Positions 1 through 64,000 of a stretch of 64,000 nt of DNA are shown here, piece by piece. Below the pieces are notes generated by a model that saw only the letters and a list, made by a program, of their open reading frames with translations, made no database searches and was not told where the DNA came from. This DNA is from Fervidobacterium nodosum Rt17-B1 (lineage in GTDB: Bacteria; Thermotogota; Thermotogae; Thermotogales; Fervidobacteriaceae): positions 806,001-870,000 of the forward strand of contig NC_009718.1 in assembly GCF_000017545.1 (NCBI RefSeq). Reading direction: 5' to 3'. Positions within the stretch are counted from its first letter, which is position 1. The number at the start of each line of letters is the position of its first letter. A program made the position numbers and the translations under genes.

Positions 1-1055
1 GAGGCTTTTGAGTACGCAAAAAGAAATGCTAACTGCTTTGAGAAGATGAATATTCCTAACATTATGGTTAAACTAAAAATCTCCGCAAATTTTATAGCAT
101 AATTTAGCGCGTCTTCTATCCTTTTTACATTTCTAGCACCATAAGCAGCACCTGTAACGGGTGTTACAGCAGAAGAAATACCTATAATAGTCAACGTACC
201 AAGGTTTATTATCCTCCATGCCCCTGTAAAAGTCGCAACTCCAACATCCCCTCCAGCCTTCACAGCAAATCTATTCAAAACGTAAATTGCAATTGACATC
301 GCTATTTGAGCCAACGCCGTTGGAAAACCAACTATGGAAATATCTCGCAGATATTTACCATTGTATCTAAACTTCTTCAAAGAGACCTTTAAAAAAGTTT
401 TATCAGAAAAGAATAAATAATAGATAAATATAACCGTTGCTGATATAATAGATATTCCAGTTGCCCATGCAGCACCTTTAATTCCCAATTTAAATGTGTA
501 TATAAAAATAGGATCCAAAAAGATGTTCAATATAGAACTAAAGGTTACAGCATACATAGGTCTTTTAGAATCACCTTCACCACGTAATATTCCTACAGCG
601 GTGTTGTTAAACATTAGAAATGGTGTAAACAAAAAAATTATAAACCCATAATCATATGCTTTCTGAAGCGCTTCACCACTCGCGCCAATACCTTTAAGAA
701 CAGGTATCAACGTTGTGATACCTATTAAAACTGTAAAAAGTGAAACAATCAGCGAAAGTAAGATCGAATGTTCCGCTACGGAATTTGCACCTTCGTAATC
801 CTTCTCACCTATCTTTCTGGAAATAGCCGAACTTGTTCCAACAGTTATTCCCGTCGCGATCGAAACAACAATCATAAAGATTGGGAAGAAAAATCCCATA
901 GCTGCAAGTGTAACAGCTCCAAGTCCGGCAACCCATATAGCGTCAACAAGGTTATATATTGTCTGGACAAACATGGAAATCATATTTGGAATAGATAACT
1001 TTACAATGGCTTTCCTGTAATCTCCGAGCAGCAATTCTATATTTCGATTGTTCAT
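1..1055 (-). CDS. MATE-family multidrug/Na+ efflux transporter, N-terminal part (runs off window)
   Basis: The minus-strand frame is open from an ATG at 1055 to the window edge, giving about 351 residues of a family that usually has about 450. It begins MNNRNIELLLGDYRKAIVKL and continues with long hydrophobic segments. Typical MATE (NorM/DinF-type) features follow: an early 'IPNMISMFVQTIYNLVDAIW' segment and later 'GITVGTSSAISRKIG' and 'GILRGEGDSKRPMYA'. Family knowledge suggests cation-coupled export of drugs or metabolites across the inner membrane; the substrate cannot be read from the sequence. A GGAG ribosome site lies about 8 bases before the ATG. The start is 3 bases after the trmFO stop, so the two are probably co-transcribed. 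The C-terminus is missing only because the window ends. Confidence 0.88.
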   Translation of the reverse strand, partial: MNNRNIELLLGDYRKAIVKLSIPNMISMFVQTIYNLVDAIWVAGLGAVTLAAMGFFFPIFMIVVSIATGITVGTSSAISRKIGEKDYEGANSVAEHSILLSLIVSLFTVLIGITTLIPVLKGIGASGEALQKAYDYGFIIFLFTPFLMFNNTAVGILRGEGDSKRPMYAVTFSSILNIFLDPIFIYTFKLGIKGAAWATGISIISATVIFIYYLFFSDKTFLKVSLKKFRYNGKYLRDISIVGFPTALAQIAMSIAIYVLNRFAVKAGGDVGVATFTGAWRIINLGTLTIIGISSAVTPVTGAAYGARNVKRIEDALNYAIKFAEIFSLTIMLGIFIFSKQLAFLFAYSKA

Positions 1056-1058
1056 CGC

Positions 1059-2351
1059 TTATCCTCCAATCGTCAAACTAGTAATTTGATAGAATTTTTT
1101 CATCTCATCAAGCGCTTTCAAAGCTATTTTTTCCCTGTCTTTTCCCCCGCCGAGTAATCCAAAATTTGCGTACATTGGTTTAAGCTCTGGAGCGGTTGTT
1201 ATGTATCTTACTAATGCGCCACACATAGTCTTTTCTGGAAATTTTATCATATCCTTACCCAAAATTAATCTTGAAATATTTAAGCCGACGTATAATCCAG
1301 TCATAGCAGATTCAACATAACCTTCAACACCTGTAATCTGTCCAGCAAAGAATACATTTGGCATTTTCTTTAATCTCAAATACTCATCCAAAACCTTTGG
1401 GGAGTCTATATAACTATTTCTATGCATCACACCATATCTTAGAATTTCCGCGTTTTCTAACCCAGGAATTAATTGAATTATTCTTCTTTGCTCTCCCCAC
1501 TTTAATCTTGTCTGGAACCCAACGATATTGTACATAGTCCCTTCAACGTTTTCTTTTCTCAATTGAATGACAGCATATGGTTCTTTCCCCGTTTTTGGAT
1601 CTACAATACCAACAGGTCTCAGAGGACCGTAACGCATGGCATCCTTACCACTTCGAGCTATTTCTTCAATCGGTTGGCACCTCTCAAATAAAAGTTTTCT
1701 GTCAAAATCTTCTATCTCTATAACTTGAGCGTTTACAAGTTCATTCCAAAACCTTTCATATTCTTCTTTTGTCATAGGGCAGTTAATATAGTCACCTGTG
1801 CCTACACCGTATCTATCAGCAACAAAACAAACGTCCATATTAATACTTTCTGCACTAACAATTGGTGCAACAGCATCAAAGAAATTAAAAAATCCACCAG
1901 TTTGTTCCCTTATCCATTCAGCAAGCTTTCCATCTGTAGTTGGACCTGTAGCGATTATCCATATATCATCGGTATAAGGTTTTTCCACCTCTTCCCACAC
2001 TACTTTAACAAGTCCAGTTTGAAGAAGTTTTTCAGTAACACACTGAGAAAATTTTTCTCTATCAACAGCTAAAGCCTTACCAGCAGGCACGCTATTATTG
2101 TAAGCACATTCTAAAATTAAACTTCCCCATATTTCCATTTCCGCTTTTAGTAAACCTTCGGCATTCTTCAAGTCAGTAGATTTTAACGAGTTACTACAAA
2201 CAAGCTCTGCAAAATTTTCACTTACATGCACTGGTGATTTCTTTACTCTTTTCATTTCATGTATAACTACATTAAAACCATTTTTTACAAGTTGCCAAGC
2301 AGCTTCAGAACCTGCAAGCCCTGCTCCAATGATGTGAACTAATTTATTCAT
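1059..2351 (-). CDS. trmFO: Methylenetetrahydrofolate-tRNA-(uracil-5-)-methyltransferase (TrmFO)
   Basis: 430 aa, the usual length for TrmFO. The N-terminus has the FAD-binding Rossmann motif HIIGAGLAGSEAAW (residues about 6-19). The conserved 'LVCSNSLKS' segment (about residues 50-58) and a C-terminal 'FAGQITGVEGYVESAMTG' stretch are characteristic of the TrmFO/GidA-like flavoprotein fold. By family knowledge it makes 5-methyluridine at position 54 of the tRNA T-loop, using methylene-THF and FAD. It is transcribed away from the rRNA operon terminator and is followed 3 bases later by the MATE exporter. An AAAGGAG site precedes the ATG. An extended -10 box lies at 2402-2407. Confidence 0.95.
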   Translation of the reverse strand: MNKLVHIIGAGLAGSEAAWQLVKNGFNVVIHEMKRVKKSPVHVSENFAELVCSNSLKSTDLKNAEGLLKAEMEIWGSLILECAYNNSVPAGKALAVDREKFSQCVTEKLLQTGLVKVVWEEVEKPYTDDIWIIATGPTTDGKLAEWIREQTGGFFNFFDAVAPIVSAESINMDVCFVADRYGVGTGDYINCPMTKEEYERFWNELVNAQVIEIEDFDRKLLFERCQPIEEIARSGKDAMRYGPLRPVGIVDPKTGKEPYAVIQLRKENVEGTMYNIVGFQTRLKWGEQRRIIQLIPGLENAEILRYGVMHRNSYIDSPKVLDEYLRLKKMPNVFFAGQITGVEGYVESAMTGLYVGLNISRLILGKDMIKFPEKTMCGALVRYITTAPELKPMYANFGLLGGGKDREKIALKALDEMKKFYQITSLTIGG

Positions 2352-2401
2352 AGAAAAAAATAACTCCTTTCTTTCATTAAATAATTTTCAACAGCAAAAA
2401 G

Positions 2402-2410
2402 ATTATACCA
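2402..2410 (-). promoter_or_regulatory. Extended -10 promoter for trmFO
   Basis: On the minus strand TGGTATAAT reads from 2410 to 2402, a perfect TGn-TATAAT extended -10, about 50 bases before the trmFO ATG and just downstream of the rRNA terminator. No good -35 is visible at 17 bp (TATTAC). The same TGGTATAAT string recurs before fliH and at 14745-14753, which supports its being a real promoter motif here. Confidence 0.55.
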
Positions 2411-2436
2411 CAACATCCACAATGGTAATAGTATAA

Positions 2437-2470
2437 ACAAAAACCCCCTGAATCGAAATGATTCAGGGGG
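2437..2470 (-). terminator. Intrinsic terminator of the rRNA operon
   Basis: An 11-bp perfect stem (CCCCCTGAATC / GATTCAGGGGG, 2444-2470) with a 5-base loop. On the minus strand it is followed by a T-rich run (2437-2443), and it lies 17 bases beyond the 3' end of 5S rRNA. Confidence 0.88.
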
Positions 2471-2486
2471 TGAGGATTTAAGAAAT

Positions 2487-2604
2487 CCTGGGCACTACCT
2501 ACTCTCGCAAGCGGTCGCCCGCTTACTACCATCGGCCCACGGTGGCTTAGCGGCCAGGTTCGGAATGGTTCTGGGCGTTTCCCACCGTAGTATCGGCACC
2601 CAGG
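2487..2604 (-). rRNA. rrf: 5S ribosomal RNA
   Basis: About 118 nt. The two ends pair (5' CCTGGGTGCC with 3' GGTAGTGCCCAGG), as in the 5S terminal helix, and the interior holds the conserved loop sequences, seen on the plus strand as 'ccgcttactaccatcggccc' and 'ttcggaatgg'. It is the last gene of the rRNA operon, 21 bases downstream of the 23S 3' end. Its 5' end overlaps the distal end of the 23S processing stem by two bases. Confidence 0.93.
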
Positions 2605-2624
2605 TCATTCAAAAGTGCATAGGG
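2603..2624 (-). other. 23S rRNA processing stem, 3' arm
   Basis: These 22 bases are the reverse complement, with a single mismatch, of 6629-6650 on the other side of the 23S gene. Together they would form the long helix looping out 23S rRNA that RNase III cleaves in other bacteria. The processing role is inferred from family knowledge; the complementarity is seen directly. Confidence 0.75.
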
Positions 2625-2746
2625 CTTAAAGGTGAAGGTTTCGGCCTATTAGTACCGGTTGGCTCCACGCCTCTCGGCGCTTCCACCACCAGCCTATCTA
2701 GGTCCTCTTCTCGGACCGGCCTTATGGAGGCCTCATCTCGGAGCGC

Positions 2747-2777
<31 letters not shown>

Positions 2778-2904
2778 GCTCAGGAGCGTAGCTACCCAGC
2801 GTATGCACTTGGCAGTACAGCTGGTACACCAGTGGCTCCCTCACCCTGGTCCTCTCGTACAAAGGGCGACCCTCCTCAAGCCTCCTACGCCCGCAGCAGA
2901 TAGG

Positions 2905-2939
<35 letters not shown>

Positions 2940-2947
2940 ACGTACCC

Positions 2948-2978
<31 letters not shown>

Positions 2979-3231
2979 CCTGCTTCAGCCCCAGGATGGG
3001 ATGAGCCGACATCGAGGTGCCGAGCCTAGCCGTCGATGTGAACTCTCGGGCTAGACTAGCCTGTTATCCCCGGGGTAACTTTTGTCCGTTGATCGACGAC
3101 CCTTCCACTCGGAGTCGCCGGGTCACTAGGACCGGGTTTCCCCTCTGCTCGACCCGTCGGTCTCGCAGTCAGCCCGGCTTTTGCCCTTGCACTCAACGGT
3201 GGATTTCCAACCCACCTGAGCCGAGCTTTGC

Positions 3232-3291
<60 letters not shown>

Positions 3292-3531
3292 CCTCGCATG
3301 CTCTCCACATGCGTAGGTTAGAACTCCGCTGCAACGAGGGTGGTATCCCACCGCCGGCTCCACGTGCCCTGGCGAGCACGCTTCTTCGCCTCCCACCTAT
3401 CCTGTACACGCCGCAACAGAGCACAATACCAGGTTACAGTAAAGCTCCACGGGGTCTTTCCGTCTAGCTGCGGGTACTGGGCATCTTCACCCAGACTGAA
3501 ATTTCACCGGGTCCCCTGCCGAGACAGTGCC

Positions 3532-3668
<137 letters not shown>

Positions 3669-3826
3669 CGGGCAGGCGTCAGTCCCTATACTTCCTCTCA
3701 TCGAGTTGGCAGAGACCTGTGTTTTTGGTAAACAGTCGCCAGGGCCATTTCTCTGCGACCACCTCGGCCTCCGTCAGTTTCCACCTCGCGGCTTCCCCTG
3801 ACTTCAACCTACCGTGGCACCCCTTC

Positions 3827-3860
<34 letters not shown>

Positions 3861-4445
3861 TGGCAAGGGTTATCCCGCTCCCCTTAGCTTTTTCAGCCCG
3901 CCTACCTGTGTCGGTTTGCGGAACGGGCACCTGCTAACCACTACACGCGGCTTTTCTTGGCAGTGTGGCGTCAGCTCCGTTGACCCCTTTCGGAGTCTCC
4001 CCTTCACGGCTCAGCTCAGGCTGCGGACTTACCTACAGCCCTCTTCGCCTAACCGCTTGGAGGGATTTGCCACTTATCCCCGGAGCTTAGCCTCCTGCGT
4101 CCCCGCTTGCAGTATCGGTTAGCCGGTGGTACCGGAATATTAACCGGTTTCCCATCGGATACCCCTTTCGGGTTTTCCTTAGGTCCCGACTTACCCTGGG
4201 CGGACGACCCTTCCCCAGGTACCCTTAGGCTTTCGGGGGGATGGATTCTCACCATCCTCTCGTATACTCATGCCTGGATTCTCACTTCCGCTTCGTCCAG
4301 TAGCTCTCTCGAGTCTACCTTCTCCCTACCGCGGAACGCTCCCCTACCAATCTACCTAACGGTAGATTCCGTGGCTTCGGGGGGTGGCTTCAGCCCCGCA
4401 CATTTTCGGCGCAGTGCGGCTCGACCGGTGAGCTGTTACGCACTC

Positions 4446-4479
<34 letters not shown>

Positions 4480-4529
4480 GTTGTCTGGGCCACACCACAT
4501 CCTTCCTCTTCACACTTAGCCACCTCTCC

Positions 4530-4537
4530 GGGCCCTT
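4530..4537. repeat. Target-site duplication, left copy (GGGCCCTT)
   Basis: GGGCCCTT at 4530-4537 is repeated exactly at 5597-5604, flanking the insertion sequence. The preceding base (C4529 and C5596) also matches, so the duplication could be read as 9 bp. Joining the flanks through one copy restores a continuous, conserved 23S sequence. Confidence 0.88.
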
Positions 4538-5596
4538 GATAATGTTAACTAAAAGTATTGAAACTTTCCAAAAACCGCATTATCCTTATAAAGAGGGGAC
4601 ACCCCCCAACCAACTCTCGACAAAGGAGGTATCCCGATATGAACAACTCAACGCTCTCTTGTCCAAAATGCGGTTCCACCAGCTTATACAAAAACGGTCA
4701 TGACAAATACGGTAACCAACAATTCCTTTGCAAACTCTGCCATCATTCTTTCAAACTCTCCCATTCTCAAAAACGCAAAAACTTCCCTTTCCCTTATCCC
4801 AAATGCACTTCTTGTGGTAAATCTATGCAAATTTACAAAGTCCGTCGCTCTTTCGTTGTCTTCCGTTGTAGAGCTTGTCGTACCAAAGATAGAGTACCTT
4901 TTAACCTCCCCGAACCAGTCACCCTTATTCCTGAGAAATTTAAATATTTCCGCTTCCCTATCTTTTTCGTCTTAAAGGCTTTTGTTTTGTATATGAAACA
5001 CAATATGTCTTATCGCTCTCTTGCTCATTCTCTTAATATCAAAGTATCTCATGTCACCATATACAAATGGGTTATTAAATTGTGTACTTTATTCTCTGTA
5101 CTTTTTCCAACATTTACCATCGAAAATGTTTTCTCAGTTCATGCTGATGAAACTGTTCTTGTGTTCAAAGAACAAAAGTACTATGTTTGGCTATTAGTTG
5201 ATCACGAAACTAACTTAATTCTTTGTTGGCATGTCTCAAAGTATCGTGATATGGGACAAGTCAAAGTATTGCTCGAGAAGTTCTTTGGTAATTCAAAACC
5301 TAGAAACATTGAACTTATTACTGATGGACTTGGTGCATATGAAAGTGCAGTAAAGCTGTTGTTCAGAAATATCAATCACGTAGTGGTACCGCTCGGTAAA
5401 AACAATCAATGTGAATCTAAGTTTTCATTGTTGAAAGACTTTTTCCGACTCAAGCGAGGGCTGAAGAATACGAAGAACTTAGCGAAATATATTCAAGGAT
5501 TTTGTGTAGTGAAGAATCTTTGGAAAACGCACAATGGCAATATCAATCGCATTCTTTCACAATTACACTCTTTCATCACTACAAGTTAACACTATC
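4538..5596 (+). mobile_element. Complete insertion sequence inside the 23S rRNA gene
   Basis: 1059 bp with imperfect terminal inverted repeats. The left end is GATAATGTTAACT and the right end, read inward, is GATAGTGTTAACT (12 of 13 identical; about 20 of 26 when extended). It is flanked by GGGCCCTT direct repeats and carries one transposase gene whose stop codon lies inside the right inverted repeat. These are the marks of a recent, intact transposition. The transposase resembles IS6/IS1-like DDE enzymes with zinc-ribbon N-termini; I cannot assign the family with certainty. The element is oriented against rRNA transcription. Confidence 0.9.
4639..5589 (+). CDS. DDE transposase with two N-terminal zinc-binding motifs
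   Basis: 316 aa from the ATG at 4639, chosen because AAAGGAGGT (4622-4630) sits 8 bases upstream; the same frame is open back to a TTG at 4558. The N-terminus has two cysteine clusters: CPKCGS...CKLCHHSF and CTSCGK...CRACRTK. The catalytic region shows D in 'VHADETVLVF', D in 'LITDGLGAYESA' and E in 'NNQCESKFSLLKDFF', consistent with a DDE triad of the IS6/IS1-like superfamily. By family knowledge it would bind the inverted ends and catalyse transposition. The reading frame is intact, so the element may still be active. It is transcribed antisense to the surrounding 23S rRNA, and TAA overlaps the right inverted repeat. Confidence 0.88.
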   Translation: MNNSTLSCPKCGSTSLYKNGHDKYGNQQFLCKLCHHSFKLSHSQKRKNFPFPYPKCTSCGKSMQIYKVRRSFVVFRCRACRTKDRVPFNLPEPVTLIPEKFKYFRFPIFFVLKAFVLYMKHNMSYRSLAHSLNIKVSHVTIYKWVIKLCTLFSVLFPTFTIENVFSVHADETVLVFKEQKYYVWLLVDHETNLILCWHVSKYRDMGQVKVLLEKFFGNSKPRNIELITDGLGAYESAVKLLFRNINHVVVPLGKNNQCESKFSLLKDFFRLKRGLKNTKNLAKYIQGFCVVKNLWKTHNGNINRILSQLHSFITTS

Positions 5597-5604
5597 GGGC
5601 CCTT
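5597..5604. repeat. Target-site duplication, right copy (GGGCCCTT)
   Basis: Exact repeat of 4530-4537 immediately outside the right inverted repeat. It is followed by 'agccgacggtctgggttgtt', the continuation of the 23S gene on the plus strand. Confidence 0.88.
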
Positions 5605-6628
5605 AGCCGACGGTCTGGGTTGTTCCCCTCTCGTCCGTGAAGCTTATCCCTCACGGGCTCACTCCCAGGATCTCGTGTGGCGGCATTCGGAGTTTGACAG
5701 GGTTCGCAGGTTACCCCACTAGCCCTACCAGCGCTCTACCTCCACCACAGAACTCCTGAGGCTGCACCTCAATGCATTTCGGGGAGAACCAGCTATCACC
5801 GAGTTCGGTTAGCTTTTCACTCCTACCCACAGGTCATCCGAGGATTTTTCACGATCCACCGGTTCGGACCTCCAGTGGGTTTTACCCCACCTTCATCCTG
5901 CCCATGGGTAGCTCACCCGGCTTCGGGTCTATCGCTACTGACTCGCGCCCTATTCGGACTCGCTTTCGCTCCGGCTCCGCCTTTATCGGCTTAACCTCGC
6001 CAGCAGCGATAACTCCCAGGCTCATTAATCAAAAGGCACATCGTCACCCTCGCGGGCTCCGACTTCTTGTAGGCATGCAGTTTCAGGTCTCTTTCACTCC
6101 CCTTCCGGGGGGCTTTTCACCTTTCCCTCACGGTACTGGTTGCGCTATCGGTCGGCGAGGAGTATTTAGCCTTGGAGGGTGGTCCCCCCTGATTCACGCG
6201 GGATTCCTCGAGTCCCGCGCTACTCGGGATCACAGTCACTCCTTCATCACTCATTTCGCCTACGGGACTGTCACCCTCTTCGGTCAGCCTTCCCAGACTG
6301 TTCAGCTATGAGTGATTACGGAGCGGACTCAGCCTAACTGTGTCCCACAACCCCAGCCTTTCGGCTGGTTTAGGCTCCTCCCCTTTCGATCGCCTCTACT
6401 CAGGGAATCTCGTTTGATTTCTTTTCCTCCGGGTACTGAGATGTTTCACTTCCCCGGGTCTCGCGCCTCTCGGCGTGCACGCTTTCACGTGCACAGGTTG
6501 CCCCATTCGGGTATCCCGGGATCAACGCTCGCTTGCAGCTCCCCCGGGCTTTTCGCAGCTTGCCACGCCCTTCTTCGCCTCTCGCCGCCTAGGCATCCAC
6601 TGCATGCCCTTACTACCTTCACCTTCTT

Positions 6629-6650
6629 CCCTATGCACTTTTCAATGACC
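6629..6650 (-). other. 23S rRNA processing stem, 5' arm
   Basis: Pairs with 2603-2624 over 22 positions with one mismatch, directly bordering the 5' end of 23S rRNA and separated by 8 bases from tRNA-Ala. Confidence 0.75.
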
Positions 6651-6658
6651 TGTCCCAT

Positions 6659-6734
6659 TGGTGGAGACAAGGGGATTCGAACCCCTGACCCCCTGCTTGC
6701 AAAGCAGGTGCTCTCCCAGCTGAGCTATGTCCCC
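6659..6734 (-). tRNA. tRNA-Ala (TGC)
   Basis: 76 nt. The acceptor arm GGGGACA pairs with TGTCTCC (one G-U), the anticodon arm is CCTGC-TTTGCAA-GCAGG, and the T-arm contains GGTTCGAATCC. The CCA end is encoded (6661-6659). It lies in the 16S-23S spacer, downstream of tRNA-Ile. Confidence 0.95.
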
Positions 6735-6739
6735 ACCCA

Positions 6740-6816
6740 TGGTGGGCTCGGGAGGAATCGAACCTCCGACCTCACGCTTATCAGGCGTGCGCTCTGACCT
6801 TCTGAGCTACGAGCCC
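6740..6816 (-). tRNA. tRNA-Ile (GAT)
   Basis: 77 nt including an encoded CCA. The acceptor arm is GGGCTCG / CGAGCCC, the anticodon arm CACGC-CTGATAA-GCGTG gives GAT, and the T-arm contains GGTTCGATTCC. The Ile-Ala pair in the spacer is the common bacterial rRNA operon arrangement. Five bases separate it from tRNA-Ala. Confidence 0.95.
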
Positions 6817-6844
6817 AATCACTCAAATACGAATAGCAGCCACC
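6817..6844 (-). other. 16S rRNA processing stem, 3' arm
   Basis: Complementary to 8403-8430 upstream of 16S; the shared core is GGTGGCTGCTATTC followed by ATATTT/GTATTT. Together they would form the helix enclosing 16S rRNA, by analogy the RNase III substrate. Confidence 0.7.
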
Positions 6845-6854
6845 TGTCTCTCCT

Positions 6855-8365
<1,511 letters not shown>

Positions 8366-8402
8366 AATCTTCAGGTTCAACCCTGCTCTTTATCTTTTTT
8401 TC

Positions 8403-8430
8403 GGTGGCTGCTATTCATATTTCAATGACC
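8403..8430 (-). other. 16S rRNA processing stem, 5' arm
   Basis: Pairs with 6817-6844 (core GGTGGCTGCTATTC and flanking bases), about 40 bases upstream of the 16S 5' end. Confidence 0.7.
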
Positions 8431-8479
8431 GGACTCTTTCCTTCACTTCATCGTGTCAATCTTTTATCGCGCGTTTCAT

Positions 8480-8508
8480 ACTTTACCACGTTCGCTTATT
8501 TTTGTCAA
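8480..8508 (-). promoter_or_regulatory. rRNA operon promoter, proximal
   Basis: On the minus strand, TTGACA (8508-8503), a 17-base spacer ending GTGG, then TAAAGT (8485-8480). It closely resembles the next promoter 79 bases upstream, including AAAA-AAG-GAA-GTGG in the spacer. Confidence 0.8.
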
Positions 8509-8558
8509 GGGGTATTTTTATTCGTTTTTTCATTTCGCTTTTTTCTCAAGCGTTTCTT

Positions 8559-8587
8559 AATTTACCACATTCACTTGTTTTTGTCAA
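8559..8587 (-). promoter_or_regulatory. rRNA operon promoter, middle
   Basis: TTGACA (8587-8582), a 17-base spacer, TAAATT (8564-8559) on the minus strand. Spacer and flanks are nearly the same as in the proximal promoter, suggesting an old tandem duplication. Confidence 0.8.
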
Positions 8588-8650
8588 CTGACTTTTTTAT
8601 TTTTTTGTTTTTCTTTTTCTTGCGCTTTGCTTTTTCGCAGCGCGAGTTTC

Positions 8651-8679
8651 ATTCTACACCATCTTTTGTTAACTGTAAA
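8651..8679 (-). promoter_or_regulatory. rRNA operon promoter, distal
   Basis: TTTACA (8679-8674), a 17-base spacer, TAGAAT (8656-8651) on the minus strand, 92 bases upstream of the middle promoter. It matches consensus slightly less well. The remainder of 8680-8890 is AT-rich with no gene seen. Confidence 0.6.
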
Positions 8680-8892
8680 GCCTTCTCGCGTAACAACTAT
8701 CTACCTTTGTCTGTTACAAATTACATCATCCTTCCTATTACTCAGGCGTTTTAACACATCAAAAATCTTTATCTAATAATAATATAAATCCACATTAAGT
8801 TATTAATTTTTTTGTTTCAACTCATCAAAATAATCTATCAACTATTTCCTGCTTTTTATTGATTCAAATTCATGACTTTATTTTTTATCTTT

Positions 8893-8921
8893 TTGTGATA
8901 AAATTATATAAAGTATACAAT
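8893..8921 (+). promoter_or_regulatory. Possible promoter of the msrBA gene
   Basis: TTGTGA (8893-8898), 17 bases, TACAAT (8916-8921), about 30 bases before the start codon. A TATAAT at 8931-8936 is an alternative -10 without a good -35. Confidence 0.4.
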
Positions 8922-8952
8922 TAAACTCAATATAATTTATGGAGGCAAAATT

Positions 8953-9813
8953 ATGAAAAAAAGGATTGTAAACAATAATCTAAGTGAATTTGAAAAATTT
9001 GTCCTATTTGAGAAAGGAACTGAACCACCATTTACCGGAGAATATGAAAATCATTTTGAGAAAGGAATTTATGTATGCAAAAACTGTGGCATACCACTTT
9101 ACAATTCTAACGATAAATTCCACTCTGGTTGTGGTTGGCCAGCGTTCGATGATGAAATACCAGGAGCCGTGAGAAAGCAGTTAGATAGAGATGGTAAAAG
9201 AACGGAAATTGTTTGTGCTTACTGTGGCGCGCATCTTGGACACGTTTTCTACGGAGAGGGTTTCACACCGAAAAATGTTCGACACTGCGTAAATTCAGTA
9301 TCAATGAAATTTATTCCCGAAGGCCAAAAACCACCTATTGACAGGATGTTCTTTGCAGGTGGATGCTTTTGGGGAGTGGAACACCTTTTCAAACAACTTG
9401 ACGGTGTAGTTGATACACGCGTTGGATATATGGGTGGACATAGAAAAAATCCGACGTACGAGCAAGTGTGTACAGGTCTAACAGGTCATTATGAAACCGT
9501 TGAAGTTATCTTTGATCCGCTAAAAATCGACGAAGAGACTTTGGTTAAGTATTTCTTCGAAATTCACGATTTCACACAAGAAAACGGTCAAGGACCAGAT
9601 ATAGGCGAACAGTATAAAAGCGTTATTTTCTATACAAACGAAAAGCAAAAAGAGGTGGCAGAGAAAATAAAGGACGAACTTAGTAAAAAGTATAAAGTCG
9701 CAACGCAAATAAAAAAGGCAAGTGACTTTTGGCTTGCCGAGGATTACCACCAAGATTATTACGAAAAAACGGGAAAAACCCCGTATTGTCATTACAGAAG
9801 GAAGATATTCTAA
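8953..9813 (+). CDS. Bifunctional methionine sulfoxide reductase MsrB-MsrA
   Basis: 286 aa with two fused domains. Residues about 10-125 are MsrB: zinc cysteine pairs CKNCG and CAYCG, 'GCGWPAF', and 'RHCVNSVSM' with the catalytic Cys. Residues about 130-286 are MsrA, with the catalytic GCFWG motif and 'GYMGGHRKNPTYEQV', 'TGHYETVEV' and 'YHQDYYEK'. By family knowledge MsrB reduces the R and MsrA the S epimer of methionine sulfoxide in proteins. The order is B-A, the reverse of the better-known A-B fusions. No signal peptide is seen, so it should be cytoplasmic. GGAGG lies 8 bases before the ATG. The 3' end overlaps the convergent sirtuin gene by 4 bases. Confidence 0.95.
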   Translation: MKKRIVNNNLSEFEKFVLFEKGTEPPFTGEYENHFEKGIYVCKNCGIPLYNSNDKFHSGCGWPAFDDEIPGAVRKQLDRDGKRTEIVCAYCGAHLGHVFYGEGFTPKNVRHCVNSVSMKFIPEGQKPPIDRMFFAGGCFWGVEHLFKQLDGVVDTRVGYMGGHRKNPTYEQVCTGLTGHYETVEVIFDPLKIDEETLVKYFFEIHDFTQENGQGPDIGEQYKSVIFYTNEKQKEVAEKIKDELSKKYKVATQIKKASDFWLAEDYHQDYYEKTGKTPYCHYRRKIF

Positions 9814-10544
9814 AAGTGTCTTCTTACTTCTTTCGCAAAGTCAATCAGGTCAATATGAATTACTAAATCAGCGTAATCATCAAGCACCGTTTCATTTTTA
9901 TTAATTATACACAATTTTGCTCCACTGTGCTTTGCGTAAATAGGCAATTGCGCCGCTGGGTAAACAACAAGTGACGTGCCCATAGCTATGAATACGTCAC
10001 TTTCTTTAGCCCAGTTCTCTGCTTTAGAGTACTCGTTCAATGGCAACATTTCACCGAAAAATACTATATCCGGTTTTGTTACTCCACCACATTCACATCT
10101 AAAATTTCTGTCAATCAAAAATTCTTTATGCTGTGAATTGAATAAATCATATCTTTTACCACATTTCAAACAACTCCAAGTGCGTACATTTCCATGGATT
10201 TCCGCAACTTTCTGACTTCCCGCTTTTTTATGAAGATTATCTATATTCTGGGTTATAACCCCTTTTACTATATTCAACTTTTCAAGATAAGCCAGCAAAT
10301 AATGGATTTCATTAGGTTCGACATCGAGCATTTTTATCAGTTCTTGCTTTGCAAATTCGTAGAATCTGTCAGGATTTTGATGGAAAAGATCTATATCAAA
10401 AATTTCCTGTCCCCATTTGGAATAAACTCCATTTTTACTTCTAAAGTCAGGAATACCACTCGGTACACTAACTCCAGCACCGGTAAGCACTGTGGTAAAT
10501 TTTGAATTCTTAAGCCAACTTACAAGCGTCAAAATTTCTTCCAA
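9810..10544 (-). CDS. cobB: NAD-dependent protein deacylase, sirtuin family (CobB/Sir2)
   Basis: 244 aa from the TTG at 10544, preferred because AGGAGG lies 8 bases before it; an in-frame GTG at 10553 overlaps the ribosome site. Sirtuin motifs in order: GAGVSVPSGIPDFRS (NAD binding), 'QNIDNLHKKAGS', the catalytic His in 'EIHGN', four zinc cysteines (CLKCG ... CECGG), 'GEMLP' and 'GTSLVVYPA'. It removes acyl groups from protein lysines using NAD, as known for the family. It lies downstream of the sbcD-sbcC pair, 50 bases after the sbcC stop, and converges with msrBA. Confidence 0.93.
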   Translation of the reverse strand: MEEILTLVSWLKNSKFTTVLTGAGVSVPSGIPDFRSKNGVYSKWGQEIFDIDLFHQNPDRFYEFAKQELIKMLDVEPNEIHYLLAYLEKLNIVKGVITQNIDNLHKKAGSQKVAEIHGNVRTWSCLKCGKRYDLFNSQHKEFLIDRNFRCECGGVTKPDIVFFGEMLPLNEYSKAENWAKESDVFIAMGTSLVVYPAAQLPIYAKHSGAKLCIINKNETVLDDYADLVIHIDLIDFAKEVRRHF

Positions 10545-10594
10545 ATTTTCCACCTCCTTTTGCGGTTTTACAAATTCCGCAAAAGTTATAAAAT

Positions 10595-13402
10595 TTATAG
10601 CCTTATCTCATGATAACCTTTGCCTATAAATTCCTCATCGTGGGTTATTATAAACGCTTGAGATATATTTCCAAGTAATATTCTCAAATTCTCAGCTAAC
10701 AATTTTCTTCTTTCCTCATCAAGATTGACAGTTGGTTCATCAAGTATGTATATATCTGCGTTAGCTAATATTTTAGCGATAGCTATCCTCAACGCAATAG
10801 CCGCGCTAACTTGTTCACCACCTGATAGTTCACTAAATTCTCGAACACCTTTAATCGGATCTGAGAGTCTGAATATGTACTTTCCTTCGGAATGGTCAAC
10901 TTCTATACTTTCCTGATTCCCTGTCATCTTTCTGTAATTTTCTGTAGCTTCCAAAACAATTTGGCGTGTCAAGTACTCCGTAACTTTAACACCCATCACT
11001 TTTATTTTCTCTCTGAACTCTTTCGTTAGTTCCAGCTTTTTATTAAATACTGATTTTTTGTCTTCGTAATTTCTTAACTGATTGATTTTCTCTTCTCTTT
11101 CTTCAATTTGACTAACTAATTGATTTTCATCTCTTCCCAATTCCCCTAAACGTACCTCTAAATTTTTTAGTTCCTCGTTTTTCTTCTCAAGTTCGTCCTC
11201 AATACTCTTTTTTTCTGTTTCTAATTCTTCTAAAGGTTTCAACATATTAATTTTCACCTTTAAATCGTCCACTATCTTCTTGCTTTGTTCTATTTCACTT
11301 TCCAATACCTTTTTCTTTTCGTTCAACTCTTCGAGTTTTTCAGCCATTTTTTTATTAATCATATATTCTTTGTAATCAACCTCGCGCTTATTCTTCTCTG
11401 ACTCAAGTTCTTCAATCTCTTTGGTTACTCTATCTAATTCTTCATCTATACCAACATATTTTCCAAGTTTTTCCTCGAAAGTTTTTAGATTATCTTCGTA
11501 TTCGCTTTTTTCTTTCAAGAGTTTATCTATCTCGTTTTTAATACTGAGATAACGATTTGTCTTTTCACTGATTTCTTTTTCAATATTTTTTAATTGATTA
11601 AATTTACTATCTATTTCCGCATTAATCGAACCTATAGCTGAGTTAATCTCATTTAATCTGTTATCAGCTTCTTCAACTAACTTTGAAATGTCTCCGTATT
11701 TTTGCGCTATATCTTCAATGAATTCACTTATCTGCTTTAATTTTGCTTTTTTCTTATCCATCTCATCGATTTGGTGAGATAACGTGCCAGCTTCCGTTTC
11801 TTTTTCTTTTAACTGCTTACTAATCTCTTCCTTTTTGTTCTTTGCTGTATTGATTTCTTTTTCCTTTTCTAGAAGTTCACTCAGCTTTTCTTTGTAGTAA
11901 TCTCGCTTGTTTCCAAAATACACATCTGTGCCCTTGGCTTGAAGTATATTTTGACAAGGCTCATTTAAAAGCGGACAATTTCCACTGGAAAGCTGTCTTG
12001 AGGCATTTTCTAAATTTTCCAATTCGTTTTCGATTTTGGCTTTCTCACTTATTATATTAGCTTCTTCTGATATCTTTTTATTCAATTCATCAATAGCATT
12101 TTGCAAACTTTGGATTTGTTCAATCAGTGATTGATATTTTTCCCTCTTTTCTTCCTCATTTGATAACTCAATTTCAATATTTTCCTTCTCCTTTAAATTG
12201 TCACGGTAATCTTGATATATTCTTTTTATACTCTCTTTTACCTTTTTTGCTTCATCCATATCTTTCTTGGCTTTTTCTAAATCTGTCCTTTTGATTTCTA
12301 TCTCTTCAATAAGTTTTGACTTATCACCTTGGAGTTTTTGTATTTCTACATCGTAAATAGACAATCTTTCGTTAGTTTCATTTATTTTTGCTTCCGCGAC
12401 ACTGATTTTATTCTTAAGCTCTATAATCCTCATTTCAATATTTTGCTTTTCTTGTTGCTTTTTCCTGAGTTCTTGCTCGAGCTTTCTTTTTTGACTTATT
12501 TTCTCACTTAAGGCTTCAAATTCTTTGTAAGAAGGTTCCAACCTTTCGACAATTTTTCGAGCGTTCTCGGCTTCCACAATTTGCTTTGAAATTTCTTCTA
12601 AATTCGCCTGCGTGCTCTCCAAAACTTTCAAGTTTTTTTCCAAATCATTTTTTAGATTCCGAGCGTCTTCTATTTGCTTTTCCAACTCAGACTTTTTAGA
12701 CTTTAGAGAATAAATTAACGTTTCCAAATCTTTCTTTTCAGTTTCTTTCTTTGAAATTTCATCACGAATATTCGATAATTTTTCGTCGATACCTTTGTAT
12801 TTTTCAATGTCATTCTTCAAAATGTTTATTGAACCATCTAACTCACTAATTTTCGCTTCATATTTATTTATGACATCTTTGAAATTGTTATAAATCTTAT
12901 CGTACACATCTACCTCGAATATCTTGTTAAAAAAACGTTTGGATTCTTCATTTTGCATCGCGAATACTGTTGTAATATCATTTTGATAAGCGCACATTAT
13001 GTTCTTGAAAAGTTCTTTGAAATTCGTTACCCCAAGCCCCAAGAGTTTACTAACATACTTTGGAACTTCATCTAATTTGTTAGTAATCACATTGTTACTC
13101 CCCACTTGCCTTAGTACCCAACTATTTTTTCCCGATTTGTACACTCTTTCTACTTCGTACCTTATTCCATCTTCTCCCGTAAATTCAACATTTATCTTAA
13201 AATAACTATTTTGACTACTCAAACGTGAAATAAGGTCCTTAGGCTTTTTCTCACTTATACCAAACAAAGCCATCCCAAGCGCTTCGAATATGGAACTCTT
13301 ACCCGCGCCGTTTCTTCCAACGATAACATTAATCCCAGAGACAAAATCAAATTCTCTATCTAAATGACATTTGAAATTCTCCAATTTAATTTTATTAATC
13401 AT
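10595..13402 (-). CDS. sbcC: DNA double-strand-break repair ATPase, SbcC/Rad50 type
   Basis: About 935 aa from the ATG at 13402 (GGGGG about 10 bases upstream); an upstream in-frame start would add 12 residues that overlap sbcD further. The N-terminal Walker A is GRNGAGKSSIFEALG (about residues 30-44). Long heptad coiled coils flank a central CPLLNEPC hook (about residue 480). The C-terminus has the ABC signature LSGGEQ and Walker B 'YILDEPTVNLDEE'. With SbcD/Mre11 it forms the nuclease complex that trims DNA ends and hairpins. The hook is CX6C rather than the usual CXXC. The start overlaps the sbcD stop by 8 bases, so translation is probably coupled. Confidence 0.94.
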   Translation of the reverse strand: MINKIKLENFKCHLDREFDFVSGINVIVGRNGAGKSSIFEALGMALFGISEKKPKDLISRLSSQNSYFKINVEFTGEDGIRYEVERVYKSGKNSWVLRQVGSNNVITNKLDEVPKYVSKLLGLGVTNFKELFKNIMCAYQNDITTVFAMQNEESKRFFNKIFEVDVYDKIYNNFKDVINKYEAKISELDGSINILKNDIEKYKGIDEKLSNIRDEISKKETEKKDLETLIYSLKSKKSELEKQIEDARNLKNDLEKNLKVLESTQANLEEISKQIVEAENARKIVERLEPSYKEFEALSEKISQKRKLEQELRKKQQEKQNIEMRIIELKNKISVAEAKINETNERLSIYDVEIQKLQGDKSKLIEEIEIKRTDLEKAKKDMDEAKKVKESIKRIYQDYRDNLKEKENIEIELSNEEEKREKYQSLIEQIQSLQNAIDELNKKISEEANIISEKAKIENELENLENASRQLSSGNCPLLNEPCQNILQAKGTDVYFGNKRDYYKEKLSELLEKEKEINTAKNKKEEISKQLKEKETEAGTLSHQIDEMDKKKAKLKQISEFIEDIAQKYGDISKLVEEADNRLNEINSAIGSINAEIDSKFNQLKNIEKEISEKTNRYLSIKNEIDKLLKEKSEYEDNLKTFEEKLGKYVGIDEELDRVTKEIEELESEKNKREVDYKEYMINKKMAEKLEELNEKKKVLESEIEQSKKIVDDLKVKINMLKPLEELETEKKSIEDELEKKNEELKNLEVRLGELGRDENQLVSQIEEREEKINQLRNYEDKKSVFNKKLELTKEFREKIKVMGVKVTEYLTRQIVLEATENYRKMTGNQESIEVDHSEGKYIFRLSDPIKGVREFSELSGGEQVSAAIALRIAIAKILANADIYILDEPTVNLDEERRKLLAENLRILLGNISQAFIITHDEEFIGKGYHEIRL

Positions 13403-14588
13403 TTCTCTGAACCCCCATGATTCTGCCGATAAATTCATCGAATATCTCGTAAATATATTCGTCTGAATTATTCAAATCTTCGTCTTCAAAGAACATCTTA
13501 GCCTTCCTTATAAACTCATACGTTTCATTAACTCTCTCTTCGCTAATTGAAAATACATTATTCCAAGATGATATTAACTCTTTTTCTATCAACTCTTTAC
13601 TTCGATACCTCATCTCACTGCCATTTATATCGTTGACATTGTTAATCTCGATTCTGCTTTCTACTTTTAAAGCTCCCTTATCCAACAATTCCTTTTTTAT
13701 TCTATCAACGTCAATAAAATCGTCGTTATCAAGAAAAACCCTCAGGATTACTATCTCTCCATCCTCCACTTCTAAATTGGCGACAAAATCATAAATCTTA
13801 GAACTTTGGATCTTATGCATACTTCTTTTTCGTTTGCGGGATTGGAAAAAAGAATGAGTAAAGGTATCTGTGTCGAATATGAAAAATCCCTTTTCGCCAT
13901 TTTCGTACAAATCCCAGTATTCTGGACTTCCGGGGATATAAAAGAATGGTTGACTTGCTGGATAGATTTTCTTAGAATGAAAATGCCCACCAGCAAAATA
14001 AATAACTTTACCACGGAAAGAATCTATAATCTCTTTCGTTACACAACCTGGCAGCAATTCTTGATTAGTCTCCTCGCTAACGATAGCAGTATGACAAATC
14101 ACGATATTATTATCTCCGCTTATTTGCTCTGAGAGACCTTGCAAAACTTCATCGATAAGATTACCTTGGTACGGAACGCCGTAAATCCTAAAACCCCTAA
14201 ATTCGCATTCTTCGAATTTAAAAATTTCTCCATCACGCTCAAAACCAAGGTTTACTAATAACCCCTTCTTCTCCAAATAATCAACCCAAGAATCTCTATC
14301 GTATGCGATATCATGATTTCCAAGAACAGTAAAAACAGGGATATCTTTATCTTTGAGCTTTTTGAGAATACCTTCCGTGCGCTCGAGTATATCTGGATTT
14401 ATTTTATTAGAGTCGAATAAATCACCAGCGATAATGAACAAATCAACATTCTCTTCTATAGCCCTATCGACTATATACTCGGCAGCATTGAAATAATCGT
14501 TATATCTAAAATCAGAATACGAATTTTCACCTATGCCACCAACTGGCCTTTTACCCAAATGCCAATCCGATGTATGCAAAATTTTCAT
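13395..14588 (-). CDS. sbcD: DNA repair exonuclease, SbcD/Mre11 type
   Basis: 397 aa from the ATG at 14588, chosen for the strong GGGGGG site upstream and because the protein then begins MKILHTSDWHLGK, as expected. Metallophosphatase motifs in order: HTSDWHLG, 'AGDLFDSNK', 'LGNHD', 'CHTA' and 'GGHFHS'. By family knowledge it is the Mn-dependent nuclease subunit acting with SbcC. It is the first gene of the sbcD-sbcC pair, with a promoter just upstream (14630-14659). Confidence 0.93.
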   Translation of the reverse strand: MKILHTSDWHLGKRPVGGIGENSYSDFRYNDYFNAAEYIVDRAIEENVDLFIIAGDLFDSNKINPDILERTEGILKKLKDKDIPVFTVLGNHDIAYDRDSWVDYLEKKGLLVNLGFERDGEIFKFEECEFRGFRIYGVPYQGNLIDEVLQGLSEQISGDNNIVICHTAIVSEETNQELLPGCVTKEIIDSFRGKVIYFAGGHFHSKKIYPASQPFFYIPGSPEYWDLYENGEKGFFIFDTDTFTHSFFQSRKRKRSMHKIQSSKIYDFVANLEVEDGEIVILRVFLDNDDFIDVDRIKKELLDKGALKVESRIEINNVNDINGSEMRYRSKELIEKELISSWNNVFSISEERVNETYEFIRKAKMFFEDEDLNNSDEYIYEIFDEFIGRIMGVQRND

Positions 14589-14629
14589 TCTAAGTATCCC
14601 CCCAATTAGTATAAACAATTCACTTTAAA

Positions 14630-14659
14630 ATTATACCAAATACCAGTTGACTTTTCCAA
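14630..14659 (-). promoter_or_regulatory. Promoter of sbcD-sbcC
   Basis: On the minus strand, TTGGAA (14659-14654), an 18-base spacer, TATAAT (14635-14630) preceded by TTTGG. About 42 bases lie between the -10 and the sbcD start. Confidence 0.6.
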
Positions 14660-14724
14660 AATTGAGTTGTAAAATATACCTGTCTTAGGGAATTTTAAAA
14701 AAATCAAAATTAAAAATTAGGGTA

Positions 14725-14753
14725 TTGACAAATTTTTAGGTGTGTGGTATAAT
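14725..14753 (+). promoter_or_regulatory. Consensus sigma-70 promoter pointing at a terminator
   Basis: TTGACA (14725-14730), exactly 17 bases, TATAAT (14748-14753) preceded by GTGG. It is a perfect consensus promoter on the plus strand. Transcription would start near 14760 and meet the hairpin at 14775-14802 almost at once, so only a product of about 50 nt is expected unless read-through occurs. Confidence 0.75.
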
Positions 14754-14774
14754 ATATACTACCATGAAAAAAAC

Positions 14775-14810
14775 AAGCCCCAGGTTCAAAAACCTGGGGC
14801 TTGTTTTTTT
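14775..14810. terminator. Strong bidirectional terminator hairpin
   Basis: A 12-bp perfect stem AAGCCCCAGGTT / AACCTGGGGCTT with a 4-base loop. T-runs lie on both sides (T7 at 14804-14810 on the plus strand; A7 at 14767-14773 gives T7 on the minus strand). On the minus strand it directly follows the gene remnant at 14833-15036, which explains its origin. Confidence 0.85.
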
Positions 14811-14832
14811 CTTAATATTTTCCTAATCTTCC

Positions 14833-15036
14833 TCAATTATCCTCCATTCCAAATGTTTTCTCCCATTGTATGTTACCTTGACTGTCTAATTTTAGAATAT
14901 ATACATCCTGCCATTCAGCACCAAATGTAGTATATCCAGCAACGATGTATCCTCCGTCTACCGTTTGTTGAACTGAATAGGCCTAATCGTCATTTCCCCC
15001 ACCAAAAATTCTCCACCATTCTTCGTTCCCTTTACT
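14833..15036 (-). pseudogene. Remnant of a beta-propeller-like repeat protein
   Basis: Minus-strand translation ending at a TGA (14835-14833) gives about 67 codons: 'EEWWRIFGGGNDD', then an in-frame TAG at 14985-14983, then '[18 protein letters not shown]' and '[19 protein letters not shown]'. This [27 protein letters not shown]...W pattern is typical of tandem-repeat surface proteins of bacteria and archaea. No start codon or upstream repeats remain and the frame is stopped just before 15036, so only the C-terminal end survives. The hairpin at 14775-14802 was probably its terminator. Confidence 0.75.
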
Positions 15037-15187
15037 CTTCGGTCAGTCCCTTAGGAATTAGAGAATAAATATGGAAAATCATTTTTTCTCCAAAAATTCT
15101 AAGAGGTGATTACGATTAAATAGAAGATATATACGTTTTTACAATTAGAATTTGTTATATTAATCTTAATTATAATTAAACCAAATT

Positions 15188-15215
15188 TTGAAAAAACACC
15201 ATTTAGTGTTAATAT
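15188..15215 (+). promoter_or_regulatory. Possible promoter of the outer-membrane protein pair
   Basis: TTGAAA (15188-15193), 16 bases, TAATAT (15210-15215), about 47 bases before the start codon at 15262. The spacer contains an inverted repeat AACAC-CATTTA-GTGTT that could bind a regulator. Confidence 0.4.
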
Positions 15216-15261
15216 ATAGCTGAGAATAGTTGAAGTATCATTTGCCAAAGGGGGGATATGG

Positions 15262-16698
15262 ATGAATGGAAATTTTGGCAAGTTTTACTTTTATGTCTTT
15301 CTACTCTTTACTTTGTCATTTCTGCTCTTTCCTGTCAATAGTTTTTTCGCTCGGCCAGTTATCGATGTCGCAATAAGGGTTTACGCACCTGACAATGTGT
15401 TAAAAACGGTTTCTGAGTCTGCGATTTTCCCAGAGATTGTTGATTCTAAACGATTTGAAGTTGCCCTTCAAAATGCTTTAAAATTGCTTTATTCAGAACT
15501 TTGGCTCCAGGATTTACTTTCCTCCGCCGAACAAATTCTCTCCAAGCAAACTTCCCCGCAGGGAACATTCCAAATTGATGTACACGTTCAACAAATCCGT
15601 AAAGAAAATGTATACAAAGAATTCATACAAAATAATATTTCTGGTGATTACATTTACAATTTTGGAGATTATATAAGGGTTTATCCAGGAGTTAGATATA
15701 AGCTTGAATATGTAAATGGAAAGGAAAATTATGTTCAAAGCTCTGAGGGGAGTTATGTAAAAGGCGTTGATGGGAAGTATTACAGTGTGATTTTTGATTC
15801 ATTTTACTCGAGAGTCCCACATACGAATGTTGTGTACATAGTTGAAGGAAACGCAGATTATTCACTCTATATAAATAACAATAAAGCTCTTTCTGGCTCA
15901 TTTGAAATTTCTTCGTCTATTTACGCCGTGAAACACTCATACGATCCGTACAACAACCGATTGCTAAGAGTGGAAAATAGCTTCAACGATGTTATTTCCG
16001 GTCTTGCTTCCGATATTGCCAGCAAATTACACTCGGTATTGGAATTTAAAGAAAAGTTGTCTGGTGTCGTTGAGGAAGTTAAATTTCCAAGGGTTATCTT
16101 AAATATAGGTGAGGATGATTTTGTAAAGGTTGGAAAGGTTTTCAGTGTATATAGGAACAATAACAAAATAGCGGAAGTTGTTGTTAGAAGGACGGGGAAG
16201 GATTACAGCGAATGTGAGGTTGTGTATATAAAAAGAGGGGAAGAAATAAAGCCTCAAGATGAAGTAAAAGAAGGTGGGCAAGAACCTTTTCCAATGGGAT
16301 TTAAAATGTTGTTTATAACAGATCAAAGTTTTTCTCTCACTGAATCATATATTTTGTTAACATTGCCTATTAAGCAATTCAATATACATCGTGAACCAAT
16401 CTCTTACTTTGAGACTGGAGTTGGGCTTAATTTGGAAAGTATCATAAATGGAACGTACGATAAATTCATTTTTACATTTAGCGGATTAATCAGGTTAATA
16501 GGTACGGGAGATGATGGTCTCTACCTGCTCAGTAAACTTTCCATATCTACGTCTGAAACAATTCCATACGAGGTAAAAATAGAAACACTGTTAGGTTTAT
16601 CAACCAAATTTGGCTTGTTAAATTTCGAATTTTCTATTCCAATTGAGCAATTAACATCTTTCAACACCTTTAAGATAGGTGGTGGGGTCTCATGGTAA
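15262..16698 (+). CDS. Secreted protein with predicted C-terminal outer-membrane barrel (unrecognised family)
   Basis: 478 aa. A hydrophobic signal sequence covers about residues 8-30. Residues about 35-250 are a soluble, tyrosine-rich region with many short beta segments. Around 270-335 'VILNIGEDDFVKVGKVFSVYR' and 'GEEIKPQDEV' resemble the small beta domain found at the C-terminus of FlgT-like and CsgG-related proteins. The last roughly 140 residues are alternating hydrophobic strands ending in 'IGGGVSW', consistent with a small outer-membrane barrel with a C-terminal aromatic residue. I do not recognise a named family. The AAAGGGGGG site precedes the ATG. The next gene overlaps by 7 bases and has the same architecture, so the two probably work together in the cell envelope. 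Confidence 0.72.
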   Translation: MNGNFGKFYFYVFLLFTLSFLLFPVNSFFARPVIDVAIRVYAPDNVLKTVSESAIFPEIVDSKRFEVALQNALKLLYSELWLQDLLSSAEQILSKQTSPQGTFQIDVHVQQIRKENVYKEFIQNNISGDYIYNFGDYIRVYPGVRYKLEYVNGKENYVQSSEGSYVKGVDGKYYSVIFDSFYSRVPHTNVVYIVEGNADYSLYINNNKALSGSFEISSSIYAVKHSYDPYNNRLLRVENSFNDVISGLASDIASKLHSVLEFKEKLSGVVEEVKFPRVILNIGEDDFVKVGKVFSVYRNNNKIAEVVVRRTGKDYSECEVVYIKRGEEIKPQDEVKEGGQEPFPMGFKMLFITDQSFSLTESYILLTLPIKQFNIHREPISYFETGVGLNLESIINGTYDKFIFTFSGLIRLIGTGDDGLYLLSKLSISTSETIPYEVKIETLLGLSTKFGLLNFEFSIPIEQLTSFNTFKIGGGVSW

Positions 16699-18656
16699 AG
16701 AAGTCTTTATCCTTTACTCTTATTATTTTCTTGGTTTTAGCTATTTCAAATATATTTGCCAATAATCTTTACGTTATCATCGATAAGAATTTACCATCTT
16801 ACTATGAAAATATTGATATTTCAAAAGAACTCTCGAATATTTTTTCAGATGTACCAGAGAAAACTGTAAGAATAGTTCACGTTGTTGGAATACAAAAAGA
16901 AACTTACAGTTACAAAGTAAATGAGTTTGTACCAGATAGAGAAGGCACGTATGTTTATCACAAGGGAAGTTATTATTATACATCTTCAAAAGCAATGTAC
17001 AAATACGATTCCAACAAAAAAATATACGTCCCTGACCCTTATGGTTTGTATGTTTATCTTAGCGATTATCCTTGGGCAAGGAAGGAAGAAGAAAAATATA
17101 TAATAAGTAGTTTTTACAGAAGGTATGAAAAATACATAACCGAAACAAGTTATTACATCGCTTTGTACATAACGGATATTGATGTTGAGAAGATATTTGT
17201 GAAATCTGTAACTCCAATCATCACTAGTGGGGATAGCTTTTCTGAAGCATTGAAATCAACCGGTAGATTATACAGAGAGAATCCAAATAATTACAGTCCA
17301 TATAAAGTGGATGTCGCGGTAATATTCGATGAAAAATTTGATAAAACACAAAGGATGTATATACTAAAAGAATTACAAAAAGATACACGGTATAACATAT
17401 ACGATAGGTTGTACCTTAATGAATTATTTAAAACAATAGCTTTTGAGGATTTGTTTGGAAAGGGTGTTTTCTTACAATTTAAGCCACCAAAATATATGAT
17501 AACGTTTGAAAATTACGTTGAAAGAACTGAAAAAGTTAGGTCTGAAAGATACTATTTCTTTGAAAATGATGTCAACGGAGGATATATAAAGAAATCAGCT
17601 ATTGGATATTATACTGATGTGCCTGTTCGTGTAGAAATTGGAAGGTATTATTCATACGATTCTAAAAATAAAACATATGTTTTAGATATGGAAAAAGGAA
17701 ACTATGTTAGATACTACGGCGGGCCGTGGGAAAAAGAAACTTATACAAGCGCCTATGGATTTTACGACTATATCTTGACCACCGTTGATATTCTAGAAAT
17801 GTATACTGGATTCTTACTAAAAGTATTTGACACAGAAAGAGGAACACTAATAGGCTCATACAGTATTTCGAAAAATTACTCAACAGCTTTAAAAGAACCT
17901 AAAGATAGGTTTGGCTCAGAATCGGCAAGTTCAGAATATTTATCGAAGATTTGGAGTTACTCAAATAATGCAAGATACGTAGCAAGTTATATTCAAAAAC
18001 TATTCCCACTTATTTCCATGGTTTCTAGCGTAAGCGATGGAATGGTTACACTTTCATCAGGCGAGAATATTGGAATCAAGCAAGGATATGTTTTCCAAAT
18101 AATAGATAATGGATACACTTCCGGCTATGTAAAAATCGATAAAGTTTTTGAAAATAAATCTTCTGCAACCGCTTTATATCTTATTCCATATGAAAAAATT
18201 TATCCGAACACTTTGGCCTTGGAAACGAAAAATTACCCACAAATTACAGGAATAACATTCCAATTATTTTTAAAGGATAACGGATTTGGTATGGCATCTG
18301 GATTCACGAATTTTGATATATACGGTAATTATTACTGGGGGATACTTTTTGGAGCAGGTATTGAAATCACATATGAAGTTTTAGAAGATTTTTACCCATA
18401 CATGTATCTAGAATACTACAATCCTATTTTTAGTAATTTAAGCTTATTTGGAAGATTTGGTGGAAAATATATCGAATTGGAAGATATTTGGGAGATTTTT
18501 GCTGAAAGTGGAGTGAGATTTACAAGTTACTTAAGAGATAGTATATTCTCACCTGGAGGAACCGGTGTTTATACCGATGTTGGATTCGGGGTTTACTTTA
18601 GAAACGAAATAAAAATAAAGCCAGCAGTATCATTTGGTATAGAGATGAGGTTTTAG
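16692..18656 (+). CDS. Secreted protein with predicted C-terminal outer-membrane barrel, partner of the preceding gene
   Basis: 654 aa. The signal sequence is 'SLSFTLIIFLVLAISNIFAN' (about residues 4-23). A large Tyr/Lys-rich soluble region follows, containing repeated short Y-rich beta motifs such as 'GTYVYHKGSYYY' and 'GLYVYLSDYPW'. At about residues 445-510 'SGENIGIKQGYVFQIIDNG' with 'SGYVKIDKVFENKSSATAL' matches the FlgT C-terminal-like beta fold also present upstream. The final 130 residues alternate as barrel strands and end 'FGIEMRF', with a terminal Phe. Start ATG lies inside the end of the previous gene, implying coupled translation. Function unknown; a role in the outer sheath (toga) is an inference. 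Confidence 0.72.
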   Translation: MVKKSLSFTLIIFLVLAISNIFANNLYVIIDKNLPSYYENIDISKELSNIFSDVPEKTVRIVHVVGIQKETYSYKVNEFVPDREGTYVYHKGSYYYTSSKAMYKYDSNKKIYVPDPYGLYVYLSDYPWARKEEEKYIISSFYRRYEKYITETSYYIALYITDIDVEKIFVKSVTPIITSGDSFSEALKSTGRLYRENPNNYSPYKVDVAVIFDEKFDKTQRMYILKELQKDTRYNIYDRLYLNELFKTIAFEDLFGKGVFLQFKPPKYMITFENYVERTEKVRSERYYFFENDVNGGYIKKSAIGYYTDVPVRVEIGRYYSYDSKNKTYVLDMEKGNYVRYYGGPWEKETYTSAYGFYDYILTTVDILEMYTGFLLKVFDTERGTLIGSYSISKNYSTALKEPKDRFGSESASSEYLSKIWSYSNNARYVASYIQKLFPLISMVSSVSDGMVTLSSGENIGIKQGYVFQIIDNGYTSGYVKIDKVFENKSSATALYLIPYEKIYPNTLALETKNYPQITGITFQLFLKDNGFGMASGFTNFDIYGNYYWGILFGAGIEITYEVLEDFYPYMYLEYYNPIFSNLSLFGRFGGKYIELEDIWEIFAESGVRFTSYLRDSIFSPGGTGVYTDVGFGVYFRNEIKIKPAVSFGIEMRF

Positions 18657-18690
18657 TTTTTTTCTAATTATACAGAATATTAACAAATAT

Positions 18691-18720
18691 TAACAAAAGC
18701 CCCGAATGGGGCTTTTGTTA
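18691..18720. terminator. Bidirectional terminator between convergent genes
   Basis: A 13-bp perfect stem TAACAAAAGCCCC / GGGGCTTTTGTTA with loop GAAT. It lies between the barrel protein gene (plus) and the nuclease gene (minus), with T-rich sequence in both directions. Confidence 0.8.
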
Positions 18721-18722
18721 GT

Positions 18723-19436
18723 TTATTTACTTTTCCATTCTTCGTAAGCTTCATCTGGTTTACAAATTCCGCAGGATGTGTAACCTTTTTGTCTAGCCTC
18801 TTCTATATTCACTGGAAAGTATTTACTATTAACGTACCTACAACTTTTTAAGTGGTATTTCTTTCCATCTTTTGATATGTAAACTACAAAATCACTTTTC
18901 GTGTTTTCATTGTACATACTCAATCCCCAAAGCCCTTTTTGCTTTTCAAAAGCCTCTCTTTGGAATTTTACAAAATAATCAGCATATTTGACGTTGGGTG
19001 GTACGGTCATAACCTGCGCGTACCCTTCGAGTAAAAGTATCGCATTGAACATTTTCTTTCTAATTTCTTCCTCCGAAAAGTTAACTGGTTTTTCCAACCA
19101 GACATACGCAAGCAAACGGTTGTATTTATCTTTCTCCTCAACGTCCAATTCAAGCCAAACGGTTTTTTCTGTTAATTGTTTAGTTGTAAATTCTTTGGCT
19201 TCAGGTCCATATGGTTCAACTCCTTTTGTTGGATGATTAGTTTCGGGAGTGTTTACTCCTATTAATCTAACTGTGTACGTTTTACCATTTGCTTCAACTT
19301 TAATGGTGTCTCCATCGACAACTCTAGTTACACATGCTTTCATTAATCCTTGTTTTTGAGTAAGTATTAAGATAATGGTAATTATTGATAAAACGATAGC
19401 AGTTATTAAAGTGTTTTGTTTTGCTTTTTTTGGCAT
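18723..19436 (-). CDS. Membrane-anchored thermonuclease (SNase family) with C-terminal cysteine motif
   Basis: 237 aa. A hydrophobic segment at about residues 10-27 is a signal or anchor. The staphylococcal-nuclease fold follows: 'RVVDGDTIKVE', catalytic 'VRLIGVNTPE' and 'DKYNRLLAYVWL' (Arg, Glu, Arg). After the nuclease domain (to about residue 175) comes 'KYHLKSCRYV' and 'GYTSCGICKPDE', a His/Cys motif common behind secreted nucleases and able to bind metal. It should cleave extracytoplasmic nucleic acid. GGAGGTG lies upstream of the ATG. It stands alone, convergent with the barrel proteins. Confidence 0.9.
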   Translation of the reverse strand: MPKKAKQNTLITAIVLSIITIILILTQKQGLMKACVTRVVDGDTIKVEANGKTYTVRLIGVNTPETNHPTKGVEPYGPEAKEFTTKQLTEKTVWLELDVEEKDKYNRLLAYVWLEKPVNFSEEEIRKKMFNAILLLEGYAQVMTVPPNVKYADYFVKFQREAFEKQKGLWGLSMYNENTKSDFVVYISKDGKKYHLKSCRYVNSKYFPVNIEEARQKGYTSCGICKPDEAYEEWKSK

Positions 19437-19501
19437 AATTGATATGGAGCACCTCCTTTATAACTCCTCAAAAAAATGTTATCACATATTTAGAATTAGA
19501 A

Positions 19502-19536
19502 AAGAGGTGTGGTTTGAAAACCACACCTCTTCTCTA
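19502..19536 (-). terminator. Terminator of the alkaline phosphatase gene
   Basis: Inverted repeat AAGAGGTGTGGTTT / AAACCACACCTCTT (about 19503-19532), followed on the minus strand by a short T-rich run, 21 bases past the phosphatase stop. A hairpin is clear; the T-run is weak. Confidence 0.6.
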
Positions 19537-19556
19537 ATTCAGAATAAATTATTAAT

Positions 19557-20858
19557 TTATTTTGCAACGATAGATGGGAATTGAACAGTTGTTATCTTTG
19601 TTAACCTCGCAACAATTTTCGCTATATCTGTATTGTCAAGTACTCCTGTGAAGTTCTCAGCGCCAGGTCCAAAGGCATATACTGGTACAGGTTGCGCGGT
19701 GTGGTCGTACGTTGTCCAACCAAAACCGACTTTGAAACTAATGTATCTTGCGAGTTCTCTTCTTAAGTTATTTGATGGAACTTTCTTGAGTGTTTCATAT
19801 TCGGAATCGCTCATATTTACACCGTACCATTCTTTTATTCCAGCGATGAACGCATCTTTATCGTTTATATTAAATTGTTTTAAAAACATCGTTGTTGTTC
19901 CCTTTGCTTTTCTCGCTTGTTCAACGTTTATCGCATATCCACCTGTGGAAAGTGATAAACCACCTGTTTCATGGTCACCAAGGACAATCACAAGTGTGTT
20001 TCCATCTTTCTTGGCAAAATCAAGAGCGACCTTAACCGCGTCATCAAATTCGACAACTTCTTTCCATACACCATAGAAATCGTTGGCGTGCGCTTCCCAG
20101 TCGATTTGCGAACCTTCAACCATGAGCATAAATGGTTTTCCACTTGCGGAGAGAATTTCTAAAGCTTTCTTTGTCATGAGATCGAGTTTAGGTTGCGATG
20201 AGCTTCTTTCAGATACTGGGTCTAAATAATTTTTAGCAAATAAGCCAAGAACTTTTTCATTCTCTGCGCTGATATTTTCCAATTCATTTACTGTTGATAT
20301 GTATTTATAACCTTTTTCCATAGCAGCTTTAATCAAATCAAGTTCGTCTTTTCTTGAACCACCTTTTGAAGCAGGTGTAAACCATTGCCATCCTCCACCA
20401 AACGCAACATCTACCACTTCTTTATCAACAAATTGTTTCGCAATTCCAAGCTCATCGTTTCTGTTATCAACATTTGCGTAAACGCCCGCTGGTGTTGCGT
20501 GAGTAATTTGGCATGTAACCGCTATCCCTATTTTGTAACCTGCTTTCTTGGCAAGTTCAAATATGGATGGAACAGGTTCACCATTTGGAAGCACCCCTAT
20601 CACCTTATTCAAAATCTTAAACCCACTGAAAAGAGCACTCGCTGCTGGCGCTGAATCTGTAACCCAAGAATCTGCGCTGTATGTTGTTGTTATACCTGTG
20701 TAAGGAAGAGTCATCGTGTTTAAAATTCTTCCTTCAAGAATACTTGCGAGAAATAGTTGATTTGTAGACATACCATCCCCAACAAGAATTATAACGTTGA
20801 GGGCAAAAGCAAAATAAACAAAAAGTAGCGTAGCAAAAGTTAAAACCTTTTTACCCAT
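19557..20858 (-). CDS. Alkaline phosphatase (PhoA type), secreted
   Basis: 433 aa. Signal peptide at residues 1-19 (KKVLTFATLLFVYFAFA). Catalytic motifs of the alkaline phosphatase superfamily: metal site 'IILVGDGMS', nucleophile Ser in 'VTDSAPAASA', 'VEGSQIDWEAHAND', 'VLGDHETGG' and the C-terminal metal His in 'YDHTAQPVPVYAFGPG'. It hydrolyses phosphate monoesters in the periplasm, as in the family. The ATG follows GGAGGTG. It has its own promoter, with an intergenic region of about 350 bases shared with the divergent gene at 21210. Confidence 0.94.
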   Translation of the reverse strand: MGKKVLTFATLLFVYFAFALNVIILVGDGMSTNQLFLASILEGRILNTMTLPYTGITTTYSADSWVTDSAPAASALFSGFKILNKVIGVLPNGEPVPSIFELAKKAGYKIGIAVTCQITHATPAGVYANVDNRNDELGIAKQFVDKEVVDVAFGGGWQWFTPASKGGSRKDELDLIKAAMEKGYKYISTVNELENISAENEKVLGLFAKNYLDPVSERSSSQPKLDLMTKKALEILSASGKPFMLMVEGSQIDWEAHANDFYGVWKEVVEFDDAVKVALDFAKKDGNTLVIVLGDHETGGLSLSTGGYAINVEQARKAKGTTTMFLKQFNINDKDAFIAGIKEWYGVNMSDSEYETLKKVPSNNLRRELARYISFKVGFGWTTYDHTAQPVPVYAFGPGAENFTGVLDNTDIAKIVARLTKITTVQFPSIVAK

Positions 20859-20902
20859 ACCTCACACCTCCAATATTTTAATGTGGAACTGTTGAATTTT
20901 AG

Positions 20903-20932
20903 ATTATATCATTAATTAAATATTTATTTCAA
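20903..20932 (-). promoter_or_regulatory. Promoter of the alkaline phosphatase gene
   Basis: On the minus strand, TTGAAA (20932-20927), 18 bases, TATAAT (20908-20903), about 45 bases before the ATG. Confidence 0.55.
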
Positions 20933-21062
20933 ACTTAAATTAAAACAATTCCCATAAATTAACAAAAAAATAGGCTTATTTTAATTCAATAGTTTATTTA
21001 ATCGCGAATTTTTTTGTAAAGACGTAAATTTAATTTAGGCAGGCACTTATTACAAAAACCTA

Positions 21063-21081
21063 TGGTACAATTTGTATTGTA
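21063..21081 (+). promoter_or_regulatory. Extended -10 overlapped by an inverted repeat
   Basis: TGGTACAAT (21063-21071) resembles an extended -10 for the gene at 21210. The inverted repeat TACAAT-TTGT-ATTGTA (21066-21081) overlaps it and could be an operator. The rest of 20940-21200 is AT-rich and holds no gene that I can see. Confidence 0.3.
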
Positions 21082-21209
21082 TCGTTTAAATGTTAAAGCA
21101 AAAATAAAAAACATTAAAATAAGTTAAAAATCGAAAATAAAAATTGCGGCTTGGATTGCTCTAATGGTTTTTTGTTTGTTTTTTCAACTCAAAGAAGGGA
21201 GGAGCTCGT

Positions 21210-22904
21210 ATGAAAATTAGGGTTTTTAGGACTTTATTTATAACGTTACTCCTAACTTTGGCTTTACAAATGGTTTTTTCAATCCAAGTTCCGGAAAATT
21301 CTAAATTTGTACTCTATTTTTCTTCATTGGATGATTTGTTAAATTCTTTGGATGTTCAAGTCGATTACAACATAGGACCTGTAACTATCTTTGGTGATAC
21401 TTCTATAAGCCTTTTAAAAATTCTTCAGTTATATTTGATTAGTGAATCAGAAAACGAAGAAGAAATGATGGTCAATTTAATTTCTGCTCTCCCAGTAGTT
21501 GTAGATATTCAGAAAGCAAAAATCAATGATATACTTGAAATTCTAAACAATTTGATTGGTGAAGAAACGTCGATTATTGTCAGTAAACTGTCTCAAATTA
21601 CAAAAAAAGTCATTTTAGGTCCAATAACATTTTATTTAATTGAAGGGCCAAACGATGTTTATATCACAGCAAATGAATTACAAAGAAGAATTGTCGAAGA
21701 CATGATTAATTCAAAAACTCCGACAATTAAAATTGACATCCCTCAAGACGCTTATATATACTACAAAGGATTTGGTGAAAATAGTATTTGGTCATTCCTC
21801 ACGGTGGACTTGTACGGTAAGACCGTGTCTGACGAGATGAAAGTTAAAGTAACTGACAACGAGATGAGTGTTGAAATTCTAATTGAAAAAGAACTCACGG
21901 AATATGAAAAGTCGTTGATGAAGGAATTTGAAACTTATCTTTCTGGTTTGAACATAGTTGAAAATTCCGTCGCTGTAATTGGAACAACAAAGGATTATAA
22001 ATTATTTTTAGATATGTTTTTAAAAGAGGTCGTTGGTGAAAATATAAGCCAATACTTAACAGATGCTGTATTTTCAGTTAATATGAACCAAGAGATGATA
22101 TTATCAGGAACATATGATCCAAAGTTTGAAAGAGATATAATAAACCAATTTTCGGATAAACCATTTTTTGTAGAAGTCGACAAAAACAACAGTGTAATCA
22201 ATGTAAAAACTAAAAACACAAATGGCGTAAGTATAGATAATGCAAACGAAATAAAAAATAGTCTCCTGTATGCTTATATTAATTTGTCAGTTATGGAAAC
22301 TGGATTAGACAGTATAATAAAATTAAATGTTCAAAGGTTGGAAAACGGTAATCTGAAGATATCGGCAAATATTGAAAATTATCAAAATCTTCTAAAAAGT
22401 TTATTAGAAGAGGTTGCATCAAACGAGCTTGAGAATTTGGAATATATCGAAGAATGGAATGAAGAAGAGTATACAGAAGAAGAAATAACTACAACTGAAG
22501 AAACAATGACAGAGGAAGCAACGACTGAAGAAGCAACTACAGTTGAAGAAGAAGAAGAAGAAGAAGAATATTATGCAGAAAGTTTCGAAGAAGAATTTGA
22601 TCCTTATGAAATAAGTGGAATGATAAATGAACTTATTTCAATAACATTTGATAAAATGTATGAAGGTGTCTTGCCAACTTTAAGAGCTTTCCAAAATGTT
22701 TTTCCAAGAGAATTTCTAGATAGGATTGAAATTTTCCCGGCTTTCGGTAAAGATGGTACAATATATTTTGTATTCGTCTATTATACCGACTATATTGAGC
22801 AAGCGAAAACTATAAGAGATGTATTGTACTATGATTATGGAATTAATTCAAACATAGTATACGATAAGCTCGTTATAACTTTCTACGAACAAGCAGGAGA
22901 ATAG
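21210..22904 (+). CDS. Secreted protein with acidic Glu/Thr tract, DUF3352-like
   Basis: 564 aa. Signal peptide at about residues 8-24 ('LFITLLLTLALQMVFS'). The body resembles the DUF3352-like secreted proteins of Thermotogales in its opening ('VPENSKFVLYFSSLDDLLNSL') and in its alternating beta/alpha pattern; the relation is tentative. Residues about 405-468 form a low-complexity acidic tract (runs of Glu with TTEE repeats and a block of eight Glu) encoded by GAAGAA repeats. A conserved-looking tail of about 95 residues follows. Function unknown; the tract suggests cation binding or a flexible linker. The gene has a good GGGAGGAG site and is divergent from the phosphatase. Confidence 0.7.
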   Translation: MKIRVFRTLFITLLLTLALQMVFSIQVPENSKFVLYFSSLDDLLNSLDVQVDYNIGPVTIFGDTSISLLKILQLYLISESENEEEMMVNLISALPVVVDIQKAKINDILEILNNLIGEETSIIVSKLSQITKKVILGPITFYLIEGPNDVYITANELQRRIVEDMINSKTPTIKIDIPQDAYIYYKGFGENSIWSFLTVDLYGKTVSDEMKVKVTDNEMSVEILIEKELTEYEKSLMKEFETYLSGLNIVENSVAVIGTTKDYKLFLDMFLKEVVGENISQYLTDAVFSVNMNQEMILSGTYDPKFERDIINQFSDKPFFVEVDKNNSVINVKTKNTNGVSIDNANEIKNSLLYAYINLSVMETGLDSIIKLNVQRLENGNLKISANIENYQNLLKSLLEEVASNELENLEYIEEWNEEEYTEEEITTTEETMTEEATTEEATTVEEEEEEEEYYAESFEEEFDPYEISGMINELISITFDKMYEGVLPTLRAFQNVFPREFLDRIEIFPAFGKDGTIYFVFVYYTDYIEQAKTIRDVLYYDYGINSNIVYDKLVITFYEQAGE

Positions 22905-22969
22905 TTTGAATTTTCGAATTTAGTAAAATATTAGACATATCAACCTAAAAAGGAGGGTGAGTTAACACT

Positions 22970-24785
22970 GTGAGTATCAAAAAGTTCATTACTGTATTTT
23001 TCCCTTTATTAGTATTGATTGTTGTTTTAGTTTCAATTATCATCAGCATCTTTACTCAGAATTCAGCAAATAAAGTTTGGGAGAAGGTCCTTGCGAATGA
23101 AATAATGAGAGACTTCTCTGATAAAATAGAATTGGAAAAAGAAAAGGCAAAAAAATCGTTGATAAAATTCTTGCTGATGAAAACATAATAGCCGCATTTC
23201 AGAATAAAGACAGAGAAAAGCTTATCGAAACTATAACTCCATACCAAAAAACATTCGAAAGTATTGGCCTCTACCAATTTCATTTCCATACGGAAGATGG
23301 TATCTCATTCTTAAGAACATCCAATCCAAACAAATACGGAGATGATTTAAAAACTTACAGAAAAGATATATTAGAGATATATTAGAAATCAAACAATCTC
23401 TCAAACCTATAGCATCTATCTACAGTAATGATTCAGGAGTTATTCTAAGATACACTACACCAGTCTTTTTCAACGGAAAATATATTGGGAACTTAGAAGC
23501 TGATATTAAAATTTTTGACGAAAATACATTTTTAAAGTCTGAGTCTGAAAAAAGAATATTGGTAATCGTGTATGATGAAAATGTAAATAAGATAGATAAA
23601 GTAATAAAACCATCTGATGTCGAAGATTTCACAAATAACCTTAATAAAAACAAAATTTACAATGGATTTTTAGATATGATGAGCAAGCGGAAGTCTCTCT
23701 ATGTTGGAGTGCCTATAAAAAATGACAAAGGTGAAACTTTTGCGGCATTGTACATTAAGAGAGACATAACAAATGTTTCTTATTATAGGCTATTAGGACT
23801 TATATTACAAATTTCGATTATTACTCTCGTCACAATATTTGTCCTCATAATTACTTCTAAAACCGGTAAGAAAATTCAAAAGAGATTTGATAAATTCATT
23901 TTAGAAGTTGAGAAGATTGCCTCTGGAAATTTTGATATTCAACTTGAAACAACAGAGAATGACGAAATATCTCAAATGGGAAATAAGCTCACAGAAGCCA
24001 CCAAAAAATTTAGAGAAATGCTTGATAACATTAATGAAACTGCAACTAATGCCGAGGAAAGAATTAGTGAATTTAGTAAGATATCAGAGAGTATTATTTC
24101 AACAGCTTCTTCAACTTCTGAAATTAAATCAATGAGTGAGAATACGGAAAATGCATCAAAGGAACTTGACAAATCACTTGAGGAGTTCGCCGCTTATGTC
24201 GAAGAAAGTTCAGCAGAACTTGAAAGTATACTCAAAAGAATAAAGGAGTTCACAGATATAATCGAACAAATTACAAGTTCAGCTTCACATCTTGCTTCAC
24301 AAACTTCCTTGCTCAACAATTTTACTGAGAAGATAACGGAGATATCAGATAACATAACAGTTCTCGCGATTAATGCTTCCATTGAAACAAGTAAACAAAA
24401 TATCGATAGAGACGGACTTTCAAGAATTTCTGAAATGATTATGGAGCTCTCAGAATCATCAAGACAGTTAACAAAAGAGTCAAAACAATCGCTTAAATCT
24501 CTCGAAGAATCAATAACTTCAACAATTCTTTTAGCAGAAAAAGTCACGGAAAATCTCAGTAGCGTTAAAGAGTCTTTAAATATAATTTCGAATGTAATGA
24601 ATGCATTGGTGGGAAACGTAAGTAACTTAACAAAAATTTCAAGGGTAACACATGAAGCTGTTGAACAAACTTACGCTGGAGTGGAACAGCTTGAAGAAGC
24701 AATAAATGTAATAAAAGATGAGATTGAAAAATTCCAAAATTCATTTGTTGAATTAATAGACGCTTTTAAAAGGCTAAAAACATGA
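22970..24785 (+). pseudogene. Methyl-accepting chemotaxis-like receptor broken by two frameshifts
   Basis: GTG at 22970 with AAAGGAGGG upstream opens an N-terminal membrane segment. The frame is lost at an A7 run (23149-23155), where one further A would restore 'ILADENIIAAFQNKD'. It is lost again at an exact 11-bp tandem duplication AGATATATTAG (23364-23374, 23375-23385), removal of which restores '...RKDILEIKQSLKP'. The rest, 23559-24785, reads through an extracellular sensor part, a second membrane segment ('LLGLILQISIITLVTIFVLI'), a HAMP domain and a long coiled-coil signalling domain. Its hairpin tip ('ISDNITVLAINASIETSKQ') is diverged from standard chemoreceptors. Repaired, it would be about 600 aa. 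Confidence 0.82.
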
Positions 24786-24835
24786 TTTCCATGCTGTCTA
24801 CATTTTCTGGGCTTTTAATCTTCTAATCTTTCAAA

Positions 24836-24890
24836 GGAAACACCCCCTTAATGGTTTTTTATGCCATTTCGGGGATGTTTCTTTTAGTTT
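24836..24890 (+). terminator. Terminator after the chemoreceptor-like gene
   Basis: GGAAACACCCC (from 24836) pairs with GGGGATGTTTC (to about 24881). An inner AATGG/CCATT pair extends the stem, and TTTTAGTTTTTT follows. Confidence 0.65.
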
Positions 24891-24950
24891 TTTATTCTTG
24901 GTTTATTACACTAAAAGGATAGAACTTAAAAAATGAGGATTTTTATACTT

Positions 24951-26282
24951 CTATATTTTCTTTGCTATAGAGATTAAATAATCCACTGTATCTTGGAACG
25001 ACATTTTTTCTTTTATTCCTTGTCTAAGGAATTTGTTTATTTCATCGATAAGTTCTATCGATTTGTCTATTTTTGGATTTGCACCTTTTTTGTATGCGCC
25101 TACATCTATAAGGTCTTTGGCATCGTTATATGTTGCTATTATATCTCTTATAGCTCTCGCTGACTGTATGTGTTCTGGTTTAGTAATATCAACCATGAGC
25201 CTGCTTATGCTCATAAGTACGTCTATAGCTGGGAAATGGTTTGATTCAGCAAGTTTACGAGATAGTATTATATGTCCGTCGACAATTCCGCGAACTGTAT
25301 CCGAAATAGGTTCATTAAAGTCATCAGCTTCGACAAGCACAGTGTATATACCTGTTATACTTCCTTTATCTGAATTACCGGCACGCTCTAGTATCTTTGG
25401 TAATTGGGCAAACACACTCGGTGGGTATCCTCTTGTTGTAGGTGGCTCGCCTATTGCAAGCCCAACTTCTCTTTGTGCCATCGCCCATCTGGTTAGGGAG
25501 TCCACCATAAGCATAACCGCATAACCTTTGTCTCTGAAATATTCTGCTATCGTTGTGGCTGTTAACAACGCTTTTATACGAAGAAGAGCAGGCTGATCGG
25601 ATGTTGAAACAACTACTACGGAACGTTTTATACCTTCTTCTCCAAGGTCTTTTTCAATAAATTCCCTAACTTCTCTTCCACGTTCACCGATAAGTGCTAT
25701 AACGTTTATATCAGCTGTCGTATTTCTGGCTATCATACCTAAAAGTGTACTTTTTCCCACACCACTTCCTGCGAATATACCTATACGCTGTCCTTTACCC
25801 AACGTTAGAAATCCATCTATTGCGCGAACTCCAACGGGAAGTGGTTCCAAAATACGTTTTCTAATTAGTGGATTTGGTGCTTCACTCACAATTTGTCTGT
25901 ATTCTTTCAAAACAAGTCTTTTCCCATCAATAGGTCTTCCTAGAGCGTCTATAACTCTTCCTTTTAATTCTTCTCCCACAGGTACGCTAACAGTTCGGCC
26001 TGTTTTTAAGACTTCACACCCTTTTTTCAATCCAGTCACATCTTCTAAAGGCATTAAAATCGTTAAATCTTCCTTAAATCCGACAACTTCTGCTAATGCT
26101 TTTTTATTCCCAACTAATATTTTGCATAATTCCCCAAGTGCAGCATCAGGACCTCGGGATTCAATTGTTAACCCGATTATTTTTTGAACTTCACCAGCGT
26201 ATTCATATGGATTAAGTTTTTTGACTTTGTCTTCTATAATTTCAAGAAACTTTATATTTTCCTGTAACTTCGGCGTATAAAT
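24951..26282 (-). CDS. fliI: Flagellar export ATPase FliI, apparent non-canonical start
   Basis: 443 aa if started at the ATT at 26282; only the last 367 aa remain if the first ATG in frame (26054) is used. The missing 76 residues ('LQENIKFLEIIED', 'GEVQKIIGLTIESRGPDAAL') are the N-terminal beta-barrel domain expected in FliI/F1-type ATPases, so they must be translated. Walker A is GIFAGSGVGKSTLLG; Walker B 'AVMLMVDSLTRWAMAQREVG' and 'EPPTTRGYPPSVFAQLP' are typical of FliI. By family knowledge it energises export of flagellar subunits together with FliH. An AGAGGTGA site (26290-26283) abuts the ATT, and the fliH stop TAG lies 6 bases upstream. Confidence 0.88.
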   Translation of the reverse strand: MYTPKLQENIKFLEIIEDKVKKLNPYEYAGEVQKIIGLTIESRGPDAALGELCKILVGNKKALAEVVGFKEDLTILMPLEDVTGLKKGCEVLKTGRTVSVPVGEELKGRVIDALGRPIDGKRLVLKEYRQIVSEAPNPLIRKRILEPLPVGVRAIDGFLTLGKGQRIGIFAGSGVGKSTLLGMIARNTTADINVIALIGERGREVREFIEKDLGEEGIKRSVVVVSTSDQPALLRIKALLTATTIAEYFRDKGYAVMLMVDSLTRWAMAQREVGLAIGEPPTTRGYPPSVFAQLPKILERAGNSDKGSITGIYTVLVEADDFNEPISDTVRGIVDGHIILSRKLAESNHFPAIDVLMSISRLMVDITKPEHIQSARAIRDIIATYNDAKDLIDVGAYKKGANPKIDKSIELIDEINKFLRQGIKEKMSFQDTVDYLISIAKKI

Positions 26283-26288
26283 TCACCT

Positions 26289-26990
26289 CTATAATTCTTG
26301 TTTAAAAACTTCATCGAATATCTCATCAAGCAAAGCAAATTGAAATTTCAAAGTGGTATCAATCGTACCTAAATCCGTTTCAACAATTACACCTTGGCTT
26401 ACGGAATCATTTAATACAACTTCGTAATTTTTAGAGCGAATTTCGTCTAGGATTTCTTGGTCGATTAATTTTGCATCTTCCGGATTTATATGAATTTTCA
26501 CTTTTGTCGCTCCAACCACATGTGAAAGAACTTTTTCAATTTTTCTCTTAGTTACCTCTGAATCGATTTCTTTCTCAAGAAACTTTTCAACTAATATTTT
26601 AGTTATGGTAGCAATCTTCTCTGAATACATTGAGAGTAAGTTATCAAAAGACGTTTCAAAAGAAAATAATATGCTTTTTATTCTTTCGTTTAATTCTCTC
26701 TTTGTTTCCTCAACTTCATTGACTGTGTTATCGATAATTTCTTTGCTTCTTTTGTTTGCTTCCTCGATTATTTTATTGTATTCTTCTTGAGCTTGTTGTA
26801 TCATTTGTTGTACTTGATTTTGGGCAGAAAAAACTATTTGCTCGGCTTCTTTATTTGCACGAGCCACCATTTCTAATAATTCTTGTTCGTTTCTTATATT
26901 TTCCTCTTGTTTTTCTTTTTCTATTTGTCCCTTATTACTTTCTATTTTCATTGGGGCATCTAAATAGACATAGCGCTTACGTATAAGCAA
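26289..26990 (-). CDS. fliH: Flagellar assembly protein FliH
   Basis: About 233 aa from the TTG at 26990 (GGAG about 7 bases upstream); a GTG at 26999 in the same frame is an alternative. The N-terminus 'IRKRYVYLDAPMKIES' is followed by a long Gln/Glu-rich helical region ('ANKEAEQIVFSAQNQVQQMI') and a C-terminal domain ('KVKIHINPEDAKLIDQ', 'GVIVETDLGTIDTTLKFQ') typical of FliH and the related V/F-type stator proteins. It regulates FliI, encoded immediately downstream. No other flagellar gene is beside them. Confidence 0.88.
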   Translation of the reverse strand: MLIRKRYVYLDAPMKIESNKGQIEKEKQEENIRNEQELLEMVARANKEAEQIVFSAQNQVQQMIQQAQEEYNKIIEEANKRSKEIIDNTVNEVEETKRELNERIKSILFSFETSFDNLLSMYSEKIATITKILVEKFLEKEIDSEVTKRKIEKVLSHVVGATKVKIHINPEDAKLIDQEILDEIRSKNYEVVLNDSVSQGVIVETDLGTIDTTLKFQFALLDEIFDEVFKQEL

Positions 26991-27026
26991 GATAATCACT
27001 CCAAAAAATTATTAATTATCAATTTA

Positions 27027-27035
27027 ATTATACCA
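27027..27035 (-). promoter_or_regulatory. Extended -10 promoter of fliH-fliI
   Basis: TGGTATAAT on the minus strand (27035-27027), about 40 bases upstream of the fliH start. No convincing -35. Confidence 0.5.
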
Positions 27036-27044
27036 CACAACAAG

Positions 27045-27077
27045 AAAAAGAAAAATGCCAGGCTCACGCCTGGCATT
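27045..27077 (-). terminator. Terminator of the fba-ackA unit
   Basis: A 10-bp stem AATGCCAGGC / GCCTGGCATT (27054-27063, 27068-27077) with loop TCAC. It is followed by TTTTTCTTTTTCTTG on the minus strand, downstream of the ackA stop. Confidence 0.85.
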
Positions 27078-27102
27078 GAATTATTTACTAACAAAAACTA
27101 AA

Positions 27103-28323
27103 TTAATATTCAAGTTGTTTAAGGCCTTTTTCGATAATTTCTTTTGTATCTCTTGCTATCATCAATTCTTCGTTTGTTGGAACGAGTAATACCTTTACCT
27201 TTGAGTCAGGTGTCGTTATTATTCTTTCCTCGCCTTTTACGTTGTTCTTTTCATCATCTATCTTTATACCAAGATAAGAGAGATAGTTTTCACAAATTTC
27301 TTTTCTTGTTATCGGGGAATTTTCACCAACTCCCGCAGTAAATGCAATTGCGTCAACACCATTCATCGCCGCAATATAAGCGCCTATGTATTTTGCAATT
27401 CTGTATTCGTATATATCAAGAGCCAATCTGCAAACTGGATCACCTTCAAGTGCTTTACCTTCTATATCTCTCATATCTGAGCTGAAGCCATCTGTAAGAC
27501 CTAGTACACCACTTTTCTTATTAAGAATTGTATATACTTCTTCTGCCGTTAGTCCTTCTTTTTCCATAAGGAATGTAACTATAGATGGGTCAATATCACC
27601 TGAACGTGTCCCCATGACAAGCCCTTCAAGTGGTGTAAAGCCCATTGATGTGTCTATACTGTGTCCGTTCATTACCGCAGCAATGGAAGCTCCATTCCCA
27701 AGATGGACCGTAATTATCTTTGATTTGTGATAGTCAAGTCCAAGTATCTCGGCTGTACGTTTAGAGACATATCTGTGGCTTGTACCGTGGAAGCCGTATC
27801 TTCTAATTTTATATTTTTTGTAATATTCGTATGGTATAGCGTAAAGGTAAGCCTTCGCTGGCATCTTTGAGTGGAATGCTGTATCAAAGACAGCTACGTT
27901 AGGTACCCCTGGTAAAAGTTTCATCATTGCCCTTATACCCATTATATTTGGTGGATTGTGAAGTGGAGCAAGGTATGAATATTCTTCAAGTGCTCTCATA
28001 ACCTCTTCATCTATCAATACAGAACCTGAAAATTTTTCTCCACCGTGCACTACCCTGTGACCAACGGCATCAATCTCTTTTAAGTCTTTTACTCCTCCAA
28101 CTTTCTCATCAACTACTAATTCCAAAACATATTTAAGAGCATCTTCATGGTCCTTCATGGGCTTTTCCACAACGACTTTTTGGTCGTCTTTTTTGTGTAC
28201 TATTCTACTACCTGGTATACCTATCCTTTCAGCAAGTCCTTTACAAAGTACTTGTTCTGTGTCCATATCAAGAAATTGATACTTAATCGATGAGCTACCA
28301 CAGTTTACTACCAGTACTCGCAC
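27103..28323 (-). CDS. ackA: Acetate kinase
   Basis: 406 aa, full length. Motifs: '[13 protein letters not shown]' near the N-terminus (phosphate binding), '[13 protein letters not shown]', '[13 protein letters not shown]', '[12 protein letters not shown]', '[11 protein letters not shown]' and '[14 protein letters not shown]'. It converts acetyl phosphate and ADP to acetate and ATP, the ATP-yielding last step of sugar fermentation in Thermotogales. The GTG start has GGAGGG 6 bases upstream. It follows fba by 24 bases, so the two glycolysis/fermentation genes are likely one transcript. Confidence 0.97.
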
Positions 28324-28347
28324 GTAAATCCCTCCTTAGAACACGTT

Positions 28348-29283
28348 TTATGCTTTGCCAGCACATCCAAGAAATTCAAGTCTGTTCATAACTACTTCTT
28401 TCACAAGTTTCTTACCTGCTCCAAGATAGTGTCTCGGGTCGAATTCTTTTGGATTTTCTTTAAGGAATTTTCTCATTCCGGCTATGAATGCTATCCTTAA
28501 GTCTGTATCGGTGTTAACCTTGTTTATTCCAAATTGAACACATTTCTTGAGCTCTTCTTCTGGAACGCCTTTTGCCCCTCCAAGGTCCGCTCCGTATTCT
28601 TCTGCTAATTTTACGTATTCTGGAAGCACACTTGATGCTCCGTGTAATACAAGAGGAATACCTGTAAGCTTTTTAACTTTTTGCAATCTTTCAAAATCAA
28701 GTTTTGCTTCACCTTTGAATTTAAACGCTCCATGACTTGTACCTATCGCTGGTGCCAAGAAATCAACACCTGTTTCTTCAACAAATATTTTTGCTTGTTC
28801 TGGGTCAACTAATACGTTTTCTGCAGCAGACACATTATCTTCAATTCCGGCAAGTTGACCAAGTTCAGCTTCAACAGAAACTCCAGCAGCATGGGCAATT
28901 TTAACTATTTCCTTTGTTTTTTTCATATTTTCCTCGAATGGTTCTTCGGAAGCATCAATCATAACCGAGGAATACCCTGCCTTTATCGCTGCTATTATAT
29001 ACTCAAAGTGCTTACCATGGTCAAGGTGCAAAGCTATTGGTATATCGACGCTATCAGCAAATAATCTTACTAACTCAACGAAATATTTTGCTCCCTTATG
29101 TATGTCTCCGTTTCCTGCATACTTTATCGCACCTTCGCTTGTTTCAATTATTAATGGAGCTCTTTTTTCAATTGCTCCTTCTAATATAGCGTGGAAAAAC
29201 TCCATGTTGTTAATGTTAAAAGCTGGAACTGCATAATACTCCTTACTTGCTTTTTCAAGAATATCCTTTGTGTTTACGTACAT
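28348..29283 (-). CDS. fba: Class II fructose-bisphosphate aldolase
   Basis: 311 aa from the ATG at 29283, chosen for the GGGAGGTA site and the conserved N-terminus MYVNTKDILEKA; an upstream in-frame ATG would add 19 unlikely residues. Zinc and catalytic motifs: 'IALHLDHGKHFEYI', 'SVMIDASEEPFEEN', 'VEAELGQLAG', 'AIGTSHGAFKF' and 'LVLHGASSVL'. It interconverts fructose-1,6-bisphosphate with the two triose phosphates in glycolysis. First gene of the fba-ackA unit. Confidence 0.96.
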   Translation of the reverse strand: MYVNTKDILEKASKEYYAVPAFNINNMEFFHAILEGAIEKRAPLIIETSEGAIKYAGNGDIHKGAKYFVELVRLFADSVDIPIALHLDHGKHFEYIIAAIKAGYSSVMIDASEEPFEENMKKTKEIVKIAHAAGVSVEAELGQLAGIEDNVSAAENVLVDPEQAKIFVEETGVDFLAPAIGTSHGAFKFKGEAKLDFERLQKVKKLTGIPLVLHGASSVLPEYVKLAEEYGADLGGAKGVPEEELKKCVQFGINKVNTDTDLRIAFIAGMRKFLKENPKEFDPRHYLGAGKKLVKEVVMNRLEFLGCAGKA

Positions 29284-29338
29284 AAATATACCTCCCTTGC
29301 TTTTTTCAAGAATGATAATTTCTAAACTCCGCAATTTC

Positions 29339-29347
29339 ATTATATCA
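29339..29347 (-). promoter_or_regulatory. Extended -10 promoter of fba-ackA
   Basis: TGATATAAT on the minus strand (29347-29339), a TGn-TATAAT motif about 55 bases before the fba ATG. No clear -35. Confidence 0.4.
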
Positions 29348-29493
29348 CATTTAACAACAAAATAATACTCGCGTGTTTGAAATATGGTTAAAAATTAAGA
29401 TATTTGATTCAAAGCAAAATATAAATAAAATTGATTTTTAAATAATTTTGTATTATGATGAAATTCTAGGTTATCTATCAAGGAGGCATATTT

Positions 29494-31050
29494 ATGGCAG
29501 AGGAATCAGCTGATAAATTAATTGAAAAGGTTGCTAGATTGAAAAGCAAACTAATACTTAAAAGCATAGCAGTCGGAATTTTCAGTAGCTTAATGGTAAT
29601 ATTATACAGAATAATGCTCACAAAAGCCGATTCTATAAGAGAATACGCCCTTCATATGTATAATTCGAACCATCTTTATATTTTCTTGATACTATTTTTA
29701 GTAGTAATTAACTCTCTAATAATCAAAAAATTTGTAAAAACCGAACCAATGATAAGTGGTAGTGGTATACCACAAATTAAAGGGGTTATTTTAAGACAAA
29801 TAGATTATAATCCAATAAAAGCTATTTACAAAAAACTTATAGGTGGATTCTTAGCAATCTTAAATGGCTTATCTTTAGGACGTGAAGGGCCTTCTGTACA
29901 AATAGGTGCGACTGTAGGAATGTATTTTAGCAGAAAATTAGAACTGACAAAAATGGAAGAAAAGTATTTGATAACGGCTGGAGCGAGCGCTGGTTTAGCA
30001 GCAGCTTTTAATGCTCCTTTAGCAGCGGTAATCTTTTCATTGGAGGAGTTACATAAAAATTTTTCGCCTATGGTTCTTTTAACTTCAATGATAGCAGCTA
30101 TAGTTTCGGATTTCATTTCAAAGACTGTTTTTGGATTAAAACCCGTATTTAACTTTCAGTTATCAAGCACAATACCATTAAAATATTATCCATTTTTAAT
30201 ATTGTTAGGATTCGTTACTGGAATTTTGGGTGTCTATTTTAATAAATCACTTTTAAAATCTACACAGGTATTCAAGAAGATTGAAAATAGAATATTGATA
30301 TCTTCGTTGATAGGGGTTGTATTACTCTTAACAATTCCAGATGTATTAGGTGGAGGGCACGATTTGGTTATTAAAACTAGTAAAGTTAACATAACTTTGA
30401 AACAAATTTTAATAATTTTGGTTATAAAATTTGCGTTCACGATGATTAGCTACGCTTCGTCCGCACCAGGCGGAATTTTCCTTCCCATGTTAGCTTTAGG
30501 CGCTCTCATAGGAAAAGCCTTCTATAGTGGTATTTTTATTTTTTTTGATACAAATAATACATACATGGTAAATTTTATAACCTTAGGCATGGTCGGATAT
30601 TTTGTCGCCATAGTCAGAGCACCTATAACTGGGATAGTTTTGATAACGGAGATGGTCGGAACACTCAACCACTTTTTGGAATTATCTTTAGTCTCATTTG
30701 TCTCTTACATAACTGCAGAACTTTTAAATGAAGAACCGATATACGAATCGTTATTAGAAAGAATTCTGGAAAGCAGTGGTGGATTAAGAAACTTAATTAG
30801 GCCACATCAAAAGACTTTGATTGAAATAACCATTTCCACAGGTTCAGAATTAGATGGGATAAAAATAAAAGGTTTCAAATGGCCGGAAGGTTGTCTGATA
30901 GTCTCCATTAGAAGAGGCAATAAAGAGATAATACCCAACGGTGAAGTTGTACTCCATGCAGGAGATATATTATCAATACTTACAACCGAGGAAAGTGCTT
31001 CAAAAAATAAAAGGGAATTAATCAAAAAAGCTACATCGGTAAAAGAATAA
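29494..31050 (+). CDS. ClC-family chloride/proton antiporter with C-terminal TrkA-C domain
   Basis: 518 aa. ClC selectivity motifs: GSGIPQIKG (about residue 89), GREGPSVQIG (about 129, with the gating Glu) and APGGIFLPMLALGA (about 326). A second conserved Glu in 'FSLEELHKN' corresponds to the internal proton Glu of antiporters, so Cl-/H+ exchange rather than a channel is inferred. Membrane segments run to about residue 420. Residues about 445-518 ('IEITISTGSELDGIKI', 'HAGDILSILTTEE') form a TrkA-C regulatory domain. The ATG has AAGGAGG upstream. It ends at a strong hairpin shared with thiI. Confidence 0.94.
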   Translation: MAEESADKLIEKVARLKSKLILKSIAVGIFSSLMVILYRIMLTKADSIREYALHMYNSNHLYIFLILFLVVINSLIIKKFVKTEPMISGSGIPQIKGVILRQIDYNPIKAIYKKLIGGFLAILNGLSLGREGPSVQIGATVGMYFSRKLELTKMEEKYLITAGASAGLAAAFNAPLAAVIFSLEELHKNFSPMVLLTSMIAAIVSDFISKTVFGLKPVFNFQLSSTIPLKYYPFLILLGFVTGILGVYFNKSLLKSTQVFKKIENRILISSLIGVVLLLTIPDVLGGGHDLVIKTSKVNITLKQILIILVIKFAFTMISYASSAPGGIFLPMLALGALIGKAFYSGIFIFFDTNNTYMVNFITLGMVGYFVAIVRAPITGIVLITEMVGTLNHFLELSLVSFVSYITAELLNEEPIYESLLERILESSGGLRNLIRPHQKTLIEITISTGSELDGIKIKGFKWPEGCLIVSIRRGNKEIIPNGEVVLHAGDILSILTTEESASKNKRELIKKATSVKE

Positions 31051-31051
31051 A

Positions 31052-31092
31052 AAAACATCACGTCTTATGAGAATATAAGACGTGATGTTTGT
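31052..31092. terminator. Bidirectional terminator between the ClC gene and thiI
   Basis: Stem AACATCACGTCTTAT / ATAAGACGTGATGTT (31054-31068, 31075-31089) with A-rich sequence before it and TTTGTTG after it, between two convergent stops. Confidence 0.82.
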
Positions 31093-31103
31093 TGAAAAAT
31101 ATT

Positions 31104-32273
31104 TTATGCGTTTTCTATTCTATAAGATTCGCGTTTCTTGAATGCTTGGTATTCTAAATCGCTTAGTTCATCCAGTTTTTCCTCTACTTTTCTTATTTCG
31201 TTTATATCAGATTTTGTTGCTGGTTTTTTCGGAGCAAAAGCAACACAACTGTCTATGTAAGGTTGAATTGAAATTTCGAATGTACCGATTTCTTTCGCTT
31301 TATTCGTTGTTTCAATTTTATCGAACCCAATAAGCGGTCTAAGTACAAGTAATGAGCTTGCATCTTCAATGGCTGCCATGTTCGTCAGAGTTTGACTTGC
31401 AACTTGACCAAGATTTTCACCTGTGATTATCGCTTTAGCTTTCACTCTGCGGGCAATCATATTTGCAATACGCATCATAGAACGTCTTTGAAGTATCAAT
31501 GAGTACTCATCAGGCGCATTTTCTTTTATATACATTTGAACTTCCGTCAGCGGGACAATCCACATCCTCAAACCGTTAGGTAAGTATCTTGCAAGCACCC
31601 TTCCTAAATCCAAAATCTTTTGAACAGATTTTTCCGTGGTCATTGGGGGGCTTAGGAATGTTAGTGTTTGTAATTCTAGACCTCTTCTCATCGCATACCA
31701 ACCAGCCACAGGACTATCGATACCACCGCTTAAAAGTAGCAAAGCTCTTCCAGAAACACCAACGGGTAATCCCCCAGAAAGATATTTTTTGCCCGAGAAG
31801 ACGAATATTTCCTTTTCTCTTACATCTATACCTATTTCAAATTCAGGATTGTGAACATCTACTTTTAACCCGGGGATATTTTCGTAGATGTAACCTCCTA
31901 TTTCTCTGTTCAATTCGATACTGTTAAGAGGAAAATCTTTGTATCCTCTTTGAGCAGATACTTTAAACGTTTTATATCCTTTTTCAACTTCCAGCTTTGC
32001 CAATTCCAAGCTTACTTTCTTAACTTCGTCGATATCATGCGCAAGAGCGTAACCTAAGCTGTAATTTTGAATCCCCATAACGTACTTCAATCTTTCCTCA
32101 AGCGCATTTGGGTCATTTCTTCCGATCCTTACAATTATCCTTCCGTATCGCTTATTCACAGCAGCAGGTCTAACAATCTTTAAAATGTTATCTATGAGTT
32201 TTTTCTCGAAAAACTCACGATTTTTACCTTTCAAACCTATTTCTGAATACCTGATCACAAATACTCTTTCCAA
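31104..32273 (-). CDS. thiI: tRNA 4-thiouridine synthetase ThiI (no rhodanese domain)
   Basis: 389 aa. N-terminal ferredoxin-like/THUMP region (residues about 1-165, 'RYSEIGLKGKNREFFEKKL'). A PP-loop ATPase follows, with 'LLLSGGIDSPVAGWYAM' (about 177-193) and 'AIITGENLGQVASQTLTNM'. The protein ends near the 'CVAFAPKKPATKSD' region, so the C-terminal rhodanese domain of the E. coli enzyme is absent; this short form is common in Gram-positives and Thermotogae. It thiolates U8 of tRNA. The TTG start is supported by AGGAGG 8 bases upstream. Confidence 0.93.
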   Translation of the reverse strand: MERVFVIRYSEIGLKGKNREFFEKKLIDNILKIVRPAAVNKRYGRIIVRIGRNDPNALEERLKYVMGIQNYSLGYALAHDIDEVKKVSLELAKLEVEKGYKTFKVSAQRGYKDFPLNSIELNREIGGYIYENIPGLKVDVHNPEFEIGIDVREKEIFVFSGKKYLSGGLPVGVSGRALLLLSGGIDSPVAGWYAMRRGLELQTLTFLSPPMTTEKSVQKILDLGRVLARYLPNGLRMWIVPLTEVQMYIKENAPDEYSLILQRRSMMRIANMIARRVKAKAIITGENLGQVASQTLTNMAAIEDASSLLVLRPLIGFDKIETTNKAKEIGTFEISIQPYIDSCVAFAPKKPATKSDINEIRKVEEKLDELSDLEYQAFKKRESYRIENA

Positions 32274-32344
32274 GATTCATTCCTCCTAAGAAATATTTTG
32301 GAAAAGCTCTATATCTTATTATTTCCCAAATCTAATATTTTCTT

Positions 32345-32902
32345 TTATTTTCTTTCATACAAACCAACAATTTCTGCGCTTTCTATTATATGTCCTTTCA
32401 TAGCTTTTTCAAGATCTGCTTTTTTTACTTTTCCTTTCAACTCAAGAAGTGTATCAAGTGCATAGACTTTGAAATGATAGTGGTGCACACCATGGCCTCT
32501 TGGTGGGCATGGACCGTTATAACCGATTTTTCCAAAATCGTTATATCCTTGCATAGTACCATCTGGCAGTTTTTCTAATTTCTTTAAGCCTTCGGGTATT
32601 TTAACGCTATCTCCATCCACAGGTATATTCCAAATCACCCAATGAACGAACGTACCAATAGGCGCATCTGGGTCGTCGCATATTATTGCTATGCTTTTAG
32701 CATTCTTCGGAACGTTTGTTATCACCAATTCTGGATTTATATCTTCCCCTTCGCAAGCGTATTTCTTCGGTATAAACTCTCCGTTTTTGAATACACTCGT
32801 GACAACCATACGTTTCGCCTCCTTATTCGCAACCTTCTCAGCTCCATAAACAAACCCGAATAAAACTATTAAAATAGCCAACAAAGAGAATAGTTTTTTC
32901 AT
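32345..32902 (-). CDS. Secreted YbhB/YbcL-type PEBP-family protein
   Basis: 185 aa. Signal peptide at residues 1-20 ('KKLFSLLAILIVLFGFVYG'). PEBP motifs: 'CEGEDINPELVI', 'IICDDPDAPIGTFVHWVIWN', 'GYNGPCPPRGHGVHHYHFKV' and 'YALDTLLEL'. The family binds phospholipid-like anions or acts on proteases and kinases; the bacterial role is unknown. The export signal places it outside the cytoplasm. Monocistronic by spacing, 71 bases upstream of thiI. Confidence 0.92.
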   Translation of the reverse strand: MKKLFSLLAILIVLFGFVYGAEKVANKEAKRMVVTSVFKNGEFIPKKYACEGEDINPELVITNVPKNAKSIAIICDDPDAPIGTFVHWVIWNIPVDGDSVKIPEGLKKLEKLPDGTMQGYNDFGKIGYNGPCPPRGHGVHHYHFKVYALDTLLELKGKVKKADLEKAMKGHIIESAEIVGLYERK

Positions 32903-33052
32903 TTTTCATTCACCTCACACAAAAATACACTTATCATCTTAAATTTCTTTTCTCAAAGTATAATTATACATTAAATTTTGTTAAAAGGATTCTATTAATT
33001 TTTGATATAGTGATATAATTTATTTTAGAACTTACTCTTGGAGGCGGTAATT

Positions 33053-33811
33053 ATGGAAAATATGATAAAAAATGAAAAATTATCTAAAAGAGTTGCGGTT
33101 GTGAGTGGGGGAGCAAAAAATATTGGAAAAGGGATAGCTTTTGAATTTTTAAAAAATGGATGGAATGTTGGAATTATAGATTTTGATAAAAAGGCATTAG
33201 AAGAATTTCCAGTGGGTGAATTCGCACAAAATATTTTACTCTACCAAGGTGATGTTTCGGATGAATATTCTGTGGCAGAATTTTATGTGAAGATTAAGGA
33301 AAATTTTGGAAGGCTTGATGCGATTATAAACAATGCGGCAATTGGTGGCTTCAAAGATTTTCTGAGTTTATCGGTAAATGAATGGAAGAGGGTTATCGAT
33401 GTAAACCTCACCGGTTATTTTCTAATGGCTCGTTTTGGTGTACCTTTAATGCTCGAAAATCCTGGGAAAGGTTCAATTGTTAATATATCCTCAACAAGAG
33501 CCTTAATGTCAGAACCTGGCAATGAAGCATACAGTGCATCAAAAGCCGGTATTTTAGGATTAACTCACGCATTGGCGAATTCTTTGGGACCAAAAGTTAG
33601 AGTTAACGCGATATGCCCAGGATGGATATTGCACGAAGGAGAAGAGATTTCTCAAAAGGAGCACGAACAACACCTAACTGGCAGAGCAGGGACAATTAAA
33701 GATATAGCCCATCTTGTCATGTTTCTTACAGACGATGAAAAAAGTGGATTCATAACTGGGCAGACTTTTATTGTAGATGGTGGAATGACAAAGAAAATGA
33801 TTTACATTTAG
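33053..33811 (+). CDS. Short-chain dehydrogenase/reductase
   Basis: 252 aa from the ATG at 33053 (GGAGGCG 6 bases upstream). NAD(P)-binding 'AVVSGGAKNIGKGIA' near the N-terminus, 'IINNAAIGG', active-site Ser in 'IVNISSTRALMS', 'EAYSASKAGILGLTHALA' with Tyr and Lys, 'RVNAICPGWI', and the C-terminal 'FITGQTFIVDGGM'. Substrate unknown; the sequence pattern is that of the FabG-like 'classical' group. It is followed 23 bases later by an RND exporter and probably shares its transcript. Confidence 0.93.
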   Translation: MENMIKNEKLSKRVAVVSGGAKNIGKGIAFEFLKNGWNVGIIDFDKKALEEFPVGEFAQNILLYQGDVSDEYSVAEFYVKIKENFGRLDAIINNAAIGGFKDFLSLSVNEWKRVIDVNLTGYFLMARFGVPLMLENPGKGSIVNISSTRALMSEPGNEAYSASKAGILGLTHALANSLGPKVRVNAICPGWILHEGEEISQKEHEQHLTGRAGTIKDIAHLVMFLTDDEKSGFITGQTFIVDGGMTKKMIYI

Positions 33812-33834
33812 AAACACACAAAGGAGATGATTTT

Positions 33835-35904
33835 ATGCTAAATATCATCTACAAGTTTAAATATACGATTATCAGCTTTCTTTTACTAATTTTATCGATA
33901 ATAATAATTGTGAACTATGCAAATATAGAAACAAAGATAGAGGTATTTTTACCCGGATACAAACCGGGAAAACCTATTACAGAAATAGATAATCCAGCAG
34001 TCAAAAATCTTGTAAAGATGGCTCTAAAATTTGGCGACAAGACGAATATTTCAATTATTTACAAATCAGACATCCCATTAAATAAACCTGGTTCACTAGC
34101 AAAATTGCGTTTACTTCAATCGAAATTAGAAAAGATGGAAAATGTAAGAACGGTTATATCTATACTCAACTATCCTGGCAGTGAATCATATATCTTTAAT
34201 GATTCCATTGATATTGAAAATATTCCAGATTATTTGAAGACTTTTATTTCACGTGATGGCCATTATGCGTTATTTCTTGCTATAGTCGAAGTTAACGGTC
34301 AAGTTGAGCCAATAGTTAGAAGGATAACAAAGGATTTGAAAGACGAACCTGTTATAGTACTTTCTGAGGCGTCGGTTAATAACAAATTATTCGATGAACT
34401 CAAAAGGTCAATGTTCTTTTATCCAATTGTCATGTTCATTGTTATACTGCTTATATTTACCTATCAAACACAATGCATACGCGCTGCTATCATATCACTT
34501 TTTATACCTATTCTAGCCTCATTATACACTTATGCATTGTATTTTTTCTTTGGAGGATACGTCAACGTACTAACAGCTATGGTACCATCGTTTCTAATTA
34601 TAATAGGTTCTGCTTATCCTTTGCATTTTTACAATGCAACTTTTAGAACAGAGGATGCAAGAAAACAGATAGGCACACCGATATTTTTCTCAATGTTGAC
34701 AACAGCAATAGGTTTCATATCATTTTTGTTCGTTAAGATCCCAGCTTTCAGAGAATTTGGTGTGTTAGTTTCTTTGGGTCTTTTAATTGACTTTATACTA
34801 ACATTAACAACTGGTCATGAATTACTGAATTTGTCAAAATTCAAATCTAAAAGACCACCAAAAACATTCGGAATTAGGTATTTCGGAAATCATGTAGCAA
34901 TGTTTATATTAGCAATAGTCATAATTGCTGTTGCTATTTCTCCATTTATAATTTCAAAAATAAAAGTTGGATTGACAAGTACGGATTACTTTTCCAAAAA
35001 ATCTGATATTGTGAAAGGTTACGAAATACTTGAAAAAGAATTCGGTATTAGAGATAGTATATACATCGTTCTTGAGAAAAAAGCTGGTGTATTTCTACCC
35101 GGCGATAATAAAATAATTGATAAGATAATAAATGAATTGTCAAAATCAGAATACATATCAAGCGTTGATTTTCCAAGAAATGTTCCAATCACGGTATTAG
35201 TTTTAGCTTCGAGAACACAACCACTTTTAAAGCACTACATAGCTGATGGGAAAACAATACGATTAACCGTAAACCTTACAACCCCAGGTAGTGAAAATCT
35301 TGATAAAGTTAGTGAAATTATAAATAATTGCCTTAAAGAGTATAATTATGATTTCTATTTAGCTGGTACACCATTTGTCTGGAAAGCGGTAAATGATAGT
35401 ATATTACTCAGTCAAATACAAAGTCTTATAGCCGCGCTTTCCATAGTTTTTCTAACGATATTGATTGTTTTTAGAGATTTCTCTGAGGCCTTAAAACTTG
35501 TATCACCGGTTATTTTCGCAACTATCTTAAATTTTGTTTACATGGCTTTATTCAAGATGAAACTTGAAATATCTACAGCACTAACATCCAGCATAATTAT
35601 TGGTTTGGCTATTGATTATTCAATACACATCGGGCATGATTATAACAAGACAAAAAACATATTTACATCTGTTAAAAACGTAGGGCCAGCAATCATCGGT
35701 AATGCTCTTGGAATAATAGGTGGTTTTTTAACCTTACTCTTTGGTGGGGAACTTGCTTTGTTCAAAAGAATAGCAATCTTAGTATCCTTAGGTATAGCAA
35801 CAGCAACAGTTTTAACACTTACTACACTTCCATTCATGCTTTCATTTGGTAACATCAGGGAAAAGGTAAAATCACTAAGAAAACGCAAGGAGGTAAGAAA
35901 ATGA
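33835..35904 (+). CDS. RND superfamily exporter (MMPL/HAE3-like)
   Basis: 689 aa with an internally repeated layout: one N-terminal membrane segment, an extracytoplasmic loop (residues about 35-190), then five membrane segments, and the same again ('IGTPIFFSMLTTAIGFISFL' and 'VGPAIIGNALGIIGGFLTLL' are the paired segments). The pattern and 'GLAIDYSIHIGHDYN' are typical of RND permeases that move hydrophobic or lipid substrates. No periplasmic adaptor or outer-membrane factor is adjacent. AAAGGAG precedes the ATG. Its last codons overlap nadE by 4 bases. Confidence 0.9.
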   Translation: MLNIIYKFKYTIISFLLLILSIIIIVNYANIETKIEVFLPGYKPGKPITEIDNPAVKNLVKMALKFGDKTNISIIYKSDIPLNKPGSLAKLRLLQSKLEKMENVRTVISILNYPGSESYIFNDSIDIENIPDYLKTFISRDGHYALFLAIVEVNGQVEPIVRRITKDLKDEPVIVLSEASVNNKLFDELKRSMFFYPIVMFIVILLIFTYQTQCIRAAIISLFIPILASLYTYALYFFFGGYVNVLTAMVPSFLIIIGSAYPLHFYNATFRTEDARKQIGTPIFFSMLTTAIGFISFLFVKIPAFREFGVLVSLGLLIDFILTLTTGHELLNLSKFKSKRPPKTFGIRYFGNHVAMFILAIVIIAVAISPFIISKIKVGLTSTDYFSKKSDIVKGYEILEKEFGIRDSIYIVLEKKAGVFLPGDNKIIDKIINELSKSEYISSVDFPRNVPITVLVLASRTQPLLKHYIADGKTIRLTVNLTTPGSENLDKVSEIINNCLKEYNYDFYLAGTPFVWKAVNDSILLSQIQSLIAALSIVFLTILIVFRDFSEALKLVSPVIFATILNFVYMALFKMKLEISTALTSSIIIGLAIDYSIHIGHDYNKTKNIFTSVKNVGPAIIGNALGIIGGFLTLLFGGELALFKRIAILVSLGIATATVLTLTTLPFMLSFGNIREKVKSLRKRKEVRK

Positions 35905-37652
35905 ATAAAGTTAGATTAGCACTTGCCCAGATCAATGCAACCGTTGGAGATATAGAAGGAAATAAGAATAAAATTATCGAGTATATCAATAAAGCTTTAG
36001 AAAATGATGTGGATATCGTTATATTCCCAGAACTTTCAATTACCGGTTACCCTCCGGAGGATTTACTCTTCAAATCACATTTTGTAAGGAAAAATAAGGA
36101 AGCAATTGAAGAAATAGCAAGGCACGTTCCAAAATCGTTGGTCGTTGTTGTTGGCTTTGTCGATGAAGAAGGCGATATATTCAATGCAGCGGCCGTTATA
36201 AATGATGGCAAGGTGCAAGCAAAATACAGAAAGAATTATTTACCAAATTACGGAGTATTCGATGAAATGAGATATTTCCAAAAGGGAACCAAAGCATTAG
36301 TCGTTCTTTTGGAAGATGTTCGGGTTGGTATAACTATCTGCGAGGATATATGGTATCCGGGCGGTCCTGCGAGACTTGAATCGCTCTTAGGCGACGCACA
36401 ACTAATTGTTAATCTATCAGCCTCACCTTACTATGTGGAAAAAATCGCTTGGAGAGAAAGAATGCTCTCTGTTCGCGCGAACGATAATATTGCCACAGTT
36501 GCTTACGTGAATTGCGTAGGTGGGCAAGATGAATTAATATTTGATGGTGCAAGCTTAGTTGTAAATGAAAAAGGAGAAATAATAGGAAGAGCAAAACAAT
36601 TCGAAGAAGATTTACTTATTGTTGATGTCGACTTAATAGATATTGACAAAACATGCGTAAAAGATCCAAGAAGGCGCCAAGATAAACAAATTATGGATGA
36701 AGAAAGAAAAAATCTTGAGATTGTAAAATTGCCTTTTGAGAGCAAGCCCAAGAGAACAAAAATAACAAATAGGGTGGAAAAAACTCTTCCAAAAGTTGCA
36801 GAAGTATACAATGCTTTGGTATTAGCCACTAGGGATTACATAAGGAAGAATGGAATGAAAAAAGCGGTTATAGGATTGAGTGGTGGTATGGATAGTACGC
36901 TTGTTGCTTGTATTGCTGTTGATGCGTTAGGCGCAGAAAATGTTGTTGGTGTTTCCATGCCTGGTCCGTTTTCGTCTGAGCATAGCAAAGAAGATGCAAA
37001 AATATTAGCAGAAAACTTAGGAATCAAATTTCTGACAATTCCTATCATGGAAGCTTACAACTCATTCTTGAATATGTTTAAACCTGTCTTTGAAGATAGA
37101 CCGTTTGACATCACAGAGGAGAATTTGCAAGCAAGGATACGTGGAGTAATTCTAATGGCACTTTCGAATAAATTTGGTTGGATAGTTCTCACAACAGGAA
37201 ACAAAAGCGAAATCAGCACGGGCTATTCAACACTTTACGGTGATACAGCTGGCGGATACGCGGTAATCAAAGATGTCTACAAAACTTTTGTGTATGAGCT
37301 TGCCGAGTACGTAAATCAAAAATATGGTAGAGAAATAATACCAAGAAGAGTATTTGAAAAAGCGCCAAGCGCAGAACTAAGAGAAAATCAAACTGACCAA
37401 GATAAACTTCCACCGTATGAGATACTAGATGAAATACTGAAGTTGTACGTTGAGGAAGATTACAGTGTAAGCGATATCGTAGAAAGAGGATTTGATGAGG
37501 AAACGGTTAAGAAAGTAGCTTGGATGGTTGATATAAATGAATATAAAAGAAGACAAATGCCTCCTGGACCGAAAATCACACACAGGGCATTTGGAAAAGA
37601 TAGAAGGCTACCGATTACAAATGCATTTAAAGAATGGCTTGAGAAAAAGTAA
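35901..37652 (+). CDS. nadE: Glutamine-dependent NAD+ synthetase
   Basis: 583 aa. Residues about 1-260 are a nitrilase-type glutaminase with the catalytic triad visible as Glu in 'FPELSITGYPPEDLL', Lys in 'YRKNYLPNYGVFDE' and Cys in 'ITICEDIWYPGG'. Residues about 300-583 are the ATP-pyrophosphatase synthetase ('IGLSGGMDSTLVA', 'TGNKSEISTGYSTLYGD'). The enzyme amidates deamido-NAD with ammonia channelled from glutamine. ATGA overlap with the RND exporter gene and AAGGAGG upstream indicate co-translation. A terminator follows. Confidence 0.96.
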   Translation: MNKVRLALAQINATVGDIEGNKNKIIEYINKALENDVDIVIFPELSITGYPPEDLLFKSHFVRKNKEAIEEIARHVPKSLVVVVGFVDEEGDIFNAAAVINDGKVQAKYRKNYLPNYGVFDEMRYFQKGTKALVVLLEDVRVGITICEDIWYPGGPARLESLLGDAQLIVNLSASPYYVEKIAWRERMLSVRANDNIATVAYVNCVGGQDELIFDGASLVVNEKGEIIGRAKQFEEDLLIVDVDLIDIDKTCVKDPRRRQDKQIMDEERKNLEIVKLPFESKPKRTKITNRVEKTLPKVAEVYNALVLATRDYIRKNGMKKAVIGLSGGMDSTLVACIAVDALGAENVVGVSMPGPFSSEHSKEDAKILAENLGIKFLTIPIMEAYNSFLNMFKPVFEDRPFDITEENLQARIRGVILMALSNKFGWIVLTTGNKSEISTGYSTLYGDTAGGYAVIKDVYKTFVYELAEYVNQKYGREIIPRRVFEKAPSAELRENQTDQDKLPPYEILDEILKLYVEEDYSVSDIVERGFDEETVKKVAWMVDINEYKRRQMPPGPKITHRAFGKDRRLPITNAFKEWLEKK

Positions 37653-37661
37653 TTTTAGTAA

Positions 37662-37706
37662 AAAACAGCGGGATTTTGATTTTCAGATTTGTCCCGCTGT
37701 TTTTTT
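37662..37706 (+). terminator. Terminator after nadE
   Basis: AACAGCGGGA (37664-37673) pairs with TCCCGCTGTT (37692-37701), followed by a run of T to 37707. A-rich sequence on the left makes it usable from the minus strand as well. Confidence 0.8.
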
Positions 37707-37721
37707 ACTTTATTTACTTTC

Positions 37722-38174
37722 TCATTGACTATTTTCAACTTCTATAGCAACATCTATAAGGACGTCAACGTAATCTTTCCAAATTTTCGATACGTACATT
37801 CGAGTGTAGCCTTGAGGGTCGCATCTTTCTTCCAATTTTGGTATCAGCATTCGACAGCTTTCAGGCCGTTCAGAAAAATCTAATTCACATCCAGTATTTG
37901 TCAAAAATGTGCATTCTCCATTGTAAGCATGGTCAAAAACGCTTCCCTCAAAGCCTTTGATAGCGGGTCTGACAAAATAAAGTTCAGCATCTTGGTCAAC
38001 CCAATCCACTGTCCATCTACCGCTTATAAGAGCTTTTAATAGTTTTTCGCGCATTAAATCTCTATCTGGTGCTCCAAAATCCTCTGGTGTTGCTAATCCT
38101 GGAAAAGTTTTACAACACTTCCCACCACAAGCTTTACATATCCCTGGAATCTCTATTCCAATATTCTTTTTCAT
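37722..38174 (-). CDS. YkgJ-type cysteine-cluster protein
   Basis: 150 aa. Cysteine motifs 'CKACGGKCCK' (about residues 13-22), 'CTFLTNTGCEL' and 'RPESCRMLIP' match the YkgJ/CxxCxxCC family of putative metal- or iron-sulfur-binding proteins. No signal peptide. Function unknown. GGAGG lies upstream of the ATG. It stands alone between the nadE terminator and the MetH reactivation gene, transcribed away from the latter. Confidence 0.8.
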   Translation of the reverse strand: MKKNIGIEIPGICKACGGKCCKTFPGLATPEDFGAPDRDLMREKLLKALISGRWTVDWVDQDAELYFVRPAIKGFEGSVFDHAYNGECTFLTNTGCELDFSERPESCRMLIPKLEERCDPQGYTRMYVSKIWKDYVDVLIDVAIEVENSQ

Positions 38175-38256
38175 GCCATACCTCCATTTTTTTGTATTTT
38201 AATATGATAAAATTGGAATTAAGTAAGAAAATATTTCTTTGAAGGGGTGAACGAAT

Positions 38257-38817
38257 TTGAAAAAATTTATCCCTGAAAAAATTCACTACATGCCATCAAA
38301 AAAGATTTTCTTAGCTCGTGCTGGTGCAAGGTACTCTATTACAGTTTCTGATGAAAATTTTATGGATATAGTCAATAAAATATACCTTACCGGTCTTGAA
38401 TGTGTTGAGCCTGTAGTATACTGGAATATTTTCGATAAGTCAAATATACCACAAGAAGCGATACCAGGAAAGTACAATGAGTTTGAAAAGTTTGTTATAT
38501 TTGTATCTACCCTGGGTCATAAATTAGACGAATGCATAGATAATATTTCAAAAGATTCCACATTACATAGTATGTTGCTGGATGCCTGGGGTTCGGAAGC
38601 TCTTGAAACTTTGAACGATAATTTTCAGAATATTTTGAGCGAAAATTACTCAATAAAAACTCAATCACGCTTTTCGCCGGGTTACGGTGATTTGCATATT
38701 TCAATTAACAAACTGTATGTTCAGCTACTTGGAATAGATGACGAAATAGCTGTATTGGATACAGGTATAATGATTCCAAGAAAGACAACTTCCTGCATTT
38801 CACCTATAATAGATTAG
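38257..38817 (+). CDS. Stand-alone MetH reactivation (AdoMet-binding) domain
   Basis: 186 aa starting at TTG 38257 (GAAGGGGTGA 6 bases upstream). The C-terminal part 'RFSPGYGDLHISIN' and 'VLDTGIMIPRKTTSCIS' matches the AdoMet-binding reactivation domain at the C-terminus of cobalamin-dependent methionine synthase. In Thermotogales this domain is known as a separate protein. By family knowledge it reductively methylates inactive cob(II)alamin on MetH. The partner synthase (40274-42616) is 1.5 kb away, separated by the divergently transcribed metal-resistance pair. Confidence 0.88.
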   Translation: MKKFIPEKIHYMPSKKIFLARAGARYSITVSDENFMDIVNKIYLTGLECVEPVVYWNIFDKSNIPQEAIPGKYNEFEKFVIFVSTLGHKLDECIDNISKDSTLHSMLLDAWGSEALETLNDNFQNILSENYSIKTQSRFSPGYGDLHISINKLYVQLLGIDDEIAVLDTGIMIPRKTTSCISPIID

Positions 38818-38823
38818 TGAAAT

Positions 38824-39798
38824 TTACTTTTTGTGAGATATAACTCCACATTCCGGACATCCTTTGTATTCGAATTGTATAGTTGAATGGTAAATTTCCA
38901 TCTTACTTAATTCTTGTTCTATTTTTTTATATATTACCATACTTTGACTTACAGTAACATCTTCCTTGAGATTAATATGACCTTCAAAGAAATTTGTTTT
39001 GCCGTCCAAACTCCAAATGTGAACGTGGTGAACATTTTCTATTTCTGAGATATTCTCAAGTCTTTTGATTATTTCATCAACGTCTATATTATGTGGGGTT
39101 GACTGCATCAAAACATTCAGCGATTTGATAAGAATTTCAAATGATTCTTTACCGATGTATAGAGCAATAAATATTGTTAATATTGGATCGATTGTATAAA
39201 TATTCAAATACTTTATCAATATTGCGCCTAACACAACAGCAACCGATGAAAAGGCGTCTCCCAGCATGTGTAAATAAGCTGACTTAATGTTTATATCTTT
39301 CTCAGAGTGCCCCTTTAAAAAAATCATGCTGAGTATATTCGCAATCAATCCTATTGTACCAACTATAATAACTGTATCGGAATGCACAAACTCTGGTTTG
39401 ATTAACCTTAAAACAGCTTCTTTTATAAGTAATACGGTTATGACCATCAATGTGACTGAATTTACAAAAGCAGAGATTATCTTAGCTCGACCATAACCAA
39501 AAGTTTTACCCTTATTTGCGCCTCTTAACGATATTTTGTGAGCAAAGTAAGCAAGTATAATGGAAAGAGCATCACTAAGGTTGTGCATGGAATCGGAAAC
39601 TAACGCAAGACTTCCCGCTAACATTCCACCAATAAACTCGGCTAAAGTAATTCCAAAATTAAGTAATACAACATAGAACAATTTCTTTCCACTTAGATTT
39701 TCAATATCATTGAAATGTTCGTGAGCATGATGATCGTCATTTTCATGGTGTGAGTGAGGAATACTATGTTCATGATGAGAATAAAAATGATTAGACAT
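38824..39798 (-). CDS. Cation diffusion facilitator (Zn/Cd/Co exporter)
   Basis: 324 aa. A His-rich N-terminus (about residues 4-28, repeated H, HH and HEH) is followed by six membrane segments. The metal-site motifs are 'VSDSMHNLSDALSIILA' and 'LHMLGDAFSSVAV' (HxxxD). The cytoplasmic C-terminal domain contains 'VHHVHIWSLDGKT' and ends with CPECG. The protein exports divalent cations in exchange for protons. It lies 32 bases downstream of the ArsR-type repressor, as in metal-inducible units. Confidence 0.94.
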   Translation of the reverse strand: MSNHFYSHHEHSIPHSHHENDDHHAHEHFNDIENLSGKKLFYVVLLNFGITLAEFIGGMLAGSLALVSDSMHNLSDALSIILAYFAHKISLRGANKGKTFGYGRAKIISAFVNSVTLMVITVLLIKEAVLRLIKPEFVHSDTVIIVGTIGLIANILSMIFLKGHSEKDINIKSAYLHMLGDAFSSVAVVLGAILIKYLNIYTIDPILTIFIALYIGKESFEILIKSLNVLMQSTPHNIDVDEIIKRLENISEIENVHHVHIWSLDGKTNFFEGHINLKEDVTVSQSMVIYKKIEQELSKMEIYHSTIQFEYKGCPECGVISHKK

Positions 39799-39830
39799 AG
39801 TAAATCTCCTTTCTGTAATTTTATTTAATT

Positions 39831-40127
39831 CTATTTATGTTTTAAATGTTCTATAGCCTTGTTGATTATACCTTCCACATGTTCATCGTCGATAGAGTAA
39901 AACACATTCTTACCAGCCTTTTTGAATTTAACAATCCTTCCTTGCCTGAGTATCCTAAGTTGGTGTAATACCGCCGATTGTGACATATCTAAGTTTTTTG
40001 AAATTTGTGAAACATTCTTTTCCCCTTTAATAAGTTCTAAGATAATCTTAAGCCTTGTCGATTCGGAAAGTAAACCAAAGAAGTCAGATAATTTTAGAAG
40101 GTCATCTTCTGTAAACTCTGTAAACAT
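39831..40127 (-). CDS. ArsR/SmtB-family metal-sensing repressor
   Basis: 98 aa winged helix. The recognition region is 'ISKNLDMSQSAVLHQLRILRQ' in part (about residues 42-60). The last helix carries D-x-H-x10-H-x2-H (DEH ... EHLKH), which fits the alpha-5 zinc site of SmtB/CzrA (Asp, His, His, and a fourth ligand). I infer that zinc or a similar ion releases it from DNA. It precedes the CDF exporter, and palindromic sequences lie 27-65 bases upstream of its ATG. Confidence 0.92.
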   Translation of the reverse strand: MFTEFTEDDLLKLSDFFGLLSESTRLKIILELIKGEKNVSQISKNLDMSQSAVLHQLRILRQGRIVKFKKAGKNVFYSIDDEHVEGIINKAIEHLKHK

Positions 40128-40153
40128 TGCTACTCACCTCTTTTTTAAACAAT

Positions 40154-40192
40154 TGAATAATTATTCATATGTTCATATCAATGATATCATTG
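40154..40192. promoter_or_regulatory. Palindromic operator region of the arsR-exporter unit
   Basis: Two perfect 14-bp palindromes, TGAATAATTATTCA (40154-40167) and CAATGATATCATTG (40179-40192). Between them is ATTCATATGTTCAT, whose TGAA/TTCA half-sites resemble known SmtB/CzrA operators. Position, between arsR and the divergent metH, suggests repressor binding. Confidence 0.6.
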
Positions 40193-40273
40193 AATTTGAT
40201 ATTGTCAACATTTAAAATGGGAATATAATATATTAAAACCAAAAAATGAATTAAAGCAAAGGAGGTAACTTCA

Positions 40274-42616
40274 TTGACACGCAGTGAGTTTCATGTTCTT
40301 ATTTCCGAACGTGTGCTCTTCTTAGATGGTGCTTATGGCACTGAATTTTTTAAGCGAGGGTACATAAAGGGTAAAGAACCAATTGAAATATTGAATGTTA
40401 AAGCTCCGGAAAAGGTATTAGAGCTTCAAAGCGAGTATGTTAAAGCTGGTGTAGATTTTCTACTCACGAATACGTTCAGTGGTAATAGGCACAAATTAAA
40501 AAAACTTGGATACGAAAATTATTTTGAGCAGATAAATTCAGAAGCCGTTAGGATCGCTAAAGAAGCTGCTAAACATTCTGAAAAGAAGGTATATATATTA
40601 GGCGATATGTCTTCTGTTGGTGAGATGATTCAACCAATAGGCGATTTGGATTCAAAGTATGTTTATAACATATTCAAAGAACAAGCGAAAGTGCTTATAG
40701 AATCCGGTGTTGATGGGATAATAATTGAGACAATGAGCGATTTGAAGGAACTTAAACTCGCTTACTTGGCGGTAAGGGATGTTTCAGAAGATATCCCATT
40801 GTTCGTAAGTATGACGTTTGAAGAAAATAGCGTTGCTGTTACAGGGACAAGCTTAGAAGTATACGTTTCTTTGTTTAACGATCTTGATGTAGATGCGATT
40901 GGTATAAACTGTACATTAACGCCAGATAAGATGGTTCCTCTTGTAAAAAAGTTGTCTATCTTTTCAAAAAAGCCTATATTTGCCGAACCTAATGCTGGAA
41001 AGCCAACTCTATCAGCCGATGGACGGTTAATTTACAAAACTACGCCAGAAGAGTTCACAGTTTACATAGAAGATTATGTAGAACTTGGCGCAAATATCGT
41101 TGGCGGTTGTTGTGGTACAGGTCCTGACCATATTAGATATATGACAAAGCTTATAGGTGAAAGAAAACCTAAAGCACGGAAAACAGAAGAACTTAACGTG
41201 ATAACAAACAGAACATACATGGTTGAAGTCTCTCCGTTCCTCGTAATTGGTGAAAGGATAAACGCTGCCGCCAAAAAGAAGTTGCATGCTCAAATTAGAG
41301 AGTTTAATTTTGAAAATGTATTGAAATTGGCAAAGGACCAAGAAAAGGAAGGCGCACAAGTTCTTGATGTTAATTTAGGTTTGGAAAGTGTATTGAGTGA
41401 TGAACATTTTAGAAGAATTATTGTGGAACTAGACAGGATTGTAAGTCTTCCTTTATCTTTAGATATACAATTCAACGAATACCTCGAAGTTGCGTTGTTT
41501 GAATATCCAGGAAGGGCTATTATAAATTCAGCAAAAGCTATCAAGGAAGATTTGGATGCTAAGATACGGATGCTTAAAAGATACGGTGGAATATTGATTA
41601 TCCTTGCGATGGGAAAGGAAATACCAAATAGTCCTGAGGAGAGATACAAAACAGCGAAGGACGCTGTTGAATACGCAGAAAAGAATGGAATAGATCGTTC
41701 GAGAATCTTCGTCGATCCATTAGTTTTACCACTTGGGGCAAATCAAGATTACAATGTGACGCTTGAAACGATAAAGTTACTTAATAAGGAAGGTATCAAA
41801 ACAAGTATAGGGTTATCAAATTTCAGTTTTGGTATGCCAAATAGGGAACAACTCAACGCTTCTTTCTTGGCACTTGCAATGCACTACGGCTTGTCTGGAG
41901 CAATATTGAATACATCTGAAGTGACGACTGTAAACATACTAAGTGGAATGAAAAAGATACTAAAAAAAGAATCAACAAATGTAAGTGTAGAGGACGTAGA
42001 TAATGATTTGGCAAAATTACTTTTAGCTGGTGATGGTGTAAATGCTGAGAAACAAATAATGGCGTATCTTGATTCAATGAAACCAATAGAAGTAGCTCAA
42101 AATGTTCTTACAAAGTCGATGGAAGTAATAGGAAATCTTTACGCGCAAAATAAGATATTTTTACCACATTTGATATTAGCGGCTGAAACGGTAAAACCAA
42201 TATTTAATAAGCTATTGTCTATGATAGAAGAGAAAGATTCGGCAAAACTCGGAAGAGTTTTACTTGCAACTGTTGAAGGTGATATACACGATATAGGGAA
42301 GAAAATTGTTGCAACGGTGCTTGAAAGTGCAGGTTTTGAGGTTATAGATATAGGTAAAGACGTTCCTGCGAAAGCAATTCTCGAAAAAGTCAAAGAGTTT
42401 AACCCAGATATCGTTGGATTATCTGCTATGATGACAACAACTGTCGTACAAGTTGGTGAAGTTGTAAAAACACTAAGAAATAACGGTGTTACAGTACCTG
42501 TAATAGCCGGTGGTGCATCGATGAACGAAGATCTTGCCAAACGATTTGGCAGTTTGTATGCCAAAGACGCGCAACAAGCTGTCGAAATATGCAAAGAGTT
42601 AGTATCAAAGACTTAA
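40274..42616 (+). CDS. metH: Cobalamin-dependent methionine synthase lacking the reactivation domain
   Basis: 780 aa from TTG 40274 (GGAGG 8 bases upstream). Domains: homocysteine methyltransferase (about 1-295, zinc Cys in 'GINCT' and 'VGGCCGTGPDH'), pterin-binding barrel (about 320-575, starting 'VIGERINAAAKKK'), helical cap (about 585-655) and B12-binding Rossmann domain (about 660-780, 'GDIHDIGKKIVATVLESAGF' with the cobalt-ligating His). It transfers methyl from methyl-THF through cobalamin to homocysteine. The usual fourth, AdoMet-binding domain is absent here and is encoded at 38257-38817. The stop abuts the convergent gene with no gap. Confidence 0.95.
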   Translation: MTRSEFHVLISERVLFLDGAYGTEFFKRGYIKGKEPIEILNVKAPEKVLELQSEYVKAGVDFLLTNTFSGNRHKLKKLGYENYFEQINSEAVRIAKEAAKHSEKKVYILGDMSSVGEMIQPIGDLDSKYVYNIFKEQAKVLIESGVDGIIIETMSDLKELKLAYLAVRDVSEDIPLFVSMTFEENSVAVTGTSLEVYVSLFNDLDVDAIGINCTLTPDKMVPLVKKLSIFSKKPIFAEPNAGKPTLSADGRLIYKTTPEEFTVYIEDYVELGANIVGGCCGTGPDHIRYMTKLIGERKPKARKTEELNVITNRTYMVEVSPFLVIGERINAAAKKKLHAQIREFNFENVLKLAKDQEKEGAQVLDVNLGLESVLSDEHFRRIIVELDRIVSLPLSLDIQFNEYLEVALFEYPGRAIINSAKAIKEDLDAKIRMLKRYGGILIILAMGKEIPNSPEERYKTAKDAVEYAEKNGIDRSRIFVDPLVLPLGANQDYNVTLETIKLLNKEGIKTSIGLSNFSFGMPNREQLNASFLALAMHYGLSGAILNTSEVTTVNILSGMKKILKKESTNVSVEDVDNDLAKLLLAGDGVNAEKQIMAYLDSMKPIEVAQNVLTKSMEVIGNLYAQNKIFLPHLILAAETVKPIFNKLLSMIEEKDSAKLGRVLLATVEGDIHDIGKKIVATVLESAGFEVIDIGKDVPAKAILEKVKEFNPDIVGLSAMMTTTVVQVGEVVKTLRNNGVTVPVIAGGASMNEDLAKRFGSLYAKDAQQAVEICKELVSKT

Positions 42617-42982
42617 TCAAATTTTGTTACTCTGTCTATAATAATCAGTTAGTGCATCGAATAGTTCATCTAGCTCTCTTATTCTTCCTTCTTTAATTGG
42701 TCCTGGTAACGACGAATTCTGAACCATACGTCTCATTTGAAAATATCTGTAAGAAGCAGTTGAATACGAATCCTGCGGGGTAAGTCCAAAGACTTTAAAC
42801 GCTTTAATAATTTTTTCGTTTGGTAAGTCTGTTTTTACTTTGTAGTCTTTGTATAATTCTCTTTTTCTACCAACTTCTGTAGGTGATTCCGGAGAAGTCA
42901 GGAATCTTAACATTACAAATAAGGTATAGAACAAAAGCCCTATCGCAAATATTCTCAATATCATAAATATTATGAGAATCAT
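42617..42982 (-). CDS. Small membrane-anchored protein with J-like domain lacking HPD
   Basis: 121 aa from the ATG at 42982 (GGGAGGGAAG upstream); a longer frame upstream is not supported. One membrane segment (residues about 2-22) is followed by a charged linker and a domain of about 60 residues ('KAFKVFGLTPQDSYSTASYRYFQMRRMV', in part; 'RIRELDELFDALTDYYRQ') that follows the helix pattern of a DnaJ J-domain but has no HPD motif. Paralogous in layout to the next gene upstream. Function unknown. Convergent with metH, sharing no spacer. Confidence 0.68.
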   Translation of the reverse strand: MILIIFMILRIFAIGLLFYTLFVMLRFLTSPESPTEVGRKRELYKDYKVKTDLPNEKIIKAFKVFGLTPQDSYSTASYRYFQMRRMVQNSSLPGPIKEGRIRELDELFDALTDYYRQSNKI

Positions 42983-43030
42983 AAACTTCCCTCCCGATAC
43001 AATTATACACCAAATACGAAGCTTTTTAAT

Positions 43031-43068
43031 CAAAAGAGCGATGCAGATTTTTTAGCATCGCTCTTTTG
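43031..43068 (-). terminator. Hairpin between the two J-like genes
   Basis: A 13-bp stem AAAAGAGCGATGC / GCATCGCTCTTTT (43032-43044, 43055-43067). On the minus strand it is followed by only a short T-rich stretch, so it may be a partial terminator or an mRNA-end hairpin. Confidence 0.6.
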
Positions 43069-43089
43069 ATTATATATAAACTATGTTCA

Positions 43090-43608
43090 CTAAAAGTTCT
43101 TTGAGTAATAATCCGTGATGATTTCGTAAGCTTTATTCAATTCATCAAGTATTCTTTGTCTTTCATTTTCATCCATTTTTTTACTATTTATTTTTTTGAC
43201 CATTTCGTAGTACTTCTCGCTAACTTTTGTATAACTAACATCAGGTGATAAGCCAAGTATCATAAAGGCTTTTTGAATATCCAAACTCATTTCTGTTTTG
43301 TTCCGAGTTGTTTCCAGTTCTTGTGTTTCCTCGTAATTATTTTCTTCATTTTCTCTATACCTTTCTTCATTTATTTCTTGAGTACTCTGCTTAGAATTTT
43401 TTGCTACATTTTTTGCACCCTTTAGAACCGAAAATAATACTCTAAAAATAGCATAAATAACAAATATTTGGAAAAAAATAAAAATTAGAGAAAAAATGCC
43501 CGATAGAGCAAAAATTTCCTCAAAGGCTCCTAAAACAATAATGAAAAATATTATGAAGAAAAAACTAATAAAACAACCGACAACAAATTTTCCTGCTTTA
43601 TTTTCCAT
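43090..43608 (-). CDS. Membrane protein with C-terminal J-like domain lacking HPD
   Basis: 172 aa. Two hydrophobic segments (about residues 8-27 and 33-60) are followed by a highly charged, mostly Glu/Asn linker (about 70-105). The C-terminal domain 'DIQKAFMILGLSPDVSYTKV' to 'ELNKAYEIITDYYSKNF' has the helices of a J-domain without the HPD tripeptide. The closing 'ITDYYSKNF' parallels 'LTDYYRQSN' in the neighbouring gene, so the two are probably paralogues. Three bases follow the stop of the DUF3352-like gene, suggesting one transcript. Function unknown. Confidence 0.7.
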   Translation of the reverse strand: MENKAGKFVVGCFISFFFIIFFIIVLGAFEEIFALSGIFSLIFIFFQIFVIYAIFRVLFSVLKGAKNVAKNSKQSTQEINEERYRENEENNYEETQELETTRNKTEMSLDIQKAFMILGLSPDVSYTKVSEKYYEMVKKINSKKMDENERQRILDELNKAYEIITDYYSKNF

Positions 43609-43611
43609 AGA

Positions 43612-44835
43612 TTATTTAATCGTTCCTTTTTGAATGATTGATTCACCTTCGACATAGCTTACAAATGTTGCTGAGGACTTAACCTTCTTTCCTAACATAT
43701 TGTATACGAGTGGTTCAAAATTTATGAATATTCCGGCAAAGTATTTTGGATCGTAAAGCGATGTAAAGAATGTTCTATCACCAGGTTTGTATTTATTTGG
43801 AGCAACGGTGTACGTTATCATCCTATCATTTTTGATAAGTATATAACTTTCCATACCATTCTCAGCGGTAAGTACTCCATATCTATCTGAGCCTACTGTT
43901 ACATATTTTTTCACGTCAGCTGGCATCTTAAAACCTGTTCCAAAAACTACAGAATAAGCTGAAATATTCACATTTGAATTTTGATTATTCTGAGTATCTG
44001 TATTCATCATCTGTGAAAATGCTTGCCCAATATCTGCACATAGATACATTACGCCCGATGCTTGTAAGTTTGTTAAATTCAAAGTAGAAATAATGGCATC
44101 CAAAACGGATTTTTTAAGTGCTTCTGGTATGTTTCTGTTGACAAAGACTAGAAGGTCTCCACCCACGTTTTTATCGGCAAGTATATCGATTGGTTTATTG
44201 GAAGCTAATTCCTTTATTGCAGCTTTTGATTCCGCTGTTTTTGCATCTATTTTCTGGTAGAATGTCATCGCTGTTCCTTCAACTTTGAAATATCCGTAAC
44301 CTTCGAAAGCTTGTTTTCCATCAACTATATTTACATAAGTTACTCCCAAATTACCTTTGAGAACGTTCTGCAAGTTTGCAGGCACTTTTCCTCCACCTGT
44401 TTGAACGTCGGAAAGTACGAAATAATTATCGATGAATTTAACTTTTTTCAAGGTTTCTGCGTCAAGAAATGCTTCAAGAATTTTCTTCATCTTTGTTGAA
44501 CTTTTTACCGGTCCGAGAACTACAGTCATATTACCGTTATTATCAGTTGCTAAAAGCATTTCGCCCATGAAAAGATCAAAATCGTTCATCGTGTATTTCA
44601 TAGAAAGTAATTGTTGCTCAAGAATTCCTCTAACCAATGATTCAAGACCGATACCCGTGTCTGAGAGAAGTAATTGACCAGTGGGTGTTGTTTTGAAAGC
44701 ATCGTAAGCTTTTGCTAAATTTGGTATATAGACCAGCGTAGAGTAATCTTTTGGTAAAAATTTTAGTGCATCTGAGAATGAGAATACAAAAGCAAAAAAT
44801 ACAAGTGCTACAACTAAAATCTTCTTGTTCTTCAT
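43612..44835 (-). CDS. Secreted DUF3352-like protein
   Basis: 407 aa. Signal peptide at residues 1-21 ('KKILVVALVFFAFVFSFSDA'). The mature protein opens 'LKFLPKDYSTLVYIPNLAKAYDAF' (in part) and has the 'GQLLLSDTGIGLESL', 'LGPVKSSTKMKKILEAFL' and 'YFKVEGTAMTFYQKID' pattern of DUF3352-like extracytoplasmic proteins. Function unknown. It resembles, in opening and layout, the protein at 21210-22904. GGAGGTG lies upstream of the ATG; it follows the alanyl-tRNA editing gene by 32 bases. Confidence 0.75.
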   Translation of the reverse strand: MKNKKILVVALVFFAFVFSFSDALKFLPKDYSTLVYIPNLAKAYDAFKTTPTGQLLLSDTGIGLESLVRGILEQQLLSMKYTMNDFDLFMGEMLLATDNNGNMTVVLGPVKSSTKMKKILEAFLDAETLKKVKFIDNYFVLSDVQTGGGKVPANLQNVLKGNLGVTYVNIVDGKQAFEGYGYFKVEGTAMTFYQKIDAKTAESKAAIKELASNKPIDILADKNVGGDLLVFVNRNIPEALKKSVLDAIISTLNLTNLQASGVMYLCADIGQAFSQMMNTDTQNNQNSNVNISAYSVVFGTGFKMPADVKKYVTVGSDRYGVLTAENGMESYILIKNDRMITYTVAPNKYKPGDRTFFTSLYDPKYFAGIFINFEPLVYNMLGKKVKSSATFVSYVEGESIIQKGTIK

Positions 44836-44867
44836 CTTTTTACACCTCCAACTTTTTTTGAATAGTT

Positions 44868-45989
44868 TTAATCTTCTAATATTTTTTCAAAATCATCAAC
44901 TGATAATTTTTTATTATTCATATAGTTTCCAAAATCTTCTTTTCCACCACCTTTACCACCATAGTTCTCTACTAAAGCTTTTATAACATCTTTAACGTTA
45001 TGTTTCTTCGAAGCAATTATGTACTTTTCTCCATCGAAATAAACGAAAATAGCGTTACTCAAGTCTAATATTTTCCAAAGGAAATTACCAACCTCGTAAT
45101 AGCCTTCTAAATATATTAGACCTTCTTTTTGTAAATTTGTTGCAAGTAGTTTGGCATATTCTTCCGAAAGTTTCGACAATGTTAATGCCTGCTCACGTAC
45201 CTGATTAAGTAATTTTTGTGTCCTTAAGTTAAGTTCATCTATCGACGAGGTAAGTAATTTGGATAAATCTTTAAGCACAGAATTGTACTTTTGGAAATAT
45301 TTCAGAGCTCTCATTCCAGAAACAGCATAAACTCTTGTTAAATTACCTTTGACTTTCTCAGTGTCTATTATTTTAATCAATCCAACTTCCCCCGTGTAGT
45401 CTGTGTGGAATCCACCACAAGCTGATATGTCAAAATCACCTATTTTTATAAGCCTTACTTCTTCTTTTATTTTATCACTCAATTTTTTTCTAAGTGGATA
45501 AGTATTTGCACCGTTTACGTCTGTTATTATTTCTTCTATTTGTATATTAGATTGAATTATTTGATTAGAAAGTTCTTCAACTTCGTTTAACACATCTGGT
45601 TCGATATATGGAATATCTAAATCTATTGTTGAGTATTCCTCTCCCATGTGGAAACCTACTGTCTCGATCTCAGCTACATGTATAAATGCGGCAGATAGTA
45701 TATGCTGACCAGTGTGTTGCTGTGCGATATCTTTTCTTCTATTTTCGTCTATTTGCACTTCATAGATGCCTAATTCGATAGGTTTGTCTAGCTCATGAAT
45801 AATCCATTCTTCTGTTTCTTTTACACTTAAAACTTTTGCTCCGTTTATAAAGCCTCTATCACCTAGTTGTCCGCCCTTCCAATCAGGATAAAATGGTGAT
45901 ATTTTCGCGTAGGCATAATATTTTCCGTCTTTATTTTCAAATTTTTCTATATTTACTACGTTCCCAAGATACTTTCCAAGTATCTTCAA
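44868..45989 (-). CDS. Alanyl-tRNA editing protein (AlaX-L type, with DHHA1 domain)
   Basis: About 373 aa from TTG 45989 (GGAGG 9 bases upstream); a GTG at 45998 overlaps the gltX stop (GTGA) and is an alternative. The editing-site zinc motifs are 'QQHTGQHILSAAF' and 'DISACGGFHTDYTGEV', as in AlaX and the AlaRS editing domain. The C-terminal part is a DHHA1-like domain with 'ENYGGKGGGKEDFGNY'. It should hydrolyse Ser- or Gly-tRNA-Ala. No synthetase domain is present. It directly follows gltX. Confidence 0.9.
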   Translation of the reverse strand: MKILGKYLGNVVNIEKFENKDGKYYAYAKISPFYPDWKGGQLGDRGFINGAKVLSVKETEEWIIHELDKPIELGIYEVQIDENRRKDIAQQHTGQHILSAAFIHVAEIETVGFHMGEEYSTIDLDIPYIEPDVLNEVEELSNQIIQSNIQIEEIITDVNGANTYPLRKKLSDKIKEEVRLIKIGDFDISACGGFHTDYTGEVGLIKIIDTEKVKGNLTRVYAVSGMRALKYFQKYNSVLKDLSKLLTSSIDELNLRTQKLLNQVREQALTLSKLSEEYAKLLATNLQKEGLIYLEGYYEVGNFLWKILDLSNAIFVYFDGEKYIIASKKHNVKDVIKALVENYGGKGGGKEDFGNYMNNKKLSVDDFEKILED

Positions 45990-45994
45990 ATCAA

Positions 45995-47419
<1,425 letters not shown>

Positions 47420-47442
47420 TCAAAGTTTATCTTATTTACCAA

Positions 47443-48615
47443 TTATCTTCTTACAAAAACTACTGGTACATATAGCTCTTCTTCTGTTAACCCTCCGTGC
47501 ATTCCGTTCAATCTTTCTTCTCCGCCGCTGTAAAGATATGTAAAGGCATAGTTATCCTTTGCTACCATTATAACATCACCTATTCGATTATACAATTCTG
47601 GGTGAGCACGCCCTCTACCAAAAAGTCCCATCTCAACTGCTTCATTTGATGGTATAAATTCACTTTTTTCCGGAAAATTTTCCTCAAAGTATCTCTTGAG
47701 TAATTCAAAATTACTTTTTCTAGATAAATAGAAATACATCATTCGCATTTCACCGCCAGGTGGTGATGAAAGTAATCGGTTAAATGGATCCGTTGATTTG
47801 ATAAAATAATTATTGGCACTTGGTATTTGAATCATTCCGTGGTCTGATGTGATTACAAGTAACGTATCGTTTGGTAAATTCTCACTTGCAAATCTTTTCA
47901 ATTCCAAAAGTAACCTTTCCATCTCTATCTCGTAAGCCTCAGAATCCGGACCTTTTTTGTGACCAAGCCCATCTAAATAACCCCAGTATACGTATAATAA
48001 ACCTTTCCAATCTTCTGAAAGTCTTTTTTTCAAAGTTGCAAGTAAATCACCCATGTAAAAATAACTCATTATATGCCCATTCCTATGTATAAGATACGAC
48101 AAACCAGAGTTTGCTATCGTTGAGTGTGTTAACACTCCCCCGTAAAGCCCTTTATCTTTTAAGATATCAAAAACATTTTCTAATCTATGTATTCTCCTTT
48201 TTATTAACCCTGAAAAGATGCCACCTTCAACACCTGGATAAGAGTGTTCTATCATATTTGTTATAGCACCAATTTCGCGCAGGTACAAAATATACCCAAG
48301 AAGGCCATGTTCTTTGGGTGTACGCCCAGTAAACCAGCTTGTTACGGCCGCAACAGTTGTTGTTGGAAATACGCTTGAAGCTTTCAGAACATATTCATAC
48401 CCTATCTTTTTATTTATCTCATTAAATTTTTTGTATCCCATTCCATCGATTAAGAATATAATTACCTTATTTACATTGTTGAAAACCCCCTCGAAGGAGT
48501 TTTCGAGGGGGAATTCAGGATGAAACGCCTGACAATCGAATTTTTTTAGGAATGTCGAAACAAGATTAACAATTCCTCTTTCGTAATCTGGTAAAAGTTC
48601 CAAAATTTTAAACAC
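47443..48615 (-). CDS. Alkaline phosphatase-superfamily phosphodiesterase/nucleotide pyrophosphatase
   Basis: 390 aa. 'KVIIFLIDGMGYKKF' (metal Asp), nucleophile Thr in 'SVFPTTTVAAVTSW', 'YWGYLDGLGHKKGPDS' and 'LLVITSDHGMIQIP' are the metal and nucleophile motifs of type I phosphodiesterase/nucleotide pyrophosphatases. No signal peptide. The substrate is unknown; its place right after malG may hint at sugar-nucleotide or sugar-phosphate work, but this is inference. The GTG at 48615 overlaps its AGAGG site; TTG 48603 is an alternative. A terminator-like hairpin lies inside the gene at 48486-48511. Confidence 0.88.
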   Translation of the reverse strand: MFKILELLPDYERGIVNLVSTFLKKFDCQAFHPEFPLENSFEGVFNNVNKVIIFLIDGMGYKKFNEINKKIGYEYVLKASSVFPTTTVAAVTSWFTGRTPKEHGLLGYILYLREIGAITNMIEHSYPGVEGGIFSGLIKRRIHRLENVFDILKDKGLYGGVLTHSTIANSGLSYLIHRNGHIMSYFYMGDLLATLKKRLSEDWKGLLYVYWGYLDGLGHKKGPDSEAYEIEMERLLLELKRFASENLPNDTLLVITSDHGMIQIPSANNYFIKSTDPFNRLLSSPPGGEMRMMYFYLSRKSNFELLKRYFEENFPEKSEFIPSNEAVEMGLFGRGRAHPELYNRIGDVIMVAKDNYAFTYLYSGGEERLNGMHGGLTEEELYVPVVFVRR

Positions 48616-48625
48616 CTCTCATTTT

Positions 48626-51037
48626 TTAGCCTTTTACCGCACCTTTCACAAGTCCACCAACTATGTACTTTTGCATTAACAAGAAGAGTGTAACCATTGG
48701 TATCATACCTATTAATGCTGCCGCTGTGAATAACCCCCATTGAGTTTCAAATGGACCTGTTGAGAATGTGTAAAGACCTATAGCGTATGTGTATTGCTTA
48801 ACATCTTGAAGGATAATCCTTGCCAAAACAAATTCGTTAAATGTTCCCATGAAAGTTAGGATAACTATAACTGCGAGTATCGGTGATGCGAGTGGAAGAA
48901 CTATTTTTACAAATGTTTGCCATCTCGTTGCTCCATCAATTAACGCAGCTTCTTCAAGTGAATCTGGGATAGTATCATAATATCCCTTTATCAAATACAT
49001 ATTATACGCTATACCGCCAAGATATGCAAATATCAAACCGGATAATTTGTTCAATCCAAACCCAGGTACGTACTTACCAGCAAATGCAAGGAATGAGTAA
49101 ATCGCAATCATGTACATTATGGCTGGGAACATTTGAATAAGTAACAACGACATAATTCCATACTTTCTGCCTTTAAACCTCATCCTACTAAATGGATAAG
49201 CCGCGAGCGCTGTAACAGCTGTTGTTATAATAGCAACACTGAGAGCGACTATAACACTGTTCAATATCCATCTGAGCATGTAATGGTCTGGTTTCCTCTG
49301 CCATATTTGGTCAATTCTAAACGCGGCACCATCTAAAGCTTTGAGGAGTTTTTCAGTATCTTTAATTTTCAATTTATCAGATAGTTCTGATGCTTTTCGA
49401 GACATAACATTCATATTTGGGACAACATTGGTTCTATAAGTTGAGAGAACTGTATCTGTTAACCTTTCAAGCGATTGAGGTCTCACCTTTATACCTGCTT
49501 TCGCCGCAGGCATAAATTTTGGACCTTGAATTTCGACATCTGAGAGGTAAAGCTTTAAATCATTAATGAATGAGTTATAATTTTCGGAGAAAATGTCGTA
49601 ATTTGTGAACATATCTTTGGCTATTCCTGGCCAATCGATTGTTAAGATTATCTTTTTTAAAGTATTTTTCTTCTTACCATCAGTTAAGTCATTTACTATA
49701 TCACTTGTTATACCAAATACTTTCTTAGATTGTAGGTTCATAATTTGTAATTGTGCAGGAAGTTTTAAATTCTGAACCCTTTGTTTTGTTTCTTCAAGTT
49801 GCTTTTTAACTATTTGAGCTTTCAAGTAAATTTTAGCTTCTGATATTGTTTCGTAAGCTTTTTCAATTTCTTGATTTAATTGGTTAATCTTTGCTTCAAA
49901 ATCAGAAATCTTTTTCTTGGCTGGATTTATCTTAGCTTGAAGTTCAAGAAGTTTTGAAGTTATATTGTTAAGCTTTTCGATAAGTGTCCTTGTTTCTTTA
50001 ACAGTTCCTGCTACTCTTGTAGAGAACATGTCAATCGTATTTAAAAAGTCCGCGAACGGTGCTTTGTCCTTATGCTCAAAATTATCCCATCTAGATATTA
50101 TTTCATCGTAAGCTTTTTGGAATTGTTTCAATGAATTATCTAATTCAACAAGATCTTGGAACTTTTGAGAATTTACTCGAAGATTATTAATTTCTGCAAA
50201 CATGTTTTCAAATTTGAATCTGACTTCTGATTCATCTGGTGTTAAAGATGAGTAAATTTGTGATTTTTCAGCAGCATTCAAAATATTTTTAGCTGATTCA
50301 AGTGAGAGCGTATATTCTTTCAGTTGTGGTATTAAATAAGAATTTATCGTTTTAAGAGTCGCTAGATATTGACTTTGATATACTCTGTAATTTTTTTCAA
50401 GAGGGCTAACCTCGTTGTTCAATAATTGTATTTGGTTTTTCAAATCATCTATTTTAGCTTTTCTCTCACCAATTAAAGAATTCCATTGTGCTTCTCCTTT
50501 TAAATAATCAACACCATCTAAAAGCGAGACATCGTATTGGTTAGTGTATAAATCGTAAGCGGCAACTTCCAAATACCTCGAAGGTTTTTGAAAATCAAGT
50601 TCTTTAATTATTTTATCCATATCTGAATTAAACATTTTTACAAGGGTATCAGAATTTTCTTCAAAATACTTTCTGAGCGTCTCAATGTTTGTATCAATTG
50701 TTTTTTTCAATGTTTCTGTTTCAGCGATGTATTTTTTGAATAGTCCGATATCTTTTTTGAAATATTCATTCGCTTTTTCTAATGTATCGTTATCGTGTGG
50801 TGGTGCCATAAGTACCAATGCATCTATATCGGAGACAAGCCTTGGTCCGTTTTTTTCTGGAGCAATAAGGTCTCTGTAATTTTGCAAAGTTAATCTATTG
50901 CTGAACAATTTTGTAGAGAACGCTGCGTTATCTCTCCTAAGTGATGTTGAAACAACCCAAACTATTGGAAACAAAACTAAAATAGACACAATTATTAGTA
51001 TTATGTGAGTGAGTAATTTTCGCTCTTTCTTTACCAT
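48626..51037 (-). CDS. malG: Maltose/maltodextrin ABC permease MalG with a ~500-residue insertion
   Basis: 803 aa against about 280-300 for ordinary MalG. The first membrane segment and 'STSLRRDNAAFSTKLFSN' are normal. Residues about 60-560 are then a soluble, strongly heptad-patterned coiled-coil region. The remaining five membrane segments resume at 'HYMLRWILNSVIVALSVAII', with the EAA loop 'EEAALIDGATRWQTFVKIVLP'. The insertion lies between TM1 and TM2, hence outside the membrane. Thermotoga maritima MalG is also greatly enlarged. It forms the sugar channel with MalF. Its ATG overlaps the malF stop by one base. Confidence 0.93.
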   Translation of the reverse strand: MVKKERKLLTHIILIIVSILVLFPIVWVVSTSLRRDNAAFSTKLFSNRLTLQNYRDLIAPEKNGPRLVSDIDALVLMAPPHDNDTLEKANEYFKKDIGLFKKYIAETETLKKTIDTNIETLRKYFEENSDTLVKMFNSDMDKIIKELDFQKPSRYLEVAAYDLYTNQYDVSLLDGVDYLKGEAQWNSLIGERKAKIDDLKNQIQLLNNEVSPLEKNYRVYQSQYLATLKTINSYLIPQLKEYTLSLESAKNILNAAEKSQIYSSLTPDESEVRFKFENMFAEINNLRVNSQKFQDLVELDNSLKQFQKAYDEIISRWDNFEHKDKAPFADFLNTIDMFSTRVAGTVKETRTLIEKLNNITSKLLELQAKINPAKKKISDFEAKINQLNQEIEKAYETISEAKIYLKAQIVKKQLEETKQRVQNLKLPAQLQIMNLQSKKVFGITSDIVNDLTDGKKKNTLKKIILTIDWPGIAKDMFTNYDIFSENYNSFINDLKLYLSDVEIQGPKFMPAAKAGIKVRPQSLERLTDTVLSTYRTNVVPNMNVMSRKASELSDKLKIKDTEKLLKALDGAAFRIDQIWQRKPDHYMLRWILNSVIVALSVAIITTAVTALAAYPFSRMRFKGRKYGIMSLLLIQMFPAIMYMIAIYSFLAFAGKYVPGFGLNKLSGLIFAYLGGIAYNMYLIKGYYDTIPDSLEEAALIDGATRWQTFVKIVLPLASPILAVIVILTFMGTFNEFVLARIILQDVKQYTYAIGLYTFSTGPFETQWGLFTAAALIGMIPMVTLFLLMQKYIVGGLVKGAVKG

Positions 51038-52743
51038 TATCTATTCACCTCTTCAAAGGAACCTGAGAGTTTAAAGTTTATAAAGCTCAAACTTCCAACG
51101 ATTAGGAATATGAGAATGGAAATTGCTGACGCAAATCCAAAGTCTTGACCACGTCCACCTTCAAAAGCAAGTTTATAAGTGTAAGATATCAATATATCTG
51201 TCGAACCTGCCGGTGTTGTGGTATTTGGCATTGCTGGTCCACCACCTGTAAGTAAATAGATGTTAACAAAATTATTGAAGTTAAAAGCGAAGCTACCAAC
51301 TAGTAATGGTGCAACTGTTGTCATGAGAAGAGGGAATGTAATTTTCCAAAATCTTTGCCATTTTGTTGCCCCGTCAATGGCCGCAGCTTCATAGTAATCT
51401 TCTGGTATACTCTGTAACGCTCCAAGTGTAACAACCATCATGTAAGGGAATCCAAGCCATGTATTAACAGTTAAAACGGCAACTTTTGCCCAAAATGGGT
51501 CATTCATCCATTTTATTGGTTCAGCACCAAAGAGTTTGGTTATGATGAACTTATTAAATATACCGTAAGTTTCGTTGAAAAATCCATTTTTCCAAACCAA
51601 AACAGATATGAACGCAGGTATTGCCCAAGGGATAATTAAAAGTGAGCGGTATATTGCTCGTCCTCTGAGGTTTGGATTGTTCAAAACAAGCGCCAAAATG
51701 AGTCCTATCACAAAGGTGAAAAGTACGCTTAAAGCTGCCCAGGTGAAGTTCCAAACGAATATCTTTGCAAATGGACCAGAAACGGTTGGGTCTGTAAATA
51801 TTCTTGTGAAATTCTTAAGCCCGTAATTTGAAATATAACCCGCAACAACGATTTTTTTACCATTTTCATCTATGTCGTAAATTGTCCCATTCTCTTCAAT
51901 CAAAGGCTTACCAGTTGAAGTATTTATAAGAACAGTTTTCACGACACTCTTTCCGTTTTCAATAACTTCAGCAAGTCCAAGTTTGTACATATGTTTAATA
52001 CCATAAAGCAAAAGTTTGCCCTCTTCATTTTGCCTTATTGAGTATCTATTAGCTAAACTATCAACAAATTCTATTTTACTTAATGTTGGGAAAAGGATTG
52101 AATATTTGAAGAATTCTTCATTTATGAAAGTTGTTGGATCTTCGGGTGAATAAAAATATTTGAAAATTTTCCCACCGTCGTTGATTAGTTCTATCATTCC
52201 ATTTTGCCTTTCCACTCTAACTCCGCTTTCTTCTAACTTAATCAATTCGGCTTCACCAAGTATTAATTCTCCAGCCTCGGTTTTAAGTGGTTTATATTCT
52301 CTCGTAATGTAAGTATTTTCTCCGTCAGATACAATTACTCTAAAATCTTTCGTCGGTTGTGTACCTTCAAATCTAACATATACATAATATTTAAGTTGCA
52401 ATCCGTCATCTACGGCATAAGTGTAAATTGGATCAACAAGAAGTCTTTCAACAACTTCTTGACGTGTCATTATATGGCCAGTCCCGTAATTTGTGAAAGC
52501 GGTTCTAATAGTAAAAGCGATAGGATAAAGAACAAGTATAAAAAGCAATATAAGTGCCGGTATCATGTATCTATATGGATAACCAGCTGGATTGATAATG
52601 AAAAAATCTATAAGAAAAACTAAAACAAACAGTGTGATTGATAATTCATAAAAACCTCTTCCAATAAGAAATAATCCTCCAAGTATTCCAAAGATAGTAA
52701 AAGCTATGAGTAAAAGCCAGCCAAGTATTTTTATTATCTTCAT
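51037..52743 (-). CDS. malF: Maltose/maltodextrin ABC permease MalF
   Basis: 568 aa from the ATG at 52743 (AAGGAGGATGA upstream); an upstream in-frame start would add 19 residues across the ribosome site. Several N-terminal membrane segments are followed by an extracytoplasmic domain (about residues 100-310, beta-rich), as in MalF of enterics. The permease core contains the EAA loop 'EAAAIDGATKWQRFWKITFP' and ends 'SFEEVNR'. Together with MalG and an ATPase encoded elsewhere it imports maltose or maltodextrins. No MalK gene is in this window. Confidence 0.94.
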   Translation of the reverse strand: MKIIKILGWLLLIAFTIFGILGGLFLIGRGFYELSITLFVLVFLIDFFIINPAGYPYRYMIPALILLFILVLYPIAFTIRTAFTNYGTGHIMTRQEVVERLLVDPIYTYAVDDGLQLKYYVYVRFEGTQPTKDFRVIVSDGENTYITREYKPLKTEAGELILGEAELIKLEESGVRVERQNGMIELINDGGKIFKYFYSPEDPTTFINEEFFKYSILFPTLSKIEFVDSLANRYSIRQNEEGKLLLYGIKHMYKLGLAEVIENGKSVVKTVLINTSTGKPLIEENGTIYDIDENGKKIVVAGYISNYGLKNFTRIFTDPTVSGPFAKIFVWNFTWAALSVLFTFVIGLILALVLNNPNLRGRAIYRSLLIIPWAIPAFISVLVWKNGFFNETYGIFNKFIITKLFGAEPIKWMNDPFWAKVAVLTVNTWLGFPYMMVVTLGALQSIPEDYYEAAAIDGATKWQRFWKITFPLLMTTVAPLLVGSFAFNFNNFVNIYLLTGGGPAMPNTTTPAGSTDILISYTYKLAFEGGRGQDFGFASAISILIFLIVGSLSFINFKLSGSFEEVNR

Positions 52744-52780
52744 CAATTCATCCTCCTTATAGGTAAATAAAAATACTCTT

Positions 52781-52813
52781 AAGAAAAAGCACGGGGGCAT
52801 TATTCCCCCGTGC
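52781..52813 (-). terminator. Hairpin attenuator between malE and malF
   Basis: GCACGGGGG (52789-52797) pairs with CCCCCGTGC (52805-52813). On the minus strand it is followed by TTTTTCTT. It lies 19 bases after the malE stop and 38 before the malF ATG, so partial termination would make malE mRNA more abundant than malFG. Confidence 0.78.
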
Positions 52814-52831
52814 CCCTGAGATTGTAAGTCT

Positions 52832-54019
52832 TTATTTAATTTGTGCTTTTATTTGAGCAACTGCGTCTGCAAGTGCTTTTTCAGCTGGTACACCTTGATC
52901 AAGAGCTTTTGCGAGAGCATCGCCCATAGCGCCCCAAACTGCTGCCATTTCTGGAACATTTGGCATTGGGAGACCGTATTTTCCAAGGAAGTCAGCAAAT
53001 TTCTTTGTAAGTGGGTCCTTTTGCATGACAAGCTCGTTAACATCTGTTCTTGATGGACATCTTGGGTCTGCTTGCCAAATTTGGTACATAACATCTTTTG
53101 TTGCGATGAACTTTGTTAAGAAGTCAAGTGCAAACAATTTGTTCTTGCTCTTAGCATTGACCATGAATCCTTGTGCTCCAAAGAATGGTTTTGGATCTTT
53201 TCCACCAGGAAGTGTTGGAATTGGTGCAACATCAAAGTTGATACCTGCTTGTTTGTATCCTGGAACTGCCCAAGGACCATTGAGTATCATAGCTGCTTGG
53301 CCGTCTTTGAAGAGTCCATCCATTGTGTTGTAGTTGTCACCAGATGTAAGTATCTTTTCATCGACAAGTTTCTTTATAAGTTTGAGACCTTCAATTGCTC
53401 CAGCATTTGCAAGCCCGACATCTTTTACGTTAACTTTACCTGATTTATCTTTTCCAAATACATATCCACCCATTCCAAAGAATGCAAATGAGCTGAAGTA
53501 GAAGTTCTTGTAATCGTAAATGAATCCTCTAACTTCTCCACCATAATCTTTTTCTATTTTCTTTGCAAGAGCGATTAATTCATCCCATGTTTTTGGTGGG
53601 TTTTGTACGTAGTCTTTGTTGTACATAATTGCTGGACCGTCAAATGCATATGGTATACCGTAAAGTTTTCCGTTGTATGTGAATCCTTGAAGAGGTGTTG
53701 GGAAGTATTTATCTCTTTCTGGAAGGTTAATTTGTTCAAGTAATCCGTTTACAACAAGTTCTCCAACCCAGTCATGTGCACCAACGATGATATCTGGACC
53801 TTCACCTGCTGGAGCTGCTGTTAAGAATTTGGATTTTATATCTCCAAAGTTTACTTGGACTACGTCAACTTGAACACCATATTTTGCCTTGTACTGATCT
53901 GCAAGTTTCTTAAGAATAGGAACTTGTGCTTCAGATGTCCAAATGGTAATCTTCTTTGCTTGGGCAAAAGCTAAAAAGACAAACAAAGCTGCTAAAATAA
54001 CCGTAAGTACTTTTCTCAT
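52832..54019 (-). CDS. malE: Maltose/maltodextrin-binding protein MalE
   Basis: 395 aa. Signal peptide at residues 1-20 ('KVLTVILAALFVFLAFAQA'). The mature protein begins 'KKITIWTSEAQVPILKKLA' and shows family 1 solute-binding features: 'AGEGPDIIVGAHDWVGEL', 'GKLYGIPYAFDGPAIMYNKD', 'GQAAMILNGPWAVPGYKQAG' and 'FLTKFIATKDVMYQIW'. It captures maltodextrins outside the membrane for MalFG. The ATG has AAAGGGAGG upstream. First gene of the mal unit, with its own promoter at 54096-54123. Confidence 0.95.
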   Translation of the reverse strand: MRKVLTVILAALFVFLAFAQAKKITIWTSEAQVPILKKLADQYKAKYGVQVDVVQVNFGDIKSKFLTAAPAGEGPDIIVGAHDWVGELVVNGLLEQINLPERDKYFPTPLQGFTYNGKLYGIPYAFDGPAIMYNKDYVQNPPKTWDELIALAKKIEKDYGGEVRGFIYDYKNFYFSSFAFFGMGGYVFGKDKSGKVNVKDVGLANAGAIEGLKLIKKLVDEKILTSGDNYNTMDGLFKDGQAAMILNGPWAVPGYKQAGINFDVAPIPTLPGGKDPKPFFGAQGFMVNAKSKNKLFALDFLTKFIATKDVMYQIWQADPRCPSRTDVNELVMQKDPLTKKFADFLGKYGLPMPNVPEMAAVWGAMGDALAKALDQGVPAEKALADAVAQIKAQIK

Positions 54020-54095
54020 ACACTCTACCTCCCTTTTTTTAGTGGTTTCAACTTCGTATTCTAAATCAGAAAAGCCGCATTTTCAAACCAGTATT

Positions 54096-54123
54096 ATTAT
54101 ACTACAAATTTATTCAAAGTAAA
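54096..54123 (-). promoter_or_regulatory. Promoter of malEFG
   Basis: On the minus strand, TTTACT (54123-54118), 16 bases, TATAAT (54101-54096), about 77 bases before the malE ATG. Candidate operators lie upstream: inverted repeat GGAA-TAGT-TTCC (54133-54144) and near-palindrome ATACTTAAGCAT (54165-54176). Both are suggestive only. Confidence 0.55.
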
Positions 54124-54243
54124 CAATACTTTGGAATAGTTTCCATAAAAATGCAAAAATTACCATACTTAAGCATACTAAAGCAAAAAATGATATGTTT
54201 ATCGTTATTATTCTTACTTTTTATTTTTTAGATATTGTAAAGA

Positions 54244-54272
54244 TTGAAATGTAAGAGAAGTTGTTGTATATT
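54244..54272 (+). promoter_or_regulatory. Promoter of the cDPG synthetase-like gene
   Basis: TTGAAA (54244-54249), 17 bases, TATATT (54267-54272), about 60 bases before the ATG at 54334. Together with the mal promoter it accounts for the divergent 314-base intergenic region. Confidence 0.6.
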
Positions 54273-54333
54273 ATTCTAGGTAAAATTTTAGGCCAAAACT
54301 GCTTGACGTTATAAACATTAGGAGGTGTAAAGT

Positions 54334-55677
54334 ATGGAAAAAAGAAGGAGAAGAGTCATTATTTTGGGAGCCGCCGGAAGAGATTTTCACAACTTCAACA
54401 CATTCTTTAGAAATAACGCAGATTACGAAGTTGTCGCTTTTACAGCAACACAGATACCAGATATAGCAGGAAGAGTCTACCCTGCTGAACTTGCTGGTCC
54501 ACTTTATCCAAATGGAATTCCTATCGAAGACGAAGCAAAACTTCCAGAACTTGTTAAGAAATACGATGTAGATGAAGTTATTCTTGCCTATAGCGATTTG
54601 CCACATCAATATGTTATGGAAAGAGCAGCAATAGCACTTGCAACAGGTGCAGATTTCAAACTTATGGGACCAAAAGCGACAACTGTTGAATCAACAAAAC
54701 CAGTTGTCTCAGTTTGTGCAATTAGAACAGGTTGTGGAAAGAGCCAAACAACGAGAAGAGTACTTGACATACTTAGAAGTAAAGGTTTAAAAGTTATATC
54801 AATAAGACACCCAATGCCATACGGTGATTTAGTTGCACAAAAAGTCCAAAGATTCGCTGATTACTCAGATTTGGACAAACACAACTGTACAATCGAAGAA
54901 CGTGAAGAATACGAACCACATATCGACAGAAAGAGTGTTATTTACGCTGGCGTAGATTACGAAGCAATCTTAAGATCCGCTGAAGCTGAAAATCCAGATG
55001 TAATTCTCTGGGATGGTGGAAATAACGACTTCCCATTCTATAAGTCCGATTTACAAATTGTTGTTGTTGATCCACACAGACCAGGTCATGAAATTTCCTA
55101 TTATCCAGGTATGGCAAACTTACTCATGGCAGATGTTATAGTAATAAACAAAGAAGAAACAGCCAACAGAGAAGATATAGAAACTGTCAGAAAGAATATC
55201 GCCAAATGGAATCCAAATGCTATCGTTGTTGATGCAGCATCGCCAATATTTGTCGACGATCCAGCAATGATTAGAGGTAAAAAAGTTCTTGTTGTCGAAG
55301 ATGGTCCAACCCTAACACACGGTGAAATGAGGTACGGAGCAGGTTACGTTGCCGCAAAGAGATTTGGTGCAAGAGAAATAATTGACCCAAGACCATTTGC
55401 AGTTGGCTCAATTGTTGAAACATACAAGAAATACAACCACCTTGATGTTATCCTTCCAGCAATGGGATACGGCGAAAAACAAATCAAAGAACTTGAAGAG
55501 ACAATCAATAAATCAGACGCGGAAGTTGTCATCATAGGAACACCTATTGACCTTAGAAGAGTTATGCACATCAACAAACCAGCAGTTAGAGTAAGATACG
55601 AACTCCAGGAAATTGGTGAACCAACACTTGACCAAATATTGACAGACTTTCTTAAGCAAAAAGGATTATTGAAATAA
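54334..55677 (+). CDS. Cyclic 2,3-diphosphoglycerate synthetase-like GTPase/ATPase
   Basis: 447 aa. The N-terminal Rossmann-like part opens 'RRVIILGAAGRDFHNFNTFF'. A P-loop-like 'IRTGCGKSQTTRRVLDIL' is at about residues 128-145, followed by 'VISIRHPMPYGDLVAQ' and 'VILWDGGNNDFPFYKSD' (Walker B-like). The whole pattern matches the cDPG synthetase family, first known from hyperthermophilic methanogens, where the product stabilises proteins. In bacteria the product is less certain. Its location, next to but divergent from malE, gives no further clue. AGGAGGTG precedes the ATG; a strong terminator follows. Confidence 0.85.
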   Translation: MEKRRRRVIILGAAGRDFHNFNTFFRNNADYEVVAFTATQIPDIAGRVYPAELAGPLYPNGIPIEDEAKLPELVKKYDVDEVILAYSDLPHQYVMERAAIALATGADFKLMGPKATTVESTKPVVSVCAIRTGCGKSQTTRRVLDILRSKGLKVISIRHPMPYGDLVAQKVQRFADYSDLDKHNCTIEEREEYEPHIDRKSVIYAGVDYEAILRSAEAENPDVILWDGGNNDFPFYKSDLQIVVVDPHRPGHEISYYPGMANLLMADVIVINKEETANREDIETVRKNIAKWNPNAIVVDAASPIFVDDPAMIRGKKVLVVEDGPTLTHGEMRYGAGYVAAKRFGAREIIDPRPFAVGSIVETYKKYNHLDVILPAMGYGEKQIKELEETINKSDAEVVIIGTPIDLRRVMHINKPAVRVRYELQEIGEPTLDQILTDFLKQKGLLK

Positions 55678-55694
55678 TTACCCTTCAATGAATA

Positions 55695-55736
55695 AAAAAG
55701 CACCGTGTGGGTTAAACCACACGGTGCTTTGTTTTT
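55695..55736. terminator. Bidirectional terminator after the cDPG synthetase-like gene
   Basis: A 14-bp perfect stem AAAGCACCGTGTGG / CCACACGGTGCTTT (55697-55710, 55717-55730) with loop GTTAAA, then GTTTTTT. A-rich flank on the left serves the convergent minus-strand genes. Confidence 0.88.
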
Positions 55737-55754
55737 TCAAGTAATCCAAGTAAT

Positions 55755-55994
55755 TTAAGCTAATGCATCAAAATTCTTCCCTTGGTAAAGTTCGCCTGCG
55801 ATTCTTACAAGTTTTAGGTTCATCGCATTTTGCTTGTAGAACGCAAACTCTAATAGTTTAAGCATCATATCACTTGACTGCTGAACTTGTGCCTGCGCTT
55901 GCTGAATTTGTGGATTTGCTTCCGACCTTTTAACACTTGCATTTTGGTAAACATAAGGATTCACGCCTATTCCACCTAAGCCTTCTATTCTCAT
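55755..55994 (-). CDS. Small conserved-looking protein downstream of a histidine kinase (unrecognised)
   Basis: 79 aa: 'MRIEGLGGIGVNPYVYQNAS' followed by a Gln/Ala-rich helix ('NPQIQQAQAQVQQSSDMMLK') and a hydrophobic helix to the end. It starts within the stop of the kinase gene (4-base ATGA overlap) after a TCGAGGTGA ribosome site, so it is probably translated. The size and helix content recall small motility-associated proteins, but I cannot assign a family. Confidence 0.65.
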   Translation of the reverse strand: MRIEGLGGIGVNPYVYQNASVKRSEANPQIQQAQAQVQQSSDMMLKLLEFAFYKQNAMNLKLVRIAGELYQGKNFDALA

Positions 55995-57217
55995 TTTTCA
56001 TCACCTCGATTCTTTACTATTGAAAATACGGTAAATTCATCGTTACTTACAACTTCTATTTTCAACCCAAGTTTTATCGCAATTTCTTTCGCTATGTACA
56101 GTCCAAGACCCGTACCATTTGAGTTTTTGCCTTTGTAAAATCTGTCAAAGATTTTATGAATCTCTTCTTCTGGAATTTTTTCACCATGATTTTTGATATC
56201 TATTCTATCGTTCGAAATACTAACCACAGCAGGTGGCGCACCATGAGTAAAAGCATTGTTAAGAAGTATTGTTAATATTATTCCAAGCCCTTCTCTGTTA
56301 GAAACAATTACTCCTCTGCCTTCAACACTTACATTTTTCCCCTTAAATCGATGAGTAATAATATCACTCACAAAATCTTCTAAAATAATCTTTTCTTGCG
56401 TTAAGGTACTTACCTTAGCAAGTAAAAGCATATTCTCTATTATTTCTTTTATCTCTTTACTACTTTCTTCTATTGCTCCTATGGCTTCTTCGAGTATTTC
56501 TTTATCATCAGTTCCCCAACGTTTTAACATACTTACGTATCCAAGCAGATTCGCAACAGGTGTTCTCAACTCATGTGACACAGCAGATACAAAGGTTTCT
56601 TGTGCCTTATATTCCCGCTCTATTCTTTCCATTAAATCGTTGAACTTCTCAACTAATTCTTCAACTTCAAAACTTTTTGGTTTAACTTGCACTCTATAAG
56701 CTAAATCTGTACCACCAAGTTTTTCAATTTCAGATATAAAATCTTTTAAATCTTTTACATTCCTTCTTGAAAGAAAATAAGTTGACATAAACACAGAGAT
56801 AGCTATAAAAACTACCGCGAATATAAATATACTTCTTATTGAATAAAGAAATTTCATAGTTGATGTTACATCTCTTCCTAAAACGAGATTTTTGTATTTT
56901 ACAAAATAAAAATACCTATCAAAAATTTTTTGAAAACCTTCAGCATCTATAAAACCTATACCATATGGATCGTTAATTACTGATTTTTCTTCAGTTTCTG
57001 CCACATATAAATCCCATCTTGTAACAACGTAATGTGGTCCAAATGGTGAATACATGATTACAACAGAGCGTTCAACATTACCCATATCGTTTATTATGTT
57101 TCTTGTAGCAACAAATGTAAAATACCTGTATATTCCCAAAAGTACTGTACCAACAATTATAATAGTCGCTAATGTGTTAAAAAATGAGAGCTTAGTCGTT
57201 AGTTTCAATTTTTTCAC
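55991..57217 (-). CDS. Sensor histidine kinase
   Basis: About 409 aa from GTG 57217; the open frame extends 28 residues further into the response-regulator gene and the start is uncertain. Two membrane segments ('LATIIIVGTVLLGIYRYF' and 'FIFAVVFIAISVFMSTYFL') bound an extracytoplasmic sensor of about 95 residues. HAMP follows, then the phospho-acceptor motif 'AVSHELRTPVANLLGYV', N-box 'ILLNNAFTHG', and G-boxes 'GTGLGLYIAKEIA'. It should phosphorylate the OmpR-type regulator encoded just upstream. The signal is unknown. Confidence 0.92.
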   Translation of the reverse strand: MKKLKLTTKLSFFNTLATIIIVGTVLLGIYRYFTFVATRNIINDMGNVERSVVIMYSPFGPHYVVTRWDLYVAETEEKSVINDPYGIGFIDAEGFQKIFDRYFYFVKYKNLVLGRDVTSTMKFLYSIRSIFIFAVVFIAISVFMSTYFLSRRNVKDLKDFISEIEKLGGTDLAYRVQVKPKSFEVEELVEKFNDLMERIEREYKAQETFVSAVSHELRTPVANLLGYVSMLKRWGTDDKEILEEAIGAIEESSKEIKEIIENMLLLAKVSTLTQEKIILEDFVSDIITHRFKGKNVSVEGRGVIVSNREGLGIILTILLNNAFTHGAPPAVVSISNDRIDIKNHGEKIPEEEIHKIFDRFYKGKNSNGTGLGLYIAKEIAIKLGLKIEVVSNDEFTVFSIVKNRGDEK

Positions 57218-57893
57218 CAACCAATTTATACCCAACACCACGTATTGTTTTAATAAGTTCCGGAGATAATTTTTTCCTAATATAATTGACATAGACTTCA
57301 ACAGTATTGTCGGAACCGTAGTAATCTATTCCCCAAACTGCATCGAGTATCTCTTCTTTACTAACAACTCTATCTTTATTTTTTGCCAAGTACAGCAATA
57401 AATCAAATTCAGTTTTGCTTAAATCAACGTTTTTCCCGTTGTAAATTACTGTTCTTTGATTTTCGTATATCTCAAGGCTTCCAAATTTTATAGGCTGTGA
57501 AATCGAAATATTTTTTCTCCTAAGTAATGCTTTTATCCTTGCTAACAGTTCTTCGTTGTCAAAAGGTTTTGTTAAATAATCATCCGCACCAGCTTCAAAT
57601 CCAGCGAGCTTGTCTTTTTTCATCCCCAAAGCTGTTAACATTAGTATAAGCACATCTGGTTTCAATTTCCTAAGGTTTTGTGCTACTTCGTAGCCATCCA
57701 TATCTGGAAGCATGATGTCGAGTATTACAAGCTCAGGGTTTTCATTTTTAAACTCTTCTATTGCATCAAGACCACTTTCAAAGGATACTACAGAGTACCC
57801 CACATGTTCGAGTTCTATCTCAAGAAGTCTTCTAAGTTTTTTATCGTCCTCAACAACCATTAATTTAACCTTATTTTCCATATTTTCACCCAT
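57192..57893 (-). CDS. OmpR-family response regulator
   Basis: 233 aa. Receiver domain with acidic pocket 'VVEDDKKLRRLLE', phospho-acceptor Asp in 'LVILDIMLPDMDGYEV', Thr in 'LMLTALG' and Lys in 'DDYLTKPFDNEEL'. The C-terminal winged-helix DNA-binding domain contains 'LSKTEFDLLLYLAKNKDRVV' and 'NTVEVYVNYIRKKL'. It lies immediately upstream of, and overlaps, its kinase gene. ATG with GAGGCGA upstream. Confidence 0.94.
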   Translation of the reverse strand: MGENMENKVKLMVVEDDKKLRRLLEIELEHVGYSVVSFESGLDAIEEFKNENPELVILDIMLPDMDGYEVAQNLRKLKPDVLILMLTALGMKKDKLAGFEAGADDYLTKPFDNEELLARIKALLRRKNISISQPIKFGSLEIYENQRTVIYNGKNVDLSKTEFDLLLYLAKNKDRVVSKEEILDAVWGIDYYGSDNTVEVYVNYIRKKLSPELIKTIRGVGYKLVGEKIETND

Positions 57894-57912
57894 AATTGAA
57901 TCGCCTCATCTC

Positions 57913-57940
57913 TTGAAAAATGTACAGCTTATGCTATAAT
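57913..57940 (+). promoter_or_regulatory. Promoter of tRNA-Ser
   Basis: TTGAAA (57913-57918), 16 bases, TATAAT (57935-57940) with the extended TGC before it. About 50 bases separate the -10 from the tRNA. Confidence 0.7.
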
Positions 57941-57990
57941 CATTTTGAAAATTTCTAAATTTCTGAATATTTTATTTTAACACTTTGGTC

Positions 57991-58078
57991 GGAGGCGTGT
58001 CCGAATGGCTAAGGAGCCGGTCTCGAAAATCGGTGGGCTTCACAGCCCTTGTGGGTTCGAGTCCCACCGCCTCCGCCA
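57991..58078 (+). tRNA. tRNA-Ser (CGA)
   Basis: 88 nt with long variable arm. The acceptor GGAGGCG pairs with CGCCTCC, anticodon arm CCGGT-CTCGAAA-ATCGG gives CGA, and the T-arm contains GGGTTCGAGTCCC. CCA is encoded (58076-58078). Confidence 0.95.
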
Positions 58079-58096
58079 ATTTTAGTTTTTTGTTAC

Positions 58097-58744
58097 TCAC
58101 TTTTCCTTGCTTTCCTCATACATCAAACTCCAAAGCTTTTCAAACTTTATACCATACTCTTCAAATTTTGAGATCTCGTCTTGAAAGATTGAATTAATAA
58201 GTGAAAAAGCATATTCAGTATCAAATATAGCTAAAACATAATATGATAAGACTTCTTTTTTATCTTCTTTCCAAATTCTATAGATAATCGCAAGAGAATT
58301 ATCTTCAGGTATAAATTGATAGAGTCGAGAGAAGATATCGTCAATGATTTTTAATAATTCTTCCCGCTTAGTTTTATCTTCCATGTTAATTGATTGCTTA
58401 ATTTTTTCTTTTCTTTCATCAAGTTTTTTTATTATTTCTTGATATGCTATTTGAATAGCACTATCTTTTAATGCATCTTCGTTAAATGATGGACCTGAGT
58501 ATTCACCCAGCCCATAAGTTATGCCTTTTTTGGATAATTCCCTAAGCTTTTCTGAAAAACCTATGTTTTCATAAACCAAAATGGCTTTTTCATTTTTCTT
58601 GGTTATATCTGGAAGATATTCGATTTTTTCAGATATAGTACTTGGTTTAACATTCTCTTGCACGTTCAAAACCACTTGACCAGTAAACAGTAAAATCGCT
58701 ATTGTTAAAAAAATACTCCAAAATACAATTTCCTTAATTTCCAC
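58097..58744 (-). CDS. Membrane-anchored protein of unknown function (LPP20-like region)
   Basis: 215 aa. N-terminal membrane segment (about residues 7-27, 'VFWSIFLTIAILLFTGQVVL'), no lipobox. The middle 'ITYGLGEYSGPSFNEDALKD' and following helix 'SAIQIAYQEIIKKLDE', then 'VLSYYVLAIFDTEYAFSLIN', resemble the LPP20-type envelope protein domain. The rest is charged and helical. Function unknown. Last gene of the packed chain that begins with gyrA, 37 bases after the radical SAM gene, and convergent with tRNA-Ser. Confidence 0.7.
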   Translation of the reverse strand: MEIKEIVFWSIFLTIAILLFTGQVVLNVQENVKPSTISEKIEYLPDITKKNEKAILVYENIGFSEKLRELSKKGITYGLGEYSGPSFNEDALKDSAIQIAYQEIIKKLDERKEKIKQSINMEDKTKREELLKIIDDIFSRLYQFIPEDNSLAIIYRIWKEDKKEVLSYYVLAIFDTEYAFSLINSIFQDEISKFEEYGIKFEKLWSLMYEESKEK

Positions 58745-58781
58745 ATTATCACCTCTGTTTCTAACCCAACGTTTAGTTAGT

Positions 58782-59735
58782 TCATTTACTGGTTAGGTAT
58801 CTTTCAATCGCAACTTTATAATCAATTCCATCGAAAGTTATTCTATCTTCATCAACAATTTTTCTATATACACTCAAAAATTTATTTCCATGTGAATTGA
58901 ACCAAGCTTCATACTTTTTATTGTATTCTACAGATTTAACATCAAGTTTTTCTATTATTTTTCTAACTATTCTTGATCTTACCATATCACCAAAAGACGG
59001 GTGGTATGGTCCAGCAACAATAAATTTTTTTTGACTTTCAGGTATGTGATAACCTATTCTGACAACTTGACCACCATTTGCTTCAACCAACATAACCATC
59101 TCGCTTACAATATCAACAGCATCTTCTAAACTTATCGGCTCGTATTCCCCAGATAAGAACATTCGCTCAAGTTCGGTATTTTTAAAAACTATCGTTGGAT
59201 GAATTCTAAAAATTTTTACACCTATATTCAATAAATTTTTAATAGTATCCAAGTCTTTCTCTTTGTTGTCTTGTGGCAAACCAACCATTAAATGGGCTAT
59301 CAATAAAAATTGGTTATTGATTAACTTTACTGCATTTATAGCATCTTCTGAATTATAACCACGTTTCGAAACGTTTAGCACTTCGTCATCAAGACTTTCA
59401 ATTCCTAATTCAATCACTTTCACATTCATTTGTTTCAACAGTCCAATAATCTCATCGTTTACACAATCCGGCCTTGTAGAAATTCTTTTTGGTATGTCAG
59501 GCTTTATAGAAAGAAGTTTTATGATCGTTTCTTTTGGTAATCCGGTAAAAGTCCCACCGTAGAAAGCTATCTCATCAATTGTTTCATCTATGTTTATATT
59601 CTCAACAAATTTCAAATTTGGAGTTTTTTCACCAGTCATAATATACTGATTACAGAACACACAACGTGTTCTGCAACCAGCGTTCGGTAAAAAAATGGGG
59701 TAAATTTTTATCTTATTTTTTTTCAAAAGACTCAC
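58782..59735 (-). CDS. Radical SAM protein (YhcC/Elp3-related)
   Basis: 317 aa. The iron-sulfur motif CRTRCVFC (CX3CX2C) at about residues 21-28 is that of radical SAM enzymes. 'IAFYGGTFTGLPKETIIKLL' and 'ISTRPDCVNDEIIGLLK', then 'VIELGIESLDDEVLNVSKRG' and 'LMVGLPQDN', place it in the Elp3/HemN-like branch. The substrate is unknown. GTG start overlaps the yqeY stop (GTGA), with AAGGAGATG upstream, so translation is coupled. Confidence 0.88.
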   Translation of the reverse strand: MSLLKKNKIKIYPIFLPNAGCRTRCVFCNQYIMTGEKTPNLKFVENINIDETIDEIAFYGGTFTGLPKETIIKLLSIKPDIPKRISTRPDCVNDEIIGLLKQMNVKVIELGIESLDDEVLNVSKRGYNSEDAINAVKLINNQFLLIAHLMVGLPQDNKEKDLDTIKNLLNIGVKIFRIHPTIVFKNTELERMFLSGEYEPISLEDAVDIVSEMVMLVEANGGQVVRIGYHIPESQKKFIVAGPYHPSFGDMVRSRIVRKIIEKLDVKSVEYNKKYEAWFNSHGNKFLSVYRKIVDEDRITFDGIDYKVAIERYLTSK

Positions 59736-60175
59736 GAAAGCATCTCCTTGACAACCTCATTAACAATTTTCCCATCTGCGGAACCTTTTAATCTTGTCAT
59801 TGCTTCTTTCATTACTTTCCCAAAGTCATTTTTTGTCGCTCCAAGTTCTTGAACTATTTGTTTCACTATTTCCTGAATTTCTTCTTTCGAAAGCATCTTT
59901 GGGGCATATTCTTGAAGCACGCTTAATTCTTCTTGCTCAGCATTGGCAAGATCTTCTCTTCCAGCTTGCCTGTATGCTTCTATAGATTCTTGCCTTTTTT
60001 TGATTTCTTTAAGTATAATCTTTTGGATGTCTTCGTCTGTAGCTTCTCTCTTCTCCCCTTCAACCTCAAAGTAACCTATAGCAGTTTTTATCGATCTTAA
60101 GACTCTTAATCGAAGTTCATCTTTATTTTTCATAGCTTCTTTCATATCACTTAGAATTTTTTCTTTTAAGGACAT
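59732..60175 (-). CDS. GatB/YqeY-domain protein
   Basis: 147 aa, all helical. 'LKEKILSDMKEAMKNKDELR' (N-terminus), 'LRVLRSIKTAIGYFE', 'IKKRQESIEAYRQAGREDLA' and the C-terminal 'DFGKVMKEAMTRLKGSADGK' are the conserved stretches of YqeY, related to the tail of GatB amidotransferase. Its exact role is unsettled, possibly tRNA-related. ATG with AGGAGG upstream; overlaps the radical SAM gene by 4 bases. Confidence 0.92.
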   Translation of the reverse strand: MSLKEKILSDMKEAMKNKDELRLRVLRSIKTAIGYFEVEGEKREATDEDIQKIILKEIKKRQESIEAYRQAGREDLANAEQEELSVLQEYAPKMLSKEEIQEIVKQIVQELGATKNDFGKVMKEAMTRLKGSADGKIVNEVVKEMLS

Positions 60176-60212
60176 AGTGAAACCTCCTGTCTTTGTTCTT
60201 ATTTCTTAATTC

Positions 60213-61169
60213 TTATTTCAATCCCTCAAGAAAATTTTTCACCGCGGAAAGGTTCGATAATCTATTGTAACCACCTTCGTGTACTATTATCCCATTACCA
60301 ATCTTTTCAATTAATTTAGATATTCTTAATCCTATTTCTTTATAGTCCTTATCAACAAGAGAAAAATGTCCAACAGGATCATTGATGTGCGTGTCCGTTC
60401 CTAACGAAAGTATAAAGAAGTCTGGCTTATAGTCAAGAATTTTATTATATGCCAAATCCAAAGCTTTTTTATATACTTCAAAAGTTGTTCCTCCAGGAAG
60501 TGGAATATTCAAGTTTGTACCTTCAGCATTTCCAATACCTATTTCGTTTTCATAACCGCTGTACCATGGATAAAATTGTCTCGGATCACCGTGAATTGAA
60601 ACATACAAGACGTTTGGATCGTCGTAAAAAATATCTTGAGTCCCATTTCCATGATGAAAATCTAAATCTAAAATCGCGACACGCATACCTTTTTCTTCAA
60701 GATATTTTGCAGCGATAGCCACGTTATTGAAGTAACAATAACCACCACCATACTTTTTCATAGCATGATGACCTGGAGGTCTTGTAAGAGCATATACAAT
60801 CACTTTATTCGATAAAGAATATTCTAATGCGCTTAAAACTGTCTCAACCGCCCCAAAAGCCGCTTTGTAGGTTTCTTTATTAATAGGTGTACCTGTGTCA
60901 AATATCTTATCAACAAAAAATACTTCTGGAATATATTCTTGGGTTACCTCTGAAGACTTTCGTTTAATATATTCAATGTAATCTTCCTCATGAGCAAGGT
61001 AAAGAACACTTTCCGAAAATCCCAACGGTTGAACTTCCGGATAATTTTTTTTCAAAAATTCATACACAAGTTTCAATCTTGAAGGCCTTTCTGGATTTCT
61101 TATAAATTTTCCGTTGTCTATCTCTTTTTTTGGTACGAAAGCATCATTCAACTGTGCACAGAAAAACAT
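60213..61169 (-). CDS. Histone-deacetylase-superfamily amidohydrolase (acetylpolyamine/AcuC-like)
   Basis: 318 aa from ATG 61169; an in-frame TTG at 61190 is less likely. The zinc-hydrolase motifs are 'TRPPGHHAMKKYGGGYCYFN' and 'VAILDLDFHHGNGTQDIFYD', followed by 'VLYVSIHGDPRQFYPWYSG', 'FFILSLGTDTHINDPVGHF' and 'VHEGGY'. Family members remove acetyl groups from polyamines, lysine or small amides; the substrate here is open. It starts one base past the rpiB stop. The window also holds a sirtuin, so both deacetylase types exist in this organism. Confidence 0.9.
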   Translation of the reverse strand: MFFCAQLNDAFVPKKEIDNGKFIRNPERPSRLKLVYEFLKKNYPEVQPLGFSESVLYLAHEEDYIEYIKRKSSEVTQEYIPEVFFVDKIFDTGTPINKETYKAAFGAVETVLSALEYSLSNKVIVYALTRPPGHHAMKKYGGGYCYFNNVAIAAKYLEEKGMRVAILDLDFHHGNGTQDIFYDDPNVLYVSIHGDPRQFYPWYSGYENEIGIGNAEGTNLNIPLPGGTTFEVYKKALDLAYNKILDYKPDFFILSLGTDTHINDPVGHFSLVDKDYKEIGLRISKLIEKIGNGIIVHEGGYNRLSNLSAVKNFLEGLK

Positions 61170-61170
61170 A

Positions 61171-61608
61171 TCACTCTTCAAGTTCTTCAATCTTTTTTAC
61201 CCTTCTTTCATGTCTTCCGCCTTCAAATGAAGAGTCTAAAAAGGCATCAACTGTCCACTTTGCTAGCTCTATACCCATCAAACGACCTGGCAAAACTAAA
61301 ACATTCGCATCGTTGTGTTTTCGAGCATAAGTCGCCATATCTGGGAATAGACACAGAGCTGCTCTTATTCCTTTTATTTTGTTTGCAGCAATAGACATTC
61401 CAATGCCTGTACCACACATCAATATTCCAAAGTGACATTCTTTGCTTTTCACTTTTTCGGCAACTTTCTTAGCGTAATCAGGATAATCAACACTTTCTAT
61501 TGAATATGTACCACAGTCTATAACTTCTATTCCTTTGTTTCTAAGGTACTCTTTAACCTTTTCTTTGAGTTCAAAAGCCGCATGGTCACTTCCTATTGCT
61601 ACCTTCAT
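61171..61608 (-). CDS. rpiB: Ribose-5-phosphate isomerase B
   Basis: 145 aa. The N-terminus MKVAIGSDHAAFELKEKV contains the catalytic Asp-His, and 'GILMCGTGIGMSIAANKIKG' carries the catalytic Cys and Gly-rich phosphate site; 'NVLVLPGRLMG' is also typical. It interconverts ribose-5-phosphate and ribulose-5-phosphate. It is in the packed minus-strand chain between a STAS protein and the amidohydrolase. ATG 61608 is preferred to the adjacent TTG. Confidence 0.95.
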   Translation of the reverse strand: MKVAIGSDHAAFELKEKVKEYLRNKGIEVIDCGTYSIESVDYPDYAKKVAEKVKSKECHFGILMCGTGIGMSIAANKIKGIRAALCLFPDMATYARKHNDANVLVLPGRLMGIELAKWTVDAFLDSSFEGGRHERRVKKIEELEE

Positions 61609-61623
61609 CAATCAATCACCAAC

Positions 61624-61959
61624 TTATTTTAAACTATTTACCGCTTCCATAACGGAATTATAATTTTTAATAACCTTATCAAGTGCAGTCATAGAAAGCA
61701 ATTTTTTTACATTTTCATTCGCGCAAGCAAACGCAATAGCCCCACCAGAAGATAAAGCCGTTTTGTGGAGACTGACAAATGTACCAAGTCCAAAACTATC
61801 AACTGAAGGAACATTTGTTAAGTCAAAAACAATCTTTGCTTTTCCTTTCTTTATTAAATTATCAACAACCCAGTTGCGAATAGCAACAGCATTCTGCATT
61901 GAAACATCGCTATTGAGAGATACTACAACAACACCAAATTGCTCAGTAAATGCGTACAT
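61624..61959 (-). CDS. STAS-domain anti-sigma-factor antagonist (second copy)
   Basis: 111 aa, a single STAS domain. The phosphorylatable Ser region is 'NVPSVDSFGLGTFVSLHK'. The family (SpoIIAA/RsbV) frees a sigma factor by binding its anti-sigma partner when unphosphorylated. No kinase or sigma factor is next to it. Preceded by a paralogue 33 bases upstream; GGGAGGT site before the ATG. Confidence 0.92.
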   Translation of the reverse strand: MYAFTEQFGVVVVSLNSDVSMQNAVAIRNWVVDNLIKKGKAKIVFDLTNVPSVDSFGLGTFVSLHKTALSSGGAIAFACANENVKKLLSMTALDKVIKNYNSVMEAVNSLK

Positions 61960-61992
61960 AAAACATACCTCCCATTTTTAATGTAAGAGTTT

Positions 61993-62331
61993 CTATTTAT
62001 TTAGAAATTCAATTGCCTCTTTTTCGCTGTCAAAGATATTGAATATTCTGTCAAGCGAAGTCATTTTTAAAAGGTTTCTTATATTCGAATCAAAGTTAAT
62101 TAAAACCAAAGCGCCTGCATTCATAAGTGTTTGCTTATGAATTGCAACGATTATTCCAAGACCTGTACTATCTATGTATCTGGTTTTAGAAAAGTCAAGG
62201 ATAACTTTTTTATACCCTTTTTCAATAGATTCCTCGTAAACAGTTTTTTTAATCTCTTGTGAGTTCACTAAGTCAATTTCTTCAGGCATTTCAAATTTAA
62301 TTATGTCGTTTTCTAATAATGATTTTTTCAT
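61993..62331 (-). CDS. STAS-domain anti-sigma-factor antagonist (first copy)
   Basis: 112 aa, single STAS domain, with the conserved 'KTRYIDSTGLGIIVAIHKQT' containing the Ser that is phosphorylated in SpoIIAA-type proteins. It differs from the adjacent copy in most positions, so the duplication is old or the two have different partners. It follows lexA by 23 bases. GGAGGG site before the ATG. Confidence 0.92.
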   Translation of the reverse strand: MKKSLLENDIIKFEMPEEIDLVNSQEIKKTVYEESIEKGYKKVILDFSKTRYIDSTGLGIIVAIHKQTLMNAGALVLINFDSNIRNLLKMTSLDRIFNIFDSEKEAIEFLNK

Positions 62332-62354
62332 AATCTGCCCTCCATAATTTTAAT

Positions 62355-62951
62355 CTATCTAAAAATTCTTATAAGTCCTACCATTTTTCCGATGATTCTT
62401 ACTTTCTTTGGCTCACATACAATAGGTTGGTATGCATCGTTTTCTGGAATCAGTTCTATATGATCATCTTTTAATACCAATCTTTTAAGTGTTATTTTAT
62501 CTTCTACAACAGCTGCGACTATGGAATTATTTTCCGCACTATACTGTCTTTTTATTACCACATAATCACCATCTAAAATGTGAGCATTTATCATACTATC
62601 ACCTTGTACTTTTAAAGCAAAATACTCACCATAACCTTTAAGCATAGCCAATGGCACTTCTATTTCTTCATCAATTTGTTCAAACATTTCGATAGCTTGC
62701 CCAGCTGCTATTTTCCCCTTCACGGGAACAACTATACTTTCCTTCCTATCCAAAAGTGAAATAGTCCTTGGACCTTTACCGCGTTTTATGTAACCTTTTT
62801 TTTCAAGCGCGATAAGATGTAACTGCGCACCGCGTGGTGTCATTTTAAAATGACGAGATATATCACGTATTGATGGAGCATACCCCTTCATTATCATATA
62901 GTCTTTTATAAAATCATATATGAGTTTCTGCCTTTCAGTTAATTCCCTCAT
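62355..62951 (-). CDS. lexA: LexA repressor
   Basis: 198 aa. The N-terminal winged helix contains 'GYAPSIRDISRHFKMTPRGA'. The C-terminal latent protease has the Ala-Gly cleavage site in 'KIAAGQAIE', the nucleophile Ser in 'KVQGDSMINAHILDGD' and the Lys in 'DKITLKRLVL'. It controls the SOS response and is inactivated by RecA-stimulated self-cleavage. ATGA overlap with the archease gene makes it part of the gyrA chain; no own promoter or operator is evident. Confidence 0.96.
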   Translation of the reverse strand: MRELTERQKLIYDFIKDYMIMKGYAPSIRDISRHFKMTPRGAQLHLIALEKKGYIKRGKGPRTISLLDRKESIVVPVKGKIAAGQAIEMFEQIDEEIEVPLAMLKGYGEYFALKVQGDSMINAHILDGDYVVIKRQYSAENNSIVAAVVEDKITLKRLVLKDDHIELIPENDAYQPIVCEPKKVRIIGKMVGLIRIFR

Positions 62952-63361
62952 ACATCAAACACCATCCTAACGTATAATTTACCTTCATGGTATTTCATAC
63001 TGAGATTATGATAAGTTAAAGCCTTTATGGCAAGATTTATTCTTCTTTCACAAAAATAAACACAACCTTGCTCAGTTTTGAATGGATAAAATCCACTATC
63101 AATAAGAGATATTATCTCATTCACGGTATCAAATAACCAATCTAAAAATTCGTTGTTAGTGTTTACATTAGTTACGTCTATATTATAACATTTTTTAGTA
63201 AAATTTTTCAAACATTCTATTAATAATATATTTTTATTTTCAGAATATTTTTCCGAGCTGTTTTCAAGAAGTATCTTTACAATATCACTTAAAAGCTCGT
63301 CAACATTTTCTGCCACAATTTCGTAAAATAAATCCGCCTTGTGGTCTATTTCTCTGTACAA
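62948..63361 (-). CDS. Archease-like protein
   Basis: 137 aa from TTG 63361 (GAGG 6 bases upstream). The open frame extends to 63379, overlapping gyrA more, which is less likely. 'YREIDHKADLFYEIVAEN' at the start, 'FLDWLFDTVNEIISLID' in the middle and 'IKALTYHNLSMKYHEGKLYV' near the end are the archease pattern with its acidic/His metal site. Archease helps the RNA ligase RtcB in other organisms; no rtcB is in this window. It overlaps lexA at its stop. Confidence 0.85.
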   Translation of the reverse strand: MYREIDHKADLFYEIVAENVDELLSDIVKILLENSSEKYSENKNILLIECLKNFTKKCYNIDVTNVNTNNEFLDWLFDTVNEIISLIDSGFYPFKTEQGCVYFCERRINLAIKALTYHNLSMKYHEGKLYVRMVFDV

Positions 63362-63362
63362 A

Positions 63363-64000
63363 TTATTCCTCACCACCAATTACGGCGAAATCTGCAACAA
63401 TATCACCATCAGCTAAATTCATAACCTTTACTCCCTGCGCAGTTCTACTCCTGGTTGGTATATCGGATACCTTGAACTTTATACTTGCACCATCTTTTGT
63501 GAATAGCACAATTTCTTCATCGCCATTTACATAAGCTACTCCTACTATTGGACCTGTTTTTTCTATCTCACCTATGTTTTTAATTCCAAGACCGTCTCTT
63601 GATTGTTTTCTGTAATCACTAACTTCTGTAAGTTTTCCGTACCCGTTTTCTGTAATCGTTAAAATATAACCATTATCATTTTCAAGCACAGTTGATGATA
63701 TAACTTCATCACCTTCACGTAATCTTATACCCCTCACACCTGCAGCATTTCTTCCCATAGTTCTGACTTCTTCTATTCCAAATCTTATACTCATACCAAG
63801 CTTCGTTGAAATAAGCACAGTGTTACTTTCGGAATTTATTCTTAAAACAGAGACAAGTTCGTCACCGTCTTTAAATGTAATTGCTCTGATACCTTTCGAT
63901 GTTATGTTTTTAAAATCCTCAAGACTTGTACGTTTAACAACACCTTTTTTGGTTACAAAGAATAGTTCTCCAACGTAATCGGTTATATCGACCATAGCTA
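63363..64000 (-). CDS. gyrA: DNA gyrase subunit A, C-terminal part (runs off window)
   Basis: About 212 residues of the C-terminal beta-propeller: repeated blades with 'LFFVTKKGVVKRTSLEDF', 'VLISTKLGMSIRFGIEEVR', 'MGRNAAGVRGIRLREGDEV', 'YILTITENGYGKLTEVSDY' and 'LFTKDGASIKFKVSDIP', spaced as in GyrA. This domain wraps DNA for supercoiling. The frame is open to the window edge. ParC cannot be excluded strictly, but the blade pattern and lack of other topoisomerase hints favour GyrA. Its end abuts archease. Confidence 0.92.
   Translation of the reverse strand, partial: AMVDITDYVGELFFVTKKGVVKRTSLEDFKNITSKGIRAITFKDGDELVSVLRINSESNTVLISTKLGMSIRFGIEEVRTMGRNAAGVRGIRLREGDEVISSTVLENDNGYILTITENGYGKLTEVSDYRKQSRDGLGIKNIGEIEKTGPIVGVAYVNGDEEIVLFTKDGASIKFKVSDIPTRSRTAQGVKVMNLADGDIVADFAVIGGEE

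Follow-up and report, generated by a model that had tools for sequence, protein, structure and literature searches.

One of the two rRNA operons of Fervidobacterium nodosum Rt17-B1 carries an insertion sequence within its 23S rRNA gene, and the position that it occupies is among the best mimics of a translation-initiation region in that gene. Elements of this kind follow a one-sided target rule, seen at 73 of 90 insertion sites and again in distant relatives, in which the left end of the element keeps a near-fixed distance from a start codon. In all likelihood, an IS6-like (ISCpe7-like) element that selects translation-initiation regions entered one of the two operons at a position resembling a start site, and the second operon sustains the cell. 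An earlier sequence-only reading of the 64,000-nucleotide stretch analysed here (the window; contig NC_009718.1, positions 806,001 to 870,000) had described the insertion and treated its site as arbitrary; this last point does not stand, given the strong target rule of the element and the rank of the 23S position.

The interrupted 23S rRNA gene and its intact counterpart

The Rfam model LSU_rRNA_bacteria recognises the interrupted 23S rRNA as one split gene at 2629-6623 on the minus strand of the window. It belongs to an operon, all of it on that strand, with a full-length 16S rRNA gene (6858-8365), a spacer (6659-6816) containing tRNA-Ile(gat) at 6740-6816 and tRNA-Ala(tgc) at 6659-6734, and a 5S rRNA gene (2487-2603) downstream of the insertion. 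The 1059-bp element occupies 4538-5596, in plus orientation, between two exact copies of the octamer GGGCCCTT (4530-4537 and 5597-5604), and its terminal inverted repeats (TIRs), GATAATGTTAACT on the left (4538-4550, plus strand) and GATAGTGTTAACT on the right (5584-5596, minus strand), agree at 12 of 13 positions. The size of the element, its matched ends and the exact 8-bp target-site duplication (TSD) are thus as the sequence-only reading had given them. It had also claimed that a continuous gene is restored once the element and one repeat are deleted; removal in silico leaves 2928 nt that differ from the other genomic copy at only two positions, 1475 and 1537, both far from the insertion site. 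The TSD corresponds to positions 1000-1007 of the Escherichia coli 23S rRNA, which agrees with the proposed location 5' of the GTPase-associated centre, at about 1051-1108.

The spare operon that had been suggested as one way of surviving such an insertion indeed exists. The genome, a single contig of 1,948,941 bp, contains two 23S matches, the interrupted one and an intact one (C1:1280712-1283639), and the second operon is complete. With the element and one repeat taken out of the interrupted operon, identity reaches 99.96% across 5199 aligned nt, with two mismatches, both in the 23S rRNA, and no gap. The cell and the insertion would survive because the second operon is intact, and nothing was found in the data that requires RNA-level tolerance, the other way that had been considered. 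The interrupted gene is probably non-functional and would make no ribosomes.

It is very improbable that the interrupted 23S rRNA still works, either by excision of the insert or as a functional rRNA in fragments. Intervening sequences processed by RNase III behave in this manner in other bacteria (PMC2672173, in the part available), and the two differences in 2928 nt amount to almost no decay. The near-identity of the operons, however, fits a recent insertion or gene conversion, either of which would explain the lack of decay equally well. Moreover, the insert is 1059 nt long, lies antisense, has ends of only 13 bp and sits near the GTPase-associated centre. An assembly artefact, in which a copy of the element was joined to an rRNA repeat, has next to no chance of being the explanation. 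The element (six copies) and the operon (two copies) are both repeats, but a mis-assembly would need to produce an exact 8-bp TSD at its junctions, at a site that also fits the target rule, and the other operon is separate and complete in a genome of one contig.

Insertion of an insertion sequence into a 23S rRNA gene is a known kind of event. The accessible portion of a 2009 survey of 184 species reports two with transposase-encoding 23S inserts, both verified by PCR, namely Deinococcus radiodurans (1067 nt) and Nostoc sp. (1471 nt), in which, as here, one of several 23S copies is affected (PMC2672173). Those inserts encode transposases of other families (COG3335 and COG3547), and no target rule is described for them in that portion of the survey (PMC2672173). 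Among the 20 genomes of our family search, 12 gave a 23S match and eight gave none, and only in F. nodosum Rt17-B1 did an insert extend a full-length 23S match.

The element, its copies and its classification

The transposase frame is open, as had been claimed, and encodes 316 aa from an ATG at 4639 (4639-5589, plus strand), with an SD-like (Shine-Dalgarno-like) aaaggagg visible by eye at 4622-4629. An N-terminal zinc-ribbon region is followed by the DDE_Tnp_IS240 domain. The IS240/IS6-type DDE domain matches PF13610 (E 3.6e-47; 160.4 bits against a cut-off of 27), and the zinc-finger extension of about 90 aa matches PF03811 (29.6 bits against 26.1) and NF050000 (43.4 against 28). The strict IS6 equivalog NF033587 scores 93.8 bits against a cut-off of 125, and for this reason we do not class the element among the strict IS6/IS26 elements. 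A single-sequence AlphaFold model of the transposase has a mean pLDDT of 46.4, with only residues 5-88 above 50, and a Foldseek search of the PDB with this weak model returned nothing at E<=0.001. Its best match (E 0.01), at most a hint, was chain I of an RNA polymerase II complex, a tandem zinc-ribbon subunit. A sequence search of the PDB yielded no meaningful relative of the transposase (one match, E 0.44), and the viral contigs searched held no match.

Six near-full copies of the element exist in the genome, five of them identical, and this identity suggests recent activity. The sixth (L008, C1:1528047-1529100) has 14 mismatches to the window element, all within the first 51 bp; it is a hybrid whose left end starts like a sister element and whose remainder is identical to the window element. 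Only two of the six copies, that of the window and one at C1:39252, are flanked by a TSD, and the other four count against the reading that we favour. The sister element, of 1046 bp and with 67% DNA identity in the aligned part, is present in 14 full-length copies. Altogether, 23 matches at E<=1e-40 are present in the genome, and PMC5398504, in the available part, gives the same number of ISCpe7-like copies for F. nodosum. A contig of Fervidobacterium UBA8196 encodes a transposase 98% identical to that of the window. Two further ideas were discarded. An outward promoter keeping the target gene expressed is not indicated, as three candidate sites in 4480-5660 (both strands) compare with a mean of 2.5 in shuffled sequences. 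An in-frame TAG in 10 of the 14 full sister copies does not appear to be inactivating, since it sits at codon 18, before what would be the position matching the ATG of the window element.

The Fervidobacterium copies have already been named ISCpe7-like (PMC5398504, in the part seen). The excerpt of Harmer and Hall (2019; PMC6807381) available to us groups six IS6-like elements with an N-terminal zinc finger, ISCpe7, ISClte3, ISCbo1, ISTps1, ISTps1a and ISNth1, as clade VII of the IS6/IS26 family, proposes that the longer bacterial elements be separated from the family, and found no experimental data for them. The window element shares with this clade the IS240-type DDE transposase, the added N-terminal zinc-finger region, the 8-bp TSD and the short TIRs. 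The listed members measure 1226-1349 bp, however, as against 1059 bp for the window element and 1046 bp for its sister (a Cetobacterium relative considered below, at 1271 bp, falls within the range), and the element is therefore filed as ISCpe7-like in architecture and not as a proven member of clade VII. The core IS6/IS26 members such as IS26 and IS257 have the IS240/IS6-type DDE domain, the 8-bp TSD and copies with exchanged flanking octamers (for IS26, see the consulted part of PMC7986276) in common with it, but are without the N-terminal zinc finger that the window element has, according to the excerpt of PMC6807381. The same excerpt makes no mention of a start-codon target rule for clade VII.

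A target rule registered on the start codon

A C-rich tract, the complement of a Shine-Dalgarno (SD) sequence, was seen just outside the left TSD in the flanks of the copies, and copies from three related genomes were therefore added. The resulting set holds 95 copies, 27 in G002, 22 in G003, 23 in G004 and 23 in F. nodosum (three of these degenerate), which, less five duplicates, represent 90 distinct sites; two near-full copies (G002:C1:1634266 and G004:C1:910627) and truncated matches were left out. The TSD is exact in 56 of the 95 copies and has one mismatch in two more, and in nine of the remaining 37 the octamers are exchanged with those of another copy. Such copies mark recombination between elements: L087/L089 and L093/L094 in G004, L115/L117 in G003, L134/L145/L136 in G002 and, outside this set, L187/L188 in Cetobacterium, one of these being a three-way cycle. 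The exchanged TSDs fit recombination between copies, and cointegrates are not implied by them. About a dozen short copies in G003 match no more than about residues 1-98 of the transposase, its N-terminal part; they may be non-autonomous derivatives that arose by internal deletion.

Two properties of the flanks were scored: whether an NTG at offset 23-25 from the element end opens an ORF of 60 codons or longer, and whether the anti-SD pairing energy is <=-7 kcal/mol. A start codon lies 23-25 nt from the left end at 73 of the 90 sites and from the right end at one of 89; on the left, each of five further bins of three bases, spread over 13 to 65 nt, holds 4 to 8 of the 90 (among them 33-35, 8; 43-45, 4; 53-55, 5; 63-65, 6). 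The SD energy is reached in the left flank at 86/90 sites and on its other strand at 0/90, as compared with 2/89 on the outward strand and 4/89 on the other strand of the right flank, and with 5.3% of 20000 background 16-mers. The base profile on the left is sharp, with C at -14 in 85 and at -13 in 82 of the 90 sites and the CA of the reversed start codon at -27 and -26 in 55 and 58 of them, and that of the right flank is flat. ATG, GTG and TTG all occur as start codons at the sites. Counting against the rule, 17 of the 90 sites have no qualifying start at 23-25, and four have an SD energy above -7, in two of them above -6 (L004 and L157, the latter the outer member of a tandem pair). Another element, or the left end of one, begins 7 or 8 bp behind the first at L105, L114, L121, L146 and L153, as expected if one start region is hit twice and only the gene side matters.

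Which of the two landmarks sets the distance could be gauged where they vary. In nine sites with an unusual SD-start spacing, the start register is kept in eight and the SD register in three, and at 20 sites where GGAGG and ATG are both perfect, the ATG scatters by 0.67 nt and the SD by 1.16 nt. That the start codon is held more tightly than the SD is suggestive only, because a cruder SD estimate gave an equal spread (1.73 and 1.69).

The rule extends to distant relatives. In a plasmid element of Cetobacterium (Fusobacteriota), whose transposase is 29% identical, all three copies in the record lie at offsets of 24, 24 and 23 from the ATGs of ORFs of at least 458 codons; the TSD is exact in one copy and the octamers are exchanged in the other two. 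Of 18 left ends of a relative in G010, from another genus, with 35% transposase identity and a different TIR, nine lie at 23-25 from the start of an ORF of 40 codons or more, so that half do not fit at this distance; 11 lie at 23-27, and 14 show SD-like energy. These left ends were inferred from TAGACTG, and the 18 were obtained after leaving out one copy, L160, at the edge of a contig, and repeated instances of one locus. Three G010 copies (L233, L240 and L243) appear to be nested within the element itself, inserted at a C-rich stretch of its left end. A 61% relative in G018 is represented by one copy without a TSD; it has an SD and, judged by eye, an ATG at offset 24. A degenerate 34% copy in F. 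nodosum (L054) has no SD and counts against the favoured reading.

Among the controls, nine ISL3 copies of the same genome (two of 11 matches being dropped as truncated) show a start at 23-25 in 0/9 on either side and SD-like energy in 1/9 on the left and 3/9 on the right. For a Rhizobium IS6 element, which aligns to the window transposase only from residue 81 on, two of eight left ends are SD-like and one of eight has an ORF start within 20-28 nt (at 24); the other eight of its 16 copies gave no left end by the exact pattern.

The 23S position and the choice of target

Directly outside the left TSD, the sense strand of the 23S rRNA gene carries an SD-like tract, GGAGAGGTGG (4520-4529, minus strand), and a GTG follows at offset 24 from the left end of the element (4511-4513, minus strand), so that the target reads, in the sense direction, GGGCCC-GGAGAGGTGG-CTAAGTGTG. 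A matrix built from the 88 non-rRNA sites places the insertion at rank 2 of 5794 oriented positions of the gene, with the start part alone at 1 of 5794 and the SD part alone at 261 of 5818. Its score, 8.68, falls close to the lower quartile of the real sites (25th percentile 8.6; median 12.46), which counts against the favoured reading. A matrix from the 38 TSD-bearing sites of the other genomes only ranks the site 2 of 5812, or 4 of 5824 in a narrower version, and one from the 22 other sites of F. nodosum ranks it only 41 of 5812, or 47 of 5824, again a count against. From these ranks, the 23S site is a good but not a perfect mimic.

Further copies lie at rRNA, tRNA and terminator positions. 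A copy in G004 (L088, G004:C1:1638588-1641016) interrupts a 16S rRNA gene, with the exact TSD CTTCCTCC within GGAGGAAGGAGGGGATGACG, at an SD-like tract; the 23S rRNA of this operon is intact, as is the other full operon. Scored on the F. nodosum 16S rRNA, this site ranks 64 of 2954 overall, 44 of 2978 for the SD part and 916 of 2954 for the start part, a weaker fit than that of the 23S site. The interrupted 16S rRNA differs from the intact G004 copy by 12 mismatches in 1155 nt on one side and by none in 364 nt on the other. Also in G004, a third, truncated 23S rRNA (C1:1622758-1624453) ends at another copy (L091), as expected from an IS-mediated deletion. A degenerate sister copy in F. nodosum lies about 10 nt before a tRNA-Gly gene, and the copy in Fervidobacterium UBA8196 (L063/L066, G007) has an exact TSD at what appears by eye to be a terminator-like hairpin with an SD-like stem.

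According to the mechanism that we favour, an active, recently amplified IS6-like element would have transposed into one of the two rRNA operons by way of a transposition complex that selects translation-initiation regions. Its left end would join the target upstream of both signals, about 24 nt from the start codon and about 12 nt from the GGAGG-like core of the SD, with the transposase gene reading away from the target gene and an 8-bp duplication being made. Most likely, the transposase, through its zinc ribbons or the HTH, would read the SD and start region directly from the DNA, and would do so on one side of the synaptic complex. The 23S position would have been hit as a mimic because its SD-like tract and its GTG are suitably placed.

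Three other accounts of the site deserve weighing. A random insertion into the 23S rRNA gene, tolerated through the spare operon and resembling a start site by coincidence, is quite unlikely. A spare intact operon does exist, transposase-bearing 23S inserts occur in unrelated bacteria (PMC2672173, as far as available), and the matrix of the genome itself gives a rank of only 41, with the SD part of the full matrix at 261; yet the full and other-genomes matrices both rank the site second, the element group obeys the rule at 73 of 90 sites, and the second rRNA insertion, that of G004, is likewise at an SD-like tract. Selection in place of targeting, with insertions arising everywhere and survivors remaining just upstream of genes, has very little chance of being the right account. 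Most sites do lie just upstream of an ORF and spare the coding sequence, but selection would also permit other upstream offsets, and the tested bins at such offsets hold 8, 4, 5 and 6 of 90 sites against 73. Further, the orientation is one-sided, ISL3 in the same genome has none of nine copies at 23-25 on either side, and the rRNA and terminator insertions follow the SD-like motif though these are not gene starts.

A third alternative, which we consider unlikely, is that the choice of target is guided by a translation-initiation complex (the 30S subunit on nascent mRNA) or by nascent RNA, and not by a reading of bare DNA by the transposase. The apparently tighter hold on the start codon (8 against 3 of 9 sites; 0.67 against 1.16 nt at 20) and the occurrence of all three start codons speak for it. 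Against it, the cruder estimate shows equal spread and only nine sites are informative, the one-base register and the 8-bp stagger would suit direct contact with DNA, the terminator site L063 is SD-like without, by eye, a start codon at 24, and rRNA is untranslated. The hits in rRNA genes and at a terminator favour reading of the sequence over active translation, and the start-codon register leaves a translation-coupled route open.

Start-codon-registered targeting by the ISCpe7-like transposase group was not found in searches of an open-access library, and the part of PMC5398504 available, which counted these Fervidobacterium elements, makes no mention of rRNA, 23S, Shine or target site. A bolder and rather doubtful generalisation would be that ISCpe7-like elements are start-codon-registered transposons across phyla, which read the SD and start codon as a unit with the start as the ruler, perhaps not as a plain DNA motif but through nascent RNA or the initiation complex, and which hit rRNA genes as initiation mimics.

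Most bacterial insertion sequences are treated as having a loose target preference, and gene-proximal safe-haven elements such as Ty1 and Ty3 of yeast and Tn7 insert at a near-fixed place beside genes. An element group that holds a fixed distance from the start codon to about one base would constitute a bacterial counterpart of such safe-haven targeting; the landmark here differs in being the translation start, SD plus start codon, and in lying on only one side of the element. Such targeting could explain how small thermophile genomes come to carry dozens of copies with their coding sequences presumably spared, and also why some copies have entered rRNA genes, lie ahead of a tRNA gene or occupy a terminator. 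For a transposase group on which the 2019 analysis, in the excerpt consulted, found no experimental data (PMC6807381), it provides a precise target code that can be put to the test. A broken rRNA gene thereby reveals an unusual insertion-site rule of a mobile element.
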